Shown: positions 1 through 43,786 of the stretch, piece by piece | Position numbering within the stretch: position 1 is the first letter of the stretch | Layout: each line of letters opens with the position of its first letter | Source of the DNA: a virus | IMG/VR virus record: IMGVR_UViG_3300036771_000166 | Location: 1 to 43,786 of that record | Direction: 5' to 3' (one strand) | Length of the DNA stretch: 43,786 bases | Notes under the pieces: model-generated | What the model was told of the DNA's origin: nothing | Database searches by the model: none | What the model saw: the letters and a program-made list of their open reading frames with translations, nothing else | Translations under genes and position numbers: made by a program

Positions 1-354
1 GTGACTCTCGAAACTACCCCGGCACCCGCACAGGCGGCGGACGAACTGACCACCCTGCGCGCCGACGTGGCGGCGCTGGAGTTCATCTTTGACGAACTCG
101 CCCGCGCCATGGACCCGGCCGCGCTGCTCAAGGTGCTGACCTACCTCATCCGCAACGCCAAGCGCGCTGCCTCGGAGACCCAGAGCTACGACACCCTGGA
201 GCACCGCCGCCTGGTCGCCCAGGTGGAATCGCTGATGGCCCGGGTCGAGCCGCAGGCCAAGAAGCAGGCAATGACGGTGCGCAACGAGCACAACCGCCTG
301 AAGAAGGAAAAGGCCCGCCACAAGGCCGACAGCCGCCGCCAGCTGCAGAAGTAA
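1..354 (+). CDS. Conserved hypothetical protein upstream of ssrA
   Basis: 117 residues from a GTG at the first base of the window; the true start could lie further upstream. The protein looks soluble and mostly helical. It has an Ala-rich N-terminus, a middle helical section (about residues 30-90) and a strongly basic, Lys/Arg-rich tail (about 95-117) that might touch nucleic acid. I see no catalytic motif and do not recognise the family. The gene is host DNA outside the prophage, 106 bp before the tmRNA and on the same strand. Confidence 0.6.
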   Translation: MTLETTPAPAQAADELTTLRADVAALEFIFDELARAMDPAALLKVLTYLIRNAKRAASETQSYDTLEHRRLVAQVESLMARVEPQAKKQAMTVRNEHNRLKKEKARHKADSRRQLQK

Positions 355-460
355 GTCCTTGGCGGGCAAGGTGACTGTTCAGCTGGATTGGAGTAGCATC
401 CATTCCGTCAAGTAGACGTCCGGCGCTGTTTCCGGATGAAGTGCGGTTCTTGAAGAAACC

Positions 461-863
461 GGGGGTGCATTGGTTTCGACGGGGGTTGTGAAGTTACTTG
501 GTGCATGCCGAGGGGGCAGCTTTCCTCGTTAATCCAGCAGCAAACTTTTAGTTGCCAACGACGACAACTACGGTTCGAACGACTTCGCAATCGCTGCCTA
601 AAAACAGCTTTAGCGTTTAGTTCTACAGCCGCCTTAGGCGAACCCCCGAACCTACTTGTGCCCGTGCTCGTAGATGTAGGGTCATTATCACGGAACCGGT
701 TGTGATGGCTGCCTGTCAGTCACGACTTAACTAAAGCAGGCTGGTCCTGGGGTGCGCTTTGCACACCGTGCTGCCACAGGATGAGATTCAACGGTGAGCT
801 AAGCATGTAGTACCGGGGATGGAGTGCCTTCGGACGGCGGTTCAATTCCGCCCACCTCCACCA
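461..863 (+). ncRNA. ssrA: tmRNA (transfer-messenger RNA)
   Basis: The tmRNA rescues stalled ribosomes and tags their nascent chains for proteolysis. The 5' GGGGGTG (461-467) pairs over 7 bp, with one G-U, with CACCTCC (853-859), followed by discriminator A and encoded CCA (861-863). A T-arm (GGTTCAATTCC) lies just before the acceptor strand. The tag reading frame resumes at GCC 554 and ends at TAA 599-601, giving ANDDNYGSNDFAIAA, whose -AIAA end suits ClpXP-type proteases. At 403 nt it is somewhat longer than the E. coli molecule. Its last 14 bases are part of the prophage attachment core, so integration restored an intact 3' end. Confidence 0.95.
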
Positions 864-865
864 TT
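850..865 (+). repeat. attL core (direct repeat copy 1)
   Basis: GCCCACCTCCACCATT covers the last 14 bases of the tmRNA gene plus TT. The identical 16-mer recurs at 40591-40606, and the flanks differ outside the core. This is the expected product of site-specific integration into the 3' end of ssrA. Confidence 0.9.
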
Positions 866-888
866 GAAGGGTTCGAACGAATCCTAAG

Positions 889-931
889 AAGCCCGGGAAC
901 CCTTACACAACAAGGGTTCCCGGGCTTTTTT
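889..931 (+). terminator. Rho-independent terminator after ssrA
   Basis: A perfect 14-bp stem (891-904 with 912-925) with a 7-nt loop is followed by TTTTTT. It lies just inside the prophage, so the phage supplies the terminator that now ends tmRNA transcription. A comparable hairpin sits just after attR (40633-40665). Confidence 0.92.
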
Positions 932-976
932 ATTTCCGGCATCGTCCGTCCCGGTGCGTTGCAGGTCGTGAGACCG

Positions 977-1027
977 TGGGGGCATATTCTGGGGCATCTA
1001 CCCCATGCCCCCAGCCAGATGCCCCCA
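977..1027. promoter_or_regulatory. Candidate integrase arm-type sites at attL
   Basis: Four copies of a TGGGGGCATC-like word occur here. Two are direct (about 977-985 and 990-998) and two inverted (about 1004-1013 and 1018-1027), the last overlapping the integrase start codon. The same word is found twice beside attR. Clustered repeats at both ends of an integrated element are the usual look of arm-binding sites; this is inferred from position and repetition. Confidence 0.5.
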
Positions 1028-2218
1028 CTTACCGATCTTGCCTTACGGCGCGCCAAGCCGACCGAGAAGACCCAGAAGCTGTTCGACGGCGGCGGTCTAT
1101 ACTTGGAGATCTCTCCTAAGGATGGCCGGTGGTGGCGCCTCAAGTACAGATTCGACGGAAAAGAGAAGCGCCTCGCCTTGGGCGTATACCCGGACGTGCC
1201 CCTCGCCCTTGCCCGGCAGCGGCGCGAGGACGCGCGCCAGATGCTCGCTCGGGGCATCGATCCAGGCGAATACCGCAAGGCAGTCGCCCAAGCGAAAGCC
1301 GAACTTGGGGCCAACACCTTCGAAGTGACAGCGCGCGAGTGGCTTGGTAAGCGAGATTGGGTGCCGAAGTACTCGGTGAAGGTCGTGGCGTGGATGGAGA
1401 ACGACGTATTTCCCTGGATCGGATCCAGACCGGTAGCCGAGCTGACCGCCCCCGACTTCCTGCGGGTTGCGCGACGCATCGAAGCCCGGGGCGCCATCGA
1501 GTCTGCCCACCGGATCATGCAGAACTGCGGCCAGATCATGCGGTATGCGATCGCCACCGGACGCGCCGAGCGAAATCCAGTCGCCGACCTACGAGGAGCC
1601 CTGCCCCCCGCCCCTGAGCGCAATCATGCGGCCGTGGTCGACCCGATTGAGCTGGGGGACCTGCTGCGTGCCCTACATTCTTACCGAGGAACGGTCATCG
1701 TCCAGACGGCGCTGAAGCTGGCGCCCATGCTCTTTGTCAGGCCCGGGGAGCTCAGGCAGGCAGAGTGGACCGAGATCGATCTCGACGCAGCCGTCTGGAG
1801 CATTCCAGCGTCGCGAATGAAAATGCGGCAGGCGCATCTCGTCCCACTGTCCCTCCAATCCGTTCAGTTGTTGCGGGAACTGCACCCCCTCACCGGACGG
1901 GGCCAGTACGTGTTCCCTGGCGGACGGAGCGTAAGACGCCCCATGTCAGAGGGCGCCGTGCTGGCAGCGCTTAGGGTGCTGGGGTTCGACAAGGACAAGG
2001 CCACTGGCCATGGCTTCCGAGCGACCGCGCGCACGTTGCTAGACGAGGTGCTGGGCTATCGGCCAGACATCATCGAACACCAGCTGGCGCACGCCGTACG
2101 CGACCCCAACGGCAGGGCCTACAACCGTACAACCCATATGGTAGAGCGCGTACGGATGATGCAGGAGTGGGCTGATTATCTAGAGCAGCTGCGTTGTACC
2201 ATCGTTGCACAGCGCTGA
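1019..2218 (+). CDS. int: Tyrosine recombinase (integrase), P4-like
   Basis: 399 residues. It catalyses attP x attB recombination at ssrA. The N-terminal arm-binding domain opens with MPPLTDLALRRAKPTEK and DGGGLYLEI, typical of the DUF4102 domain. A core-binding domain covers about 100-200, and the catalytic domain holds R241, K268, H331-x2-R334, H357 and nucleophile Y368. I chose the ATG at 1019 because residues align with the usual P4-integrase start; the frame stays open upstream through the terminator, which is not coding. It lies 154 bp from attL. Its transcription may be self-controlled because a candidate arm site covers the start. Confidence 0.95.
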   Translation: MPPLTDLALRRAKPTEKTQKLFDGGGLYLEISPKDGRWWRLKYRFDGKEKRLALGVYPDVPLALARQRREDARQMLARGIDPGEYRKAVAQAKAELGANTFEVTAREWLGKRDWVPKYSVKVVAWMENDVFPWIGSRPVAELTAPDFLRVARRIEARGAIESAHRIMQNCGQIMRYAIATGRAERNPVADLRGALPPAPERNHAAVVDPIELGDLLRALHSYRGTVIVQTALKLAPMLFVRPGELRQAEWTEIDLDAAVWSIPASRMKMRQAHLVPLSLQSVQLLRELHPLTGRGQYVFPGGRSVRRPMSEGAVLAALRVLGFDKDKATGHGFRATARTLLDEVLGYRPDIIEHQLAHAVRDPNGRAYNRTTHMVERVRMMQEWADYLEQLRCTIVAQR

Positions 2219-2243
2219 CTAACCGTGTTCAAATCGCGAAAAT

Positions 2244-3134
2244 ATGGACGGACCGACCGCAATGGCCAGCTTCACCAATGAAGATCTGTTTAATCTGGAT
2301 CGGGAATTTGCGGAGCAGAACATTCCTCTCCACGCGCGGCCATTCCAGGCCGCAGTGCGCATCTTAGGGTCTAGCTTCTCGATTGGCCCCTTCCACACCG
2401 GGGATGGGGTGGAAGAAATTACCGCGGCCTATCGTGCGCTCTTTCCAGGGGACGACTTCTGGCCTGGCGCAGGCTGCGGCCTGGCCGCGTCTGTTGATCG
2501 GGTTCGACTTATTACGCTGCCTGTGGTTTTCGGAGAAAGTAATGTCGGCCTGCATTCCGGATTGGGGTTTGCCGACGCATCGGAGTGGCGAGCCTGGTGC
2601 CGCAACGATCCGGAAATTGCCTTGAAATCAGCGTACGCGTTCGCCGACTTGTACGACCTCTGTTACGGCCTCGAAAGCGTTCCTCAGAACTCGGAGCAGG
2701 ACGTGTTGTTTCATCGCTCGATGCAACACTTAGGCGATCTTTCTGCAAGCCTGTCGAACTCTGGCGGAGCCTCCGACGCTGCTCTACAGTCTATTTTGCT
2801 CATAGCCGAACTGGCGTTGAAGGGGGCGCTTCTTCAGTTTGGAGTTACGATGAAAACTCTTAAATACAAGTTTGGGCACAAACTACCTGAGTTAGCCAAT
2901 GAGCTTGCTAAGTTGTGTCCGCATCATGAAGACGATGAGCTGCAACGCATTTGCGAAGGAATGCCCAACCTCGTCGCTAGCCGCTATGGCTCTTCAGGAT
3001 TGACCCGTAAGCAGATTGTTGAGCTTGCTGTAGGAAGCCAGTTCATTGCTGCTTCCGCGATGCGGCGTATCAGCGAGACCGATATGGCGTTGGAGGTGCG
3101 TAGGGACGGACCACGCCCGAGCTTTCGCATCTAG
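2244..3134 (+). CDS. Accessory protein with HEPN-like C-terminal region
   Basis: 296 residues; ATG 2262 is an alternative start. I do not recognise the family. The N-terminal two-thirds looks globular (Trp, Gly and aromatic rich). The last 110 residues are helical and resemble HEPN domains: IAELALKGALL (about 187-197), GHKLPELANEL (211-221) and a SRYGSSG turn (246-252). The R-x4-6-H ribonuclease motif is not visible, so it may be a non-catalytic HEPN or an unrelated helical bundle. Codon use is more AT-rich than in structural genes, and it sits in the integrase-side accessory slot where phage defence and conversion genes are common. It is 25 bp from the integrase stop. Confidence 0.6.
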   Translation: MDGPTAMASFTNEDLFNLDREFAEQNIPLHARPFQAAVRILGSSFSIGPFHTGDGVEEITAAYRALFPGDDFWPGAGCGLAASVDRVRLITLPVVFGESNVGLHSGLGFADASEWRAWCRNDPEIALKSAYAFADLYDLCYGLESVPQNSEQDVLFHRSMQHLGDLSASLSNSGGASDAALQSILLIAELALKGALLQFGVTMKTLKYKFGHKLPELANELAKLCPHHEDDELQRICEGMPNLVASRYGSSGLTRKQIVELAVGSQFIAASAMRRISETDMALEVRRDGPRPSFRI

Positions 3135-3185
3135 CATGCGAACCAATTGAAACTTCGATTCAACCCGTGGACAACGGAAAAGGAT

Positions 3186-3231
3186 ATTGAAAATCCCCGT
3201 GTCGGCGGTTCGATTCCGTCCCCGGCCACCA
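3186..3231 (+). pseudogene. 3' fragment of tRNA-Phe (attachment-site scar)
   Basis: This stretch reads like the 3' part of a tRNA-Phe gene: anticodon GAA (3189-3191) followed by AATCCCCGTGTC, a T-arm (GGCGGTTCGATTCCGTC), acceptor CCCGGCC and encoded ACCA ending at 3231. The 5' part is missing; upstream sequence does not form the D-arm or acceptor strand. A 3' tRNA fragment next to a terminator and short direct repeats is the usual look of a phage attP or attR for tRNA-Phe, but this one lies inside an ssrA-integrated prophage. Confidence 0.8.
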
Positions 3232-3237
3232 CTTTTT

Positions 3238-3268
3238 AAAGGCTCGCAGCGATGCGGGCCTTTTTCTT
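3238..3268 (+). terminator. Terminator after the tRNA-Phe fragment
   Basis: An 8-bp stem (3241-3248 with 3253-3260, one U-G) with a GCGA loop is followed by TTTTTCTTTTT. It would end transcription of an intact tRNA-Phe after integration there, which supports the attachment-site reading. Confidence 0.75.
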
Positions 3269-3276
3269 TTTGCCTG

Positions 3277-3296
3277 TTGCACGGAATTTGCACGGA
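3277..3296. repeat. Tandem TTGCACGGA repeat
   Basis: TTGCACGGA occurs at 3277-3285 and again at 3288-3296, 11 bp apart, about one helical turn. Placed 46 bp from the tRNA-Phe fragment, these may be arm-type sites of a lost tRNA-Phe integrase. Confidence 0.4.
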
Positions 3297-3308
3297 TTGC
3301 AGAAGGCG

Positions 3309-3521
3309 TCATGCGGCTTGCTCGTCATCGACCGGGAAAAGTCGCGCAGCGATGCCATCAAATTTCGCTGCCTCTGTTCGCAGACGATCAGCCCCGCGCC
3401 GGCGTGTCGCCCTCGCCCGCCAGTCGCCGCTGTGATTCCTGTCTAGGTCATCGGCCTGCTGCCATAGCGAAGCCGCCCTCGCGCGCGCCCAGCGCGCCTT
3501 GCCGATGCTCTTCTGATCCAT
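3309..3521 (-). CDS. Small basic helical protein, unknown
   Basis: 70 residues from ATG 3521; a longer frame to 3623 exists but its N-terminus looks random. The protein is rich in Arg and Ala with Trp in the first half (ARWARARAASLWQQADDLD) and ends in a helix before LFPVDDEQAA. It may be a short DNA-associated phage protein, but no family is recognised. No strong ribosome site is seen. It points towards the tRNA-Phe scar. Confidence 0.4.
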   Translation of the reverse strand: MDQKSIGKARWARARAASLWQQADDLDRNHSGDWRARATRRRGADRLRTEAAKFDGIAARLFPVDDEQAA

Positions 3522-3680
3522 GCAGCTACTGTCGCCGCCGGCGGTCGCACGCGCCGATACGGAGGCAACGCTGGCTAACCGACAAGCTTGATGTGTAGCA
3601 TCGCCTTCAACGGAGCAGCTCAAAGATCAAAAAAGCGCGCTCTGCTGAAACCACCTAAACTCAAGAGCCATTGGTTTCGA

Positions 3681-3911
3681 ATGAAACGAGAGTACTGCGC
3701 CGTGATTTCAGCCCGACGAGGCTGGATTGTTAAATGTCCATGGGAGGGGCGTTTTGAGCGTCTTTTCCCACATGCATTCGAGACACAGGATTCGGCGCTC
3801 CATTTTGCTAGAGCCATCGCCTCAGACCACTTCAGCCAGTCTGGAGTCCCAACGGGGATCGAATGGCAAGATGAGATTGGCCGGCTGCGTCTTGAGAAGA
3901 TTTGCGGGTAG
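3681..3911 (+). CDS. Small hypothetical protein
   Basis: 76 residues from ATG 3681. An upstream in-frame ATG at 3591 would add 30 basic residues. The sequence (MKREYCAVISARRGWIVKCPWEG, then FETQDSALHFARAIASDH) has the strand-turn-strand-helix look of small DUF2188-like proteins, but this is only resemblance. No good Shine-Dalgarno precedes either start. It stands alone between minus-strand genes in the accessory patchwork. Confidence 0.4.
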   Translation: MKREYCAVISARRGWIVKCPWEGRFERLFPHAFETQDSALHFARAIASDHFSQSGVPTGIEWQDEIGRLRLEKICG

Positions 3912-4039
3912 TCCCAAGCTTCCGTCATCGCTTCCCGAGCCGTCGAAAATGATGCTTCGGCGACCAAGCGCAGGATACGGACCTGGGTCTCAGATTCCGC
4001 GACGGCACGTCAGCGCCATGCAAAGGCGCTGGCAACCCT

Positions 4040-4654
4040 TCAGACGGCGCCAAGATCCCGCACGATCGCCTCACCCCGCTGCAGGAAGGCGGCGATGATT
4101 CGCCCGCCGGCTACGTGCCGCCCCTCTTCAGCATTCACGTACTCGGCTTGCCGGCGCCCAGCGGCCAAGATCGCGTCGGGATGGAAGCTATCGGGGAGAT
4201 CCCGCAGCGGCTGACCTGGCGCAGCAATCCCGCCCACCAGCGCAGCGACACGTGCGTGATGGTCGACATCTGACTTCGCGTACGCGCTGCCGACAACCCG
4301 ACCTTGGGCCTTGGACCAACCGACCACCACGATTTCCGCCTGCAGCTGATCGAGATCCATCTCGGCGTCTAGGGCTGCCTGGACGTAGTTGGGCCACAGC
4401 TGATCCATAACCGGCCCGACCTCCCGCATGATCTGTTCAATGCTGAAGGCGTGCCGGAAGCTGGCCTCAAGACACAGCTGATAGATGCGAAGGAAGAACT
4501 GCGCGGATCCGCGACCGGCCACCACGATGTTGTGTTGAGGGATCAGCAGCAGCTTGGCACCCTCTGAGACCTCGCCGCTGACAGCATCCCGAGCAAGGGT
4601 GTCAACCGCAACGAATGCTCGATCTGGCGTCATCAGCACATTCAGGATGCTCAT
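4040..4654 (-). CDS. Proteasome-like Ntn-hydrolase candidate
   Basis: 204 residues from ATG 4654, preceded by AGGCGAG. After Met removal the chain begins with Ser. Counting it as residue 1, Asp falls at 17 (in FVAVDTLA) and Lys at 33 (in EGAKLLLI), followed by NIVVAGRGS. This matches the T1/D17/K33 layout and the VIAG(F/R)-G strand of HslV and proteasome beta subunits, with Ser in place of Thr. The later part is helical then strand rich (EIVVVGWSKAQGRVVGSAY), also consistent. It may be a self-activating amidase or peptidase; substrate unknown. It lies beyond the tail genes in the same orientation, separated from them by a plus-strand gene. Length and fold are inferred from motifs only. Confidence 0.6.
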   Translation of the reverse strand: MSILNVLMTPDRAFVAVDTLARDAVSGEVSEGAKLLLIPQHNIVVAGRGSAQFFLRIYQLCLEASFRHAFSIEQIMREVGPVMDQLWPNYVQAALDAEMDLDQLQAEIVVVGWSKAQGRVVGSAYAKSDVDHHARVAALVGGIAAPGQPLRDLPDSFHPDAILAAGRRQAEYVNAEEGRHVAGGRIIAAFLQRGEAIVRDLGAV

Positions 4655-4869
4655 CGGCTCGCCTATCTGGCCAAGCCGAACTATCGTTGGGCCAGATGGC
4701 GTTGTCTAGGGCAGGCTGCGGCCCTGATCTGGGCGGAGTAGCACGTAGCCCGATTACACCAAGGCGAGCTCAAGGCTCCGTGGCCAGCAAAAATCTGCGC
4801 CCACTTAACAAACGGACGAATATTATTCTCTCTCGAGGCAATCCGGCCCGATTTCCGACGAGAAGACCC

Positions 4870-5157
4870 ATGCCAAACACCGGACAGTTCTATCTCGTTG
4901 ACGTCGCTGGCCAAGTAGACGAGGCTGGGCGGCTCCTTGAAGTAACGAGCGTTCAGTGCCGATGCCTGCCGTGCGGCTGGTCGTTTGATGCCTTGCCTGG
5001 CCGGGGCCTGATTGCCATTGCGGGAGGAGCCGTTCTCGCCTGCCCGCATTGTGAGAATCGTCAGGCCGTCAGCCTGGCTAGATTTTCTGAGTTCATTGAC
5101 CGCGTTGGCAGCGGGTCTCGCCCAGCACCCACGGATGCCGATCACCTGAGCCACTAG
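4870..5157 (+). CDS. Small zinc-ribbon protein
   Basis: 95 residues from ATG 4870 (GAGAAG 6 bp upstream). Two Cys pairs, CRCLPCGW (about 35-41) and CPHC (about 62-65), separated by a hydrophobic strand segment, form a plausible four-Cys zinc ribbon. Such small ribbons occur in phage regulators and host-takeover factors, but no specific family is recognised. The remainder is acidic and soluble. The 215 bp upstream holds no clear gene. Confidence 0.55.
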   Translation: MPNTGQFYLVDVAGQVDEAGRLLEVTSVQCRCLPCGWSFDALPGRGLIAIAGGAVLACPHCENRQAVSLARFSEFIDRVGSGSRPAPTDADHLSH

Positions 5158-5280
5158 CGGGCCGAAACGGTGGCAATGCTGCTGGCCAGCGAGCCGCCGG
5201 CGATGGAGGCCTATCGCGTGAGCCGCGGGGTGAACACCCCGCGGAACAACCAGCCCGCGCTGCTCGACCAGGTGGCGTGA
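5158..5280 (+). pseudogene. C-terminal remnant of SOS-associated (YedK/SRAP) peptidase
   Basis: From 5161 a reading frame of 39 codons encodes LLASEPPAMEAYRVSRGVN then TPRNNQPALLDQVA and stops at 5278-5280. The motif YRVSR-VN-x-RN is the conserved C-terminus of SRAP/HMCES proteins, which shield abasic sites in single-stranded DNA. The preceding codon in frame is TAG and no N-terminal domain precedes it, so this is a truncated scar that marks a recombination joint between the accessory patchwork and the tail operon. Confidence 0.6.
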
Positions 5281-5478
5281 TCAGGCGGCGCTCTCGTCCT
5301 GATCTTCCTCCGCGGTGAACTTGTAGCTGCGCCCGGTAACCAACCCTGCAGCCGCCGCCGGTGCCACGGTCAGGGTGAGCTGGGGCACCCCGGCCTCGAT
5401 CGGGACGAAGTTCAGCGTCACGACACCAGGCTGATCGGCCATTTCCATTTTCATCTGCAGCTTTGCGCGAAATTGCAT
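5281..5478 (-). CDS. Small protein at the end of the tail operon
   Basis: 65 residues from ATG 5478, chosen because GGAGAG lies 7 bp upstream; a TTG at 5535 would extend it but lacks a site. It follows the fibre gene by 53 bp and is the last gene of the late operon. The sequence is beta rich (VVTLNFVPIEAGVPQLTLTV) with an acidic tail, resembling small tail-associated proteins found after tip or fibre genes. Function unknown. Confidence 0.6.
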   Translation of the reverse strand: MQFRAKLQMKMEMADQPGVVTLNFVPIEAGVPQLTLTVAPAAAAGLVTGRSYKFTAEEDQDESAA

Positions 5479-5531
5479 ATATCTCTCCAGGTTGTGCGGT
5501 GGCATGGATACGCTGGCCACCGCTTCAGCGG

Positions 5532-8500
5532 TCAATCTTCAATCGACACGATCGATAGGCTCTGCGACGTGGTTGACGCGTCCCAGTTACCAGAATCGTG
5601 GCTGTAGCTCTGACTTGAAAACGCGACGACCTCAGCGCGATAGGTTCTCTGTGCCGTGCCGTCGGCGCTGTCGTTCAACGTCAGCGACCCGGACCATCGG
5701 GAGATCAGCACGTCTGGCGAATCAGGCTCGTTGCGGATGTCAAGATTTCCCCCGGCCTGGACCTGGCCCCAAAGCACCTCACCAGCCGCCCCGATGCGAC
5801 GATAGACATTGACCGTCGCCGAGTTCGCACCCCCGCCCGGCCGGAATCCATCGGGGCCGAGTGCGTTCTTCGTAGCTCGTACCGTTCGGCTGTAGCTGAT
5901 CACCACCTGCTTGTTCCGCCCATTGGTATCGAACGGGCCGACAGTGACGAAGTTTCCGATGGTGACAATGCTGGTCGATTGCGCGGCGTTGCGCCTGATG
6001 CCCGCGGCCAGCGCACCACCCCAGTAGGCGTTGCCGTTCACGTCCATCCAGACCGTGGCGTTGGCCTTGCTGGCCGCCGCAGCACCAACGTTCGGCCCGA
6101 AGTAGTCGATCAGCCCCTCGCCACTGTTCCCGAACCCGTTGCCGATGATCCGCTGGGAATTACCCTTCCAGACGCGGATGTAGCCGTCCCGCATCTCGAT
6201 GCCATCCGGCTGGTTCGGGCTCAGGATCTGGAACACGTTGGCCAGGATCTTCATATCGACGATCCTGCCGTCGTTCTTCATGACCATCCCCCCAGTCAAT
6301 CCGTCGGCAGTCACATACATGCTGTAGCCGGCAAAGGACTCGCTACCGCCCGCACTCCATGGGGACGGGCCGACTTGCTCGGGACGCATTTCCTCGAGCA
6401 TAGGCTGGGCGCCCCACAGATATGGAGTGGTGTGCTGAGGGCCTGTGGCTTGTGCTCGCCACCCCATGCACGCCTTCACTGCCCCGGCTGGCGCAGTGGC
6501 CACTACAAAGCCACGGGGTAGGCTTGCCAGGGTTGCGGTGGTGGAGTCCTGCCGTGGCACAACGGCTCCGGCGTGTTCGCTGATCATCTGATTGTTGGCG
6601 TTGTAGAACGTCAGCATCGCAACGGCTTCGCACCGGAAGGGGTTGAGCCATACCGAGGAGCAATAGCGTTTTCCCGGAGCAACCGGGACGGCCACGCGGT
6701 TCCTGATCACGCCGTACCTCGTCTGCCCAGCAGGTGGACTTCCGGCGTTCAGAGAACGAAAGCCCAAGGCGTTCATCCCTGGCGGCCAATACTGGTTGTC
6801 ACCAAGAAGGTTGACCGTAGGGTTCTCCCAAAATCCAGAGTCATTCCACGCCCAGACCCAGTCACTCGCCCCGTCCTTGAACATAGTGTTCGGGATGAGG
6901 TTGCCGCCGCCGGCCATGCTGCCCTTCACTGTCGCCGTGAGTGTCTGCACAGTGCTGGCGTCGGCCTTCTCTCCCACGCTGGCGCCCACCTGGTTGACCT
7001 GCTGCCCGAGCGCAGTGATCTGACCGCCCTGCTGGGTGACGGTAGTCGTCAGCGCGGACAACCCCGTCGCGGCCGCATCGGCCGTCGTCTTGGCGCCATA
7101 CGCATCGGTAACGTCCTGCCAGATGACGTTGTCCACCAGAATACCGACGTTCTGCACGGTCAACCCACCAGCAGGCTGTGTGCCGGGAATCGACAGCCAC
7201 AACTGACCGGTACGGGTGTTGGGCGTAGTCACGGTCACATAGGCCGATATGCGCGTCCACTGACTTAGCGAATCCAGACGACGATTCTCAACACCGGCAT
7301 GCCACGAGCGCGCGCCACTGCTATTCAAAACACTGACGCCGAACCTAAACACCGCATCCCCCGGAGCGACGCCGGAGAAGAAGGTATTGTTTCGGACAAC
7401 TGCTTCAATGTAGTACGTGCGACCCGTTACGGTGGAAATACTGGGTCCGAAGTAAATGTCAGTGTTCCCAGCAGCAGGAGTGATTGTTCGCCGCAGCAGG
7501 CCAACGCGGCTGCCCTCAAAGGTGGAGCTACCGGCATTGCCGGCCTTCGCTCGAAACTCCCCGTTTCCACCAACGGCAGAAATGATCTGCTCTGATGCGT
7601 AGCCCTCGAAGCCTGCGTCGATCATGATGTTCGGGCCGGCCTGCTGAGTGGCCGCGAGCTGTGCGTTCACCGAGGTGATCGCTTGGCCCTGAGCGGTGAT
7701 GGTGCCCTCCAGCACGGTCACTTTTCCGGTAAGCGTGCTTGTAGCGTCCGCATTTGCCGCGGTCGCGCTGGCGATCTCCTCGATCGACGGTACGTAGCCC
7801 GTGGCAATCTCGCCGACTTGTACTTGGATGTTGTCCCATTCGACCCATTGGTCAGGGGAGTTTGCCCCGTAAATTCGGATGTAGACATTGCAGGTCGACG
7901 CGGTCGCGGGCGCGGTGCCAGTCCAGGTATGACGTGCCCAGTCCGCAGTCGTAACTCTGTCGGCTGATGCCGGTGTTCCGGTGTAGCCGATGATTGCCCC
8001 AGCAGCATCCCGCCACTGAAATTGCAAGAAGACCCGCACACCGGGGGTTCCACGCACATACGCGGACATCGTGTGCTTCTTTGCTGGGTCGACCTTCATG
8101 GATTTCAGCGTGCTGAGGCTGTAAAACTCGTAGTAGCCGCCTGGCGAAGCGAGGTTGGCAATTTCCCAACGTGCGGCTTTGGCGCTGCCCGGCAAGGCAG
8201 AATCCACGTACGAACGCGAGATCGTCGCGCCTGCAGTACTGCCGCTGGCGGCATACCAACCCAATCCATTTTGTTCGAAGCCACTGTTCGCCAGAAGGTT
8301 GTCGCCACCGATGTTCTGCAGGCTCGCGGTCACGTTGGTCAGTGCGGTGCCTTGGCTCGTGACCGTACTGCCGAGCTGTGTGACCTTGCTGTCCAGCGAG
8401 GTCAGCGCCGCGTTGCTGGCCTTGCCGGCCACGTCCGCCTGAACCTGCGTCAGCGCACTTCCCTGTGCGACCAGCGTGCCCTCGATGACACCGGTCCGCG

Positions 8501-10490
8501 TAGTGATGGACTGAAGGCCGGCGGCGGTGAGCTGATTGGCCGCCTGGTCCGTGACGTCGTAAAGCTCCACCCTGTCGAAGGAAACGGTGCCGATGCTGGG
8601 ATGCACGTACACGCGGAACAAGGCCCGGACGGACCCCGCGGGCAGCGCGCCGTAGTCAACTGTGAAGTCCGTCCACTCTGCGGTAGCGGTGATTGTCCGA
8701 TCAGCCTGAAACTGGGTGTTCTCAGCGTTGCGATAGACGACGCGCAGCAGCACGTTGCCGTTTCCCGACAGCAGCTTCACTCGCACGCGGGCTCGGAAGA
8801 TCGTCCCCGCCCGTACTGGGAAGAAAGCACCGTCGTTGGCGTCCATAAAGGGCGCTATGGCTGCCGTCGCGCGCGTGATGGTGACACCAGGTCCGCCATC
8901 GCCGCTGGCTGCATCGCGCAGGATGGTGTTGCCACCACTGTTGCCGCCCAGCACCCACCAAAGGAAATTCTCGGCAAAGTTGCTGTTGGGGAGCAGGTTA
9001 TCCCCGACCGTGCGCAACCCCGTCAGCTTGCTGTTCACCGCTGTCGTCGCCTGGGCGTTGGCTTGATCCGCCGCGACCATTGCGTCCTGCAGCGTCGTCA
9101 CCGATGCGCTGGTGGCGAGACCGCCGTTGCCGGCGGGCATGCGGGCTTCAATGGTCGTGATGCGCTGCACCTGCGAGCTGTCGGCCGCCGCGCGGGCGGT
9201 GCGCTCATCGCCCATCAACCCCTGCGCTTGGCTGAGGTCGGTGCCCGTGTAGTTGCCGCGCATCTGCACGGCCAGGGTGTTCCGCTGGGTAGCTTCAGAC
9301 GCGAGCGCGGTCACGCGGGCCTGCGTCTCTTCCTGCACCAGTGCCACGCTGGCGGCCGGCATCGGCCGGCCAATGGCCAGCCAGTCGATCAGGTAGTAGT
9401 CGGATACGCCCTGCGCGGCGCCCAGCTGCAGTCGGACGGCGGCGATGGTGCTGGGGCGCCACGCAATGTCGGCCACGTCCAAGATGGCCACGCCGGAGCC
9501 GTCCCATGCCGGCTCCGCAATCGTCACCCGCTTGGTCGTGTTCCAGGTGGCGTCCGTCGTGGTGGTCCACTGCAAGGCGCCGGCCCAGGTCGGGTTGCCC
9601 ACCTTCTTGATCCGCATCTTCACGAAGCGGTAGCCGCTGCCGTCGATACCCAGGCCGCCGGGCGACTGCACGTAGGGATTGGCCGCGGCATTGGCCGGCC
9701 GCAGCCAGCCGTCCACCAGCGCGGGCGCGCCGTTGCCGGTCCAGCTTTCCACCGTCAGGTTGAAGTCCCAGATCCGCTTGCTGTCGAACTGCGTTCCACT
9801 GCCGGCGGCGACCTCCGACAGCGCGCGTGACAGGGAGTCGAAGCCGTTCTGCTGCGTCTCGCTGACCGCGGTGATAGCAGCCTCGCGCTCCAGCTTCTCG
9901 TTCAGCAGGTCGGTGGCGCGGGTCTGCCCCTCGGCCGCGATCGCGTCCATGGCCTGGCCGATCTGGGTCACGCGGGTCTGCGCCTCCAGCACCAGGCTGG
10001 CGTTGACCGAGCCGATATCGCGCGCACGGGCGGCCGCCTCGTTGGCGTCAGCCAGCGCGCGGTCCACGATCTCTTTGTCCAGCTTCTGCTGGGCGGTAAC
10101 CAGCTGGGCCGTGGTCGGCGCCGGCGTGGCCTCAACCACCGTGCCCTGCCCCGGCTTGCCGCGCACCGAAGCGGTGATGCGGAAATACCATTTCTGCCCG
10201 CTGCCATCGCTGTAGAGGTAGCGGGTTTCGGTGGTGCGATGGATCTCCGTCCACGGGCCGTTCTGGCTGGGCCCACGCTCGATGATGTAGACGACCCCGG
10301 CCTGGTCGACGGCGTCCCACTCGATCAGCACGCCATCGGCCACCGGCTCAGGCGTCACGCCGTCCACCGGCGGCGTCTCGGGGGAGACGTACACCGTGGG
10401 GAACCAGGACGAGTTCTGGGCCGTCACCGGGGTGACAGACGGCAACGCGCCCGCCCCGATATCAATCAGGGTGATTTTCCGTTCTTGCAT
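5532..10490 (-). CDS. Tail tip / fibre protein with FN3 and repeated jelly-roll-like modules
   Basis: 1652 residues; the probable receptor-binding protein at the tail tip. Residues about 42-122 form a fibronectin III-like domain (ADGVLIEWDAVDQAG). Alternating Ala/Gln/Thr-rich coiled-coil linkers and lectin-like modules follow. Four modules open with a related signature: GDNLLPNSNF (497), GDNLLANSGF (729), GPNIMIDAGF (952), GGNLIPNTMF (1196). A related one lies at about 235-375. The stretch about 1388-1490 resembles DUF1983 of lambda J-type tip proteins, and the last 160 residues form a beta-rich end. The start overlaps nothing and is 5 bp from the tape-measure stop. No chaperone gene follows. 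Confidence 0.85.
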   Translation of the reverse strand: MQERKITLIDIGAGALPSVTPVTAQNSSWFPTVYVSPETPPVDGVTPEPVADGVLIEWDAVDQAGVVYIIERGPSQNGPWTEIHRTTETRYLYSDGSGQKWYFRITASVRGKPGQGTVVEATPAPTTAQLVTAQQKLDKEIVDRALADANEAAARARDIGSVNASLVLEAQTRVTQIGQAMDAIAAEGQTRATDLLNEKLEREAAITAVSETQQNGFDSLSRALSEVAAGSGTQFDSKRIWDFNLTVESWTGNGAPALVDGWLRPANAAANPYVQSPGGLGIDGSGYRFVKMRIKKVGNPTWAGALQWTTTTDATWNTTKRVTIAEPAWDGSGVAILDVADIAWRPSTIAAVRLQLGAAQGVSDYYLIDWLAIGRPMPAASVALVQEETQARVTALASEATQRNTLAVQMRGNYTGTDLSQAQGLMGDERTARAAADSSQVQRITTIEARMPAGNGGLATSASVTTLQDAMVAADQANAQATTAVNSKLTGLRTVGDNLLPNSNFAENFLWWVLGGNSGGNTILRDAASGDGGPGVTITRATAAIAPFMDANDGAFFPVRAGTIFRARVRVKLLSGNGNVLLRVVYRNAENTQFQADRTITATAEWTDFTVDYGALPAGSVRALFRVYVHPSIGTVSFDRVELYDVTDQAANQLTAAGLQSITTRTGVIEGTLVAQGSALTQVQADVAGKASNAALTSLDSKVTQLGSTVTSQGTALTNVTASLQNIGGDNLLANSGFEQNGLGWYAASGSTAGATISRSYVDSALPGSAKAARWEIANLASPGGYYEFYSLSTLKSMKVDPAKKHTMSAYVRGTPGVRVFLQFQWRDAAGAIIGYTGTPASADRVTTADWARHTWTGTAPATASTCNVYIRIYGANSPDQWVEWDNIQVQVGEIATGYVPSIEEIASATAANADATSTLTGKVTVLEGTITAQGQAITSVNAQLAATQQAGPNIMIDAGFEGYASEQIISAVGGNGEFRAKAGNAGSSTFEGSRVGLLRRTITPAAGNTDIYFGPSISTVTGRTYYIEAVVRNNTFFSGVAPGDAVFRFGVSVLNSSGARSWHAGVENRRLDSLSQWTRISAYVTVTTPNTRTGQLWLSIPGTQPAGGLTVQNVGILVDNVIWQDVTDAYGAKTTADAAATGLSALTTTVTQQGGQITALGQQVNQVGASVGEKADASTVQTLTATVKGSMAGGGNLIPNTMFKDGASDWVWAWNDSGFWENPTVNLLGDNQYWPPGMNALGFRSLNAGSPPAGQTRYGVIRNRVAVPVAPGKRYCSSVWLNPFRCEAVAMLTFYNANNQMISEHAGAVVPRQDSTTATLASLPRGFVVATAPAGAVKACMGWRAQATGPQHTTPYLWGAQPMLEEMRPEQVGPSPWSAGGSESFAGYSMYVTADGLTGGMVMKNDGRIVDMKILANVFQILSPNQPDGIEMRDGYIRVWKGNSQRIIGNGFGNSGEGLIDYFGPNVGAAAASKANATVWMDVNGNAYWGGALAAGIRRNAAQSTSIVTIGNFVTVGPFDTNGRNKQVVISYSRTVRATKNALGPDGFRPGGGANSATVNVYRRIGAAGEVLWGQVQAGGNLDIRNEPDSPDVLISRWSGSLTLNDSADGTAQRTYRAEVVAFSSQSYSHDSGNWDASTTSQSLSIVSIED

Positions 10491-10494
10491 GGGG

Positions 10495-13400
10495 TTACCT
10501 GTTGAGGGTTTCGCGGATAGCGGAGCTGTTGCTCGTGCGTACGCCCGACGTGGTCACGCGCAGTAGCTCGCGGAGCACCTGGTTCTGTTCGGCCAGCAGG
10601 GTGTTGCCCTGCTGCACGGCCGCCGTCGTCTCGGCCTGGCCCTTCCCATCGACCACCAGGTCGAACACCGCCCGGCTGAAGTTGTCCGGCAGCGCCTCGA
10701 TCACGTCAGCCAGCTTGCCCATGCTGGTGCCATCCTCGAGGTCGAGGTTGCCCACCTTCATGCTGTCGATCAGGCCGGTGACCTGCCCGTAGAGGCTGTT
10801 GTAGTCCTGGCCACTGGCGTAGAGGTTCCGACCGAAGCCCAGAGCGGCCTGTGCGGCCGCCTGCGCCGCGCTGCTGTCGCCGCCGGACACGGCGCGCTCC
10901 AGCTCGCGCATCGTCTCCTGCAGCTTCTCCTGATCGGTCAGCGGCGACAGGTCGCTGATCGACAGCCCGTACTTCATCGCCTTCTTGTCAGCGTCGATCT
11001 GGGCTTGGAGCTTGCCCATGTTGGTCGCCCGCAGCGCTTCGATCTTGGCCAGGTCTTCCGCCCGGGCGCCGGACAAGCCGAGCGCCTTGGCGTAGTCGTT
11101 GGCCGCCTTCACCTGCTGGCGGTACGTGCGCTCGATCGTGAGCGCCTGCGACTGGTACTGCGTCAGGTTGCCCGTAAGCAGCTGGGTCGAAACGTCGGCC
11201 ATCAGTGCGCCATAGTCCCGCGCTGCACCGGTGAGCCGGGCATAGGCCTCGTTCATGGTCTCGCCGGCTCGCGCCAGATCGCCCATGCGCTCCACCACCT
11301 TGGTGATCGTCCCGCTGCCACTGCTGTTCCATAGCTGCGTGGCATTGGCGATATCGGCCTGGATGGCCAGCGTAAGGCCGGCCACTTCGTTGAGCTTCGA
11401 AGCGTCGGCCCGGTACTTCTGGGCAATGCGCTCGATCTCGTCCGCCGCGCCGTAGGCCTTGGCCACCCCCAACATGTTCTCGCCCGCCAAGCGCTGGGCG
11501 AAGGCCTCTTCCGCCTCGTAGTAGACGCGACCGGCGATCTGGCCAAACTGCTTGGTCAGATTCCCACTCTTGTCGAACTCCTGGCGGAAGCTGCCGGCGA
11601 TCATCGGCGGAACCTTGATGCCCAGCGCCGCGGCGCCCTGGCCCATGGCCTTCTCGATCTGATCGAACAGATCGCGCACCGACTGCAGTGCAGCGTCATC
11701 CATGGACGTGCTGTTGGTGCGGCTCTTGGAGCCACGGAACAGGCTGCGCTTCTTCGACTGGCTGGTCTCGTTGACGCCCGACACGCCACCATCGCCGATG
11801 CTGAACTGGCTGGCGCCGCCCGTCGTCTTCCAGCTGGTGCCGAACAGGCCGCCCCCGGTGACCTTGTCCAGGGCAAAGGCACCCAAGCCGATCCAGCCGG
11901 CCGGCCCGATGCTCTTGAGCCCGCCGGTCAGCGCGCCCATCAGCCCTGAGCCGCCCTTGTAAGCGGCCATGCCGGCGGAGATGGCGCCGCTTACGGCATT
12001 CCCGGCAAAGCCGCCGGCCAGCGTGGAAAGGCCCTTGGTGAACAGGCCGTCGCCGCCTTGCATCCCCATCATGCCGCCGGCAAGCGCGCCACCCCAGTTG
12101 ATGCCCGCCAGCGAGGACGCCTTGCCGCCAGGGCCGGCGAAGGCTGGCATGTTATTGCCGAACCCCATCATCGACGCCGGGTCCGTGCGGGTGCCTGTGG
12201 CGATGCGCGGCTGGAAGCCTGCAGCGGCCTGGCCCTTGGACACCAGCGCGGCCACGCTGGCCAGATTCAGGCCGCCGGCGGCGGTGCCATTGCCGGACAG
12301 AATGCTGTAACCGACCCGATCAAGGATGCTCGCTTGGATTGGCAGCACCAGCTTCTGCTGCAGCAGCTGGCGGGCAAGGTCGCGCAGGCCCTGCTTGGCT
12401 ACGTCCTTCATGTCGCCCCACAGGCTGCGCCAATCGCGCATCCCGCCGGCAACGAAGTCCGCCATGGCATCGGCGGCATCGCCGACACCGTAGATCACCA
12501 CGTTGGCCCACGCCTCGACATTGGCCGCGGCCTCTTCCATCTGCAGCGACAGCGCAGCGGAAGCATCAGCCGCGGCCAGCATCGACCGCTCGTATTCTTC
12601 ATAGCTCGCCGCGCCCTTCGCCAGCGCCAGCGCTTCCTTGCCACCGGCGGCCTCCACCGCCTTCTGCAGCTCCTGGCGCATGTCACGCTCGTTGAGCAGC
12701 TGCCGGCGGTAGAGCTCCCGCGCACGGCCGATCTTGCCCAGCATGGCCAGCTCGCCGTCCATGGTCGCCAGCAAGGCCTCCGGGCTGGTCATGGCCCGAT
12801 CAACCTCCGCCGCCACCTTGGCGTATTCCATTGCGCTTTGGGCCATCAGCACGTTGGCATCGGCCTGGGCGATATTGCCCTTGGCCAGCGCGGCGTTGTA
12901 CTCGGCCATGTTCTGCAGGTGCTTGGCCATCGCCTCGTCGAGCGGGCCGTTCATCGCCGCTGCGGCCAGTTCCGCCTGCTGCCGGTAGCGCTCAAGCGCC
13001 TCGGTCGCCGCCTTGTGCTCTTTGATCGCCGCCTTGTCGCCGGCCTTCGAGGCCTGAGCAGCCTTCTGCGCCACCTCCGTCTGGCGGATCAAATTCAAGC
13101 CCAGCGCGATCTGCTTGTTGTACTCAGCGCGCTGTTCCGCGCTCAGCTTGTCCGCGCCGCCGGCGGCGTTGATCTTCTGGCCAACGTCGACCATGAAGGC
13201 CGCCTCGGCGCCTTGCTTCAGGCGCACCAGGTTGACGAGCTGGCCATCGATGCTGGACTGCAGGGACTTCAGGTGCTGGTCGATCCCATCAGAAGCGGCC
13301 TTGGACGCCACTGCCTGGCGATTCAACGCTGCGGTGGTTGCGTCGGTTTGCTTCTCGGCCTCACCGCTAACACCTGTGAGAGCTTCCATCAACCCGCGCT

Positions 13401-14940
13401 GCCTCTCAAGCTCCCGGCTGCTGGTTGCAGCGGCTGCAGTCTGCTGAGTAAGCGCCTTGGAGATTGCGGCGGCCGCTGGCGACCCATCAGCCATTACCTT
13501 CCAGGCGGCCTCAAGTCCTTCGGAGAACTCGTCCGCAGTGATCTTTCCGGCACGCAGCGAGACCTTCAGCCGGTCCGTCTCTTTGATGAATGCGTCCGCC
13601 TTAGAGACGTCAGCAAAGGCAGCTGCAGCCGAGGTCATCTGACCAATTGACGCCGCAACGTCCTTATACGACTCGCTGATGCGGGCATCGAGCTTCAACA
13701 GCTCACCGGCCTGCTCCTGCTTGTTCAACTCCCGATACTTTGTAATCGTTTCGTCGAGCGTGCCGTTGAAGTCAATCAGCGCGCTGTCCGCATCCTTGGT
13801 ACTGTCGCGAATCACCCACCATCCCGCTGCTGCCGTGGCAAGGGCGGCGGCGATCCCAACTGGACCTCCCAGAGCCGCGTAGGCAGATGCCAAGCCTTGT
13901 GCGGCGACGCGTGCGGCGGTTTGTGCTGCAGTAAGGCGCACGGTCGCCGGGACCATTCCCATCATGCCGACCGAAGCCCGATTAGCCACGACTGCATTGG
14001 TGGCCCAGAGCGTGTTTAGAGCTGCAATTCCCTTCGTCAGCTTTCCGCCGGCGTAGAACACGCCCAAGCCGACGCCGAGCGGAACGGCGGCCGCTGCCAC
14101 GACGTTGAGGTTCTGGGCAAACGAGTTGACCGCCGCCGTGGCCGCGGCGATGCCTCCGCTCTGCGCCTGGCTGCCGAGCAGATCGTTAAATGACTCTTTC
14201 AAGCCATTGAGGGCACCGCCCAGCGTCTCACGCGCAGCCTTGCCGGCGCCCGCGTAGGACTCTTCCATCACCCCCATTACGATGGCCTGAGCCTCGCCGA
14301 GTCGCCCAGCTGCCTCCAGTGACGCCAGCATGTCCTTCTGCTGGGCGGTGAACTTGAAGCCTTGCTTCGTCAGCGCTGAGACACCCTCTGCCGGGTACTC
14401 CAGTGCCTTGCCAATGGTCTCCGCAGACTGAGTGATGTTCTCACCCAATCGCACGGACTGATCAATCGCCAACTGCAGCGCGCGCGGGAAGTTCTCCCCC
14501 ACGATGCCGGTGTAAGACAGCAAGCGCGTCTGTGCATTTACAATCTCGCCCGACGAATGGACCGTCGCCTTCGCCATCTTGTCAGCCATGTCGATCAGCT
14601 GCTTGCTGTTGAAGCCGGCAGCCTGCCCGGTGGATTTCAGGGCCGCATTCAACTGGGCCAGCTCGTTCTGAGCGTTCACGGTTTCGGTGATGAACTTACC
14701 GAGAAGCGCGCCGCCGCCGATCGCGCCGAACCCCTTTGCCAGCGTGGCCATGCTTACTTCGATGCTGGTGACAGACAACTTGGCGTCGCGTGCAGCCTGG
14801 GCGAAGCTATCTGACATCTCGCGCTGCATCTGCCGCATGGCTCGAGCAGATCGATCCGACGCGCGCGCAGCTTTTCCCAGGTCACGCTCGAAACTGCCGG
14901 TTTCGGCGAGCAGGTCAACGGTAAGGGTGTAGAGAGCCAT
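10495..14940 (-). CDS. Tail tape measure protein
   Basis: 1481 residues from ATG 14940 (MALYTLTVDLLAETGSFERDL). It sets tail length and fills the tube; at about 1.5 angstrom per residue this predicts a tail near 220 nm. It has long Ala/Gln/Lys helices, a hydrophobic stretch at about 285-390 with likely membrane segments, and Gly/Met-rich segments at about 945-1090. An in-frame GTG 27 bases upstream lies inside a terminator hairpin, so I rejected it. GGACGG precedes the ATG. It comes after the hub-like genes and a moron, not directly after the chaperones as in lambda. Confidence 0.92.
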   Translation of the reverse strand: MALYTLTVDLLAETGSFERDLGKAARASDRSARAMRQMQREMSDSFAQAARDAKLSVTSIEVSMATLAKGFGAIGGGALLGKFITETVNAQNELAQLNAALKSTGQAAGFNSKQLIDMADKMAKATVHSSGEIVNAQTRLLSYTGIVGENFPRALQLAIDQSVRLGENITQSAETIGKALEYPAEGVSALTKQGFKFTAQQKDMLASLEAAGRLGEAQAIVMGVMEESYAGAGKAARETLGGALNGLKESFNDLLGSQAQSGGIAAATAAVNSFAQNLNVVAAAAVPLGVGLGVFYAGGKLTKGIAALNTLWATNAVVANRASVGMMGMVPATVRLTAAQTAARVAAQGLASAYAALGGPVGIAAALATAAAGWWVIRDSTKDADSALIDFNGTLDETITKYRELNKQEQAGELLKLDARISESYKDVAASIGQMTSAAAAFADVSKADAFIKETDRLKVSLRAGKITADEFSEGLEAAWKVMADGSPAAAAISKALTQQTAAAATSSRELERQRGLMEALTGVSGEAEKQTDATTAALNRQAVASKAASDGIDQHLKSLQSSIDGQLVNLVRLKQGAEAAFMVDVGQKINAAGGADKLSAEQRAEYNKQIALGLNLIRQTEVAQKAAQASKAGDKAAIKEHKAATEALERYRQQAELAAAAMNGPLDEAMAKHLQNMAEYNAALAKGNIAQADANVLMAQSAMEYAKVAAEVDRAMTSPEALLATMDGELAMLGKIGRARELYRRQLLNERDMRQELQKAVEAAGGKEALALAKGAASYEEYERSMLAAADASAALSLQMEEAAANVEAWANVVIYGVGDAADAMADFVAGGMRDWRSLWGDMKDVAKQGLRDLARQLLQQKLVLPIQASILDRVGYSILSGNGTAAGGLNLASVAALVSKGQAAAGFQPRIATGTRTDPASMMGFGNNMPAFAGPGGKASSLAGINWGGALAGGMMGMQGGDGLFTKGLSTLAGGFAGNAVSGAISAGMAAYKGGSGLMGALTGGLKSIGPAGWIGLGAFALDKVTGGGLFGTSWKTTGGASQFSIGDGGVSGVNETSQSKKRSLFRGSKSRTNSTSMDDAALQSVRDLFDQIEKAMGQGAAALGIKVPPMIAGSFRQEFDKSGNLTKQFGQIAGRVYYEAEEAFAQRLAGENMLGVAKAYGAADEIERIAQKYRADASKLNEVAGLTLAIQADIANATQLWNSSGSGTITKVVERMGDLARAGETMNEAYARLTGAARDYGALMADVSTQLLTGNLTQYQSQALTIERTYRQQVKAANDYAKALGLSGARAEDLAKIEALRATNMGKLQAQIDADKKAMKYGLSISDLSPLTDQEKLQETMRELERAVSGGDSSAAQAAAQAALGFGRNLYASGQDYNSLYGQVTGLIDSMKVGNLDLEDGTSMGKLADVIEALPDNFSRAVFDLVVDGKGQAETTAAVQQGNTLLAEQNQVLRELLRVTTSGVRTSNSSAIRETLNR

Positions 14941-14951
14941 GGTCCGTCCAT

Positions 14952-14979
14952 AAAAAAAGGCCCGCACATGGCGGGCCTT
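14952..14979 (-). terminator. Terminator between lipoprotein gene and tape measure
   Basis: On the minus strand a 9-bp stem (14971-14979 with 14957-14965) and 5-nt loop run into a T-tract that ends 12 bp before the tape-measure ATG. It would end transcripts of the lipoprotein gene, so late transcription must read through it. Confidence 0.85.
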
Positions 14980-15036
14980 GTTTGATTAATCCCCCCGGCA
15001 CAGGCCTGGGCAGCAATCAGATTCTCGGAAGTCGCG

Positions 15037-15402
15037 TCAGTCGGAGAAGCACGTGCTCTCGTCCTGACCGGCAAATCTGCCGCACTTCAGCATCAGCTTC
15101 TGCAGTCCGGTCGAAGTGTTCTGTCGGTACGACGCCAGCTGCGTAGCCACCGCATCGTCACTCATTGGCAGTGCAGATGGGGTCCGATCTTTGGACGACC
15201 AAACACCCACAAAGCAGAAGCGCTTCTCCTTACACACATCCGCTACCGCACGACCGATGACATCAGCATTTCCGGCGAAGCGCTCATCGATCTCCACAAA
15301 GTGGAAGTCCCCCTGCTTCGCCACTACACGCCAAACCTTTGGTCCCGATCCCCCGCAACTGACCAGCGCTGAAAGCAGAGCCAGCACTACCAACTTCCTC
15401 AT
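15037..15402 (-). CDS. Small lipoprotein (moron candidate)
   Basis: 121 residues from ATG 15402, with a strong AGGAGG 6 bp upstream. MRKLVVLALLSALVSC is a type II signal with lipobox LVSC16; Gly at +2 suggests outer-membrane sorting. The mature part (about 105 residues) has three Cys and no recognised domain. The gene has a 55-bp gap upstream, its own terminator downstream, and more relaxed codon use than the tail genes around it. That is the layout of a moron expressed from the prophage. Phage lipoproteins in this position often block superinfection (T5 Llp, TP-J34 Ltp); that role is only an inference here. Confidence 0.75.
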   Translation of the reverse strand: MRKLVVLALLSALVSCGGSGPKVWRVVAKQGDFHFVEIDERFAGNADVIGRAVADVCKEKRFCFVGVWSSKDRTPSALPMSDDAVATQLASYRQNTSTGLQKLMLKCGRFAGQDESTCFSD

Positions 15403-15457
15403 TTGCAACCTCCTTTGTTGAAATGAGAGTTTGGCATCACCGTCGAACGCGGCCAAA

Positions 15458-16219
15458 TTAGGCGGGAATTTCTTCAAACTCCATGTATCCACTGAAGTAC
15501 TGCCGGCTGATGTTCTCCGCCGACGGCAGCTGGGTGGCGTGGCCGTACATCGCAGCGCGCGCAGCCAGAGCCGGATCGAACGCCTTGGTCTGAATGTCGC
15601 GATACTGCGGCACCACGCATGCACGCTGGCGCCCAGCCATCGCCATTGCGACCGTCTCCCAGTCCGTACCGGCCAGGCCGCCTTTGCGCACCACCTCAGT
15701 CGTGCGGCCCGACAGCGTGGCGGTCAGCCGGCGGTATACCGCACCGGCCACCGTGTTCACCTGCCCGCCCTTGGTCCGCGCGTGGGTGCTGGCGTCAATC
15801 GGCGCCACCGCCCATCCGTCCGTGATCCCAACGTCCACCACGCGGAAGATCGCGATCTCCCCGACCTCAACGTGCGCCGCAGTGGTGTCGATCTCGACCG
15901 CCACGCTGCTCACCGCGGCGGTGCCGCCCGGGAACAGCCAAGCACATACGGTCCCGGTCGGTAGCCGTACGGTCTTCCCGGTGGCGCCCGCGGCCCGCAC
16001 GGTGACACCAGCGGGCAGGTTCAGGCCCAGCACGGCCACGATGCCCGGCACGACAACGTCGGCCAGGGTGATGTTGATGGACAGCGCACCCGTGCGGGCG
16101 ATGCGCGCCCGGCGCGCGGGCTTGCCATCGAACAGCGCCGCGCCGCCGTCTGCCGTCAGCCAGGTCCCACCTACCAGCGCCACCGACTGAGGGGCTGGCA
16201 TTCCATATCCGATCAGCAT
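15458..16219 (-). CDS. Phage tail / baseplate-like protein
   Basis: 253 residues. The start is 4 bp after the stop of the upstream hub-like gene, so the two are probably co-translated. It is beta rich and Gly/Val rich with no signal peptide, and ends in an acidic EFEEIPA tail. By position it should work with the 655-residue protein in the tail tip, perhaps as a distal-tail or collar component. No diagnostic motif is seen. Confidence 0.7.
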   Translation of the reverse strand: MLIGYGMPAPQSVALVGGTWLTADGGAALFDGKPARRARIARTGALSINITLADVVVPGIVAVLGLNLPAGVTVRAAGATGKTVRLPTGTVCAWLFPGGTAAVSSVAVEIDTTAAHVEVGEIAIFRVVDVGITDGWAVAPIDASTHARTKGGQVNTVAGAVYRRLTATLSGRTTEVVRKGGLAGTDWETVAMAMAGRQRACVVPQYRDIQTKAFDPALAARAAMYGHATQLPSAENISRQYFSGYMEFEEIPA

Positions 16220-16223
16220 GCGG

Positions 16224-18191
16224 TCAACCCCACATCGTCAGGACCACGTCACCCGTGGCCGGGTTGCGCTCAACGCGCCGCACCAGCACCGCCTTGCCCT
16301 CTTCCAGGCCGTACCGCGGGTAGGACAGGCGGCCGACTTGGCCGGGCTGCGGCGCCAAGCTCTGATCGCCGCGAACCGTCACCTGGTAGAAGAACCGCTG
16401 CTGCCGGTACATGCCCACCACCCGGTCGATCTCCAACTGCGCGTCAGCCGCGTCCCAGAAAAGGGAGATCACCGGATCTGCCGCGTCCGCGCGGCGATAG
16501 TGCTGGTGTAGCACCCCGCCGCCGTATACCTGCGCGCGGAACAGGCCGGTCAGCTCGTCGCGGCGCGCCTGCGGTACGTCCACCACATCCGTGACCAGAT
16601 CCGAGGCGGCCAACGCCTGAGCGTTCGGCCGGTACGCCATGCGGCGGGTCAGGTTTGGCGCGTCGTCTGGCACCGCGAGCAGATCCTCGGCCAGGTCGTT
16701 GGCCGTGAGCTCGAACGCCGGGGCACCGGAGAACGTCTCGGGGGCTACCACCCGGGTGAAGCGCAGCACGCCGGTGGCGTCCTGGTAGCAGGCGGCACCA
16801 TAGCTCGGCAGGATGGCGTTCATTGCTTCCCGGCCGGTGATCGCGTTGCCGGCGTAGTAGCCGACGCCCGCGTAGCCGGTTGCAGCATCCACCGCGGCGC
16901 AGTCGCCGGCCGACCATGAGGTTTTGCCCAGGCGGCCCATGATGTCGGCGATCGCCTGCTGGAGGGTGGCCGGGCGCTGGCCGGGCCCAACGCTGGAAAG
17001 GTCGGCCACCACCGGCGTGACCGGAGGCGACTTCATGATCAGCTGCTGCCCGTCGGGCGACAGAGAGAACGTGCCCGGCTCCATGAGGTCACCGCGGTCC
17101 ATCACCGCATCAGCGTAGACCAGGCCGTCGGCCACGAACATCGCCGTCGCATCCGAGTTAGCACCCATCACCGGCACGCTGGCCACCGCACCGATCACAA
17201 CCGGTTGCGGCTTCCACGCCAATGCGGCGATGTTCGGCATGAACACGCCGCGGTTGATCGTCTCGTCCAGATCGTCGTGGGCATCGCGGAAGTGAACCGT
17301 TTTGCTGCCGTCGTCGTTGATCTCGATGCGATCCACCGTGAATCGGAACACTGCCGCCGTGTCGGCCAGCATGCCGGCAGAGCTACCCGACCGGATCTGG
17401 ACAGGCATGCCCGAGGCACCGGACAGGGCCAAGCCGTCGAGCAGGCCATCCGCATCAAGCACAACGCATTCGGCGGCACTGGTCTGGGTGACCGGATTGC
17501 CACCCCACGGCCAGAAGTTGATCTCGCTGATCAGGTTCACCCCTTCGGCGATCAGCCCCTCGTACCGAGCGTTGGCGGGCAGGTCGCCCGGTGCGCTCAG
17601 CCAGTCGGCGTCGGACAGGCGGGTGACGGGCCCGGAGGCCGTGGCCACCTTCCAGCCGGCGAGTGCAGCCGGGCCTCGCGCGTTCCACTGTCCGGCGTTC
17701 ACCACCATGCACAGACCACCGGCCTTGCTTGCCGCGAGGGCGCCTGCAAAGTGCAACGGGCCCGCCAGGGTGATGTCGCGCTGATGCACCTGCGTGGCGC
17801 CCAGGTAGAGCTGCAGGCGGGTCTGCATGCCGAATACCACCCTCAGACCAGCGATATCACCGTGCTTGGCGATCGGTAGGCCGCTGGCCACAGCCGCGCC
17901 GTTCAACATCACCCGCCCCGTTCCCAGCTCCCAACCGACCCCCGCGGCCGTGGCCCCGGGGTAGGAATTGAGCGGCGCCTCCGCGGTAACGACGCCGATC
18001 ACGGCCGCCATCGGGTCGTCGCCCCATACTGCGACCTCGACCCCCACCGTGCCCGTGCTCTGCGCCACGTCCGACTTGGCCATGCGGTTGATGTTGGCCG
18101 CCGCAGTAGTGGCGAGCGTAAGGCCGCCGTCTCGTGCAGCCAGCAGCGGGCCGATGGGAACCGCCGCGAAGCGCCCGAAGTTGTCAGCCAT
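16224..18191 (-). CDS. Tail hub-like protein with SPRY-like N-terminal domain
   Basis: 655 residues. Residues about 40-150 (VGVEVAVWGDD, GVGWELGTGRVMLNG, LQLYLGATQVHQRDI) have the strand pattern of SPRY/concanavalin-like domains. The region about 240-655 has repeated strand-turn motifs and ends in RVERNPATGDVVLTMWG, similar in feel to hub proteins of siphophage tail tips. It starts 4 bp after the GT stop. Its place between the chaperones and the tape measure departs from lambda order. The hub role is inferred from position and size. Confidence 0.65.
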   Translation of the reverse strand: MADNFGRFAAVPIGPLLAARDGGLTLATTAAANINRMAKSDVAQSTGTVGVEVAVWGDDPMAAVIGVVTAEAPLNSYPGATAAGVGWELGTGRVMLNGAAVASGLPIAKHGDIAGLRVVFGMQTRLQLYLGATQVHQRDITLAGPLHFAGALAASKAGGLCMVVNAGQWNARGPAALAGWKVATASGPVTRLSDADWLSAPGDLPANARYEGLIAEGVNLISEINFWPWGGNPVTQTSAAECVVLDADGLLDGLALSGASGMPVQIRSGSSAGMLADTAAVFRFTVDRIEINDDGSKTVHFRDAHDDLDETINRGVFMPNIAALAWKPQPVVIGAVASVPVMGANSDATAMFVADGLVYADAVMDRGDLMEPGTFSLSPDGQQLIMKSPPVTPVVADLSSVGPGQRPATLQQAIADIMGRLGKTSWSAGDCAAVDAATGYAGVGYYAGNAITGREAMNAILPSYGAACYQDATGVLRFTRVVAPETFSGAPAFELTANDLAEDLLAVPDDAPNLTRRMAYRPNAQALAASDLVTDVVDVPQARRDELTGLFRAQVYGGGVLHQHYRRADAADPVISLFWDAADAQLEIDRVVGMYRQQRFFYQVTVRGDQSLAPQPGQVGRLSYPRYGLEEGKAVLVRRVERNPATGDVVLTMWG

Positions 18192-18194
18192 TGG

Positions 18195-18865
18195 TCATCC
18201 CAGTGAATCGAACCAGTCCTGGGCCTCGTCGTCGTCCGATCGTGGCACCAGCACGTCAATGAAGTCCTGCATGCCGCGCTTCGTGCCTCCCTGGCTGTGA
18301 GCGGCGGAGGTAAAGGCAGCGAATGCGGCCGGCCTGATGTGCAGCCCCACCGGATCGATGGGGTTTCGCTTGTGGAACTCCCACCACCGCAGGAACTCCT
18401 TGCGCGACATGGTTCCGCGCAGCTCGGCGACCGTGCGGTGCAGATGGCCAGCCAGCACATGCCAGAACCAGTCCTCCCCCCGCTGCCTTAGGCGTTTCCC
18501 GCCTCGGCCTGGGCGTCAGCAGCCTTCTCGCCGAAACCCGAATGTTTCATGGCCACCTGCTGCAGCTCGGCGGCTACCAGTGGCTTCAGCTGCGCCGCCT
18601 GGGCGGCCGTCATCACCGACTTGCCGTTCTCGTCGCAGATGGTCGCCGCGATCAGCTTGGCGCGATCGCCGTCCTGGAAGAGCTTGCGGAACTCAGCATC
18701 CGGCAACTCGCGCACATGGAACTGCGCCTTGTCGCCGCTGGGCAGCGTGATGGTGTCTGCATGCACGTCCTTGGACGCAAACATGCCCAGGCTGGTGAAG
18801 GCCTGCAGCACGGTCTGTTCGGTGGCGCGCGTATCGGTCGCCGGGGTGTCGTTGGTCTTGCTCAT
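18195..18865 (-). CDS. Tail assembly chaperone GT (frameshift fusion)
   Basis: Predicted fusion of G (starting at 18865) with the T frame (ending at 18195) by a -1 ribosomal slip at GGGAAAC. After the slip the frame reads RLRQRGEDWFWHVLAGHL and continues to DDDEAQDWFDSLG. The T segment has no good start of its own: its only candidate is a GTG with no ribosome site, while its reading continues back to the slip site without a stop. In lambda G and GT bind the tape measure and recruit tail-tube subunits, and the G:GT ratio is set by slip frequency. Total length is about 222 residues. Confidence 0.85.
18488..18865 (-). CDS. Tail assembly chaperone G
   Basis: 125 residues, the unshifted product. 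It is helical and acidic, with segments FHVRELPDAEFRKLF and AAQAAQLKPLVAAELQQVA, and ends EAGNA at TAA 18488-18490, four bases after the slippery site. It follows the tail-tube gene, the usual place for G. The upstream leader carries a UUCG-capped hairpin. Confidence 0.85.
   Translation of the reverse strand: MSKTNDTPATDTRATEQTVLQAFTSLGMFASKDVHADTITLPSGDKAQFHVRELPDAEFRKLFQDGDRAKLIAATICDENGKSVMTAAQAAQLKPLVAAELQQVAMKHSGFGEKAADAQAEAGNA
18494..18500 (-). promoter_or_regulatory. Programmed -1 frameshift site GGGAAAC
   Basis: Read on the minus strand in the G frame as G GGA AAC, this is an exact X-XXY-YYZ heptamer (lambda uses GGGAAAG). It is followed at once by GCC TAA. The -1 frame is open upstream of and through the stop into the T coding segment. 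Confidence 0.85.
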
Positions 18866-18942
18866 GGGCCGTTTCCTGAAATGGTGGCTGGGCGCGCAGG
18901 CCGCGCACGGCTAACACGCAGGGGATCCCGCGCGCCCGGCCA

Positions 18943-18967
18943 AAGAGAAGGCCCGCCGAAGCGGGCC
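18943..18967 (-). terminator. UUCG-loop hairpin between tail tube and chaperone genes
   Basis: A 7-bp GC stem (18961-18967 with 18950-18956) closed by C(UUCG)G is followed by TTCTCTTT on the minus strand. It could be a partial terminator or a 3'-end stabiliser for the tail-tube message. Confidence 0.65.
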
Positions 18968-18992
18968 GAAAGAGAGAGCGCCGTTGCGCACG

Positions 18993-19463
18993 TCAGGGCG
19001 CCGGACGGTGGGTGATCACAGCACCGGAGCCGCGGATGGTGATGGTCGCCTTCCAGATGTCGTTGTCGGCAACCTGGACCGCGAAGTTCTGCACGAAGCC
19101 CTTGAACTGCTTGGAGACGACGTCTTCCGGCGGCGTGATCACGCCATTGACGGCTACGGGCTTTTCCACACCCTCGGTTTCAGACTTCGGCGCGGTGACC
19201 AAGAAGTCCACGACTGCGCCGCTCGTATGCAGCGCCTCGATCTTCTCGTGGTCTACGGCGTCGTAGTTGATTTCGATGGTGGTGCTGCCCGTGGCCTTGC
19301 GGCCGGCCACGAACTGATCCCAGTCATCGTCGAAGTCGGAGACGTCGATTTCCGATGCCTGGCCATCCGGGAAGCCAACAGAGCGCAAACGGGTCACCTT
19401 TGTGACCTCTGCGAGCGCGGTGGCGATGAACAGCTGGGTGTGTTTGGACTTCAGAACGCCCAT
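18993..19463 (-). CDS. Major tail tube protein
   Basis: 156 residues, lambda gpV-like. Features are the N-terminal KSKHTQLFIA, the acidic DVSDFDDDWDQFVAGRK, and strand-rich C-terminal IWKATITIRGSGAV. It forms the stacked hexamer rings of the tail tube. The start has AGAGG 11 bp upstream. The gene is isolated by hairpins on both sides, in keeping with its high-copy product. Confidence 0.88.
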   Translation of the reverse strand: MGVLKSKHTQLFIATALAEVTKVTRLRSVGFPDGQASEIDVSDFDDDWDQFVAGRKATGSTTIEINYDAVDHEKIEALHTSGAVVDFLVTAPKSETEGVEKPVAVNGVITPPEDVVSKQFKGFVQNFAVQVADNDIWKATITIRGSGAVITHRPAP

Positions 19464-19485
19464 TTCGGTTTACCTCTTCTGTGAA

Positions 19486-19524
19486 GCCCGGTCGCCGGGC
19501 ACAAAAAAACCGGCTTGCGCCGGC
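19486..19524 (-). terminator. Terminator plus leader hairpin before the tail tube gene
   Basis: On the minus strand a 5-bp GC stem with GCAA loop (19519-19523 with 19510-19514, extendable by G-U) runs into seven Ts (19503-19509). A second perfect 6-bp hairpin (19486-19500, loop CGA) follows at once and would sit near the 5' end of the tail-tube message. Confidence 0.8.
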
Positions 19525-19547
19525 GGTTGGGGTGCGATGTTGGAGGG

Positions 19548-19907
19548 CTACCGGATGGCCAGCAGCCGCACGTCAAAGGAAATGCCGAAGGCACCGGTGT
19601 CGTCGTCGTCAGGCGTGGGGTTGTAGGACTCGATGCTGCCGTGCCGCTCCACCTCGTCGCGAATGGCCACCGCAGCGGCGTTGGCCTGGCTCGCGCCGTC
19701 GCCCCATACGGTCAGGCGCACCCGCCAGCCGTCCGCCGGCGGTGGGTCTGAAAGCTGCGCCAGTGGCGAGCCGCCTGCGACGCCCCACGTCGCGTAGGGC
19801 AGCGACGCGCCCTCGGGCGCCACACTGGGCCACACGCGAATCGGGTCGCCCAACAGCGCGCGCACAGGGCCGCTGGCCTGCAAGATCGATTGGATCAGAG
19901 GAACCAT
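19548..19907 (-). CDS. Tail terminator-like protein (DUF3168 family)
   Basis: 119 residues from ATG 19907, which overlaps the previous stop as TGATG. Motifs SLPYATWGVAGG and WRVRLTVWGDGASQANAAAVAIRDEVER fit the DUF3168 family of tail-completion proteins that cap the tube (lambda gpU role). The order after the gp10-like protein and before the tail tube is standard. Confidence 0.82.
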   Translation of the reverse strand: MVPLIQSILQASGPVRALLGDPIRVWPSVAPEGASLPYATWGVAGGSPLAQLSDPPPADGWRVRLTVWGDGASQANAAAVAIRDEVERHGSIESYNPTPDDDDTGAFGISFDVRLLAIR

Positions 19908-20413
19908 CACAGCACCCAGCCTTGTCGTTTCAGCGCGCGAGTGATCGCGATCCACGTCTCATTGATGATTGCCTGGGCCGCTTGCGGTCCGCGAGCCTCC
20001 GCTGAGGGCGTCAGGAATGGCTTTGCCGCCATCTTCTTGGTCCCGAACTCAACGTGCCGCCAGTAGTGCGCCCAGCCCGTCGTTTCATAGACCTTGCCGA
20101 CGCGCCGTAGGCGCTGGTTGCGCTTCGTGTTCGAGTACTTTGCCTTTCTGCCGACCCGGACACCGACGGTGAAGTACTCCCCGTCCTTGCCCACGCCTGC
20201 GCGGCTCCGGTTTCTCGCGTTGGCCCTGCGGACAACGATCTCGCTGGCAAGGAAGCCGGAATGCTTCACCACCCGGTTCCGCGCCTCATCACGGATGATG
20301 TTGCCGCCCTTGCGCATGCCGGTGCGCAGTGGCTTCCCACGGACCTCGTTCGGCAGGCCGCGCAGCGTCGTCAACAGCCCCTTCAGACCATGAAGCTGTA
20401 GTTCCTCAGCCAT
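19907..20413 (-). CDS. HK97 gp10-like tail-completion protein
   Basis: 168 residues from ATG 20413. It is a basic protein with GLKGLLTTLRGLPNEV, a helix with GGNIIRDEARNRV, and a C-terminal HVEFGTKKMAAKPFLTPS motif typical of the HK97 gp10 family. It acts at the head-tail interface. It overlaps the upstream adaptor by 8 bp. Confidence 0.85.
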   Translation of the reverse strand: MAEELQLHGLKGLLTTLRGLPNEVRGKPLRTGMRKGGNIIRDEARNRVVKHSGFLASEIVVRRANARNRSRAGVGKDGEYFTVGVRVGRKAKYSNTKRNQRLRRVGKVYETTGWAHYWRHVEFGTKKMAAKPFLTPSAEARGPQAAQAIINETWIAITRALKRQGWVL

Positions 20414-20738
20414 CCGACACCCCCGCATCCACCATGAGGTTGATGTGGCTGCGGGCAGTGGGATCCGGCAGCACCGCGCGAATGGCGTACACCTGGCCGT
20501 CGAACATCACCCGCATGGTGTTGAGGACACCCGGCAGATATGGGATCTCCATGCGTGCCGTCACCTGGCCATGCTCGGCACTTGCCGCGGTGAACTCGCG
20601 CCCCGACAGCGGCACGACCTCCGCTGGCACGTCCCTGTGCCAGTCTTCCCAGGCCTTCCGGTCGCCGCCGAGCTGATCACGCACCGTAGTGAAAACCTGA
20701 AGAGTGACGCGATGCCGGTACTTGCCCGCCCGCCTCAT
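20406..20738 (-). CDS. Head closure / head-tail adaptor protein
   Basis: 110 residues. MRRAGKYRHRVTLQ, the strand GREFTAASAEHGQVTARMEIPYLPG and MRVMFDGQVYAIRAVLPD match the SPP1 gp16/HK97 gp7-like joining family (Phage_H_T_join). It seals the portal vertex after packaging. It overlaps the upstream connector by 4 bp (ATGA). Confidence 0.85.
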   Translation of the reverse strand: MRRAGKYRHRVTLQVFTTVRDQLGGDRKAWEDWHRDVPAEVVPLSGREFTAASAEHGQVTARMEIPYLPGVLNTMRVMFDGQVYAIRAVLPDPTARSHINLMVDAGVSDG

Positions 20739-21157
20739 GGGAACACCCGACGGTAGGGGAACATCAGCCGATCCACGGTTGGGTTCTCCACGTGGATTGT
20801 GCCGGTGATGCCCGCCTCACGGTTCGCGTAGAGGTCGCCGACGAGCAGGAGAATTGCCGCCCGTAGTGGCGCTGGCACCGGGCCGGGCACAGTGTCGAAC
20901 AGCACGGGGTACTCACCGGGAGCACTGGTGACAGTGCCCGGCTCGATGGGAAGCGGCGCGCGCCGCTCGCCTACAGGGCTCCATTCGTAGCTGGCCACCA
21001 CCAGTGCGTAGGCGGTCGCGCGCTCAACCACCTCACGGGCGGCCACGATCAGGGCACCTATCAGGAGATCGTCGGCGGCATGGATCACAGCCAGGTGCGC
21101 TTTCGCTTCCACCAAGCTCACCGGCTCTTCAGTGGCTGGGGCTCGCGTACGCAGCAT
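20735..21157 (-). CDS. Head-tail connector (HK97 gp6-like)
   Basis: 140 residues. EPVSLVEAKAHLAVIH, the helix DLLIGALIVAAREVVERAT, and PAPLRAAILLLVGDLYANRE are the hallmarks of the gp6-type connector that docks under the portal. The overlapping gene chain from here to the tail terminator fits a single translated block. Confidence 0.88.
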   Translation of the reverse strand: MLRTRAPATEEPVSLVEAKAHLAVIHAADDLLIGALIVAAREVVERATAYALVVASYEWSPVGERRAPLPIEPGTVTSAPGEYPVLFDTVPGPVPAPLRAAILLLVGDLYANREAGITGTIHVENPTVDRLMFPYRRVFP

Positions 21158-21160
21158 GGA

Positions 21161-21601
21161 TCAATCCCCTTCAGCGGACGCTACGGCATTGGGATGGGTG
21201 TCGATGAAGCCGCCCGCCTCGATCACGGCGGCGTGTGCAGCTTCGAATTCCCGCACCTCGCCGCAACGCCCGAAGGCGTTATCGCTCAGCACCAGGCCGC
21301 GCACCTTTTTGCCCGGCGGGAGGTGAGTCGTAGGCGGCTGCTCGTCCTGCCCCTGGGGCTGGACGGGGTCCGCGACTGTCTCCGCACCGGGCGCTGCCGC
21401 CGCGCCGTCCGCGACGGCAGAACTATCGGCAGCTGCTTCGGCACTGACGCCGTCCGGCCCTGCAGCTGGATCGCTATCGGGTGCGGTGGCGACAGCAGCC
21501 TCCTCCGCGCTGGCCACCTCAGTGACAGACGCATCTGCCGCGGCAGCCGGGCCCGCTGCAGCTTCGCTGGCGGGCAAGGCTTGGGATTTCTGTTTTGCCA
21601 T
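21161..21601 (-). CDS. Ala/Glu-rich protein after the capsid gene
   Basis: 146 residues from ATG 21601. Residues about 8-95 are a low-complexity Ala/Glu/Asp/Gly/Pro linker; the last 50 (PGKKVRGLVLSDNAFGRCGEVREF) form a small compact domain seen in short proteins placed between capsid and connector genes. It may be a head-associated or decoration factor. Function unproven. Confidence 0.65.
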   Translation of the reverse strand: MAKQKSQALPASEAAAGPAAAADASVTEVASAEEAAVATAPDSDPAAGPDGVSAEAAADSSAVADGAAAAPGAETVADPVQPQGQDEQPPTTHLPPGKKVRGLVLSDNAFGRCGEVREFEAAHAAVIEAGGFIDTHPNAVASAEGD

Positions 21602-21663
21602 GGTCCTGCTCCTGGTACAGGCCAGGCGGTCAGCAGACCGCCCGGCCATTCAAGGGTGCCGGC

Positions 21664-22902
21664 TTACGCCGCGGCACCGTGCTGGAAGGTCTTGACCGCG
21701 CCCCCCACGTCGATCAAGTTGCCGCCGGTCCGCATCCAAGCAAGGAAGCCCACCTGCCCCTTCTTGATGTAGGCCGAATCGTTGAAGCGGAACAGCGTCA
21801 CCGCCATCACATCGCGGATCTTGTAGTAGCTGAAGTCACCGAAGACGATCGACTTGGCACCAGCTGCCGGGCTGGCCATGTGCTGGTTGATCTCGATATC
21901 ACGGTTCAGCAGACGATCCGGAGCACCGCCCGGGTTGCCCTGTTCGTAGCCCGGCACGAAGATCGGGCGGCCGCTTTCGTCCTTGACCTTGCGGACCATC
22001 TTCAGCATGTCGTCGTGGAACATCCACTTACCGTTGGCGCGGTATGCGGGGTCGATGCTGTGCTCGAGGTCGATCAGGTCGTCATACAGGATGAGCGGAA
22101 TGGCAGACGCCGCGCCGATCTTGCCGTTGCTGGCAGCAGTGATGAGACCCATCGGCTGGCCGACGCCGGTGCCCACCGTGTAATGACGGTTGGTGACGCG
22201 ACCCAGTCGGGTCTGCAGGCGGCGGGTAATGAAGCCCTCGATGTCGGAGGTCGTGTCCTGCAGCAGCTCCCAGGGCACCGTGACGACCTTGGAGCTGTAC
22301 TTGTGCACGCCCAGGCCCTTGGTGCCGAACTCGACGTCATCGTCGGTCGCCGACTGGTTCTCCGCGACGACCTCACCCTCTTCCGAGGTGCCGTCACTGG
22401 TGGGGTACTGCATCGGCTCGCCGCCGGCGGTGGTGAAGACATCCGCCACACGGCGCATGCCGCCGAAGTCCTTCAGGGCTTCGAGGATCTGCGCTGCGAG
22501 TGTGGTCGGGACGGTATAGCCGCCCTGTTCCGGGTTCACATTCGGGTTGCCGCTCATTGCGGCGTTGACCTGGGTCCAGTCTTCCGCACTCAGGGCCTTG
22601 TCGCCACCACGAGCCCACTTGTCGAAGAGCTTGCGGTCCTGCGGACGCTCGCGGTTGCTGGGCGCGTCGTGCTCGCGAACGCCGGCATCGCGCAGGTGGT
22701 TGTCCGCGGTCAGGTCCATGACCTTCTGGTGGCGCTCGATGGACGCGTCGATACGCTCGATTTCTGCGATGTTGGTGTCGTATTTGGCCTGGTTCTCGGC
22801 GGTCCAGTTATTGCCATCACCGGTGCTGGTGTCCAGCAGGTTGCGGGTTTCCTTTGCCAGCGCGGTGCGGCGCTCCCGCTCGGCCTGAATGTTAAGGGGC
22901 AT
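21664..22902 (-). CDS. Major capsid protein, HK97 fold
   Basis: 412 residues. Residues 1 to about 110 are a charged helical delta domain that serves as scaffold and is likely removed by the upstream protease. The mature part begins near the NPNVNPEQGGYTVP stretch, with the E-loop, spine helix (ALKDFGGMRRVADVF) and P-domain strands following, and ends in QVGFLAWMRTGGNLIDVGGAVK. AAAGGAAA precedes the ATG. A terminator lies between it and the protease gene. Confidence 0.93.
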   Translation of the reverse strand: MPLNIQAERERRTALAKETRNLLDTSTGDGNNWTAENQAKYDTNIAEIERIDASIERHQKVMDLTADNHLRDAGVREHDAPSNRERPQDRKLFDKWARGGDKALSAEDWTQVNAAMSGNPNVNPEQGGYTVPTTLAAQILEALKDFGGMRRVADVFTTAGGEPMQYPTSDGTSEEGEVVAENQSATDDDVEFGTKGLGVHKYSSKVVTVPWELLQDTTSDIEGFITRRLQTRLGRVTNRHYTVGTGVGQPMGLITAASNGKIGAASAIPLILYDDLIDLEHSIDPAYRANGKWMFHDDMLKMVRKVKDESGRPIFVPGYEQGNPGGAPDRLLNRDIEINQHMASPAAGAKSIVFGDFSYYKIRDVMAVTLFRFNDSAYIKKGQVGFLAWMRTGGNLIDVGGAVKTFQHGAAA

Positions 22903-22922
22903 GTGTCAGTTTCCTTTGGGCG

Positions 22923-22945
22923 AAAAAAAACCGCCTTGCGGCGGC
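22923..22945 (-). terminator. GCAA-loop terminator before the capsid gene
   Basis: On the minus strand a 5-bp CCGCC/GGCGG stem (plus a closing G-U) with a GCAA tetraloop is followed by eight Ts. It separates protease and capsid genes within the late operon. Confidence 0.82.
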
Positions 22946-22969
22946 TGATGAACTGCGGGCGGGAGTCGC

Positions 22970-23716
22970 TTACGCAGGCGCGCGCTCGAGCAGCGCAAGG
23001 CGCCGATCAAGCCCGGTTCGATGGGCGGCGATGGCGGCATCGTCATCGCTGGCTGTGTTCTTGGGCTTCCCGAGCGCAGCCGGGGCGTTGTTGTAGGCCG
23101 AAAGATCCCAGCTGTTGCTGGCGCCCTTTTTGCCTACCACTTCCACCACCCGGTCGGCGAAGCCGTGCTGCACCGCCTCATCAGCGGTGAACCACGTCTC
23201 TTCGTCCATCCACTGCACAATCTGCTCGGAAGTCTGGCCAGAGCGGCGGGTGTAGTCGCCAGCGAGGCCAGCATCGATCTTGGTCAGCAGCTCGCCGGTT
23301 TTCGACATCTCGGCCTTGTTGCCGATCGCAATCGTCCAGGCGTTGTGGATCATGAACTGCGCGCCTTGGCTGATTTCCACCTCATCGCAGGCCATGCAAA
23401 GGCCGGTCGCGGCAGAGGCTGCGATGCCGTCGACGTGGGCAACCACCTTGGCCTTGTGCTGAGCAATGGCCGTCATCATTGAGCGCGACGCGAACACATC
23501 ACCGCCCGGGGAATCGATCCGAAGGTGAATCGTCTCCACGTCCATCGCGGCCAGCTCACGCACAAAGGCGGTTTCGTCGATATCGCCCCACCACCCGCCG
23601 ATCACCCCGTGCAGGTAGATGGTGGCCACACCGTCGCCTGCTTCGGCGCGGAGGGGCTTGGAGGCGTTCGCGTTGTTACGCGCGAGCTGCAGTAGCTTCG
23701 GGATCGGCATCGTCAT
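22970..23716 (-). CDS. ClpP-type prohead protease (S14)
   Basis: 248 residues. HLRIDSPGGDVFASRSMM, the nucleophile context DGIAASAATGLCMACD (Ser in ASA) and the catalytic His in QFMIHNAW identify the S14 fold. It matures the capsid and itself. The start overlaps the portal stop by 41 bp; MPIPK at 23710 is an alternative start. The tail after about residue 205 is charged and probably a scaffold-like extension. Confidence 0.9.
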   Translation of the reverse strand: MTMPIPKLLQLARNNANASKPLRAEAGDGVATIYLHGVIGGWWGDIDETAFVRELAAMDVETIHLRIDSPGGDVFASRSMMTAIAQHKAKVVAHVDGIAASAATGLCMACDEVEISQGAQFMIHNAWTIAIGNKAEMSKTGELLTKIDAGLAGDYTRRSGQTSEQIVQWMDEETWFTADEAVQHGFADRVVEVVGKKGASNSWDLSAYNNAPAALGKPKNTASDDDAAIAAHRTGLDRRLALLERAPA

Positions 23717-25013
23717 CAGTCCTATCGGGATCGTTCTTGTTGGCAGGCTTGGCCGCCTCGGTAGGCAGGTACAGCGTGTCTCCGCCGGGGATCGGCGGCA
23801 GGTTCTTCAGGCGGCGAACCTCGTTGACGTACATCCAGCCTTGGGCGCCTGGGCCGCCGAGCGCCTTGCTGAAGTACTCCGCTTGGGCCTTGGAATCACC
23901 GGCCATGAAGCCGTCGACGTTGTGTTCAACGTAGAACCGCTCCGTCCGGAACAGCTTGCGGTTCAACTCATCCTTGACCCGCTTCAGATGGGAACCCAGC
24001 GTGTACTTCACGAATCCTATGCCCATGGATTCGATGCCAGTGCCGAAGCTACTGGCCTTCGTCGTTTCACCGATCATGTGCGGCGGAACGCCGAAGGCGC
24101 GGGCGATGTCGATCACCTGCCACTGTCGCGATTCCAACAGCTGCTGGTCCACAGCGGACATGGTCAGCTCTTTGACGTCCAGGCCTTCCGTCAGGATCAG
24201 GGGGATGCGGCGGTTCCCTTGGATGCCTCCGTACTTCTTCACCCAGGCATCGCGGAAGCTTTCCTGCATGTCCGGCGTCATTTTGCTGGTGGAAGTGATC
24301 GCCACCTCCGGCTTGCCGCCCTCGCTGAAGAACTTGCCGGCGTGTTCGTCACCTTGAATGGCGATGCCGATTCCGTTCCGGGCACCCCACTGAATCACCG
24401 ACATCGATGACACGCCGTTGAAGCCGAAGCCCGGGATGTGCAGCACGTCATCCTGATCCACCGTGAAATAGCCGATGGTGTCGTGGAACGTGTACTGCAG
24501 CCGGCGCGGTTCCTTCGGGCTGGAGCGCTCCTGTTCCAATATCGTTACCCGATCGCGTGGCCAAGGGATCAGGCCGGTTACCGCGCCGCTGCGGTTGCGG
24601 GGGGCGTAGGCGATGCCGTCTCCGCGCAACAGCATCTGGGAGATCAGGAACTCCCAGGCGGTAGATGCGGACCATGCCGGGCCGAATTGCTCGTTCAGGA
24701 TCCACCAATAATCGTGCTTGGCGCGCTGGCGACCGTCGTCCATCCGCTCGAATACCGGCAACGGCAGCTGTGCGATCGAGCCAGCGATCAGGCTCACGCA
24801 ACTGTAGACGGCCGCCACCCGCATCGCGGTCTTGTCGGTTACAACAGCGCCAGATGCCGTCGCGGGGTTTCCGAAGACCTCAAACATCCGAAGATCGGAC
24901 GAGGCTACGGTGTCCCCCTCAGTCAACGCATTTACGGTCGGAGCCTTGGCCCGGAGCGCGCGTTCTATACCGAGGGCAACATCCAAGCGGTTGCGTGCGA
25001 TTTTTGCGCTCAT
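23676..25013 (-). CDS. Portal protein, HK97-like
   Basis: 445 residues from ATG 25013, overlapping the terminase stop (TGATG). Motifs include AAVYSCVSLIAGSIAQLPLPVF, GVPPHMIGETTKASS and NRKLF, all typical of the HK97 portal. It forms the dodecameric DNA channel. The acidic, low-complexity C-terminus after about 430 is normal. Confidence 0.93.
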   Translation of the reverse strand: MSAKIARNRLDVALGIERALRAKAPTVNALTEGDTVASSDLRMFEVFGNPATASGAVVTDKTAMRVAAVYSCVSLIAGSIAQLPLPVFERMDDGRQRAKHDYWWILNEQFGPAWSASTAWEFLISQMLLRGDGIAYAPRNRSGAVTGLIPWPRDRVTILEQERSSPKEPRRLQYTFHDTIGYFTVDQDDVLHIPGFGFNGVSSMSVIQWGARNGIGIAIQGDEHAGKFFSEGGKPEVAITSTSKMTPDMQESFRDAWVKKYGGIQGNRRIPLILTEGLDVKELTMSAVDQQLLESRQWQVIDIARAFGVPPHMIGETTKASSFGTGIESMGIGFVKYTLGSHLKRVKDELNRKLFRTERFYVEHNVDGFMAGDSKAQAEYFSKALGGPGAQGWMYVNEVRRLKNLPPIPGGDTLYLPTEAAKPANKNDPDRTDDDADPEATAARA

Positions 25014-26683
25014 CAGTCCATCACCACGAAGCCTTGTTGAATTTGACCGGTGTCCTGCGCTTGCATCGCGCGGGCCATGGCCATGATCAGCGCCACCGCG
25101 CCGTCGATCTTGTTGTCGTTCGATTCCTTCCGGGGGTACACGTGCTCCTTCGCGTCTATCCGCGCCACCACGTTGCCCATCATCCAAGTCAGCGCGGCGT
25201 TGCCGTCGTGCCACAGCTGGTGGGACAAGATCAGGGCCTCCACTTCCTTCATCGGCTCGGAGAGGTTGCGGACCGACTGGGCCATCTCCACCACTGGCAG
25301 GCCCTCTTGGCCAAGCCTGGTCATGACGTAGGTGGCTTGGGTCGGATCGAAGGCGATGTCCTGAATGTCGATTCCGCGTGCCGCCAGCTCCTTCAGCTCT
25401 TCTTCGATGAAGGCGTAGTCGGTCATGTTCCCTGGCGTTGCCACCATCAGGCCTTCCAGCACATACAGCTGGTAGCGCTCGTTTTCCTCTACCGCCGCTT
25501 CCGGCACGTAGAAGCGCGGAACAACGTAGAAGGAGCCGTCCTTCTCGAACAGCATCACCACCGCCGCAACGTCCAGCTTCGATGCGAGATCGACGCCGAC
25601 CCAGCAGCGGCAGCCGTCGAAGTCGTCGAGGTCGAACGACCGCTTCTGCCGCTGCCACGCCAGCATGTTCATCCAGGCGAGCTTGGCGCCCACCCAGTCG
25701 TTCAGGTGCTTGGTGCGGAAGGCGCTTTGCTTGCTGGCAGACCGCTTGGCCTGCGCCAGCTGCGCCAACAGGAACTCTTCGAAGACCGAAACACCGTAAT
25801 TGGGGTTGGCCTTGCGCAGGCTCGCCGGATCGTCCCACCGGTCGCCCTCGTCGATGCCGAAGATCATCCCGAAGATGGTTTCGTCGGTGACCTCGCCTTC
25901 CAGAATTCGGATCACATCGCGCCGCTTCTCGTAACACGGCCCGCCCAGGTTGGTCCCGGCGGTGGTGATGATCCCGAGCAAGGGCTGCTCTCGCGCGCCC
26001 ATGCCAGTCTGCATCGCATCGACCATGTGGTCGGTGTCGTGCTCGTGGTATTCGTCCACCAGCGCCGCGTGTGGGCTGGAGCCGTCACCGGGCTTGCCGA
26101 TCATCGGCTCGAACTTTGACATGTCCTCCATGACAAACATGGAGCCGGGGTTCTTCGGGTTGCCCGACTGCTCGATGCCGAAGCGCGCGCGAAGTGCGGG
26201 CATCTTCTGAACCATCTGCCAGGCCGGCCGGTAGACCTCGAAGGCCTGCTTTTCGCTGGTGGCGCCCGAGTAGATCTCGGCGCCGGCCTCGCCGTCGGCG
26301 GCGAACAGGTACAGGCCCCGTGCCGCAAGGCGCAGCGACTTCCCGTTCTTTCGGGGGATCTCTTCGTAGGACTCGCGGAACCGGCGCATGCCGGTGGACT
26401 TGCGGACCCAGCCGAACAGGTTGCACTCGATGAAGTGCTGCCACGGCTCGTACACCAGGCGCTGCTTTTTCGCCGCCCACTTGCCCTTGGTGTGGGGCAT
26501 CAGCTCCTGGAACTTGACCGCGCGATCGGCCTTGGCCGCGTCGTACTTGTACGGCCAGTCAGGGCCCGTGCGCTTCAGGTCATCCAGAAACCGCTGGCAA
26601 GCCAGGATGATGTACCGTCCGGCCGGAATCTTCCCGGCCACCACGCTGCGTGCGTAGGCCTTGGCAGATTCGCTCGGGGTCAT
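25013..26683 (-). CDS. Terminase large subunit
   Basis: 556 residues; the packaging motor ATPase and headful/cos nuclease. A Walker A-like IPRKNGKS lies at 109-116, Walker B ALVDEY at 207-212 (D210, E211), and the RNase H-like nuclease begins near CWVGVDLASK (D365). The start is 3 bp after the small-subunit stop, and the stop overlaps the portal start. It belongs to the HK97-type Terminase_1 group. Confidence 0.95.
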   Translation of the reverse strand: MTPSESAKAYARSVVAGKIPAGRYIILACQRFLDDLKRTGPDWPYKYDAAKADRAVKFQELMPHTKGKWAAKKQRLVYEPWQHFIECNLFGWVRKSTGMRRFRESYEEIPRKNGKSLRLAARGLYLFAADGEAGAEIYSGATSEKQAFEVYRPAWQMVQKMPALRARFGIEQSGNPKNPGSMFVMEDMSKFEPMIGKPGDGSSPHAALVDEYHEHDTDHMVDAMQTGMGAREQPLLGIITTAGTNLGGPCYEKRRDVIRILEGEVTDETIFGMIFGIDEGDRWDDPASLRKANPNYGVSVFEEFLLAQLAQAKRSASKQSAFRTKHLNDWVGAKLAWMNMLAWQRQKRSFDLDDFDGCRCWVGVDLASKLDVAAVVMLFEKDGSFYVVPRFYVPEAAVEENERYQLYVLEGLMVATPGNMTDYAFIEEELKELAARGIDIQDIAFDPTQATYVMTRLGQEGLPVVEMAQSVRNLSEPMKEVEALILSHQLWHDGNAALTWMMGNVVARIDAKEHVYPRKESNDNKIDGAVALIMAMARAMQAQDTGQIQQGFVVMD

Positions 26684-26686
26684 GCA

Positions 26687-27067
26687 TCAGAACTCGTCGA
26701 ATGGATTGCCCCCCTGGGGCTTCTCGGTCCCGAGCTTCTGGCGATCCGCCGGCGTGAGGCCGAGCCGCGCCAGGCAGCCGATCAGGTGCGAGTACTTGGC
26801 CGCCTTGAAGTCGGCGCGGTTCGCGCGGAACTCGGCCAGCAGCGACGCGGCCACCTCCATGACGAATCGGTCCGCGCTGGTCAGCACCCCCGGCAGCGAG
26901 CACTTGTCCAGCTCCTTCCAGACTTCAACCACTTCTTCGGGCAGGTGCCCCGGCGGCTTGCCGAGTGCCTTGCCCGTGGTCGGGGCGACCTTTTTGTAGC
27001 GCTGGGGGTTCTTTTTCTCGGCCCCTTTTAGCTTGGCCAGCTCGGCCGGCTGCTTGTGCCTCGCCAT
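26687..27067 (-). CDS. Terminase small subunit (P27-like)
   Basis: 126 residues from ATG 27067. It starts basic (MARHKQPAELAKLKG), then PGHLPEEVVEVWKEL and SADRFVMEVAASLLAEFRA, as in P27-family small terminases that bind the packaging start site. It precedes the large subunit by 3 bp. A 75-bp gap upstream may hold the cos site. Confidence 0.88.
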   Translation of the reverse strand: MARHKQPAELAKLKGAEKKNPQRYKKVAPTTGKALGKPPGHLPEEVVEVWKELDKCSLPGVLTSADRFVMEVAASLLAEFRANRADFKAAKYSHLIGCLARLGLTPADRQKLGTEKPQGGNPFDEF

Positions 27068-27142
27068 CGGGGCCAACCTCGAAATTCAAATTCTGTGGAA
27101 ATGCGACCAAAAGAGGGGGCGCGTATCGCGAGGCGTTCAGCC
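27068..27142. other. Candidate packaging (cos) region
   Basis: This 75-bp gap between the HNH nuclease and small terminase genes has an AT-rich start and a GC palindrome-like segment CGCGTATCGCG (about 27119-27129). HK97-type phages keep cos in exactly this place, beside HNH and terS. The exact cut cannot be read from sequence. Confidence 0.35.
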
Positions 27143-27529
27143 TCAACTTTCACCCTCCCCCCTCCCTTGGCGACCTCCGCCGTGGAACGCGTCACGCCCG
27201 TTGGGGTTCCACGCAGCCCGCCCGAACCCGCCGTTCTCGCGCGCGGTCTTCGCGCTGTGGCAGGGTCTGCAAAGGGACTGGTGGTTGCCCGGGTCGTTGT
27301 TGGCGTCGTCGCCGTCGATGTGGTCTACATCCGTTGCCGCCTTGACCCTGCCCAATGCAGCGCAGTGGCGGCAGAGCGGCTCCCGCGCCAGGTGGGCGGC
27401 CCGCATCTTTCGCCATGCGGCCGAATTGGTCGGCAAGGCACGGCGTGCCTGTCGCCGCCGCACCTGCCGTGCTTCTTCCTTGTAGGGCTTCCAGCCCGCA
27501 GGCCGGTGCTGAGCGGGCCTGGTCGGCAT
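27143..27529 (-). CDS. HNH endonuclease
   Basis: 128 residues. Zinc ligands are C53/C56 and C87/C90; the HNH core is H70 (DVDHIDGDD), N82 and H91. HK97 gp74-like HNH proteins next to terminase stimulate cos cleavage. The start overlaps the previous stop (TGATG). The C-terminal 25 residues are Gly/Arg rich and probably disordered. Confidence 0.9.
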   Translation of the reverse strand: MPTRPAQHRPAGWKPYKEEARQVRRRQARRALPTNSAAWRKMRAAHLAREPLCRHCAALGRVKAATDVDHIDGDDANNDPGNHQSLCRPCHSAKTARENGGFGRAAWNPNGRDAFHGGGRQGRGEGES

Positions 27530-27744
27530 CAGTAAGGGTTCCCGTCCATGTCGGTGCGTTGCGGCTCGGGCGCGGCGTCTGCGTCGGGCATCGGCACCCC
27601 GAGTTCCTCGCCCAGCAGCAGCACGACCGACTGTGTGAGCAGACCGATGTGTTCAGCCTGCTGGGCGATCTGTCGTCCCTGCTCCACGATCGTGGCGTGC
27701 TGCTGCTCGGCCAACGACAGTAGGCGGTCTATGCGCTCGTCCAT
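27529..27744 (-). CDS. Small coiled-coil protein
   Basis: 71 residues from ATG 27744. MDERIDRLLSLAEQQHATIVEQ forms a heptad helix, followed by a hydrophobic section and an acidic tail. The gene is coupled at both ends by TGATG overlaps to the nuclease genes. Function unknown. Confidence 0.65.
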   Translation of the reverse strand: MDERIDRLLSLAEQQHATIVEQGRQIAQQAEHIGLLTQSVVLLLGEELGVPMPDADAAPEPQRTDMDGNPY

Positions 27745-28097
27745 CAGAACTCCTCGACGGCCCAACCGCCTCCGTCCCGCTTCGGCTTCACCCGGACCGC
27801 AATGAAGCGCATGGGGTAAAGCGCGGCAGCCATCTTGATCTTGACCCTGGCATCGTCCATCCAGAAGCCTTTGACCTCGTGCAGCTCCATCACGCCATCA
27901 GCGGCTAGCACCGCAAAGTCGGGCGTGTAGAACATGCCGTCAGCCAGGCGCAGCTTGATGCCCTCGAACTTGTGCCACTGGATCTCACCGGCGGCCTCTA
28001 GCTGGCGTAGCCGCTCCGCGTAGGCGGCCTCGGTCTTGTTCATCTGGCCGACCTTGAGCCGGCCAAGGGCCAACATGGCCTTGCCCTGCCCCGCCAT
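27744..28097 (-). CDS. DUF1064-type PD-(D/E)XK nuclease-like protein
   Basis: 117 residues. TEAAYAERLRQLEAAGEI, then YTPDFAVL and ELHEVKGFW supply the PD...E-x-K core of the PD-(D/E)XK fold, matching DUF1064 phage proteins. It probably acts on phage DNA branches or ends during packaging or replication. The start overlaps the previous stop. Confidence 0.75.
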   Translation of the reverse strand: MAGQGKAMLALGRLKVGQMNKTEAAYAERLRQLEAAGEIQWHKFEGIKLRLADGMFYTPDFAVLAADGVMELHEVKGFWMDDARVKIKMAAALYPMRFIAVRVKPKRDGGGWAVEEF

Positions 28098-28387
28098 CAG
28101 CGCGGGCTGCGGCGGCGGACCTGGGCCTTGGCCTTCTTGCTCTTGGGCAGCGGAGGCAGGCGGTCCTGCACTTCGATCAGCACCCCATTGATCGCGGCCA
28201 GCTGGCTGGTGAGCGAACTGATCTGCGAGCCGGCAGCGGAATCGACATCCTCGCCGTGCGCCTTGACCGCGGCGAGCTCGCTGCGCAGGGCCTCACCTTC
28301 CACCTCGAGGGCGCGCAGGCGCTGTGCAAGCCGCTGGGAGAGAGTCGGCCACAGGGTAACGCCGAGTACTTTGATGGTTCGGGACAT
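28097..28387 (-). CDS. Coiled-coil hypothetical protein
   Basis: 96 residues from ATG 28387 (GGAGATCAC upstream). A long helix (SQRLAQRLRALEVEGEALRS) leads to a second helix and a Lys/Arg tail. No signal or membrane segment. It sits between the spanin and nuclease genes; role unknown. Confidence 0.6.
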   Translation of the reverse strand: MSRTIKVLGVTLWPTLSQRLAQRLRALEVEGEALRSELAAVKAHGEDVDSAAGSQISSLTSQLAAINGVLIEVQDRLPPLPKSKKAKAQVRRRSPR

Positions 28388-28402
28388 GGTGATCTCCAAG
28401 GA

Positions 28403-28912
28403 TCAGGGGCGCTCGGCGCCGTTGATGGCCGCCTCGACGGCCCGGTATCGGTCTACGGTTTCGTCTCGTTCGGATTGGGCGAGCTCGCAGGCCCGTACAA
28501 TTCCAGCCGCACCGCTCCGGCGTAGTCGGTCTTGTTCTGCAGCCGCTGCGGCAGCGGCGGCACCGTCGGCCAGGCGGCTGGTTTCGCAACTGGCCCAGTG
28601 GCCGCGCAGCCGGCCAAGCTCACCATCGCGGCCAGCAACAGCAGCCGCGATGCGCTCTTGATAGTCAGCATTGATCTTTTCCTCTCGCACGTTGGCGGTA
28701 TCTCCCGCCTGCTGGACGCCTACTACCTGGACGCGATCGACAGACCGCGCCACCTGCTCCCCAGCCAAGGCCTCCCGTCCGTCGGCAACCTCAGCCGTGG
28801 CCGCACTGAGAGCCGCGCGATCGCCGCGCCATGACCAGCCTGCCGCGAACGACAGCAAACAGCACACGAGCCATGCGATCAGTAGCCCAACGAGCACGTG
28901 GCCCCGGCTCAC
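28403..28912 (-). CDS. Rz: Inner-membrane spanin Rz-like
   Basis: 169 residues from GTG 28912, which overlaps the endolysin stop (GTGA). A single N-terminal anchor (about residues 6-27, LVGLLIAWLVCCLLSFAAGW) is followed by a long periplasmic Ala/Glu/Arg coiled coil. This is the i-spanin layout. It should pair with the Rz1-like lipoprotein encoded inside it to fuse the membranes in the last lysis step. Confidence 0.85.
   Translation of the reverse strand: MSRGHVLVGLLIAWLVCCLLSFAAGWSWRGDRAALSAATAEVADGREALAGEQVARSVDRVQVVGVQQAGDTANVREEKINADYQERIAAAVAGRDGELGRLRGHWASCETSRLADGAAAAAAAAEQDRLRRSGAAGIVRACELAQSERDETVDRYRAVEAAINGAERP
28453..28671 (-). CDS. Rz1: Outer-membrane spanin Rz1-like, nested in Rz
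   Basis: 72 residues in a different frame, wholly within the Rz gene. MLTIKSASRLLLLAAMVSLAGC carries a lipobox LAGC22, and the mature part is Pro rich (AAWPTVPPLPQRL), as in Rz1. The fully embedded arrangement matches lambda. Confidence 0.88.
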   Translation of the reverse strand: MLTIKSASRLLLLAAMVSLAGCAATGPVAKPAAWPTVPPLPQRLQNKTDYAGAVRLELYGPASSPNPNETKP

Positions 28913-29448
28913 GGGGCAAGCTCGGCAACGCACTTGGCGTGCCGCTCCAGCTGCCGATCCCACACTCCCCAGCACACCTTGTTGGGCTTGCCGTTGATCA
29001 GCGTCGAGCAGTCGTATCCACCGGCGCGCTTCCACAGCAGAAGGGCATCACAGGCGGCACGGTAGTTGCCCACCAGCAGCTGGCGCCGCATAGAAGATGC
29101 CTGCCAGTTGCCTGTCCCGTACTGGTACGTGAAGTCCAGATAGAGGTCGTACTCACCCTGCGTGAGGTACACGCCAGGGAGCGAGGCGCGGAATCGCTTT
29201 TCCTCGCCGGCGATGTGCGCCTGAGCCGTGTGCAGGGCGCGATCAGGGGTGATTCGGTCACCGAGCCGCACCGGCGTCCCGTCGGCGTGGAAGGTCGATC
29301 CGAAGCCGACGGTGGGGCGGTCGTTCTTGGTGGGGATGACGGCCGTATCGGTATAGCCCTCCCTCGATACGATCGCGACCAAGCCGGCAGCGCTCAGGAC
29401 CAGAAGCGCCACGAGCGACCGACCCGGCGCGCCACCGGGCCGGCTCAT
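28909..29448 (-). CDS. SAR endolysin, GH24 lysozyme-like
   Basis: 179 residues from ATG 29448. Residues about 11-27 (SLVALLVLSAAGLVAIV) form a weakly hydrophobic signal-arrest-release helix rich in Ala/Ser/Gly. E30 (SREGY), D43 and T46 (DRPTVGFG) give the GH24 catalytic triad, and ALLLWKRAGG with CSTLINGK fits the lysozyme C-lobe. It is secreted and tethered inactive until the holin depolarises the membrane. It overlaps the holin stop by 4 bp. Confidence 0.9.
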   Translation of the reverse strand: MSRPGGAPGRSLVALLVLSAAGLVAIVSREGYTDTAVIPTKNDRPTVGFGSTFHADGTPVRLGDRITPDRALHTAQAHIAGEEKRFRASLPGVYLTQGEYDLYLDFTYQYGTGNWQASSMRRQLLVGNYRAACDALLLWKRAGGYDCSTLINGKPNKVCWGVWDRQLERHAKCVAELAP

Positions 29449-29681
29449 GCCTTGGCCGCCTTGGCAGCCTGCCGCCACTCGCGCACCCAGCGCCAAACCA
29501 GATGGGTGATCTGGCCGACCAGGTACACGACGGTCAGGATCACGACCAGGCGGTCGAGGTTGACGCCGCCGGCGACGGCCCCGGCCACCGCGACCGGCGG
29601 CGTGACCTTTGCCGCAGCACTCGCCGCGGTGCTGATGATTTCGTCCCGCATGGTTGCCCCGTGCATTGTCCGGTTCGGCAT
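29445..29681 (-). CDS. Holin
   Basis: 78 residues from ATG 29681 with GGGAGGGG 6 bp upstream. It has a charged N-terminus, a moderately hydrophobic stretch (about 26-40, VAVAGAVAGGV) and a clear transmembrane helix (about 43-61, LDRLVVILTVVYLVGQI), then a basic tail rich in Arg, Lys and Ala. With a SAR endolysin next to it this should be a pinholin-type partner. It is the first gene after the Q-region terminator. Confidence 0.8.
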   Translation of the reverse strand: MPNRTMHGATMRDEIISTAASAAAKVTPPVAVAGAVAGGVNLDRLVVILTVVYLVGQITHLVWRWVREWRQAAKAAKA

Positions 29682-29762
29682 ATCGCCCCTCCCGGTTTGG
29701 TCAATAGGTGCCCGCCCCGCTGCCGGCTTGGCGCGAGGGTTAATCCGGTCTGGGAAGCGGGC

Positions 29763-29793
29763 AAAGAAAAAGCCCCGGCTGTGGCCGGGGCTT
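29763..29793 (-). terminator. Terminator between Q-like gene and holin (tR'-like)
   Basis: On the minus strand a 9-bp GC stem (29784-29792 with 29771-29779) with loop CACA leads to TTTTCTTT. It follows the antiterminator gene and precedes the lysis genes, the position of lambda tR'. A second 7-bp hairpin (29827-29847) lies just after the Q stop. The late promoter should be in this 166-bp gap; TTGAAG with CATTCT is only a weak candidate. Confidence 0.8.
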
Positions 29794-29847
29794 GCGTTTG
29801 GATAGTGGCAAGAATGCCCCTGTTTCCGATGACCCTTCAAGTCATCG

Positions 29848-30555
29848 CTATGCGGCGCGCGAAAGCGCCTGACTGAACTGCCGCGCAGCTTCGTTCTCTG
29901 CCGCTCGCATCTGGATGAGCATCCATTCGTACACCGGCTGCCAGAACCTGCTGTATGCCGAGCAATCGGCCCCGATGGCTACAGCACGCTTCCTGCCGCT
30001 CAGCTGCTCCAGGCCACTGCCATCGCATGCTTCGCACTCCACGACGCCGGTGCCCTCCGGCGCCGCCTGTGTCCGCGCCCCTTCGCATCGCTTGCAGCAG
30101 CCGGCAGCAGCCATTTCGCCGATCACAGCCACGGCCAGTCCGCCAAGTTGCTCCATGGTGCTGATGGGCCAACACAGCGCGCGCGTGGCCTCCAGCTTTG
30201 CCTCAGCGCGCGCAAACTCCCGGCGCTGCATGTCCGTCACCGCGTTTCCCGCCCAGCCCATGCAGGTTTTGGCGATGCCGTATTCCGTACGCGCCACACT
30301 CAGCACCTGCTGGTGTCGGTTGTACTCTGGCGCGACCAGCGCGATCACTGCCTTTCGCAGATGGTCGATGCGACGGGCCGCACTCTCTGGCCACCACAGG
30401 GCCTCCAGCAGCTCCCGGCCGAGGCCGGCGGGCACCACTCCCAGCGCCGCGGCAATATCCTGGGTGGTCAGATCCGGCGTGCCGCCACGGCCGGTGTCGA
30501 ACTTCACGGTTGTTGGCCCCATCCTGCTGGACAGCAGCTCACGTACATTCCCCAT
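29848..30555 (-). CDS. Q-like late antiterminator
   Basis: 235 residues from ATG 30555 (GGGGAAAGG upstream); a GTG at 30624 is possible. The first half is helical with RELLEALWWPESAARRIDHLRK. The C-terminal half has a DnaJ-like zinc finger: CCKRCEGA and CEACDGSG (about 162-189), then an HTH-like helix set. This is the Q21/Q82 antiterminator architecture. Its site beside a terminator and the lysis cassette supports control of late transcription by read-through. Confidence 0.8.
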   Translation of the reverse strand: MGNVRELLSSRMGPTTVKFDTGRGGTPDLTTQDIAAALGVVPAGLGRELLEALWWPESAARRIDHLRKAVIALVAPEYNRHQQVLSVARTEYGIAKTCMGWAGNAVTDMQRREFARAEAKLEATRALCWPISTMEQLGGLAVAVIGEMAAAGCCKRCEGARTQAAPEGTGVVECEACDGSGLEQLSGRKRAVAIGADCSAYSRFWQPVYEWMLIQMRAAENEAARQFSQALSRAA

Positions 30556-30616
30556 GGCCTTTCCCCTTGTGCTCTCGTTGGTTGAACCCACCACTCTGAC
30601 CAGCTCCAGCGCGCGC

Positions 30617-30898
30617 TCAGCCACCCGACACCTCCGGGCGGGCGGCAAGCAAGGCGGCGTAGCAATCTTCCATCTCGGTGTCGTCGATGGCCCGGACCTT
30701 GGTGAACCACTGCTCGACGAAGGCGCAATACATCTCGGGTGTCAGCTCCACCGGGACCAGCACGAAGCCCTCGGGCGGCGTGAGGACGGCGGCAGCCCTG
30801 CGCAGCAATCGCGGCAGCTCGCTCTCGCCAAGCAGCTCATACACCACCGCGTTCGTTTCGAGCTGCTGGATCAGCGCCCTCTTCTCGATGTCGCTCAT
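30617..30898 (-). CDS. Small phage protein, unknown
   Basis: 93 residues. Contains a helical N-half (IEKRALIQQLETNAVVYELL) and PPEGFVLVPVELTPEMYCAF, a segment often seen in short proteins of temperate phages. The start overlaps the upstream stop (ATGA). No biochemical role can be assigned. Confidence 0.65.
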   Translation of the reverse strand: MSDIEKRALIQQLETNAVVYELLGESELPRLLRRAAAVLTPPEGFVLVPVELTPEMYCAFVEQWFTKVRAIDDTEMEDCYAALLAARPEVSGG

Positions 30899-31395
30899 GC
30901 CGCACGCTCCATCTGCTCCCAGTGCGCCGGCAAGCGCTGCACCCGACCACCACGAGCCAGAAACTGCTCAATCGTCTCCACCCGGGGCGCGGCCTTCACC
31001 GCGCTCGGGGCCGGCGTGTTCGCCGCCTGCATAGCGACTCTGGCAGCGCGCGACCGCTTGGGGGCTGCTACGGCCTGCTGTTTCGGCCGGCGGCGAGACC
31101 TGGCACGGCCCGCATCCCTCTCGCGCTGGCGTTCTTTCCGCTCAGCGTCGGTCAGCACCACTCGCGGCATCCCCTGCCCCGTCAGCTCGTACACAGGTCC
31201 AATCTTGGTCTCCGTGCGCGCAATGAATCCCGCGCCTACGCAGTACCGCACTGCATCGCGGACGGCCCTGCGCTGGTCAAGCGTTTCCGCAGCACACCCT
31301 TCGCAGATGGCCACCATCGTCCAGGGCGCATCGATCACGTTCGCGGTCAGCCAAGCGCGCACGGCAGCCGGGGTCGGATTAGTTTTGCTGGTCAT
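30895..31395 (-). CDS. Putative winged-helix DNA-binding protein
   Basis: 166 residues from ATG 31395. Residues 10-75 (PAAVRAWLTANVID, DQRRAVRDAVRYCVGAGFI, PVYELTGQG) form a winged helix-turn-helix-like domain. A basic Arg/Lys-rich linker (about 85-125) and a short C-terminal segment EQFLARGGRVQRLPAHWE follow. Probably an early regulator or replication accessory. It is coupled by ATGA overlaps on both sides. Confidence 0.6.
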   Translation of the reverse strand: MTSKTNPTPAAVRAWLTANVIDAPWTMVAICEGCAAETLDQRRAVRDAVRYCVGAGFIARTETKIGPVYELTGQGMPRVVLTDAERKERQRERDAGRARSRRRPKQQAVAAPKRSRAARVAMQAANTPAPSAVKAAPRVETIEQFLARGGRVQRLPAHWEQMERAA

Positions 31396-31757
31396 GCTGC
31401 CTGCCTCTGTTCGTTGATGAAGGTCTGTTGGGCGATCAGCTCGTCGTCCGAACCGAATGCCTCGTGAAATTTCTTTGACCAGTGCAGCGGCGGGCCCCAG
31501 CGGTCCACCATCTGCTGCTGAGTCATGTGCTCGTGCCGGTAGCGCTGGTGGTGCCACTGGCAAAGCGCGTACCCGAAGAAGTGGCCTCGTCGGATGTTTC
31601 CGGACTTGGCGTGGTTGTATTCGCAGCCGTAGACAACGTGGCGTTGGGCCATCAGGCCTTCCGAGAACCGAACCAGACAGGCCATGCACGGGCCGGTCTT
31701 GGCGATCTCGATCCGCGCGGCCTCGGCCTTTGTCGGCGGTGGTGCGCTGGACCACAT
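31392..31757 (-). CDS. Ref-like HNH-type nuclease
   Basis: 121 residues from ATG 31757. GPCMACLVRF, CEYNHAKSGNIRRGH and ALCQWHHQR hold paired Cys/His zinc and metal ligands, with GPPLHWSKKFHEAFG near the C-terminus. This fits the phage P1 Ref family, RecA-dependent nucleases that cut at D-loops, and may stand in for a recombination gene that I do not otherwise see. Assigned from motifs only. Confidence 0.7.
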   Translation of the reverse strand: MWSSAPPPTKAEAARIEIAKTGPCMACLVRFSEGLMAQRHVVYGCEYNHAKSGNIRRGHFFGYALCQWHHQRYRHEHMTQQQMVDRWGPPLHWSKKFHEAFGSDDELIAQQTFINEQRQAA

Positions 31758-31966
31758 CAGGCCGCGGCCTTGGACTGCTCGGCGACTTGTTCCAGCTCGA
31801 CGGCTTTCGCCAGGTAGTAGTCGTGGCGGTCCTTCCGCACCACTGAGCTGAACTGAAGGTCCACCAGCGCCTGCGCAGCGGCAGCACGCCACAGGGGCGC
31901 CTCCTGAGCCGCGGTTATGCGGGCGTCGTGCATGAAGATGTCCAGTTGGTTGTTGTGCGAGCGCAT
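31757..31966 (-). CDS. Small protein with QLDIF motif
   Basis: 69 residues from ATG 31966, coupled to the upstream gene by TGATG. MRSHNNQLDIFMHD near the N-terminus carries QLDIF, close to the beta-clamp motif. A helical body (APLWRAAAAQALVDLQF) and charged helix (YYLAKAVELEQVAEQS) follow. Function unknown. Confidence 0.6.
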   Translation of the reverse strand: MRSHNNQLDIFMHDARITAAQEAPLWRAAAAQALVDLQFSSVVRKDRHDYYLAKAVELEQVAEQSKAAA

Positions 31967-32619
31967 CAGGCGGCCAGCTCCCGTGCCAGTTCCTCCAGGC
32001 GCGCGCGGATCTTCGCGTTGGCGCCCGGGGAGGCCTCCACCTTCCCAGCCAACAGAGCCACCGGATTGAAGGCCGGCGTCGCCGCGGTCAGCTGCAGGTG
32101 GTCGCTCACCTGGTCGTGCGCCAGCAGCCCCTTGCTCACGGCATCCGTGAGCGCCGCATTGCGGCTGGTGAGGTCGAACCCCAGCGACGGGGCATAGCTG
32201 GCCGGCAGGCGTGCAGCGCGCGCCTCTTTCACCAGCCGGGTGTACGTCTCCAAGAAGGCCTGGCGTGCAGCGATCTTGTCGCGCGCCTGGACCAGCGGCA
32301 ACGCCGTGTTCCATGCCTGCTGGGTGAGCGTGGTCCAGACCACGGTGTTGCGTTCGTCCGCTGCCTGGATGGCCACCGCCCATGCTTCGTTCGGTGCGGG
32401 GTGGCCGTCGTCGATGCGTTCCAGCACTGCGGCGAGGGACAGGCGGCCCTTCAGCTCGCGGCGGCAGCCTTCCAGCGCGCGCTCCAGCTGCGCCAGCGGG
32501 TAGCAGGACAAGTCCCGAACCATGTACGCAGCGGTGGTGGGACGCAGCTGGTCGCCGATCACCTCAGCCGTTACCACCAGTAGCTCGACGAGCCGGTCCT
32601 GTTCGTGATCAGCCAGCAT
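31966..32619 (-). CDS. Replication-region protein, possible helicase loader
   Basis: 217 residues, helical. DLSCYPLAQLERALEGCRRELKG with LAAVLERIDDGHPAPNEAWAVA resembles the helical N-terminus of loader-type proteins found next to O-like genes. It overlaps the O-like gene by 11 bp. No Walker motif is present, so a lambda P-type (ATP-free) loader is the more likely option. Unproven. Confidence 0.55.
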   Translation of the reverse strand: MLADHEQDRLVELLVVTAEVIGDQLRPTTAAYMVRDLSCYPLAQLERALEGCRRELKGRLSLAAVLERIDDGHPAPNEAWAVAIQAADERNTVVWTTLTQQAWNTALPLVQARDKIAARQAFLETYTRLVKEARAARLPASYAPSLGFDLTSRNAALTDAVSKGLLAHDQVSDHLQLTAATPAFNPVALLAGKVEASPGANAKIRARLEELARELAA

Positions 32620-33496
32620 TGGTCGCCCTCCCCTTGCGCAAGAGCGCCTTGGCTTCGTCGGCGGTGCTCAGATTCGATTGGGTCTGGTCCGTGTGCTGGG
32701 CACTGGTCGTCGTGACCTGCCGGCCGGTCGCCCACTGCGTCCGGTATGCCTCAGCCCCGGCCAGGAGCACGCCCAGGTCGTGCATCCGCTTCACGGCGTA
32801 CTGCTCGTTGACGCTCAGGAACCAGCCGGCCACATGCGGCGCCTCTTCCCGGCCCAGCCGCTTCACCAAGTCCCGCACGTTGGTGTTGACCTTGGCGTTG
32901 CGCACCGGATCCACGCCGTGCCGCAGGCGGTATGCCGTGCGGTAGGCCGCCCACGTCTGCTTGCAGGCTTCCTGCATCTGCGTTTCGAGGTCCGCCTTCG
33001 ACAGCGGCGCGGCCAGCGCCGGAACTTGCGGTTCTTCTGACGGTTCAATGAGGGTTATATGACGGTTAGGCGGCACGGGGCGCACCTCCAGACCTGCGCC
33101 CCCTGCCTCACCCCCTGCACCGGGCGCATCCCCTCCTGCAGCGGGCGCACCCCCTGCATGGGGCGCAGCACCTGCGCCCGGTGCATCCCCCGATTTTCCG
33201 GCCTTTCGCTTGCTCTTCGAAGGGGCAGCGGACGCATCGAACTTCGCCGGAGTGACCGCATAGACGCTGCTGCTGTTGAAGCGGCGCTCGCGCGACAGCA
33301 ACCCCACCAGCTCAAGGTGATCCATTGCATCGCGTACAGCGCGCGCCGACATGCAGCAGCGCTTGGCGATGGTGCCGATAGCCGGCCAGCACACGCCGTC
33401 GTCGTTGGCCTGATCGGCCAGGGAGATGAGCACAGCCTTTTGCGTAACGCTCAGACTCTGCAGCGGCCAGCACTGGCTCATGATGATCGTGGACAT
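32609..33496 (-). CDS. O-like replication initiator
   Basis: 295 residues. Residues about 10-80 are a helix-turn-helix domain (VTQKAVLISLADQA, WPAIGTIAKRCCMS, LELVGLLSRE). A Gly/Ala/Pro linker (about 103-137) is made of GDAPGAG-type repeats whose DNA is a cluster of short direct repeats. The C-terminal half (about 165-240) is helical with RDLVKRLGREEAPHVAGWF. Lambda O has the same plan with origin iterons in the middle of its gene. Confidence 0.75.
   Translation of the reverse strand: MSTIIMSQCWPLQSLSVTQKAVLISLADQANDDGVCWPAIGTIAKRCCMSARAVRDAMDHLELVGLLSRERRFNSSSVYAVTPAKFDASAAPSKSKRKAGKSGDAPGAGAAPHAGGAPAAGGDAPGAGGEAGGAGLEVRPVPPNRHITLIEPSEEPQVPALAAPLSKADLETQMQEACKQTWAAYRTAYRLRHGVDPVRNAKVNTNVRDLVKRLGREEAPHVAGWFLSVNEQYAVKRMHDLGVLLAGAEAYRTQWATGRQVTTTSAQHTDQTQSNLSTADEAKALLRKGRATNAG
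33073..33192. repeat. Iteron-like repeat cluster in the O-like gene (candidate origin)
   Basis: Five to six imperfect units of about 18 bp with a GGGCGCA core followed by C/T-rich sequence and often CCTGCA lie in the linker part of the gene. An AT-richer stretch (CGATTTTCCGG) flanks one end. Position and repetition suggest the phage origin; the same DNA also encodes a Gly/Ala linker, which could explain the repeats by itself. Confidence 0.45.
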
Positions 33497-33499
33497 CGT

Positions 33500-33814
33500 T
33501 CAGACCGCCAAGGTGAAATTGTCGCCCTGGGCCACTGGCCACCAGGTGCAAACGGTGATGTTGCTGATCGGGCACACGGTCTTGCCGCCGCGAAAGGCCC
33601 GGCCCTCCTTCATCAGATCCGGGAGCCGGCGGGCAACCATGTGCCGGTCCAGTCCGGTGACGCGGGCCAGCTGCATGCTTGTCATGCCCGGATAGCGCTT
33701 CACCGCAGCCTCGGTGCGATCTTTCTGCGCCGCGTGACGCCCGCTCCGGACAAGAAGTGCTGCGGCCTCATGGCTGCCGTCGGCGTCCGTTGCTCTGGCA
33801 AGGTTCGTGCTCAA
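33500..33814 (-). CDS. Winged-helix DNA-binding protein
   Basis: 104 residues from a TTG at 33814 that overlaps the upstream stop; no ATG fits as well. RYPGMTSMQLARVTGLDRHMVARRLPDLMKEG (quoted in part) forms a compact winged HTH between residues about 40 and 75, followed by a wing. It is probably an early regulator or replication helper and ends 3 bp before the O-like gene. Confidence 0.6.
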   Translation of the reverse strand: MSTNLARATDADGSHEAAALLVRSGRHAAQKDRTEAAVKRYPGMTSMQLARVTGLDRHMVARRLPDLMKEGRAFRGGKTVCPISNITVCTWWPVAQGDNFTLAV

Positions 33815-34392
33815 GCAACGCCCTCCAAGCCCATGACGCGGACCACAGCTTTCCGGAACGTCAGTAGAGCGATGACCATGTCGTCGGTCTCGCTGGTGAT
33901 TTTCTTGGCATGGGGGCGGTCCTTCTCGTCGATCACACCGTCGGCCACTGCCGGGCTGATGGCGGCACACAGGTCCCCGAAGTCCTTGCAAAGCTGACCG
34001 AAGCCCACGGTGTCGGCAGCTGTGTCGATCGCATCGATACGGATCGGCAGAATGCCCCGACGCCGGGCCAGTTCCCGCTCGCACTTGGTCTGATACGGTT
34101 CCGGAAGGCTGAGAACCCATGCGTCCTCGAGGTTCGCAGGCAGGGTCTTGACCACGCCGTCCAGGTAGCGACCCAAGATCTGGCCGTTGTGCTTCTTGTC
34201 AGCATCGCTGTCTCCACCGCGGGTGATTCGGAATGGCACCTCGCGGTCATCCTCTGCGACACGCTGCAAGTACAGGTCGGCGACTGCCATGGCGAAGGAG
34301 CGGCGATTGCTGCCGGTGTCGCGCAGCATCTGCTCGGTGAACCCGTAGATCACGGTCTGGCGCTTGGGCAGGAAATGGGTCGCGTGCTTCAT
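33811..34392 (-). CDS. Early regulatory protein, possibly CII/YdaT-like
   Basis: 193 residues from ATG 34392 (another at 34428). N-terminal MKHATHFLPKRQTVIYGFTEQ is followed by a mixed body and a helical C-terminus (SETDDMVIALLTFRKAVVRV). It sits second in the operon after the Cro-like gene, the position of cII or ydaT. Family match is uncertain. A 76-bp gap separates it from cro. Confidence 0.5.
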   Translation of the reverse strand: MKHATHFLPKRQTVIYGFTEQMLRDTGSNRRSFAMAVADLYLQRVAEDDREVPFRITRGGDSDADKKHNGQILGRYLDGVVKTLPANLEDAWVLSLPEPYQTKCERELARRRGILPIRIDAIDTAADTVGFGQLCKDFGDLCAAISPAVADGVIDEKDRPHAKKITSETDDMVIALLTFRKAVVRVMGLEGVA

Positions 34393-34468
34393 GACTGGGT
34401 CTCGGGTCGGCGCCAGACTGGCTGCCATGGACGAATTCAATTCAGGGACGATGGCCAGGGACGGCCGA

Positions 34469-34954
34469 TCAGGCGGCATGGACGCCGAGATCAATACGGC
34501 CTGCGTCGGGATCATCGGGCCGGGTGTCGAGGGACGCAGGCACCTGCCCGAGAAGCTGCAGAATCTGCGGGAGGGCTGGGACGCCCTGCTCGTCCGGCCA
34601 GGCCTCGACCTGCTCCACCGGGAGCTGCAGCACCTTCGCCAAGTGCGCATCGGTCTTGAGACCCAGCTTGGCCCGCAGCGCGCGCTTGCTCATTCGCGTA
34701 TCGACGAGGGCCCGAACGGCCTGTCGAACGGTGAGATTTGGTGCATCAGAGTCAGGCCAAATGTCCGGGCGCAAATCGTTAAGCGAGACAGCTGCGCCAC
34801 TTTCGACGTGGAGCAACCTCACCAAGCCGCCGTCGAATCGCTGCCCCTTGCTCAGCGCCTTACGCAGATAACCGATGGAAGTGCCGGCTCGTTTGGCGAA
34901 TGCGGCCTGTTCGGCCGGAACCAGAGTGCTGAGGTAGGTGCGAAGAGTGTCCAT
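34469..34954 (-). CDS. Cro-like repressor, YdaS type
   Basis: 161 residues. MDTLRTYLSTLVPAEQAAFA, GTSIGYLRKALSKG and LHVESGAAVSLNDLRPDIWP are the YdaS/Cro-like helix-turn-helix. The rest (about 70-161) is an extra helical domain with an acidic tail, longer than usual for Cro. It is transcribed away from the CI gene. The predicted transcription start lies at or within a base or two of the ATG, so the message may be leaderless; no ribosome site is visible. Confidence 0.75.
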   Translation of the reverse strand: MDTLRTYLSTLVPAEQAAFAKRAGTSIGYLRKALSKGQRFDGGLVRLLHVESGAAVSLNDLRPDIWPDSDAPNLTVRQAVRALVDTRMSKRALRAKLGLKTDAHLAKVLQLPVEQVEAWPDEQGVPALPQILQLLGQVPASLDTRPDDPDAGRIDLGVHAA

Positions 34955-34960
34955 GCCGGT

Positions 34961-35015
34961 AAATTACCATATGGTAAAGATGAGTCAATACCATTTGGTA
35001 CATTACCCTCTGGTA
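34961..35015. promoter_or_regulatory. Operator cluster and Cro promoter (OR/PR-like)
   Basis: Three operators are present: TTACCATATGGTAA (34964-34977), TACCATTTGGTA (34989-35000) and TACCCTCTGGTA (35004-35015). On the minus strand TTGACT (34983-34988) and TAATTT (34961-34966) are separated by 16 bp and the first operator lies between them, so repressor would block cro transcription. The CI start is 16 bp beyond the third operator. Confidence 0.85.
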
Positions 35016-35030
35016 TCGGACACTCGCCGG

Positions 35031-35735
35031 ATGACTAAGGCCGACACTCCGATCGTTGCGCTTCGCCGAGCCAAACTGCGCAAGTGGATTGAAGATCACC
35101 ACGCAGGCATCCAGGCGCAGTTCGTGACGAACACCGGCATCAACCAGGGTGAGCTATCAGGGCTACTTGGTAAGAAGTCGTTTGGCGAGAAGCGCGCCGC
35201 CTCACTAGAGGCTGCAGCTGGTATGCCTGCCGGCTACCTGAGCCAAGAAGGACTTATAGACGACCTGATTGACATCAGCCGCGTCGCACCGGTCTTAGAG
35301 ACTGAGACGCGCCCGGGCTATGTTCGCTTCGACGTTTTCGAAGGGGGCGCAGGGATGGGTGCAGGATTGGTGAACCAGGACTACCCCGAGGTGGTGCAGA
35401 CGATCGAGGTGGCCGAGTGGGAGGTTCGCCGGAAGCTGGGATACCTGCCAAAGCCTGGCCGGATTCAACTGATCACCGGCCGTGGGCCCTCGATGAAGCC
35501 CAAGCTCGAAGATGGGGACATCATCTGGATCGACACGAGCTGCAACTACTTTGACGGCGACGACTACTACTTGATCAACATTGGTGGCGAGACCCAGATC
35601 AAGATGCTGCAGAAGCGCGGTGACGGCATGTACGTGGTAAGCATCAACCCGGATTTCCCCACCTACCGTGCGGACGAAGGCGAAGTGAGCATTTTGGGCA
35701 AGGCTCTAATCCATGCCGGGCTTCGGCGCTTCTAA
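35031..35735 (+). CDS. Lysogenic repressor, XRE-S24 (CI-like)
   Basis: 234 residues from ATG 35031. Residues about 8-75 are an HTH region that binds the TACCA-type operators. The S24/LexA-like C-domain has nucleophile S154 (GRGPSMKP) and K191 (ETQIKML); the cleavage bond is probably an Ala-Gly in GGAGMGAG (about 105-112). RecA-stimulated self-cleavage would trigger induction. Other in-frame starts upstream (34938) run through the operators and are unlikely. A bidirectional terminator follows. Confidence 0.9.
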   Translation: MTKADTPIVALRRAKLRKWIEDHHAGIQAQFVTNTGINQGELSGLLGKKSFGEKRAASLEAAAGMPAGYLSQEGLIDDLIDISRVAPVLETETRPGYVRFDVFEGGAGMGAGLVNQDYPEVVQTIEVAEWEVRRKLGYLPKPGRIQLITGRGPSMKPKLEDGDIIWIDTSCNYFDGDDYYLINIGGETQIKMLQKRGDGMYVVSINPDFPTYRADEGEVSILGKALIHAGLRRF

Positions 35736-35763
35736 AGGAAGCTTGGCGATTTGGGACAGCAAT

Positions 35764-35792
35764 AAAAAAACCCCGCCGAAGCGGGGTTTTTA
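35764..35792. terminator. Bidirectional terminator
   Basis: A perfect stem (35766-35776 with 35781-35791) with CGAA loop has As on one side and Ts on the other. It ends both the CI gene and the convergent pair 35790-36535. Confidence 0.9.
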
Positions 35793-36170
35793 TCTACCAG
35801 CACCGGCCAATAGTGGCTCCAAATACTGCTGAACAGCCCACCATCCGCCGCCCAAGATCGCAGCGATCGTTACACCACCCGCCCAAGCTAAAGCTTTCCA
35901 GAGCTGAGCAGTCGTCGGCATATGCGAGAGGCGCTCTTTGATGATCGCTACCTCGGTCTCCACACCGCGGAGCCGGGTTTCGATACCGTTGGCATCGGTC
36001 ATGAATTCTTTGCCTCCACTTGATACCGGCGTTTCGATCGTTTTCAGCACCGGTGCACTAGGCCCGATTCTAACAACGACTGTTCTCACACCATCTGGAG
36101 ATGACGAGACAATCGCTGCCGGCGGCTGAACGATGAAACTCAGCTCACCTGCCTTCTCTACGCCCGCCAC
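35790..36170 (-). CDS. Membrane-anchored coiled-coil protein next to CI
   Basis: 126 residues from GTG 36170, 3 bp after the upstream stop. The N-terminal half is soluble and strand rich (GELSFIVQPPAAIV). A coiled coil follows (GIETRLRGVETEVAIIKERL), then a C-terminal transmembrane helix (about 102-120, LAWAGGVTIAAILGGGWWAV). The last third resembles XhlA-type or phage small membrane proteins. With its partner it forms a two-gene unit beside the repressor, as rexAB does in lambda. Any exclusion role is inference. Confidence 0.6.
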   Translation of the reverse strand: MAGVEKAGELSFIVQPPAAIVSSSPDGVRTVVVRIGPSAPVLKTIETPVSSGGKEFMTDANGIETRLRGVETEVAIIKERLSHMPTTAQLWKALAWAGGVTIAAILGGGWWAVQQYLEPLLAGAGR

Positions 36171-36172
36171 CG

Positions 36173-36535
36173 TTAAGGCGCCGTCGTATCTTGTGCTATT
36201 GCTGCATCGCGAGCATCGATCGCAAGCTTGATGCCATCCCTCATCTTGCACATCGCTTCGCAAAACTCATCAAATTTCGGGACGGGCACAACGATAGTGG
36301 CAACGTCTTCGCGGAAGTGTTCCGTAGAACTACCGTCTGGCTTCATTTTTGCCACTTGGATGCCGTTTTGTTCAAACAGCTCCTGCATGAAGCTCTCTTC
36401 TACCAAGCGCAGCCCTTCTCGCCAAAAGGACATGTGGACGAAACCATCCGGACTTGGCCCTGACAGGCTGATTCCACTTGCCATCGCGCTGGTGTAAGCG
36501 GGATGCGGTGTGTGTTTTACGGAAATCTTTGGCAA
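36173..36535 (-). CDS. Soluble partner protein next to CI
   Basis: 120 residues if begun at TTG 36535, which has AGGGGA 7 bp upstream and gives MPKISVKHTPHPAY; ATG 36559 is the alternative. GLRLVEESFMQELFEQNG and the strand VATIVVPVPKFDEFCEAM look like a small compact cytosolic fold. No family recognised. It precedes the membrane-anchored gene by 2 bp and is probably co-expressed with it, convergent to CI. Confidence 0.55.
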   Translation of the reverse strand: MPKISVKHTPHPAYTSAMASGISLSGPSPDGFVHMSFWREGLRLVEESFMQELFEQNGIQVAKMKPDGSSTEHFREDVATIVVPVPKFDEFCEAMCKMRDGIKLAIDARDAAIAQDTTAP

Positions 36536-36692
36536 AGCTGTATCCCCTGTGTCGCCCATCCTGGGCGAGCGCATCATACGGCGCAGCCGGCTTCAGAGTC
36601 ATTAGTAGAAATACGTACGGTGAATTCGACACGGGCGGCCCAACGGTTAAATGAACGAAATTGATATCCGTTCAGCTATGGCGCCGGTGGTT

Positions 36693-36732
36693 TACCTTTT
36701 GGTATTGACACAACTTTACCATTTGGTAATCT
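36693..36732 (+). promoter_or_regulatory. Operator pair and early promoter (OL/PL-like)
   Basis: Operators TACCTTTTGGTA (36693-36704) and TTACCATTTGGTAA (36716-36729) flank and overlap a promoter: TTGACA (36705-36710), 16-bp spacer, TAATCT (36727-36732). The layout and spacer sequence closely copy the Cro promoter, so both early promoters should be shut by the same repressor. Transcription would start near 36739, about 46 bp before the first gene. Confidence 0.85.
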
Positions 36733-36784
36733 CACTCCCGTCGCCCCAGTAACAGCCCATCCGGGCCGGGGCACGGAGACTTCC

Positions 36785-37036
36785 ATGGCTTCCATCACCG
36801 TCAGCGCGCGCGCCATCCCCGTCGTGGAAGCGCGCCCCAACACCGGCAGCATCGTCATCAAGGTTGGCGAAGCTACCGTCAGCCTCGCACCCGACGAGGT
36901 CGCGCAGCTCTGCCAGGACCTGTCCCGCGCCTGCTTTCAGGTGCGCCGCACGGCCAACGCCCGGCGCGGCATGGTCCCCGCCGGCCGCATCGATATCTGC
37001 CGAGGCAACGCCGACCTGGTCGAGGTTCCGGCATGA
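36785..37036 (+). CDS. PL operon protein 1, unknown
   Basis: 83 residues; GGAGA 8 bp upstream. A strand-rich N-half (GSIVIKVGEATVSLAP) is followed by a helix DEVAQLCQDLSRAC and a basic end. First gene of the repressor-controlled plus-strand operon. The stop overlaps the next start (ATGA). Confidence 0.65.
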   Translation: MASITVSARAIPVVEARPNTGSIVIKVGEATVSLAPDEVAQLCQDLSRACFQVRRTANARRGMVPAGRIDICRGNADLVEVPA

Positions 37037-37266
37037 GCGCGAATCTGAGTCGCAGACCTGTACAGGCCATCGACGAGTTAGCCGGAGTTGCCGAAGTGAT
37101 CGGCCTGAAATTCGGGGAGGCGGCAAAAATTGCAGTGCTGCAGCTTCAGAGGGCAGTCGGCGAGCTGATCGAGGCGGCGGACCAGGTGAACGCCCTTAGC
37201 ATCCAGAGCGATGCTCACCGCCGCCTGCGCGCCGCCGTGGACCACGTGAAAGGCGGTGCCTCATGA
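37033..37266 (+). CDS. PL operon protein 2, helical
   Basis: 77 residues, almost wholly helical (AIDELAGVAEVIGLKFGEAA, LQRAVGELIEAADQV), with a basic start. ATGA overlaps on both ends indicate coupled translation. No recognised family. Confidence 0.65.
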   Translation: MSANLSRRPVQAIDELAGVAEVIGLKFGEAAKIAVLQLQRAVGELIEAADQVNALSIQSDAHRRLRAAVDHVKGGAS

Positions 37267-37499
37267 GCGCCGCCATCCTCTCGTTCCCCACCAGCACCGC
37301 CCAGCGCGCCAACGGCGCCGGCCTGGCCGTGGCGATCGCTGCCCGCCGCATGGGCTACCGCCCGCACCACATCGCCCGTGCCGCTGCCCTCGCCCGCCGC
37401 GAGGTGCTGGACGGCCACAAGAGCGCTGCCCGTGCCGTCGCCGACATGACCCGCGACCTTTCCCGCGCCGCCAGCAACCACACGCCGGGGGCCGCATGA
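37263..37499 (+). CDS. PL operon protein 3, Ala/Arg-rich
   Basis: 78 residues, basic and helical (GLAVAIAARRMGY, HHIARAAALARREVL, ARAVADMTRDLSRA). May bind nucleic acid by charge, but there is no defined fold. ATGA overlaps with both neighbours. Confidence 0.65.
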   Translation: MSAAILSFPTSTAQRANGAGLAVAIAARRMGYRPHHIARAAALARREVLDGHKSAARAVADMTRDLSRAASNHTPGAA

Positions 37500-37630
37500 G
37501 CGGGATCGACTTCGCCTTCGGCTTGATCATCGGCTTTGCCGCCGGCGCCCTCGCCGCCACCGCATGGCTGCAGCGCCGCCAGGAAGAGCACTTCGCCAAG
37601 CTCATGGAGCAGATCCGATGCGCGGGCTGA
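37496..37630 (+). CDS. PL operon small single-pass membrane protein
   Basis: 44 residues. Residues about 5-24 (DFAFGLIIGFAAGALAATAW) form one transmembrane helix, then a short charged helix (RRQEEHFAKLMEQI). It overlaps the gene before (ATGA) and the gene after by 13 bp. Confidence 0.6.
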   Translation: MSGIDFAFGLIIGFAAGALAATAWLQRRQEEHFAKLMEQIRCAG

Positions 37631-37800
37631 TCCGCCACTGGCGTGCCGGCGGCCTGGTGCTGCTCGGCGCCCTGCTCGCGGCCATCGCCTTCGCCATGGC
37701 CTGGCACGGCATGCAGGACACCGGCGTCTACCTGCTCATGGGTGCCCTGCTCTGCGCCACCCAGGTGCCCGACGCGTGGAGGCGCGGCCGCGATGGCTGA
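37618..37800 (+). CDS. PL operon small two-pass membrane protein
   Basis: 60 residues. Two hydrophobic helices (about 11-28 GGLVLLGALLAAIAFAMA and 36-48 GVYLLMGALLCAT) with a basic N-terminus and C-terminus, suggesting both ends in the cytoplasm. Two small membrane proteins in a row recall superinfection or anti-holin functions, without proof. Confidence 0.6.
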   Translation: MRGLIRHWRAGGLVLLGALLAAIAFAMAWHGMQDTGVYLLMGALLCATQVPDAWRRGRDG

Positions 37801-38332
37801 CCCGACCGTGGCCTCCACCGTGCGCGCCATGCGCCGCGCTGGCGCCGCCGGCGAGCCAGTGCCCGCCGAGGTTGCCGCTGCCTGGGCAAAGGTCTTCATG
37901 GAGCAGCTGTATGGCACGCAGAAGCCGGTCCGCTACGAATGCCGGCTGCGCGGCAGCAGAGAGCCTTGGGAAGAGGCCAAGCTCGAGGACGTGGCCAACC
38001 CGCGCCGCCGGAATCTGACCATCCGAGCGCTCTACCTGCACCCGCCGGTCGGAAGGCAGGAGCACCGGTGGCCGCCCGGAAGCAACGGTGACGGCCGATG
38101 CCTGGACTGCGACGAAGTCGAATGGCTCGCAGGGCCGGACTGCCAGCCGCGCGCCCCGCTCCGCGATCACCGCTCCTCCATGCCCTTCCGCATCACCTGG
38201 CTGATCGAACCGCTCGAGCAACTCCACTACCTCGCCAAGCACCTCAACCCTCTCGCCCGCGACAAATGGCGAAAGGAAGCCACCTACCTCATCGACCGCA
38301 TCAGAGACCACGAGAAGGGAAGCCAGCCATGA
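37793..38332 (+). CDS. PL operon protein, unknown (179 residues)
   Basis: Begins at ATG 37793, overlapping the previous stop. The N-terminal helix (VRAMRRAGAAGEPVPAEVAA) is followed by a basic, Trp/Pro-rich part holding CLDCDE (possible single zinc pair) and a C-terminal helical section (LIEPLEQLHYLAKHLNPLAR). Only the N- and C-terminal segments look well folded. Confidence 0.55.
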   Translation: MADPTVASTVRAMRRAGAAGEPVPAEVAAAWAKVFMEQLYGTQKPVRYECRLRGSREPWEEAKLEDVANPRRRNLTIRALYLHPPVGRQEHRWPPGSNGDGRCLDCDEVEWLAGPDCQPRAPLRDHRSSMPFRITWLIEPLEQLHYLAKHLNPLARDKWRKEATYLIDRIRDHEKGSQP

Positions 38333-38838
38333 CGACCGACAAGAACAACGCGGCACCGGACCAGCAGCCCGCAGAGCTGGCCGAGCAGCAGGGGGATGCG
38401 TGGGCACTGGCTCGCGAGCTTCGCGCCGCCATGTACGAAGCCGATGGCCGGTTCGGTATGGCTAATCTGATCCGTAAAGGACACATCAAAGATGCCGAGT
38501 GCGGGATCAACGTCCTTGCGGCCGCCCTCGCCGCCCGCCAGCCGGTGGGGGACGAAGAGCGAGCCGAGACCTTCCGAAAGGGCTGGGAGGCTGGAAATGC
38601 CGCGCAGGGCATCGACCTGGGTCAGCAGCAGGACGCCGCACGCTGGCGCGCCATCGCGCCCCTACTGTCGGTTGAATGGGACGAAGACGAGCAGCTGAAG
38701 CGCTGGACGTGGATCGACTTCAAGGGCGACGCCCCCGCCATTCCCAGCCCAACACGTCAGGAATACGCAAGCGTGGATGAAGCAGTGGATGCCCTGATCC
38801 ACCAGCGCGATGCAGCGCCGGGGGTGGGAAATGGCTGA
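38329..38838 (+). CDS. PL operon acidic protein, unknown (169 residues)
   Basis: Coupled by ATGA to the gene before. Helical N-half (AELAEQQGDAWALARELRAA), then ADGRFGMANLIRKGHI and a compact C-half with WRAIAPLLSVEWDEDEQL. The pattern of Gln/Asp-rich start and repeated helix suits short phage accessory proteins, but no family is assigned. Confidence 0.6.
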   Translation: MTTDKNNAAPDQQPAELAEQQGDAWALARELRAAMYEADGRFGMANLIRKGHIKDAECGINVLAAALAARQPVGDEERAETFRKGWEAGNAAQGIDLGQQQDAARWRAIAPLLSVEWDEDEQLKRWTWIDFKGDAPAIPSPTRQEYASVDEAVDALIHQRDAAPGVGNG

Positions 38839-38843
38839 GAACG

Positions 38844-39074
38844 TCACTCACCACCGCAGAGCGATTCCGCGGCTTTCAGTGCTTGGTGCTTCGCAAGGGT
38901 CAGTGCCTCGCCTGGATACGGACAAACGTCCGTGCTTCCCCGGTCAACCGAACGGTCGAAATTGCACTGATGAGCGTGATAAATCGCCCAATGCCCAGTC
39001 CATTGGCCGCCAGCACAACGCTGCTCGCCAGTCGCACTCCAGTGAACAAGATATGGACCAACGAGCTCGTACAT
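38844..39074 (-). CDS. Counter-oriented small protein inside the PL operon
   Basis: 76 residues on the minus strand, with an excellent Shine-Dalgarno (AGGGAGGA, 8 bp before ATG 39074). It has Trp/Tyr and Cys-rich strands (PYLVHWSATGEQRCAGG, WTGHWAIYH) and a C-terminal helix (LTLAKHQALKAAESL). It fills most of a 420-bp space where the plus-strand frames look random in composition. This may be a separately expressed moron. A plus-strand frame 38831-39259 is the rival reading. Confidence 0.5.
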   Translation of the reverse strand: MYELVGPYLVHWSATGEQRCAGGQWTGHWAIYHAHQCNFDRSVDRGSTDVCPYPGEALTLAKHQALKAAESLCGGE

Positions 39075-39258
39075 CTGGCAGTTCCTCCCTGATTGACGCC
39101 GGCATCCACGCCTGTGCCGCCACGCCTTTGAGTTGCCTGTTCTCTAGCCAGTGTAGGAAAAATCTGTCACAGACACTGCAGGCTTGTGATCACCCTACCA
39201 CCTTGGCCACCGTCAAGCCGCCGCGTGACCTGCGCACCAGGCTGCGGGAGGACGTGTG

Positions 39259-39750
39259 ATGCTCGATGAGATGCCCGACTTCCGCGAAACGGAGCGCGTG
39301 CTGGCCAGCCTTTCCGGCATCCAGCTCGATTCGATCACTCCGAACGATGCTCGGCTTTGGGAGGCCCGCGGCCAGGCGCTTGAGTCGCTAGCTGCCGGCG
39401 ACATGGAGTCCGCCCTGCGGGTCGTGGGCATGGTGTCCTGCCGAGTCATGGAAGAAGACGAGGCACGGGAGATCGCAGAGTCTGCGGTATCAGTTCGCCT
39501 CGCTGCAGGCTGGACGCGGGAGATGCTCGTCGACAGCACCGAGAGCGGCAAGGCTGCGTGTGGCCGGGGCTACTACCTCTTCTGCTCTGGCGCGATCGCC
39601 GTGTGCTACTTCCCGATGGTCTGCATCACCGACATGAACGGCCGCGGCTACCACTTCCACATCGCACGGGACCTGCTTAACGAGCGAGAGCCCGGCCCCT
39701 TCGGAGTCCGACGCCCAATCGCGCCGTATCAACTGGAGTTGTTCGCATGA
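39259..39750 (+). CDS. PL operon protein ending in QLELFA
   Basis: 163 residues from ATG 39259 (a GTG sits one codon earlier). Helical N-half (ARLWEARGQALESLAAGD, EAREIAESAVSVRLAAG), then a Cys/aromatic-rich beta part (GYYLFCSGAIAVCYFP). The chain ends PYQLELFA, close to the beta-clamp binding consensus QL(S/D)LF. It overlaps the next gene by ATGA. Confidence 0.65.
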   Translation: MLDEMPDFRETERVLASLSGIQLDSITPNDARLWEARGQALESLAAGDMESALRVVGMVSCRVMEEDEAREIAESAVSVRLAAGWTREMLVDSTESGKAACGRGYYLFCSGAIAVCYFPMVCITDMNGRGYHFHIARDLLNEREPGPFGVRRPIAPYQLELFA

Positions 39751-39992
39751 TCGCCGCCGGCTTCCCCCTCGCCCGGTACAGGCTGCTGTGCTTCATGCGG
39801 GAGCACCTGCTGATTGCTCGCCGCGTGCGCCTGCATGGACCGGGCAGCGGCGGCCTGCTTGATCCGCCGTTCTGGCATTTGATGGACCTCGCCGCGGCCA
39901 ACCGCCGCAGGCTGCTGAATTTGATTGCAATCGAGCGTTCGGTGCGCGCAGCGGCGCCGCCTTTTCCCGCACAACTGGAGCTGTTCGCATGA
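39747..39992 (+). CDS. PL operon protein ending in QLELFA (second)
   Basis: 81 residues, helical with aromatic and Arg-rich patches (RYRLLCFMREHLLIARRVRL, LLNLIAIERSVRAA). It also ends PAQLELFA. ATGA overlaps at both ends. Unrelated body to the gene before, so the shared tail is probably functional. Confidence 0.65.
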   Translation: MIAAGFPLARYRLLCFMREHLLIARRVRLHGPGSGGLLDPPFWHLMDLAAANRRRLLNLIAIERSVRAAAPPFPAQLELFA

Positions 39993-40276
39993 CCCAGCGA
40001 CACATCAGCCACCCCGAGCCGCTGCCGGCCTGTGCCGCCGGTCACAGCGCGCGCCACATCCACGACCTGCGCGGCCTCGCCGCCGGCGGAGGGCACTTCG
40101 TCGAATGCCGGTGCCGGGCAACCCGGAAGCATGCCGAAGCGGATACCGCGATCGCGGAGTGGACACGAATAAATCGCCCGGCCCGAAGCGTCCGCAAGGT
40201 CGCTCCGGAGCAGGCCAACAATGTATTCCAAATGCCCTTACGTCTCGCGGCGAATGCCGCAGAGAACGTCGCTTGA
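39989..40276 (+). CDS. Zinc-ribbon phage protein
   Basis: 95 residues. LPACAAGHSARHIHD and GGHFVECRCRATRKH hold Cys/His pairs of a single zinc ribbon, followed by a helix. The C-terminal 30 residues look less ordered. Last gene of the overlapping chain, 13 bp before the AlpA-like gene. Confidence 0.6.
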   Translation: MTQRHISHPEPLPACAAGHSARHIHDLRGLAAGGGHFVECRCRATRKHAEADTAIAEWTRINRPARSVRKVAPEQANNVFQMPLRLAANAAENVA

Positions 40277-40289
40277 CTGCGAGGATCAC

Positions 40290-40505
40290 ATGACCGATAG
40301 CCATACCCCGCCGCCGCGCCTGCTCCGTCTAAAGGAAGTGCAGGACCGAGTCGGCATGTCGAAAACCACCATCTATGATCGCGTCAAGGCGAAGACGTTC
40401 CCGGCGCCCGTCCACCTCGGCACCATGGCCGCATGGGTCGAATCGGAGGTGGACGCCTGGATCATTGAGCGAATCACCGAGCGCGACCAGGGCAAGGCCG
40501 CCTAG
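40290..40505 (+). CDS. AlpA-type regulator / excisionase candidate
   Basis: 71 residues from ATG 40290 (GAGGAT upstream). RLLRLKEVQDRVGMSKTTIYDRVK is a MerR/AlpA-type winged helix with FPAPVHLG and WVESEVDAWI, the standard AlpA signature. Proteins of this type act as excisionases or activate integrase genes. Adjacent to attR, with two arm-type sites just after its stop, it is the best Xis candidate. Confidence 0.85.
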   Translation: MTDSHTPPPRLLRLKEVQDRVGMSKTTIYDRVKAKTFPAPVHLGTMAAWVESEVDAWIIERITERDQGKAA

Positions 40506-40507
40506 CC

Positions 40508-40529
40508 CGGGGGCATCCTTGGGGGCATC
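40508..40529. promoter_or_regulatory. Candidate arm-type sites at attR
   Basis: GGGGGCATC occurs at 40509-40517 and 40521-40529, direct, 12 bp apart. They match the arm-like words beside attL and lie about 60-80 bp from the attR core. Confidence 0.5.
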
Positions 40530-40590
40530 TCACACCTGATTGCGTAATTTATTCAGCCGAATCAAATGGTTGCACCACTCTTTTAGTAGG

Positions 40591-40606
40591 GCCCACCTCC
40601 ACCATT
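40591..40606 (+). repeat. attR core / left end of the second element (direct repeat copy 2)
   Basis: GCCCACCTCCACCATT, identical to 850-865. Sequence after it is homologous in layout to the left end of the prophage: a terminator and then an integrase start, so this copy also acts as the left attachment site of a second element. Confidence 0.88.
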
Positions 40607-40631
40607 AGACGGTCCCACAAGGACCACAGAA

Positions 40632-40670
40632 AGCCGGAACCTCCCGTCAAACAAGGGGTTCCGGCTTTTT
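40632..40670 (+). terminator. Terminator of the second element's left end
   Basis: A 9-bp stem (40633-40641 with 40657-40665) with a 15-nt loop is followed by TTTTTT. It is the counterpart of the ssrA terminator at 889-931. Confidence 0.8.
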
Positions 40671-40766
40671 TGTTGTGTGCCGTTGTCCGGTCTGTTCCGT
40701 TGCAGCCCATGAGACGGTGAGGGTATATCTAGGGGTACAAGCCCGCCCTGAAAACCTTGTACCCCC

Positions 40767-40871
40767 ATGCCCCTGTGCGATGCCGCGATCCGTCGCGTAA
40801 AGGCCACCGAGAAGCAGCAGAAGCTGTCTGACGGTGGCGGCCTGTTCCTATTGGCCCACTGGAATGGCAAA
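40767..40871 (+). pseudogene. 5' remnant of a P4-like integrase
   Basis: MPLCDAAIRRVKATEKQQKL and then SDGGGLFLLAHWNG match the N-terminus of the first integrase (MPPLTDLALRRAKPTEK, FDGGGLYLE). Homology stops after about residue 33 and the rest of the domain is absent. Confidence 0.8.
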
Positions 40872-40941
40872 TCACCCTTTCAACAAGGTCAACCAGTTCT
40901 TAGCAGCAGTCACTTAACGACTGCCTCCCTCGTTGTATCAA

Positions 40942-41496
40942 TCAGAGCCAGATGTAGCCCAAAATTCCCTCGAACACGGCTGCATACTTGCCTTCGCAAT
41001 TTGGATCAAGCGTATCGAAGTGATCATTGTATGTGTTCACTTTCGGAATGTTTCTAGTGCAGCGATACAGCGGCACCGTCCCAGGAAGCTGCGTGCCTGC
41101 CATGTAGCCAGTGATTGGCATACCGTTGGTCGTCTTCATATGACCTTCGCAGTTTGAATCTACTGACGAGAATGAGTCCATCCAATTGTTGTGTAAACAC
41201 GCGTAAAGAGTAATGCTTCCCTCAAATGGATAATATGAAATGAAGCCGAGAATGCCCTCCCGATTGCCAGGGTGCCTTTTCCCAACCGCAGTGATGGGCC
41301 GGGCGGTAAACGTATTCTCCTTCCATCTCCATCGCTCAAGGTCCACCAGCAAAACGCCCGGCGGCAAATCGGCCCTTTGAGCATTTGCCTCAGCCAGCAC
41401 TTTCGGCGAGGCGCCCAAGTAATCTACTTCCTGGGCAGAGGCATTCCACGCGAGCGTAGCTGCCAAGACAGCTCCCACAGCAGTCATTTTCTTCAT
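40942..41496 (-). CDS. Secreted Cys-containing repeat protein
   Basis: 184 residues with AAGGAGT 6 bp before ATG 41496. MKKMTAVGAVLAATLAWNASAQ is a Sec signal peptide, cut after NASA or Q22. After a linker, two related repeats follow: LYACLHNNW...DSNCEG (about 97-117) and LYRCTRN...DHFDTLDPNCEG (about 142-167), then EGILGYIWL. The paired Cys in each repeat should form disulfides. Similar short repeats occur in secreted proteins of this family, but the function is unknown. It is probably a cargo gene of the second element. Confidence 0.75.
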   Translation of the reverse strand: MKKMTAVGAVLAATLAWNASAQEVDYLGASPKVLAEANAQRADLPPGVLLVDLERWRWKENTFTARPITAVGKRHPGNREGILGFISYYPFEGSITLYACLHNNWMDSFSSVDSNCEGHMKTTNGMPITGYMAGTQLPGTVPLYRCTRNIPKVNTYNDHFDTLDPNCEGKYAAVFEGILGYIWL

Positions 41497-41799
41497 ATTT
41501 ACTCCTTATAGAATGGACTTCCAGATTTCCAGCCGGCATCGTGCCCGCACGTCCATTCTAGGTGGCACGCAACGTTCAGGACGAGACGAAGATCAAGCTT
41601 CCATAACCAAATTCGCAACACTTCTTCACGCCGGCTGGTGAACTGGCACGACACGGATGCCTGTCCCATCGGCCCCGCGGTGATCACGTCGCGCAAAAAC
41701 CAAACCAAGCTGGTCGAGAACGTGACCGATCCTGCCTAGACCAAGGCCCACCTCGCCAGCGTAGCCGGCGGGAGGTTTCATCTCGCCGCCGGTGCCTAG
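41497..41799. other. Gap with inverted repeat and possible ORF debris
   Basis: This 303-bp stretch holds no intact gene. A perfect 10-bp inverted repeat, TAGAATGGAC (41509-41518) and GTCCATTCTA (41551-41560), lies just upstream of the secreted-protein gene and may affect its leader. A short plus-strand frame (41638-41739, VNWHDTDACPIGPAVITS) looks like leftover coding sequence of unknown origin. Confidence 0.35.
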
Positions 41800-41913
41800 T
41801 TACAGGAAGATGTAACCCAAGATCGTCTCGTTCTGAGCCTGCCACGCGCCTTCGCAGTTCTCGGTCAGCGTATCGAAGTGATCATGATTGTGCTGGATGT
41901 AGACCGCCACCTA
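41800..41913 (-). pseudogene. C-terminal fragment of a paralogous repeat protein
   Basis: On the minus strand the frame ends HNHDHFDTLTENCEG, then ETILGYIFL and TAA (41800-41802). This mirrors the end of the secreted repeat protein (DHFDTLDPNCEG, EGILGYIWL). Upstream sequence does not continue the frame. Confidence 0.65.
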
Positions 41914-42100
41914 TCAGCGCCTCGCACTCGTCCCGGAACAGCCCATTGCCTTGCAGCCTCTTCGACTACAAACCAATCGCCAGGAGGCTGCAGGACCAGC
42001 GACCTGATATTTGCGCCCCTTGAAAGCGAATGGTTCCCGCGAAGACGAAAGCTTTTTTCCGCCACGCTGTTGTTGTTCAAAACAACAGATGGAGAGTGTT

Positions 42101-42536
42101 ATGCGCGCAGTGCTGATCACCCACCCTCCTTGCCATAGCCGCCGTCGGTGGTGCGGCGCCCTCAGATACTGGCGGCACCGACGGCCGTGCCGTGCATCTG
42201 TAACAAGAGCGGTCGAACCCCGGCGACTCCATGGACGAGTTCGTGGCGCGCATCAGCGCGCAAGCAGTTGCGGTGACCGCTGAGTCGCGCGCTACCTCTG
42301 CGGTGTTTCGGCCAGAGTGGCGTTAGCTACAGCATACGCATCGGGACAAGCATCAACTGGAAGCACTGCGACATCGACATGAACGATACCGCCGATGGCT
42401 TCACGTCCACGGGCGTGACTTTCCACACGCACACCAGCGACGATGACAGCTTTCGCGGATTCTCCGCTCAAGAGTTCAATTGGCAGCGCGGGACACTCTG
42501 CCAGGCTCGCCTGGCGATTACGCCCCCGAACTACTG
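42101..42536 (+). pseudogene. Broken gene for a secreted JAB/DUF4329-like protein
   Basis: GGAGAG precedes ATG 42101, then fragments in changing frames: MRAVLI, then TLLAIAAVGGAAPSDTGG (signal-like), an in-frame TAA near 42193, then GDSMDEFVARISAQAVAVT, and finally SYSIRIGTSINWKHC, STGVTFHTHTSDDDSFRGFS and ITPPNY. The HTH-x-D near the end with FRGFS recalls JAB-like metal sites. At least two frameshifts and one stop are needed to join the pieces. Confidence 0.55.
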
Positions 42537-42537
42537 A

Positions 42538-42794
42538 ATCAAGTGGCAGCCCAGCATCCAGATACCGCGTGCGGGCTGCCGCCTGGTCGCGGAGATCACC
42601 GCCATACGCGTGGAGCGTCTGCAGACGATCAGCAAAAAAAGACTGCGTTGCGGAGGGGACAGGCCATCCAGTTGCCGATCATCTGGAGCGCTCTTGGCAA
42701 GTTCAGTTCCAGCGGCTGTGGGACTCCACCGGCAGCAACTGGAATAGCAACTCCTAAGGTGTGGGTCATCGAGTTCAGGCAGGTGACCGCATGA
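42538..42794 (+). pseudogene. Frameshifted phage protein (WxPSIxxPR family)
   Basis: IKWQPSIQIPRAGCRLVAEI and VERLQTIS match a small protein common in lambdoid phages. After an A-run near 42632 the frame changes to KKDCVAEG ... FQRLWDSTGSNWNSN, then again to KVWVIEFRQVTA. Two insertions explain the breaks. The stop overlaps the next start (ATGA). Confidence 0.65.
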
Positions 42795-43051
42795 GCCGCC
42801 GTCCTGTTGCCCACCGCTTTCCGACCAAAAACACCGGCGTCAGGTGGGGCCACGCCCCCATGGGTCCGTCCGGCATCGTCCTGTATCGCCTGTTCCGCCG
42901 CGACCACGCCGGTGCCCTGCACTTTATCGGTCTGAACTTCTATCGCAGAGACGCACGTCGGGAGATGGCGACCACCCTGCGCGCGGCCTGCCACCGCCTT
43001 CGGGATCAAATGGACGAGATCGATCTCGCTGCGATGGAACTAGCAGCATAA
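42791..43051 (+). CDS. Small phage-type protein
   Basis: 86 residues from ATG 42791, coupled to the broken gene before it by ATGA. A Pro/Arg-rich start (SRRPVAHRFPTKNTGV) leads to ALHFIGLNFYRRDARREMAT and a C-terminal helix with acidic residues. Intact although its partner is decayed. Function unknown. Confidence 0.6.
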   Translation: MSRRPVAHRFPTKNTGVRWGHAPMGPSGIVLYRLFRRDHAGALHFIGLNFYRRDARREMATTLRAACHRLRDQMDEIDLAAMELAA

Positions 43052-43063
43052 CGTCAATACTTT

Positions 43064-43786
43064 TCAGCGTAGTCCAGAAAAGACGGTCGAAGCGTCCGCC
43101 GAAAGGGCGCTGTAGTCATACGCATCGACGCCGACAAAACGCCGAAAGTCCGTCGCGACTTCGATGGACATCTTCAGAAGTTCGGCAGCGCTTCTGCGGA
43201 GTCCGAGCAGCTCTCCCTCTTGGTCATCGTAAATGAGACGGGAGCAGCCGATCTGCTCGACCGTTTCTTCAGTTACCCATATGGCGCGCGCTTCTACCTG
43301 ACTCGCCACCTCATTGAGCGACTGGCAAGTACCAATTAGCGTTGCAAGGTCTGCCCCAAGCACCTCTGGAAAATTGTGGATACGTTCTTGTGACCTCTCC
43401 GAGAAGGGCATCAGCTCCGCTCGGGCCTCACGAATTGCGGATTCGAAAACGGGACGTTTGGCAATGCGGAACCGTCCCTGATAAATGATCGCCCTGTTGA
43501 GCATTCGAAGAATCATGCCGACGCGCCCTGGGAGCGACGCTACCTCGCTGAGAAGCAGCCGCCCCAGAACTCGCGCGGTTTCCTCTCGAAGTCTTACGGC
43601 CTCCATGTGCTGTTGTTCCGCGATTCCCTTCGCCTCTTCCGCGATGCGTGTGGCCCGCTCGGAAGTCCGATAGGCCAAGACAGCTACGACCGTGGTGCTT
43701 ACTGCCGCGATCGCGCCAACGCCAACCGCAAACCAGTCGGCCAGATTACCCACCTCGTTCGCCAACGGACAGAACTCAATCGCCAT
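43064..43786 (-). CDS. Membrane-anchored coiled-coil protein (reaches window edge)
   Basis: 240 residues from an ATG at the window edge; an upstream extension cannot be excluded. A transmembrane helix lies at about 17-40 (WFAVGVGAIAAVSTTVVAVLAY), followed by a coiled coil (ATRIAEEAKGIAEQQHMEA) and a helical cytosolic domain. The plan is seen in small phage-defence or stress membrane proteins but I do not recognise the family. It ends 12 bp from the convergent gene before it. Confidence 0.6.
   Translation of the reverse strand: MAIEFCPLANEVGNLADWFAVGVGAIAAVSTTVVAVLAYRTSERATRIAEEAKGIAEQQHMEAVRLREETARVLGRLLLSEVASLPGRVGMILRMLNRAIIYQGRFRIAKRPVFESAIREARAELMPFSERSQERIHNFPEVLGADLATLIGTCQSLNEVASQVEARAIWVTEETVEQIGCSRLIYDDQEGELLGLRRSAAELLKMSIEVATDFRRFVGVDAYDYSALSADASTVFSGLR

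Follow-up and report, generated by a model that had tools for sequence, protein, structure and literature searches.

A putative serine-type proteasome-like Ntn hydrolase encoded by a temperate siphophage of Stenotrophomonas

The gene and its surroundings

The stretch of DNA analysed here (hereafter, the window) comprises positions 1 to 43,786 of the viral record IMGVR_UViG_3300036771_000166. It contains a temperate siphophage located beside a tmRNA gene, and the tmRNA site is probably the attachment site. A CII-like activator and a portal protein are also encoded elsewhere in the window. The features that surround the gene under study are as follows:

461–863, plus strand: tmRNA gene (ARAGORN)
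824–2218, plus strand: integrase (phrog_1, E 8.9e-52); reading frame as listed, the true start may be further in
4040–4654, minus strand: coding sequence of the predicted Ntn hydrolase, 204 aa, ATG start, with evidence from selection and fold
4680–4708, minus strand: candidate sigma-70-like promoter immediately upstream of the Ntn gene, TAGACA-17-GATAGT (consensus match only, 9 of 12 positions; 0.3 expected per region)
4798–4818, minus strand: terminator-like hairpin upstream of the Ntn gene, between it and the late operon (consensus match only)
4870–5157, plus strand: divergent gene for a 95-aa four-cysteine (zinc-ribbon-like) protein, with a weak DUF6510 match
5281–5535, minus strand: last gene of the tail operon, 84 aa (cluster c15)
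5532–10490, minus strand: gene for a 1652-aa tail protein, upstream of the Ntn gene and on the same strand (phrog_2589, E 2.5e-99)
10495–14967, minus strand: tape measure gene (phrog_26084, E 2e-27)

The Ntn gene thus occupies the interval between the tail operon, on one side, and the integrase and the tmRNA site, on the other. The initial annotation had placed it next to the tail genes and outside the main operon, and this description is borne out: an opposite-strand gene and a hairpin intervene, and the gene has a promoter-like site of its own. Beside the integrase, a reading frame of 296 aa (2244–3134) shows a weak HEPN match (18.1 bits, for a cut-off of 22).

The 204-residue product of the frame 4654–4040 (minus strand) has the N-terminus MSILNVLMTPDRAFVAVDTLARDAVSGEVSEGAKLLLIPQHNIVVAGRGS, that is, MSILN. 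Comparison with its nearest relatives yields NG86 dN/dS values of 0.08–0.13, indicative of purifying selection, and the median across 101 pairs is 0.20. The frame is a genuine gene under purifying selection. A Shine-Dalgarno-like match, sought with a simple pattern, precedes the start in only 8 of 82 relatives, so that translation signals are weak evidence in either direction. The start codon lies immediately 5' of a Ser or Thr codon, and the sequence upstream is unrelated; hence, nothing points to a propeptide.

Catalytic positions and predicted fold

Residues are numbered below with Ser as 1 after removal of Met, unless Met is stated to be counted. The initial annotation had noted that Ser1, Asp17 and Lys33 fall at the catalytic positions of HslV and of proteasome beta subunits. 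The codons of interest, all on the minus strand, are the following:

4649–4651, minus strand: AGC, predicted nucleophile Ser1 (Ser2 if Met is counted); Ser in 82 of 82 close relatives, Ser or Thr in divergent ones
4601–4603, minus strand: Asp17, invariant in close and divergent relatives
4553–4555, minus strand: Lys33, invariant in close and divergent relatives
4508–4513, minus strand: Arg47-Gly48, closing the strand that precedes helix 1; both residues invariant in the 82 close relatives

Seven residues (S1, N4, D17, T18, K33, R47 and G48) never vary in the 82 full-length close relatives. Nine divergent relatives, with 22–31% identity to the window protein, retain D17, T18 and K33 and carry either S or T at position 1. 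Thr is found in two of them, L142 and L143, and the start codon of L142 is TTG. A Ser/Thr swap at this position is the exchange that would be expected for an N-terminal nucleophile. When 21 diverse members were aligned, the invariant columns (Met counted as 1) were M1, D18, T19, K34, G49, G112, S114, P146, Q169, G183 and G184, and Gly48 is therefore constant in this broader set too. The length of the loop between D17 and K33 varies among the divergent relatives, and L125 has roughly 18 or more residues inserted there; the window protein has no insertion there. Such variation indicates that the pairing of D and K is not an accident of spacing. The proposed catalytic residues are thus held in homologues down to 22% identity and across the loop insertion.

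The possibility of chance was examined by scanning for the pattern [STC]1-D17-K33 in all ATG-started reading frames of at least 100 aa. One of 86 such frames in the window carries the pattern. Among 3,602 frames from all the loci fetched, only six carriers do not belong to the proteins that start with MSILN: three are members of the family (two of them identical in sequence), and the other three are HslV. Within the frames scanned, the pattern appears not to be due to chance and to be specific to family members and HslV.

A further claim, that the segment VVAG-R-G resembles VIAGFAG of HslV, stands in part. The strand is present and R47-G48 is conserved, unlike the Gly of “AG”: residue 46 is T in 47, A in 18, G in 7, S in 5 and C in 5 of the 82 close relatives. 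In the region where the oxyanion-hole Gly47 would be expected, the family has a variable residue 46 followed by invariant Arg47 and Gly48. Arg47-Gly48 is a possible oxyanion-hole region, and a nearby backbone amide may serve as the oxyanion hole.

An AlphaFold2 model built from 42 relatives reached a pLDDT of 86.9 and a pTM of 0.84. Divergent viral relatives were sought with single proteins and with N-terminal DNA patterns, and none was found; as a consequence, the underlying alignment is confined to sequences with 52–87% identity. The model comprises strands at 3–8 and 12–18, short strands, strands at 35–38 and 43–48, helices at 51–65 (H1) and 72–96 (H2), strands at 106–114, 119–127 and 135–138, a helix at 159–177, and strands at 185–192 and 195–203. 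The order (strands, H1, H2, strands, helix 159–177, strands) is that of the sandwich. In a Foldseek search of the PDB, all of the best 50 matches were 20S proteasome subunits (E 5.2e-8 to 1e-6, probability 1.00, TM about 0.5–0.63, 9–17% identity). A beta-sheet core with flanking helices (H1–H4) is thus recovered by AlphaFold2 and Foldseek, except that a single helix (159–177) stands where proteasomes have the H3/H4 pair. In a viral structure library, five phage proteins match the model at E <1e-3, and these include uncharacterized proteins from Gordonia phage Nymphadora and Vibrio phage phi 3. An earlier model from 11 close relatives was poor (pLDDT 63); its PDB search was nevertheless headed by proteasome beta, Anbu and glycosylasparaginase, which are all Ntn hydrolases. 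Structure prediction and search, the check proposed in the initial annotation, therefore lead to a predicted proteasome sandwich. With a conserved triad set in such a model, a proteasome-like Ntn fold and active site can be predicted with high confidence.

Searches at the sequence level yielded little. No match to the window protein was obtained in Pfam or NCBIfam, and Pfam searches with the 21 diverse members detected no proteasome domain, the cut-off of PF00227 never being reached. Sequence searches of the PDB, either single or with a profile, gave no credible match. Scores of hhalign for the family against 34 HslV and 2 Anbu sequences fell below those of column-shuffled decoys; the alignment of the 21 diverse members with HslV does pair the equivalent residues (D18 with D17 and K34 with K33, Met counted in the family), which is suggestive, not significant. 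Fuchs et al. (2021) supported the members of the proteasome-like family by detectable profile similarity, which is not a strict definition (PMC8665760). Such similarity was not detected here, in comparisons with HslV and Anbu only, while the Ser1-Asp17-Lys33 triad that serves Fuchs et al. as another mark of the family is present. Lastly, tblastn with the window protein and five relatives found nothing credible in 50,697 phage genomes, and the phage records of that collection therefore show no sign of the family.

Distribution, neighbourhood and possible function

Two scans of IMG/VR detected 93 relatives, of which 80 were kept, and one scan of GTDB genomes detected 18 loci, all in Stenotrophomonas. 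A profile of 42 relatives detected members in 18 of the 297 host-family genomes searched. Across 369 genomes of the class, clear matches were confined to two that had already been identified as carriers; since this class-wide sample gave no members outside Xanthomonadaceae genomes, a broad distribution is unsupported. The nine divergent members stem from the same bacterial family or order. The family is carried by prophages and similar elements in Stenotrophomonas and related bacteria; several copies may coexist in one genome (three in G234, two in G087 and two in G046). The initial annotation considered carriage by a phage unusual. It is less so than claimed: more than 90 relatives lie in viral contigs, and phage homologues of the proteasome have been published (PMC8665760).

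Individual loci deserve mention. In contig IMGVR_UViG_3300011677_000011, two different copies of the gene (L033 and L045) flank integrase genes, as if two elements were in tandem. In genome G029, the gene is split after approximately codon 55 by an 8.3-kb insertion (L247:2036-11007). The reading frames of the insertion, named by reading their sequences, are like those of a Tn3-type mercury transposon (transposase, resolvase, mercury-reductase-like and MerR-like). In L028, L029 and L030, which belong to three species, the gene is truncated at the same point; the idea that a site-specific element caused this shared truncation was rejected, as the matching locus L247 bears the Tn3-like insertion.

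In 43 loci, the Ntn gene is preceded by a tail gene in the same orientation; an integrase lies on the opposite strand in 20. The gene content of the tail-to-Ntn interval varies among relatives, with many genes on the opposite strand. In 45 of 80 loci, the four-cysteine protein or a sister family (clusters c6 and c8) is encoded at 1.7 kb or less from the Ntn gene. Most of these genes are on the opposite strand, and their products are possible partners or regulators. Two other recurrent neighbours are an SRAP protein (YedK/HMCES-like, PF02586; cluster c5), present in 33/80 loci, and a BLUF blue-light sensor (PF04940; cluster c4), present in 28/80. Together with the four-cysteine proteins, they form a cargo set. 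As examples, the SRAP gene L036:4813-5478 lies between the tail gene and the Ntn gene on the opposite strand, and the BLUF gene L047:5161-5631 (E 1.9e-14) is in the same prophage cargo region as the Ntn gene. No PADLOC defence model matched the Ntn protein.

Around divergent relatives, other arrangements are seen. In L241 (5672-12010), the relative comes after portal and head genes and overlaps the start of the tape measure gene, all in one orientation. In L244 and L246, it follows the gene for the major head protein. The L246 element (175-9454) contains an integrase, the major head protein, an Ntn relative bearing a loop insertion, and a small terminase; it looks like a capsid-bearing satellite. 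These portal, tape-measure and head neighbours indicate that the family also resides on capsid-bearing integrated elements or their remnants. The stretches read around L239, L242, L243 and L245 contain no structural gene.

On balance, we lean towards the view that the gene encodes a serine-type proteasome-like Ntn hydrolase and is an accessory (moron) gene of a temperate Stenotrophomonas siphophage. The cargo reading derives from the tail gene upstream and the integrase opposite, the SRAP and BLUF neighbours, the own promoter-like site and hairpin, and the presence of several copies per genome. If the fold and active site are as modelled, the protein is likely to be an active hydrolase. The chances of an accessory role, either for the lysogen or against rivals, seem roughly even. 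A fuller proposal is offered tentatively, as a somewhat doubtful conjecture: an as yet unnamed serine-type proteasome-like family, carried as cargo by Xanthomonadaceae prophages and capsid-bearing integrated elements, might provide the lysogen with a propeptide-less protease against rival phages or with a modifier of the host. Counting against the explanation that we favour are the lack of a sequence-level link to proteasomes, the variable Gly of “AG”, the single helix in place of H3/H4 and the lack of a PADLOC match.

The enzyme would be an amide hydrolase, probably a protease, made without a propeptide. Met-Ser is a good substrate for methionine aminopeptidase, and trimming of the start Met by this enzyme would leave Ser1 free. 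According to established Ntn chemistry, from which these steps are drawn, Ser1 would act as the nucleophile, tuned by Lys33 and Asp17 and assisted by backbone amides near Arg47-Gly48, and would attack an amide bond; the acyl-enzyme would then be hydrolysed. Both catalysis and the protein nature of the substrate are what we infer. The enzyme would act in lysogens or during the early phase of infection, on proteins of the host or of rival phages and not in virion assembly.

Virion assembly is, nonetheless, the setting of the strongest rival explanation. An enzyme of virion morphogenesis, expressed late, would process a head or tail protein in the manner of prohead proteases. The Ntn gene is on the late-gene strand whenever a tail gene is seen (43/43), and the C-terminal part of the Firmicute proteasome-like group FC4 resembles phage tail proteins (PMC8665760). 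This rival has to be taken seriously, since some divergent members are found amid structural genes, between portal and tape measure in L241 and after the major head protein in L244 and L246. We nevertheless consider it unlikely, as in the window the Ntn gene is split from the late operon and has a promoter-like site, the intervening genes vary in the relatives, and other relatives have no structural gene in view.

Another alternative, to which we concede a small probability, is that the protein is a monomeric, substrate-specific amide enzyme instead of a degradative protease: either a protein ligase of the connectase type or a small-molecule amidase. The subunit is small and lacks a propeptide, no AAA+ partner was noted beside the gene, and connectase is an example of a specific ligase with a proteasome-like fold (PMC8665760). 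The insertion in the D17-K33 loop of L125 would also fit, but the window protein itself lacks it. A proteasome-like fold devoid of catalysis, in a binding or structural protein, would have a precedent in proteasome alpha subunits and would agree with the non-conserved oxyanion Gly; this is very improbable, given that Ser/Thr1, Asp17 and Lys33 persist across very divergent sequences with a Ser-Thr exchange at position 1.

The weakest rival, that the motif is coincidental in a protein that is not proteasome-like, leans on the match of the N-terminal 128 residues to PHROGs phrog_13702 (E 9.7e-9), labelled terminase large subunit, and on the lack of other profile matches; with a clear fold search, a specific motif and a sandwich of 204 aa that leaves no room for a terminase ATPase or nuclease, we reject the terminase identity and regard coincidence as extremely improbable, already refuted as far as prediction reaches. 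Because of the size and fold of the protein, the label is most likely wrong, an annotation error for a sister family.

Relationship to known proteasome-like systems

The family is abundant in Stenotrophomonas prophages, small and well predicted, and has been missed by Pfam and NCBIfam; its PHROGs match is only to the terminase-labelled profile. It offers a simple testable case, with one gene, one nucleophile and lysogens that carry one or several copies. Knowing its substrate would reveal if proteasome folds serve phages in editing proteins of the host or of rivals.

Like the beta subunits of the 20S proteasome, the Ntn protein has the predicted sandwich fold, the Ser/Thr1-Asp17-Lys33 positions and a Gly-Gly before the penultimate strand. 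Unlike them, the family mostly has Ser instead of Thr, has no propeptide, shares only about 9–17% identity, has one helix for the H3/H4 pair, escapes Pfam and is borne by prophages. HslV (ClpQ) has the same 1/17/33 spacing and the strand that follows, and is also carried by the hosts of the family. HslV functions as a double hexamer with the HslU ATPase; no HslU was noticed beside the Ntn gene in the parts read, and the protein is missed by PF00227 and has no significant profile match to HslV. Anbu, which was among the matches of the first model, also lacks a propeptide, starts with Met-Thr or Met-Ser and has a similar VAxDT strand. Again, profile matching is not significant, and the Ntn protein lacks the long C-terminal helix of Anbu.

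Further parallels are found among phages. The 22 new proteasome-like groups described by Fuchs et al. (2021) include PPH and AAH, which stand out for being carried by phages, and the phage groups of that survey have no known function (PMC8665760); BPH has been reported in Citromicrobium phage RXM (PMC8953757). PPH and AAH resemble our family in being proteasome-like and present in tailed phages and prophages. Identity with PPH, described as having about 140 residues and no helix H2 (PMC8665760), is excluded by the 204 aa and the long H2 (72–96) of the Ntn protein. GPH (WP_152342571.1) and DPH (WP_074989469.1), two proteobacterial homologues from the same survey (PMC8665760), are divergent like the Ntn family, which could be the same group as one or the other, the comparison being by description only. 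As phage proteasome-like proteins were already known (PMC8665760), we view the family as a new or unplaced addition to them.
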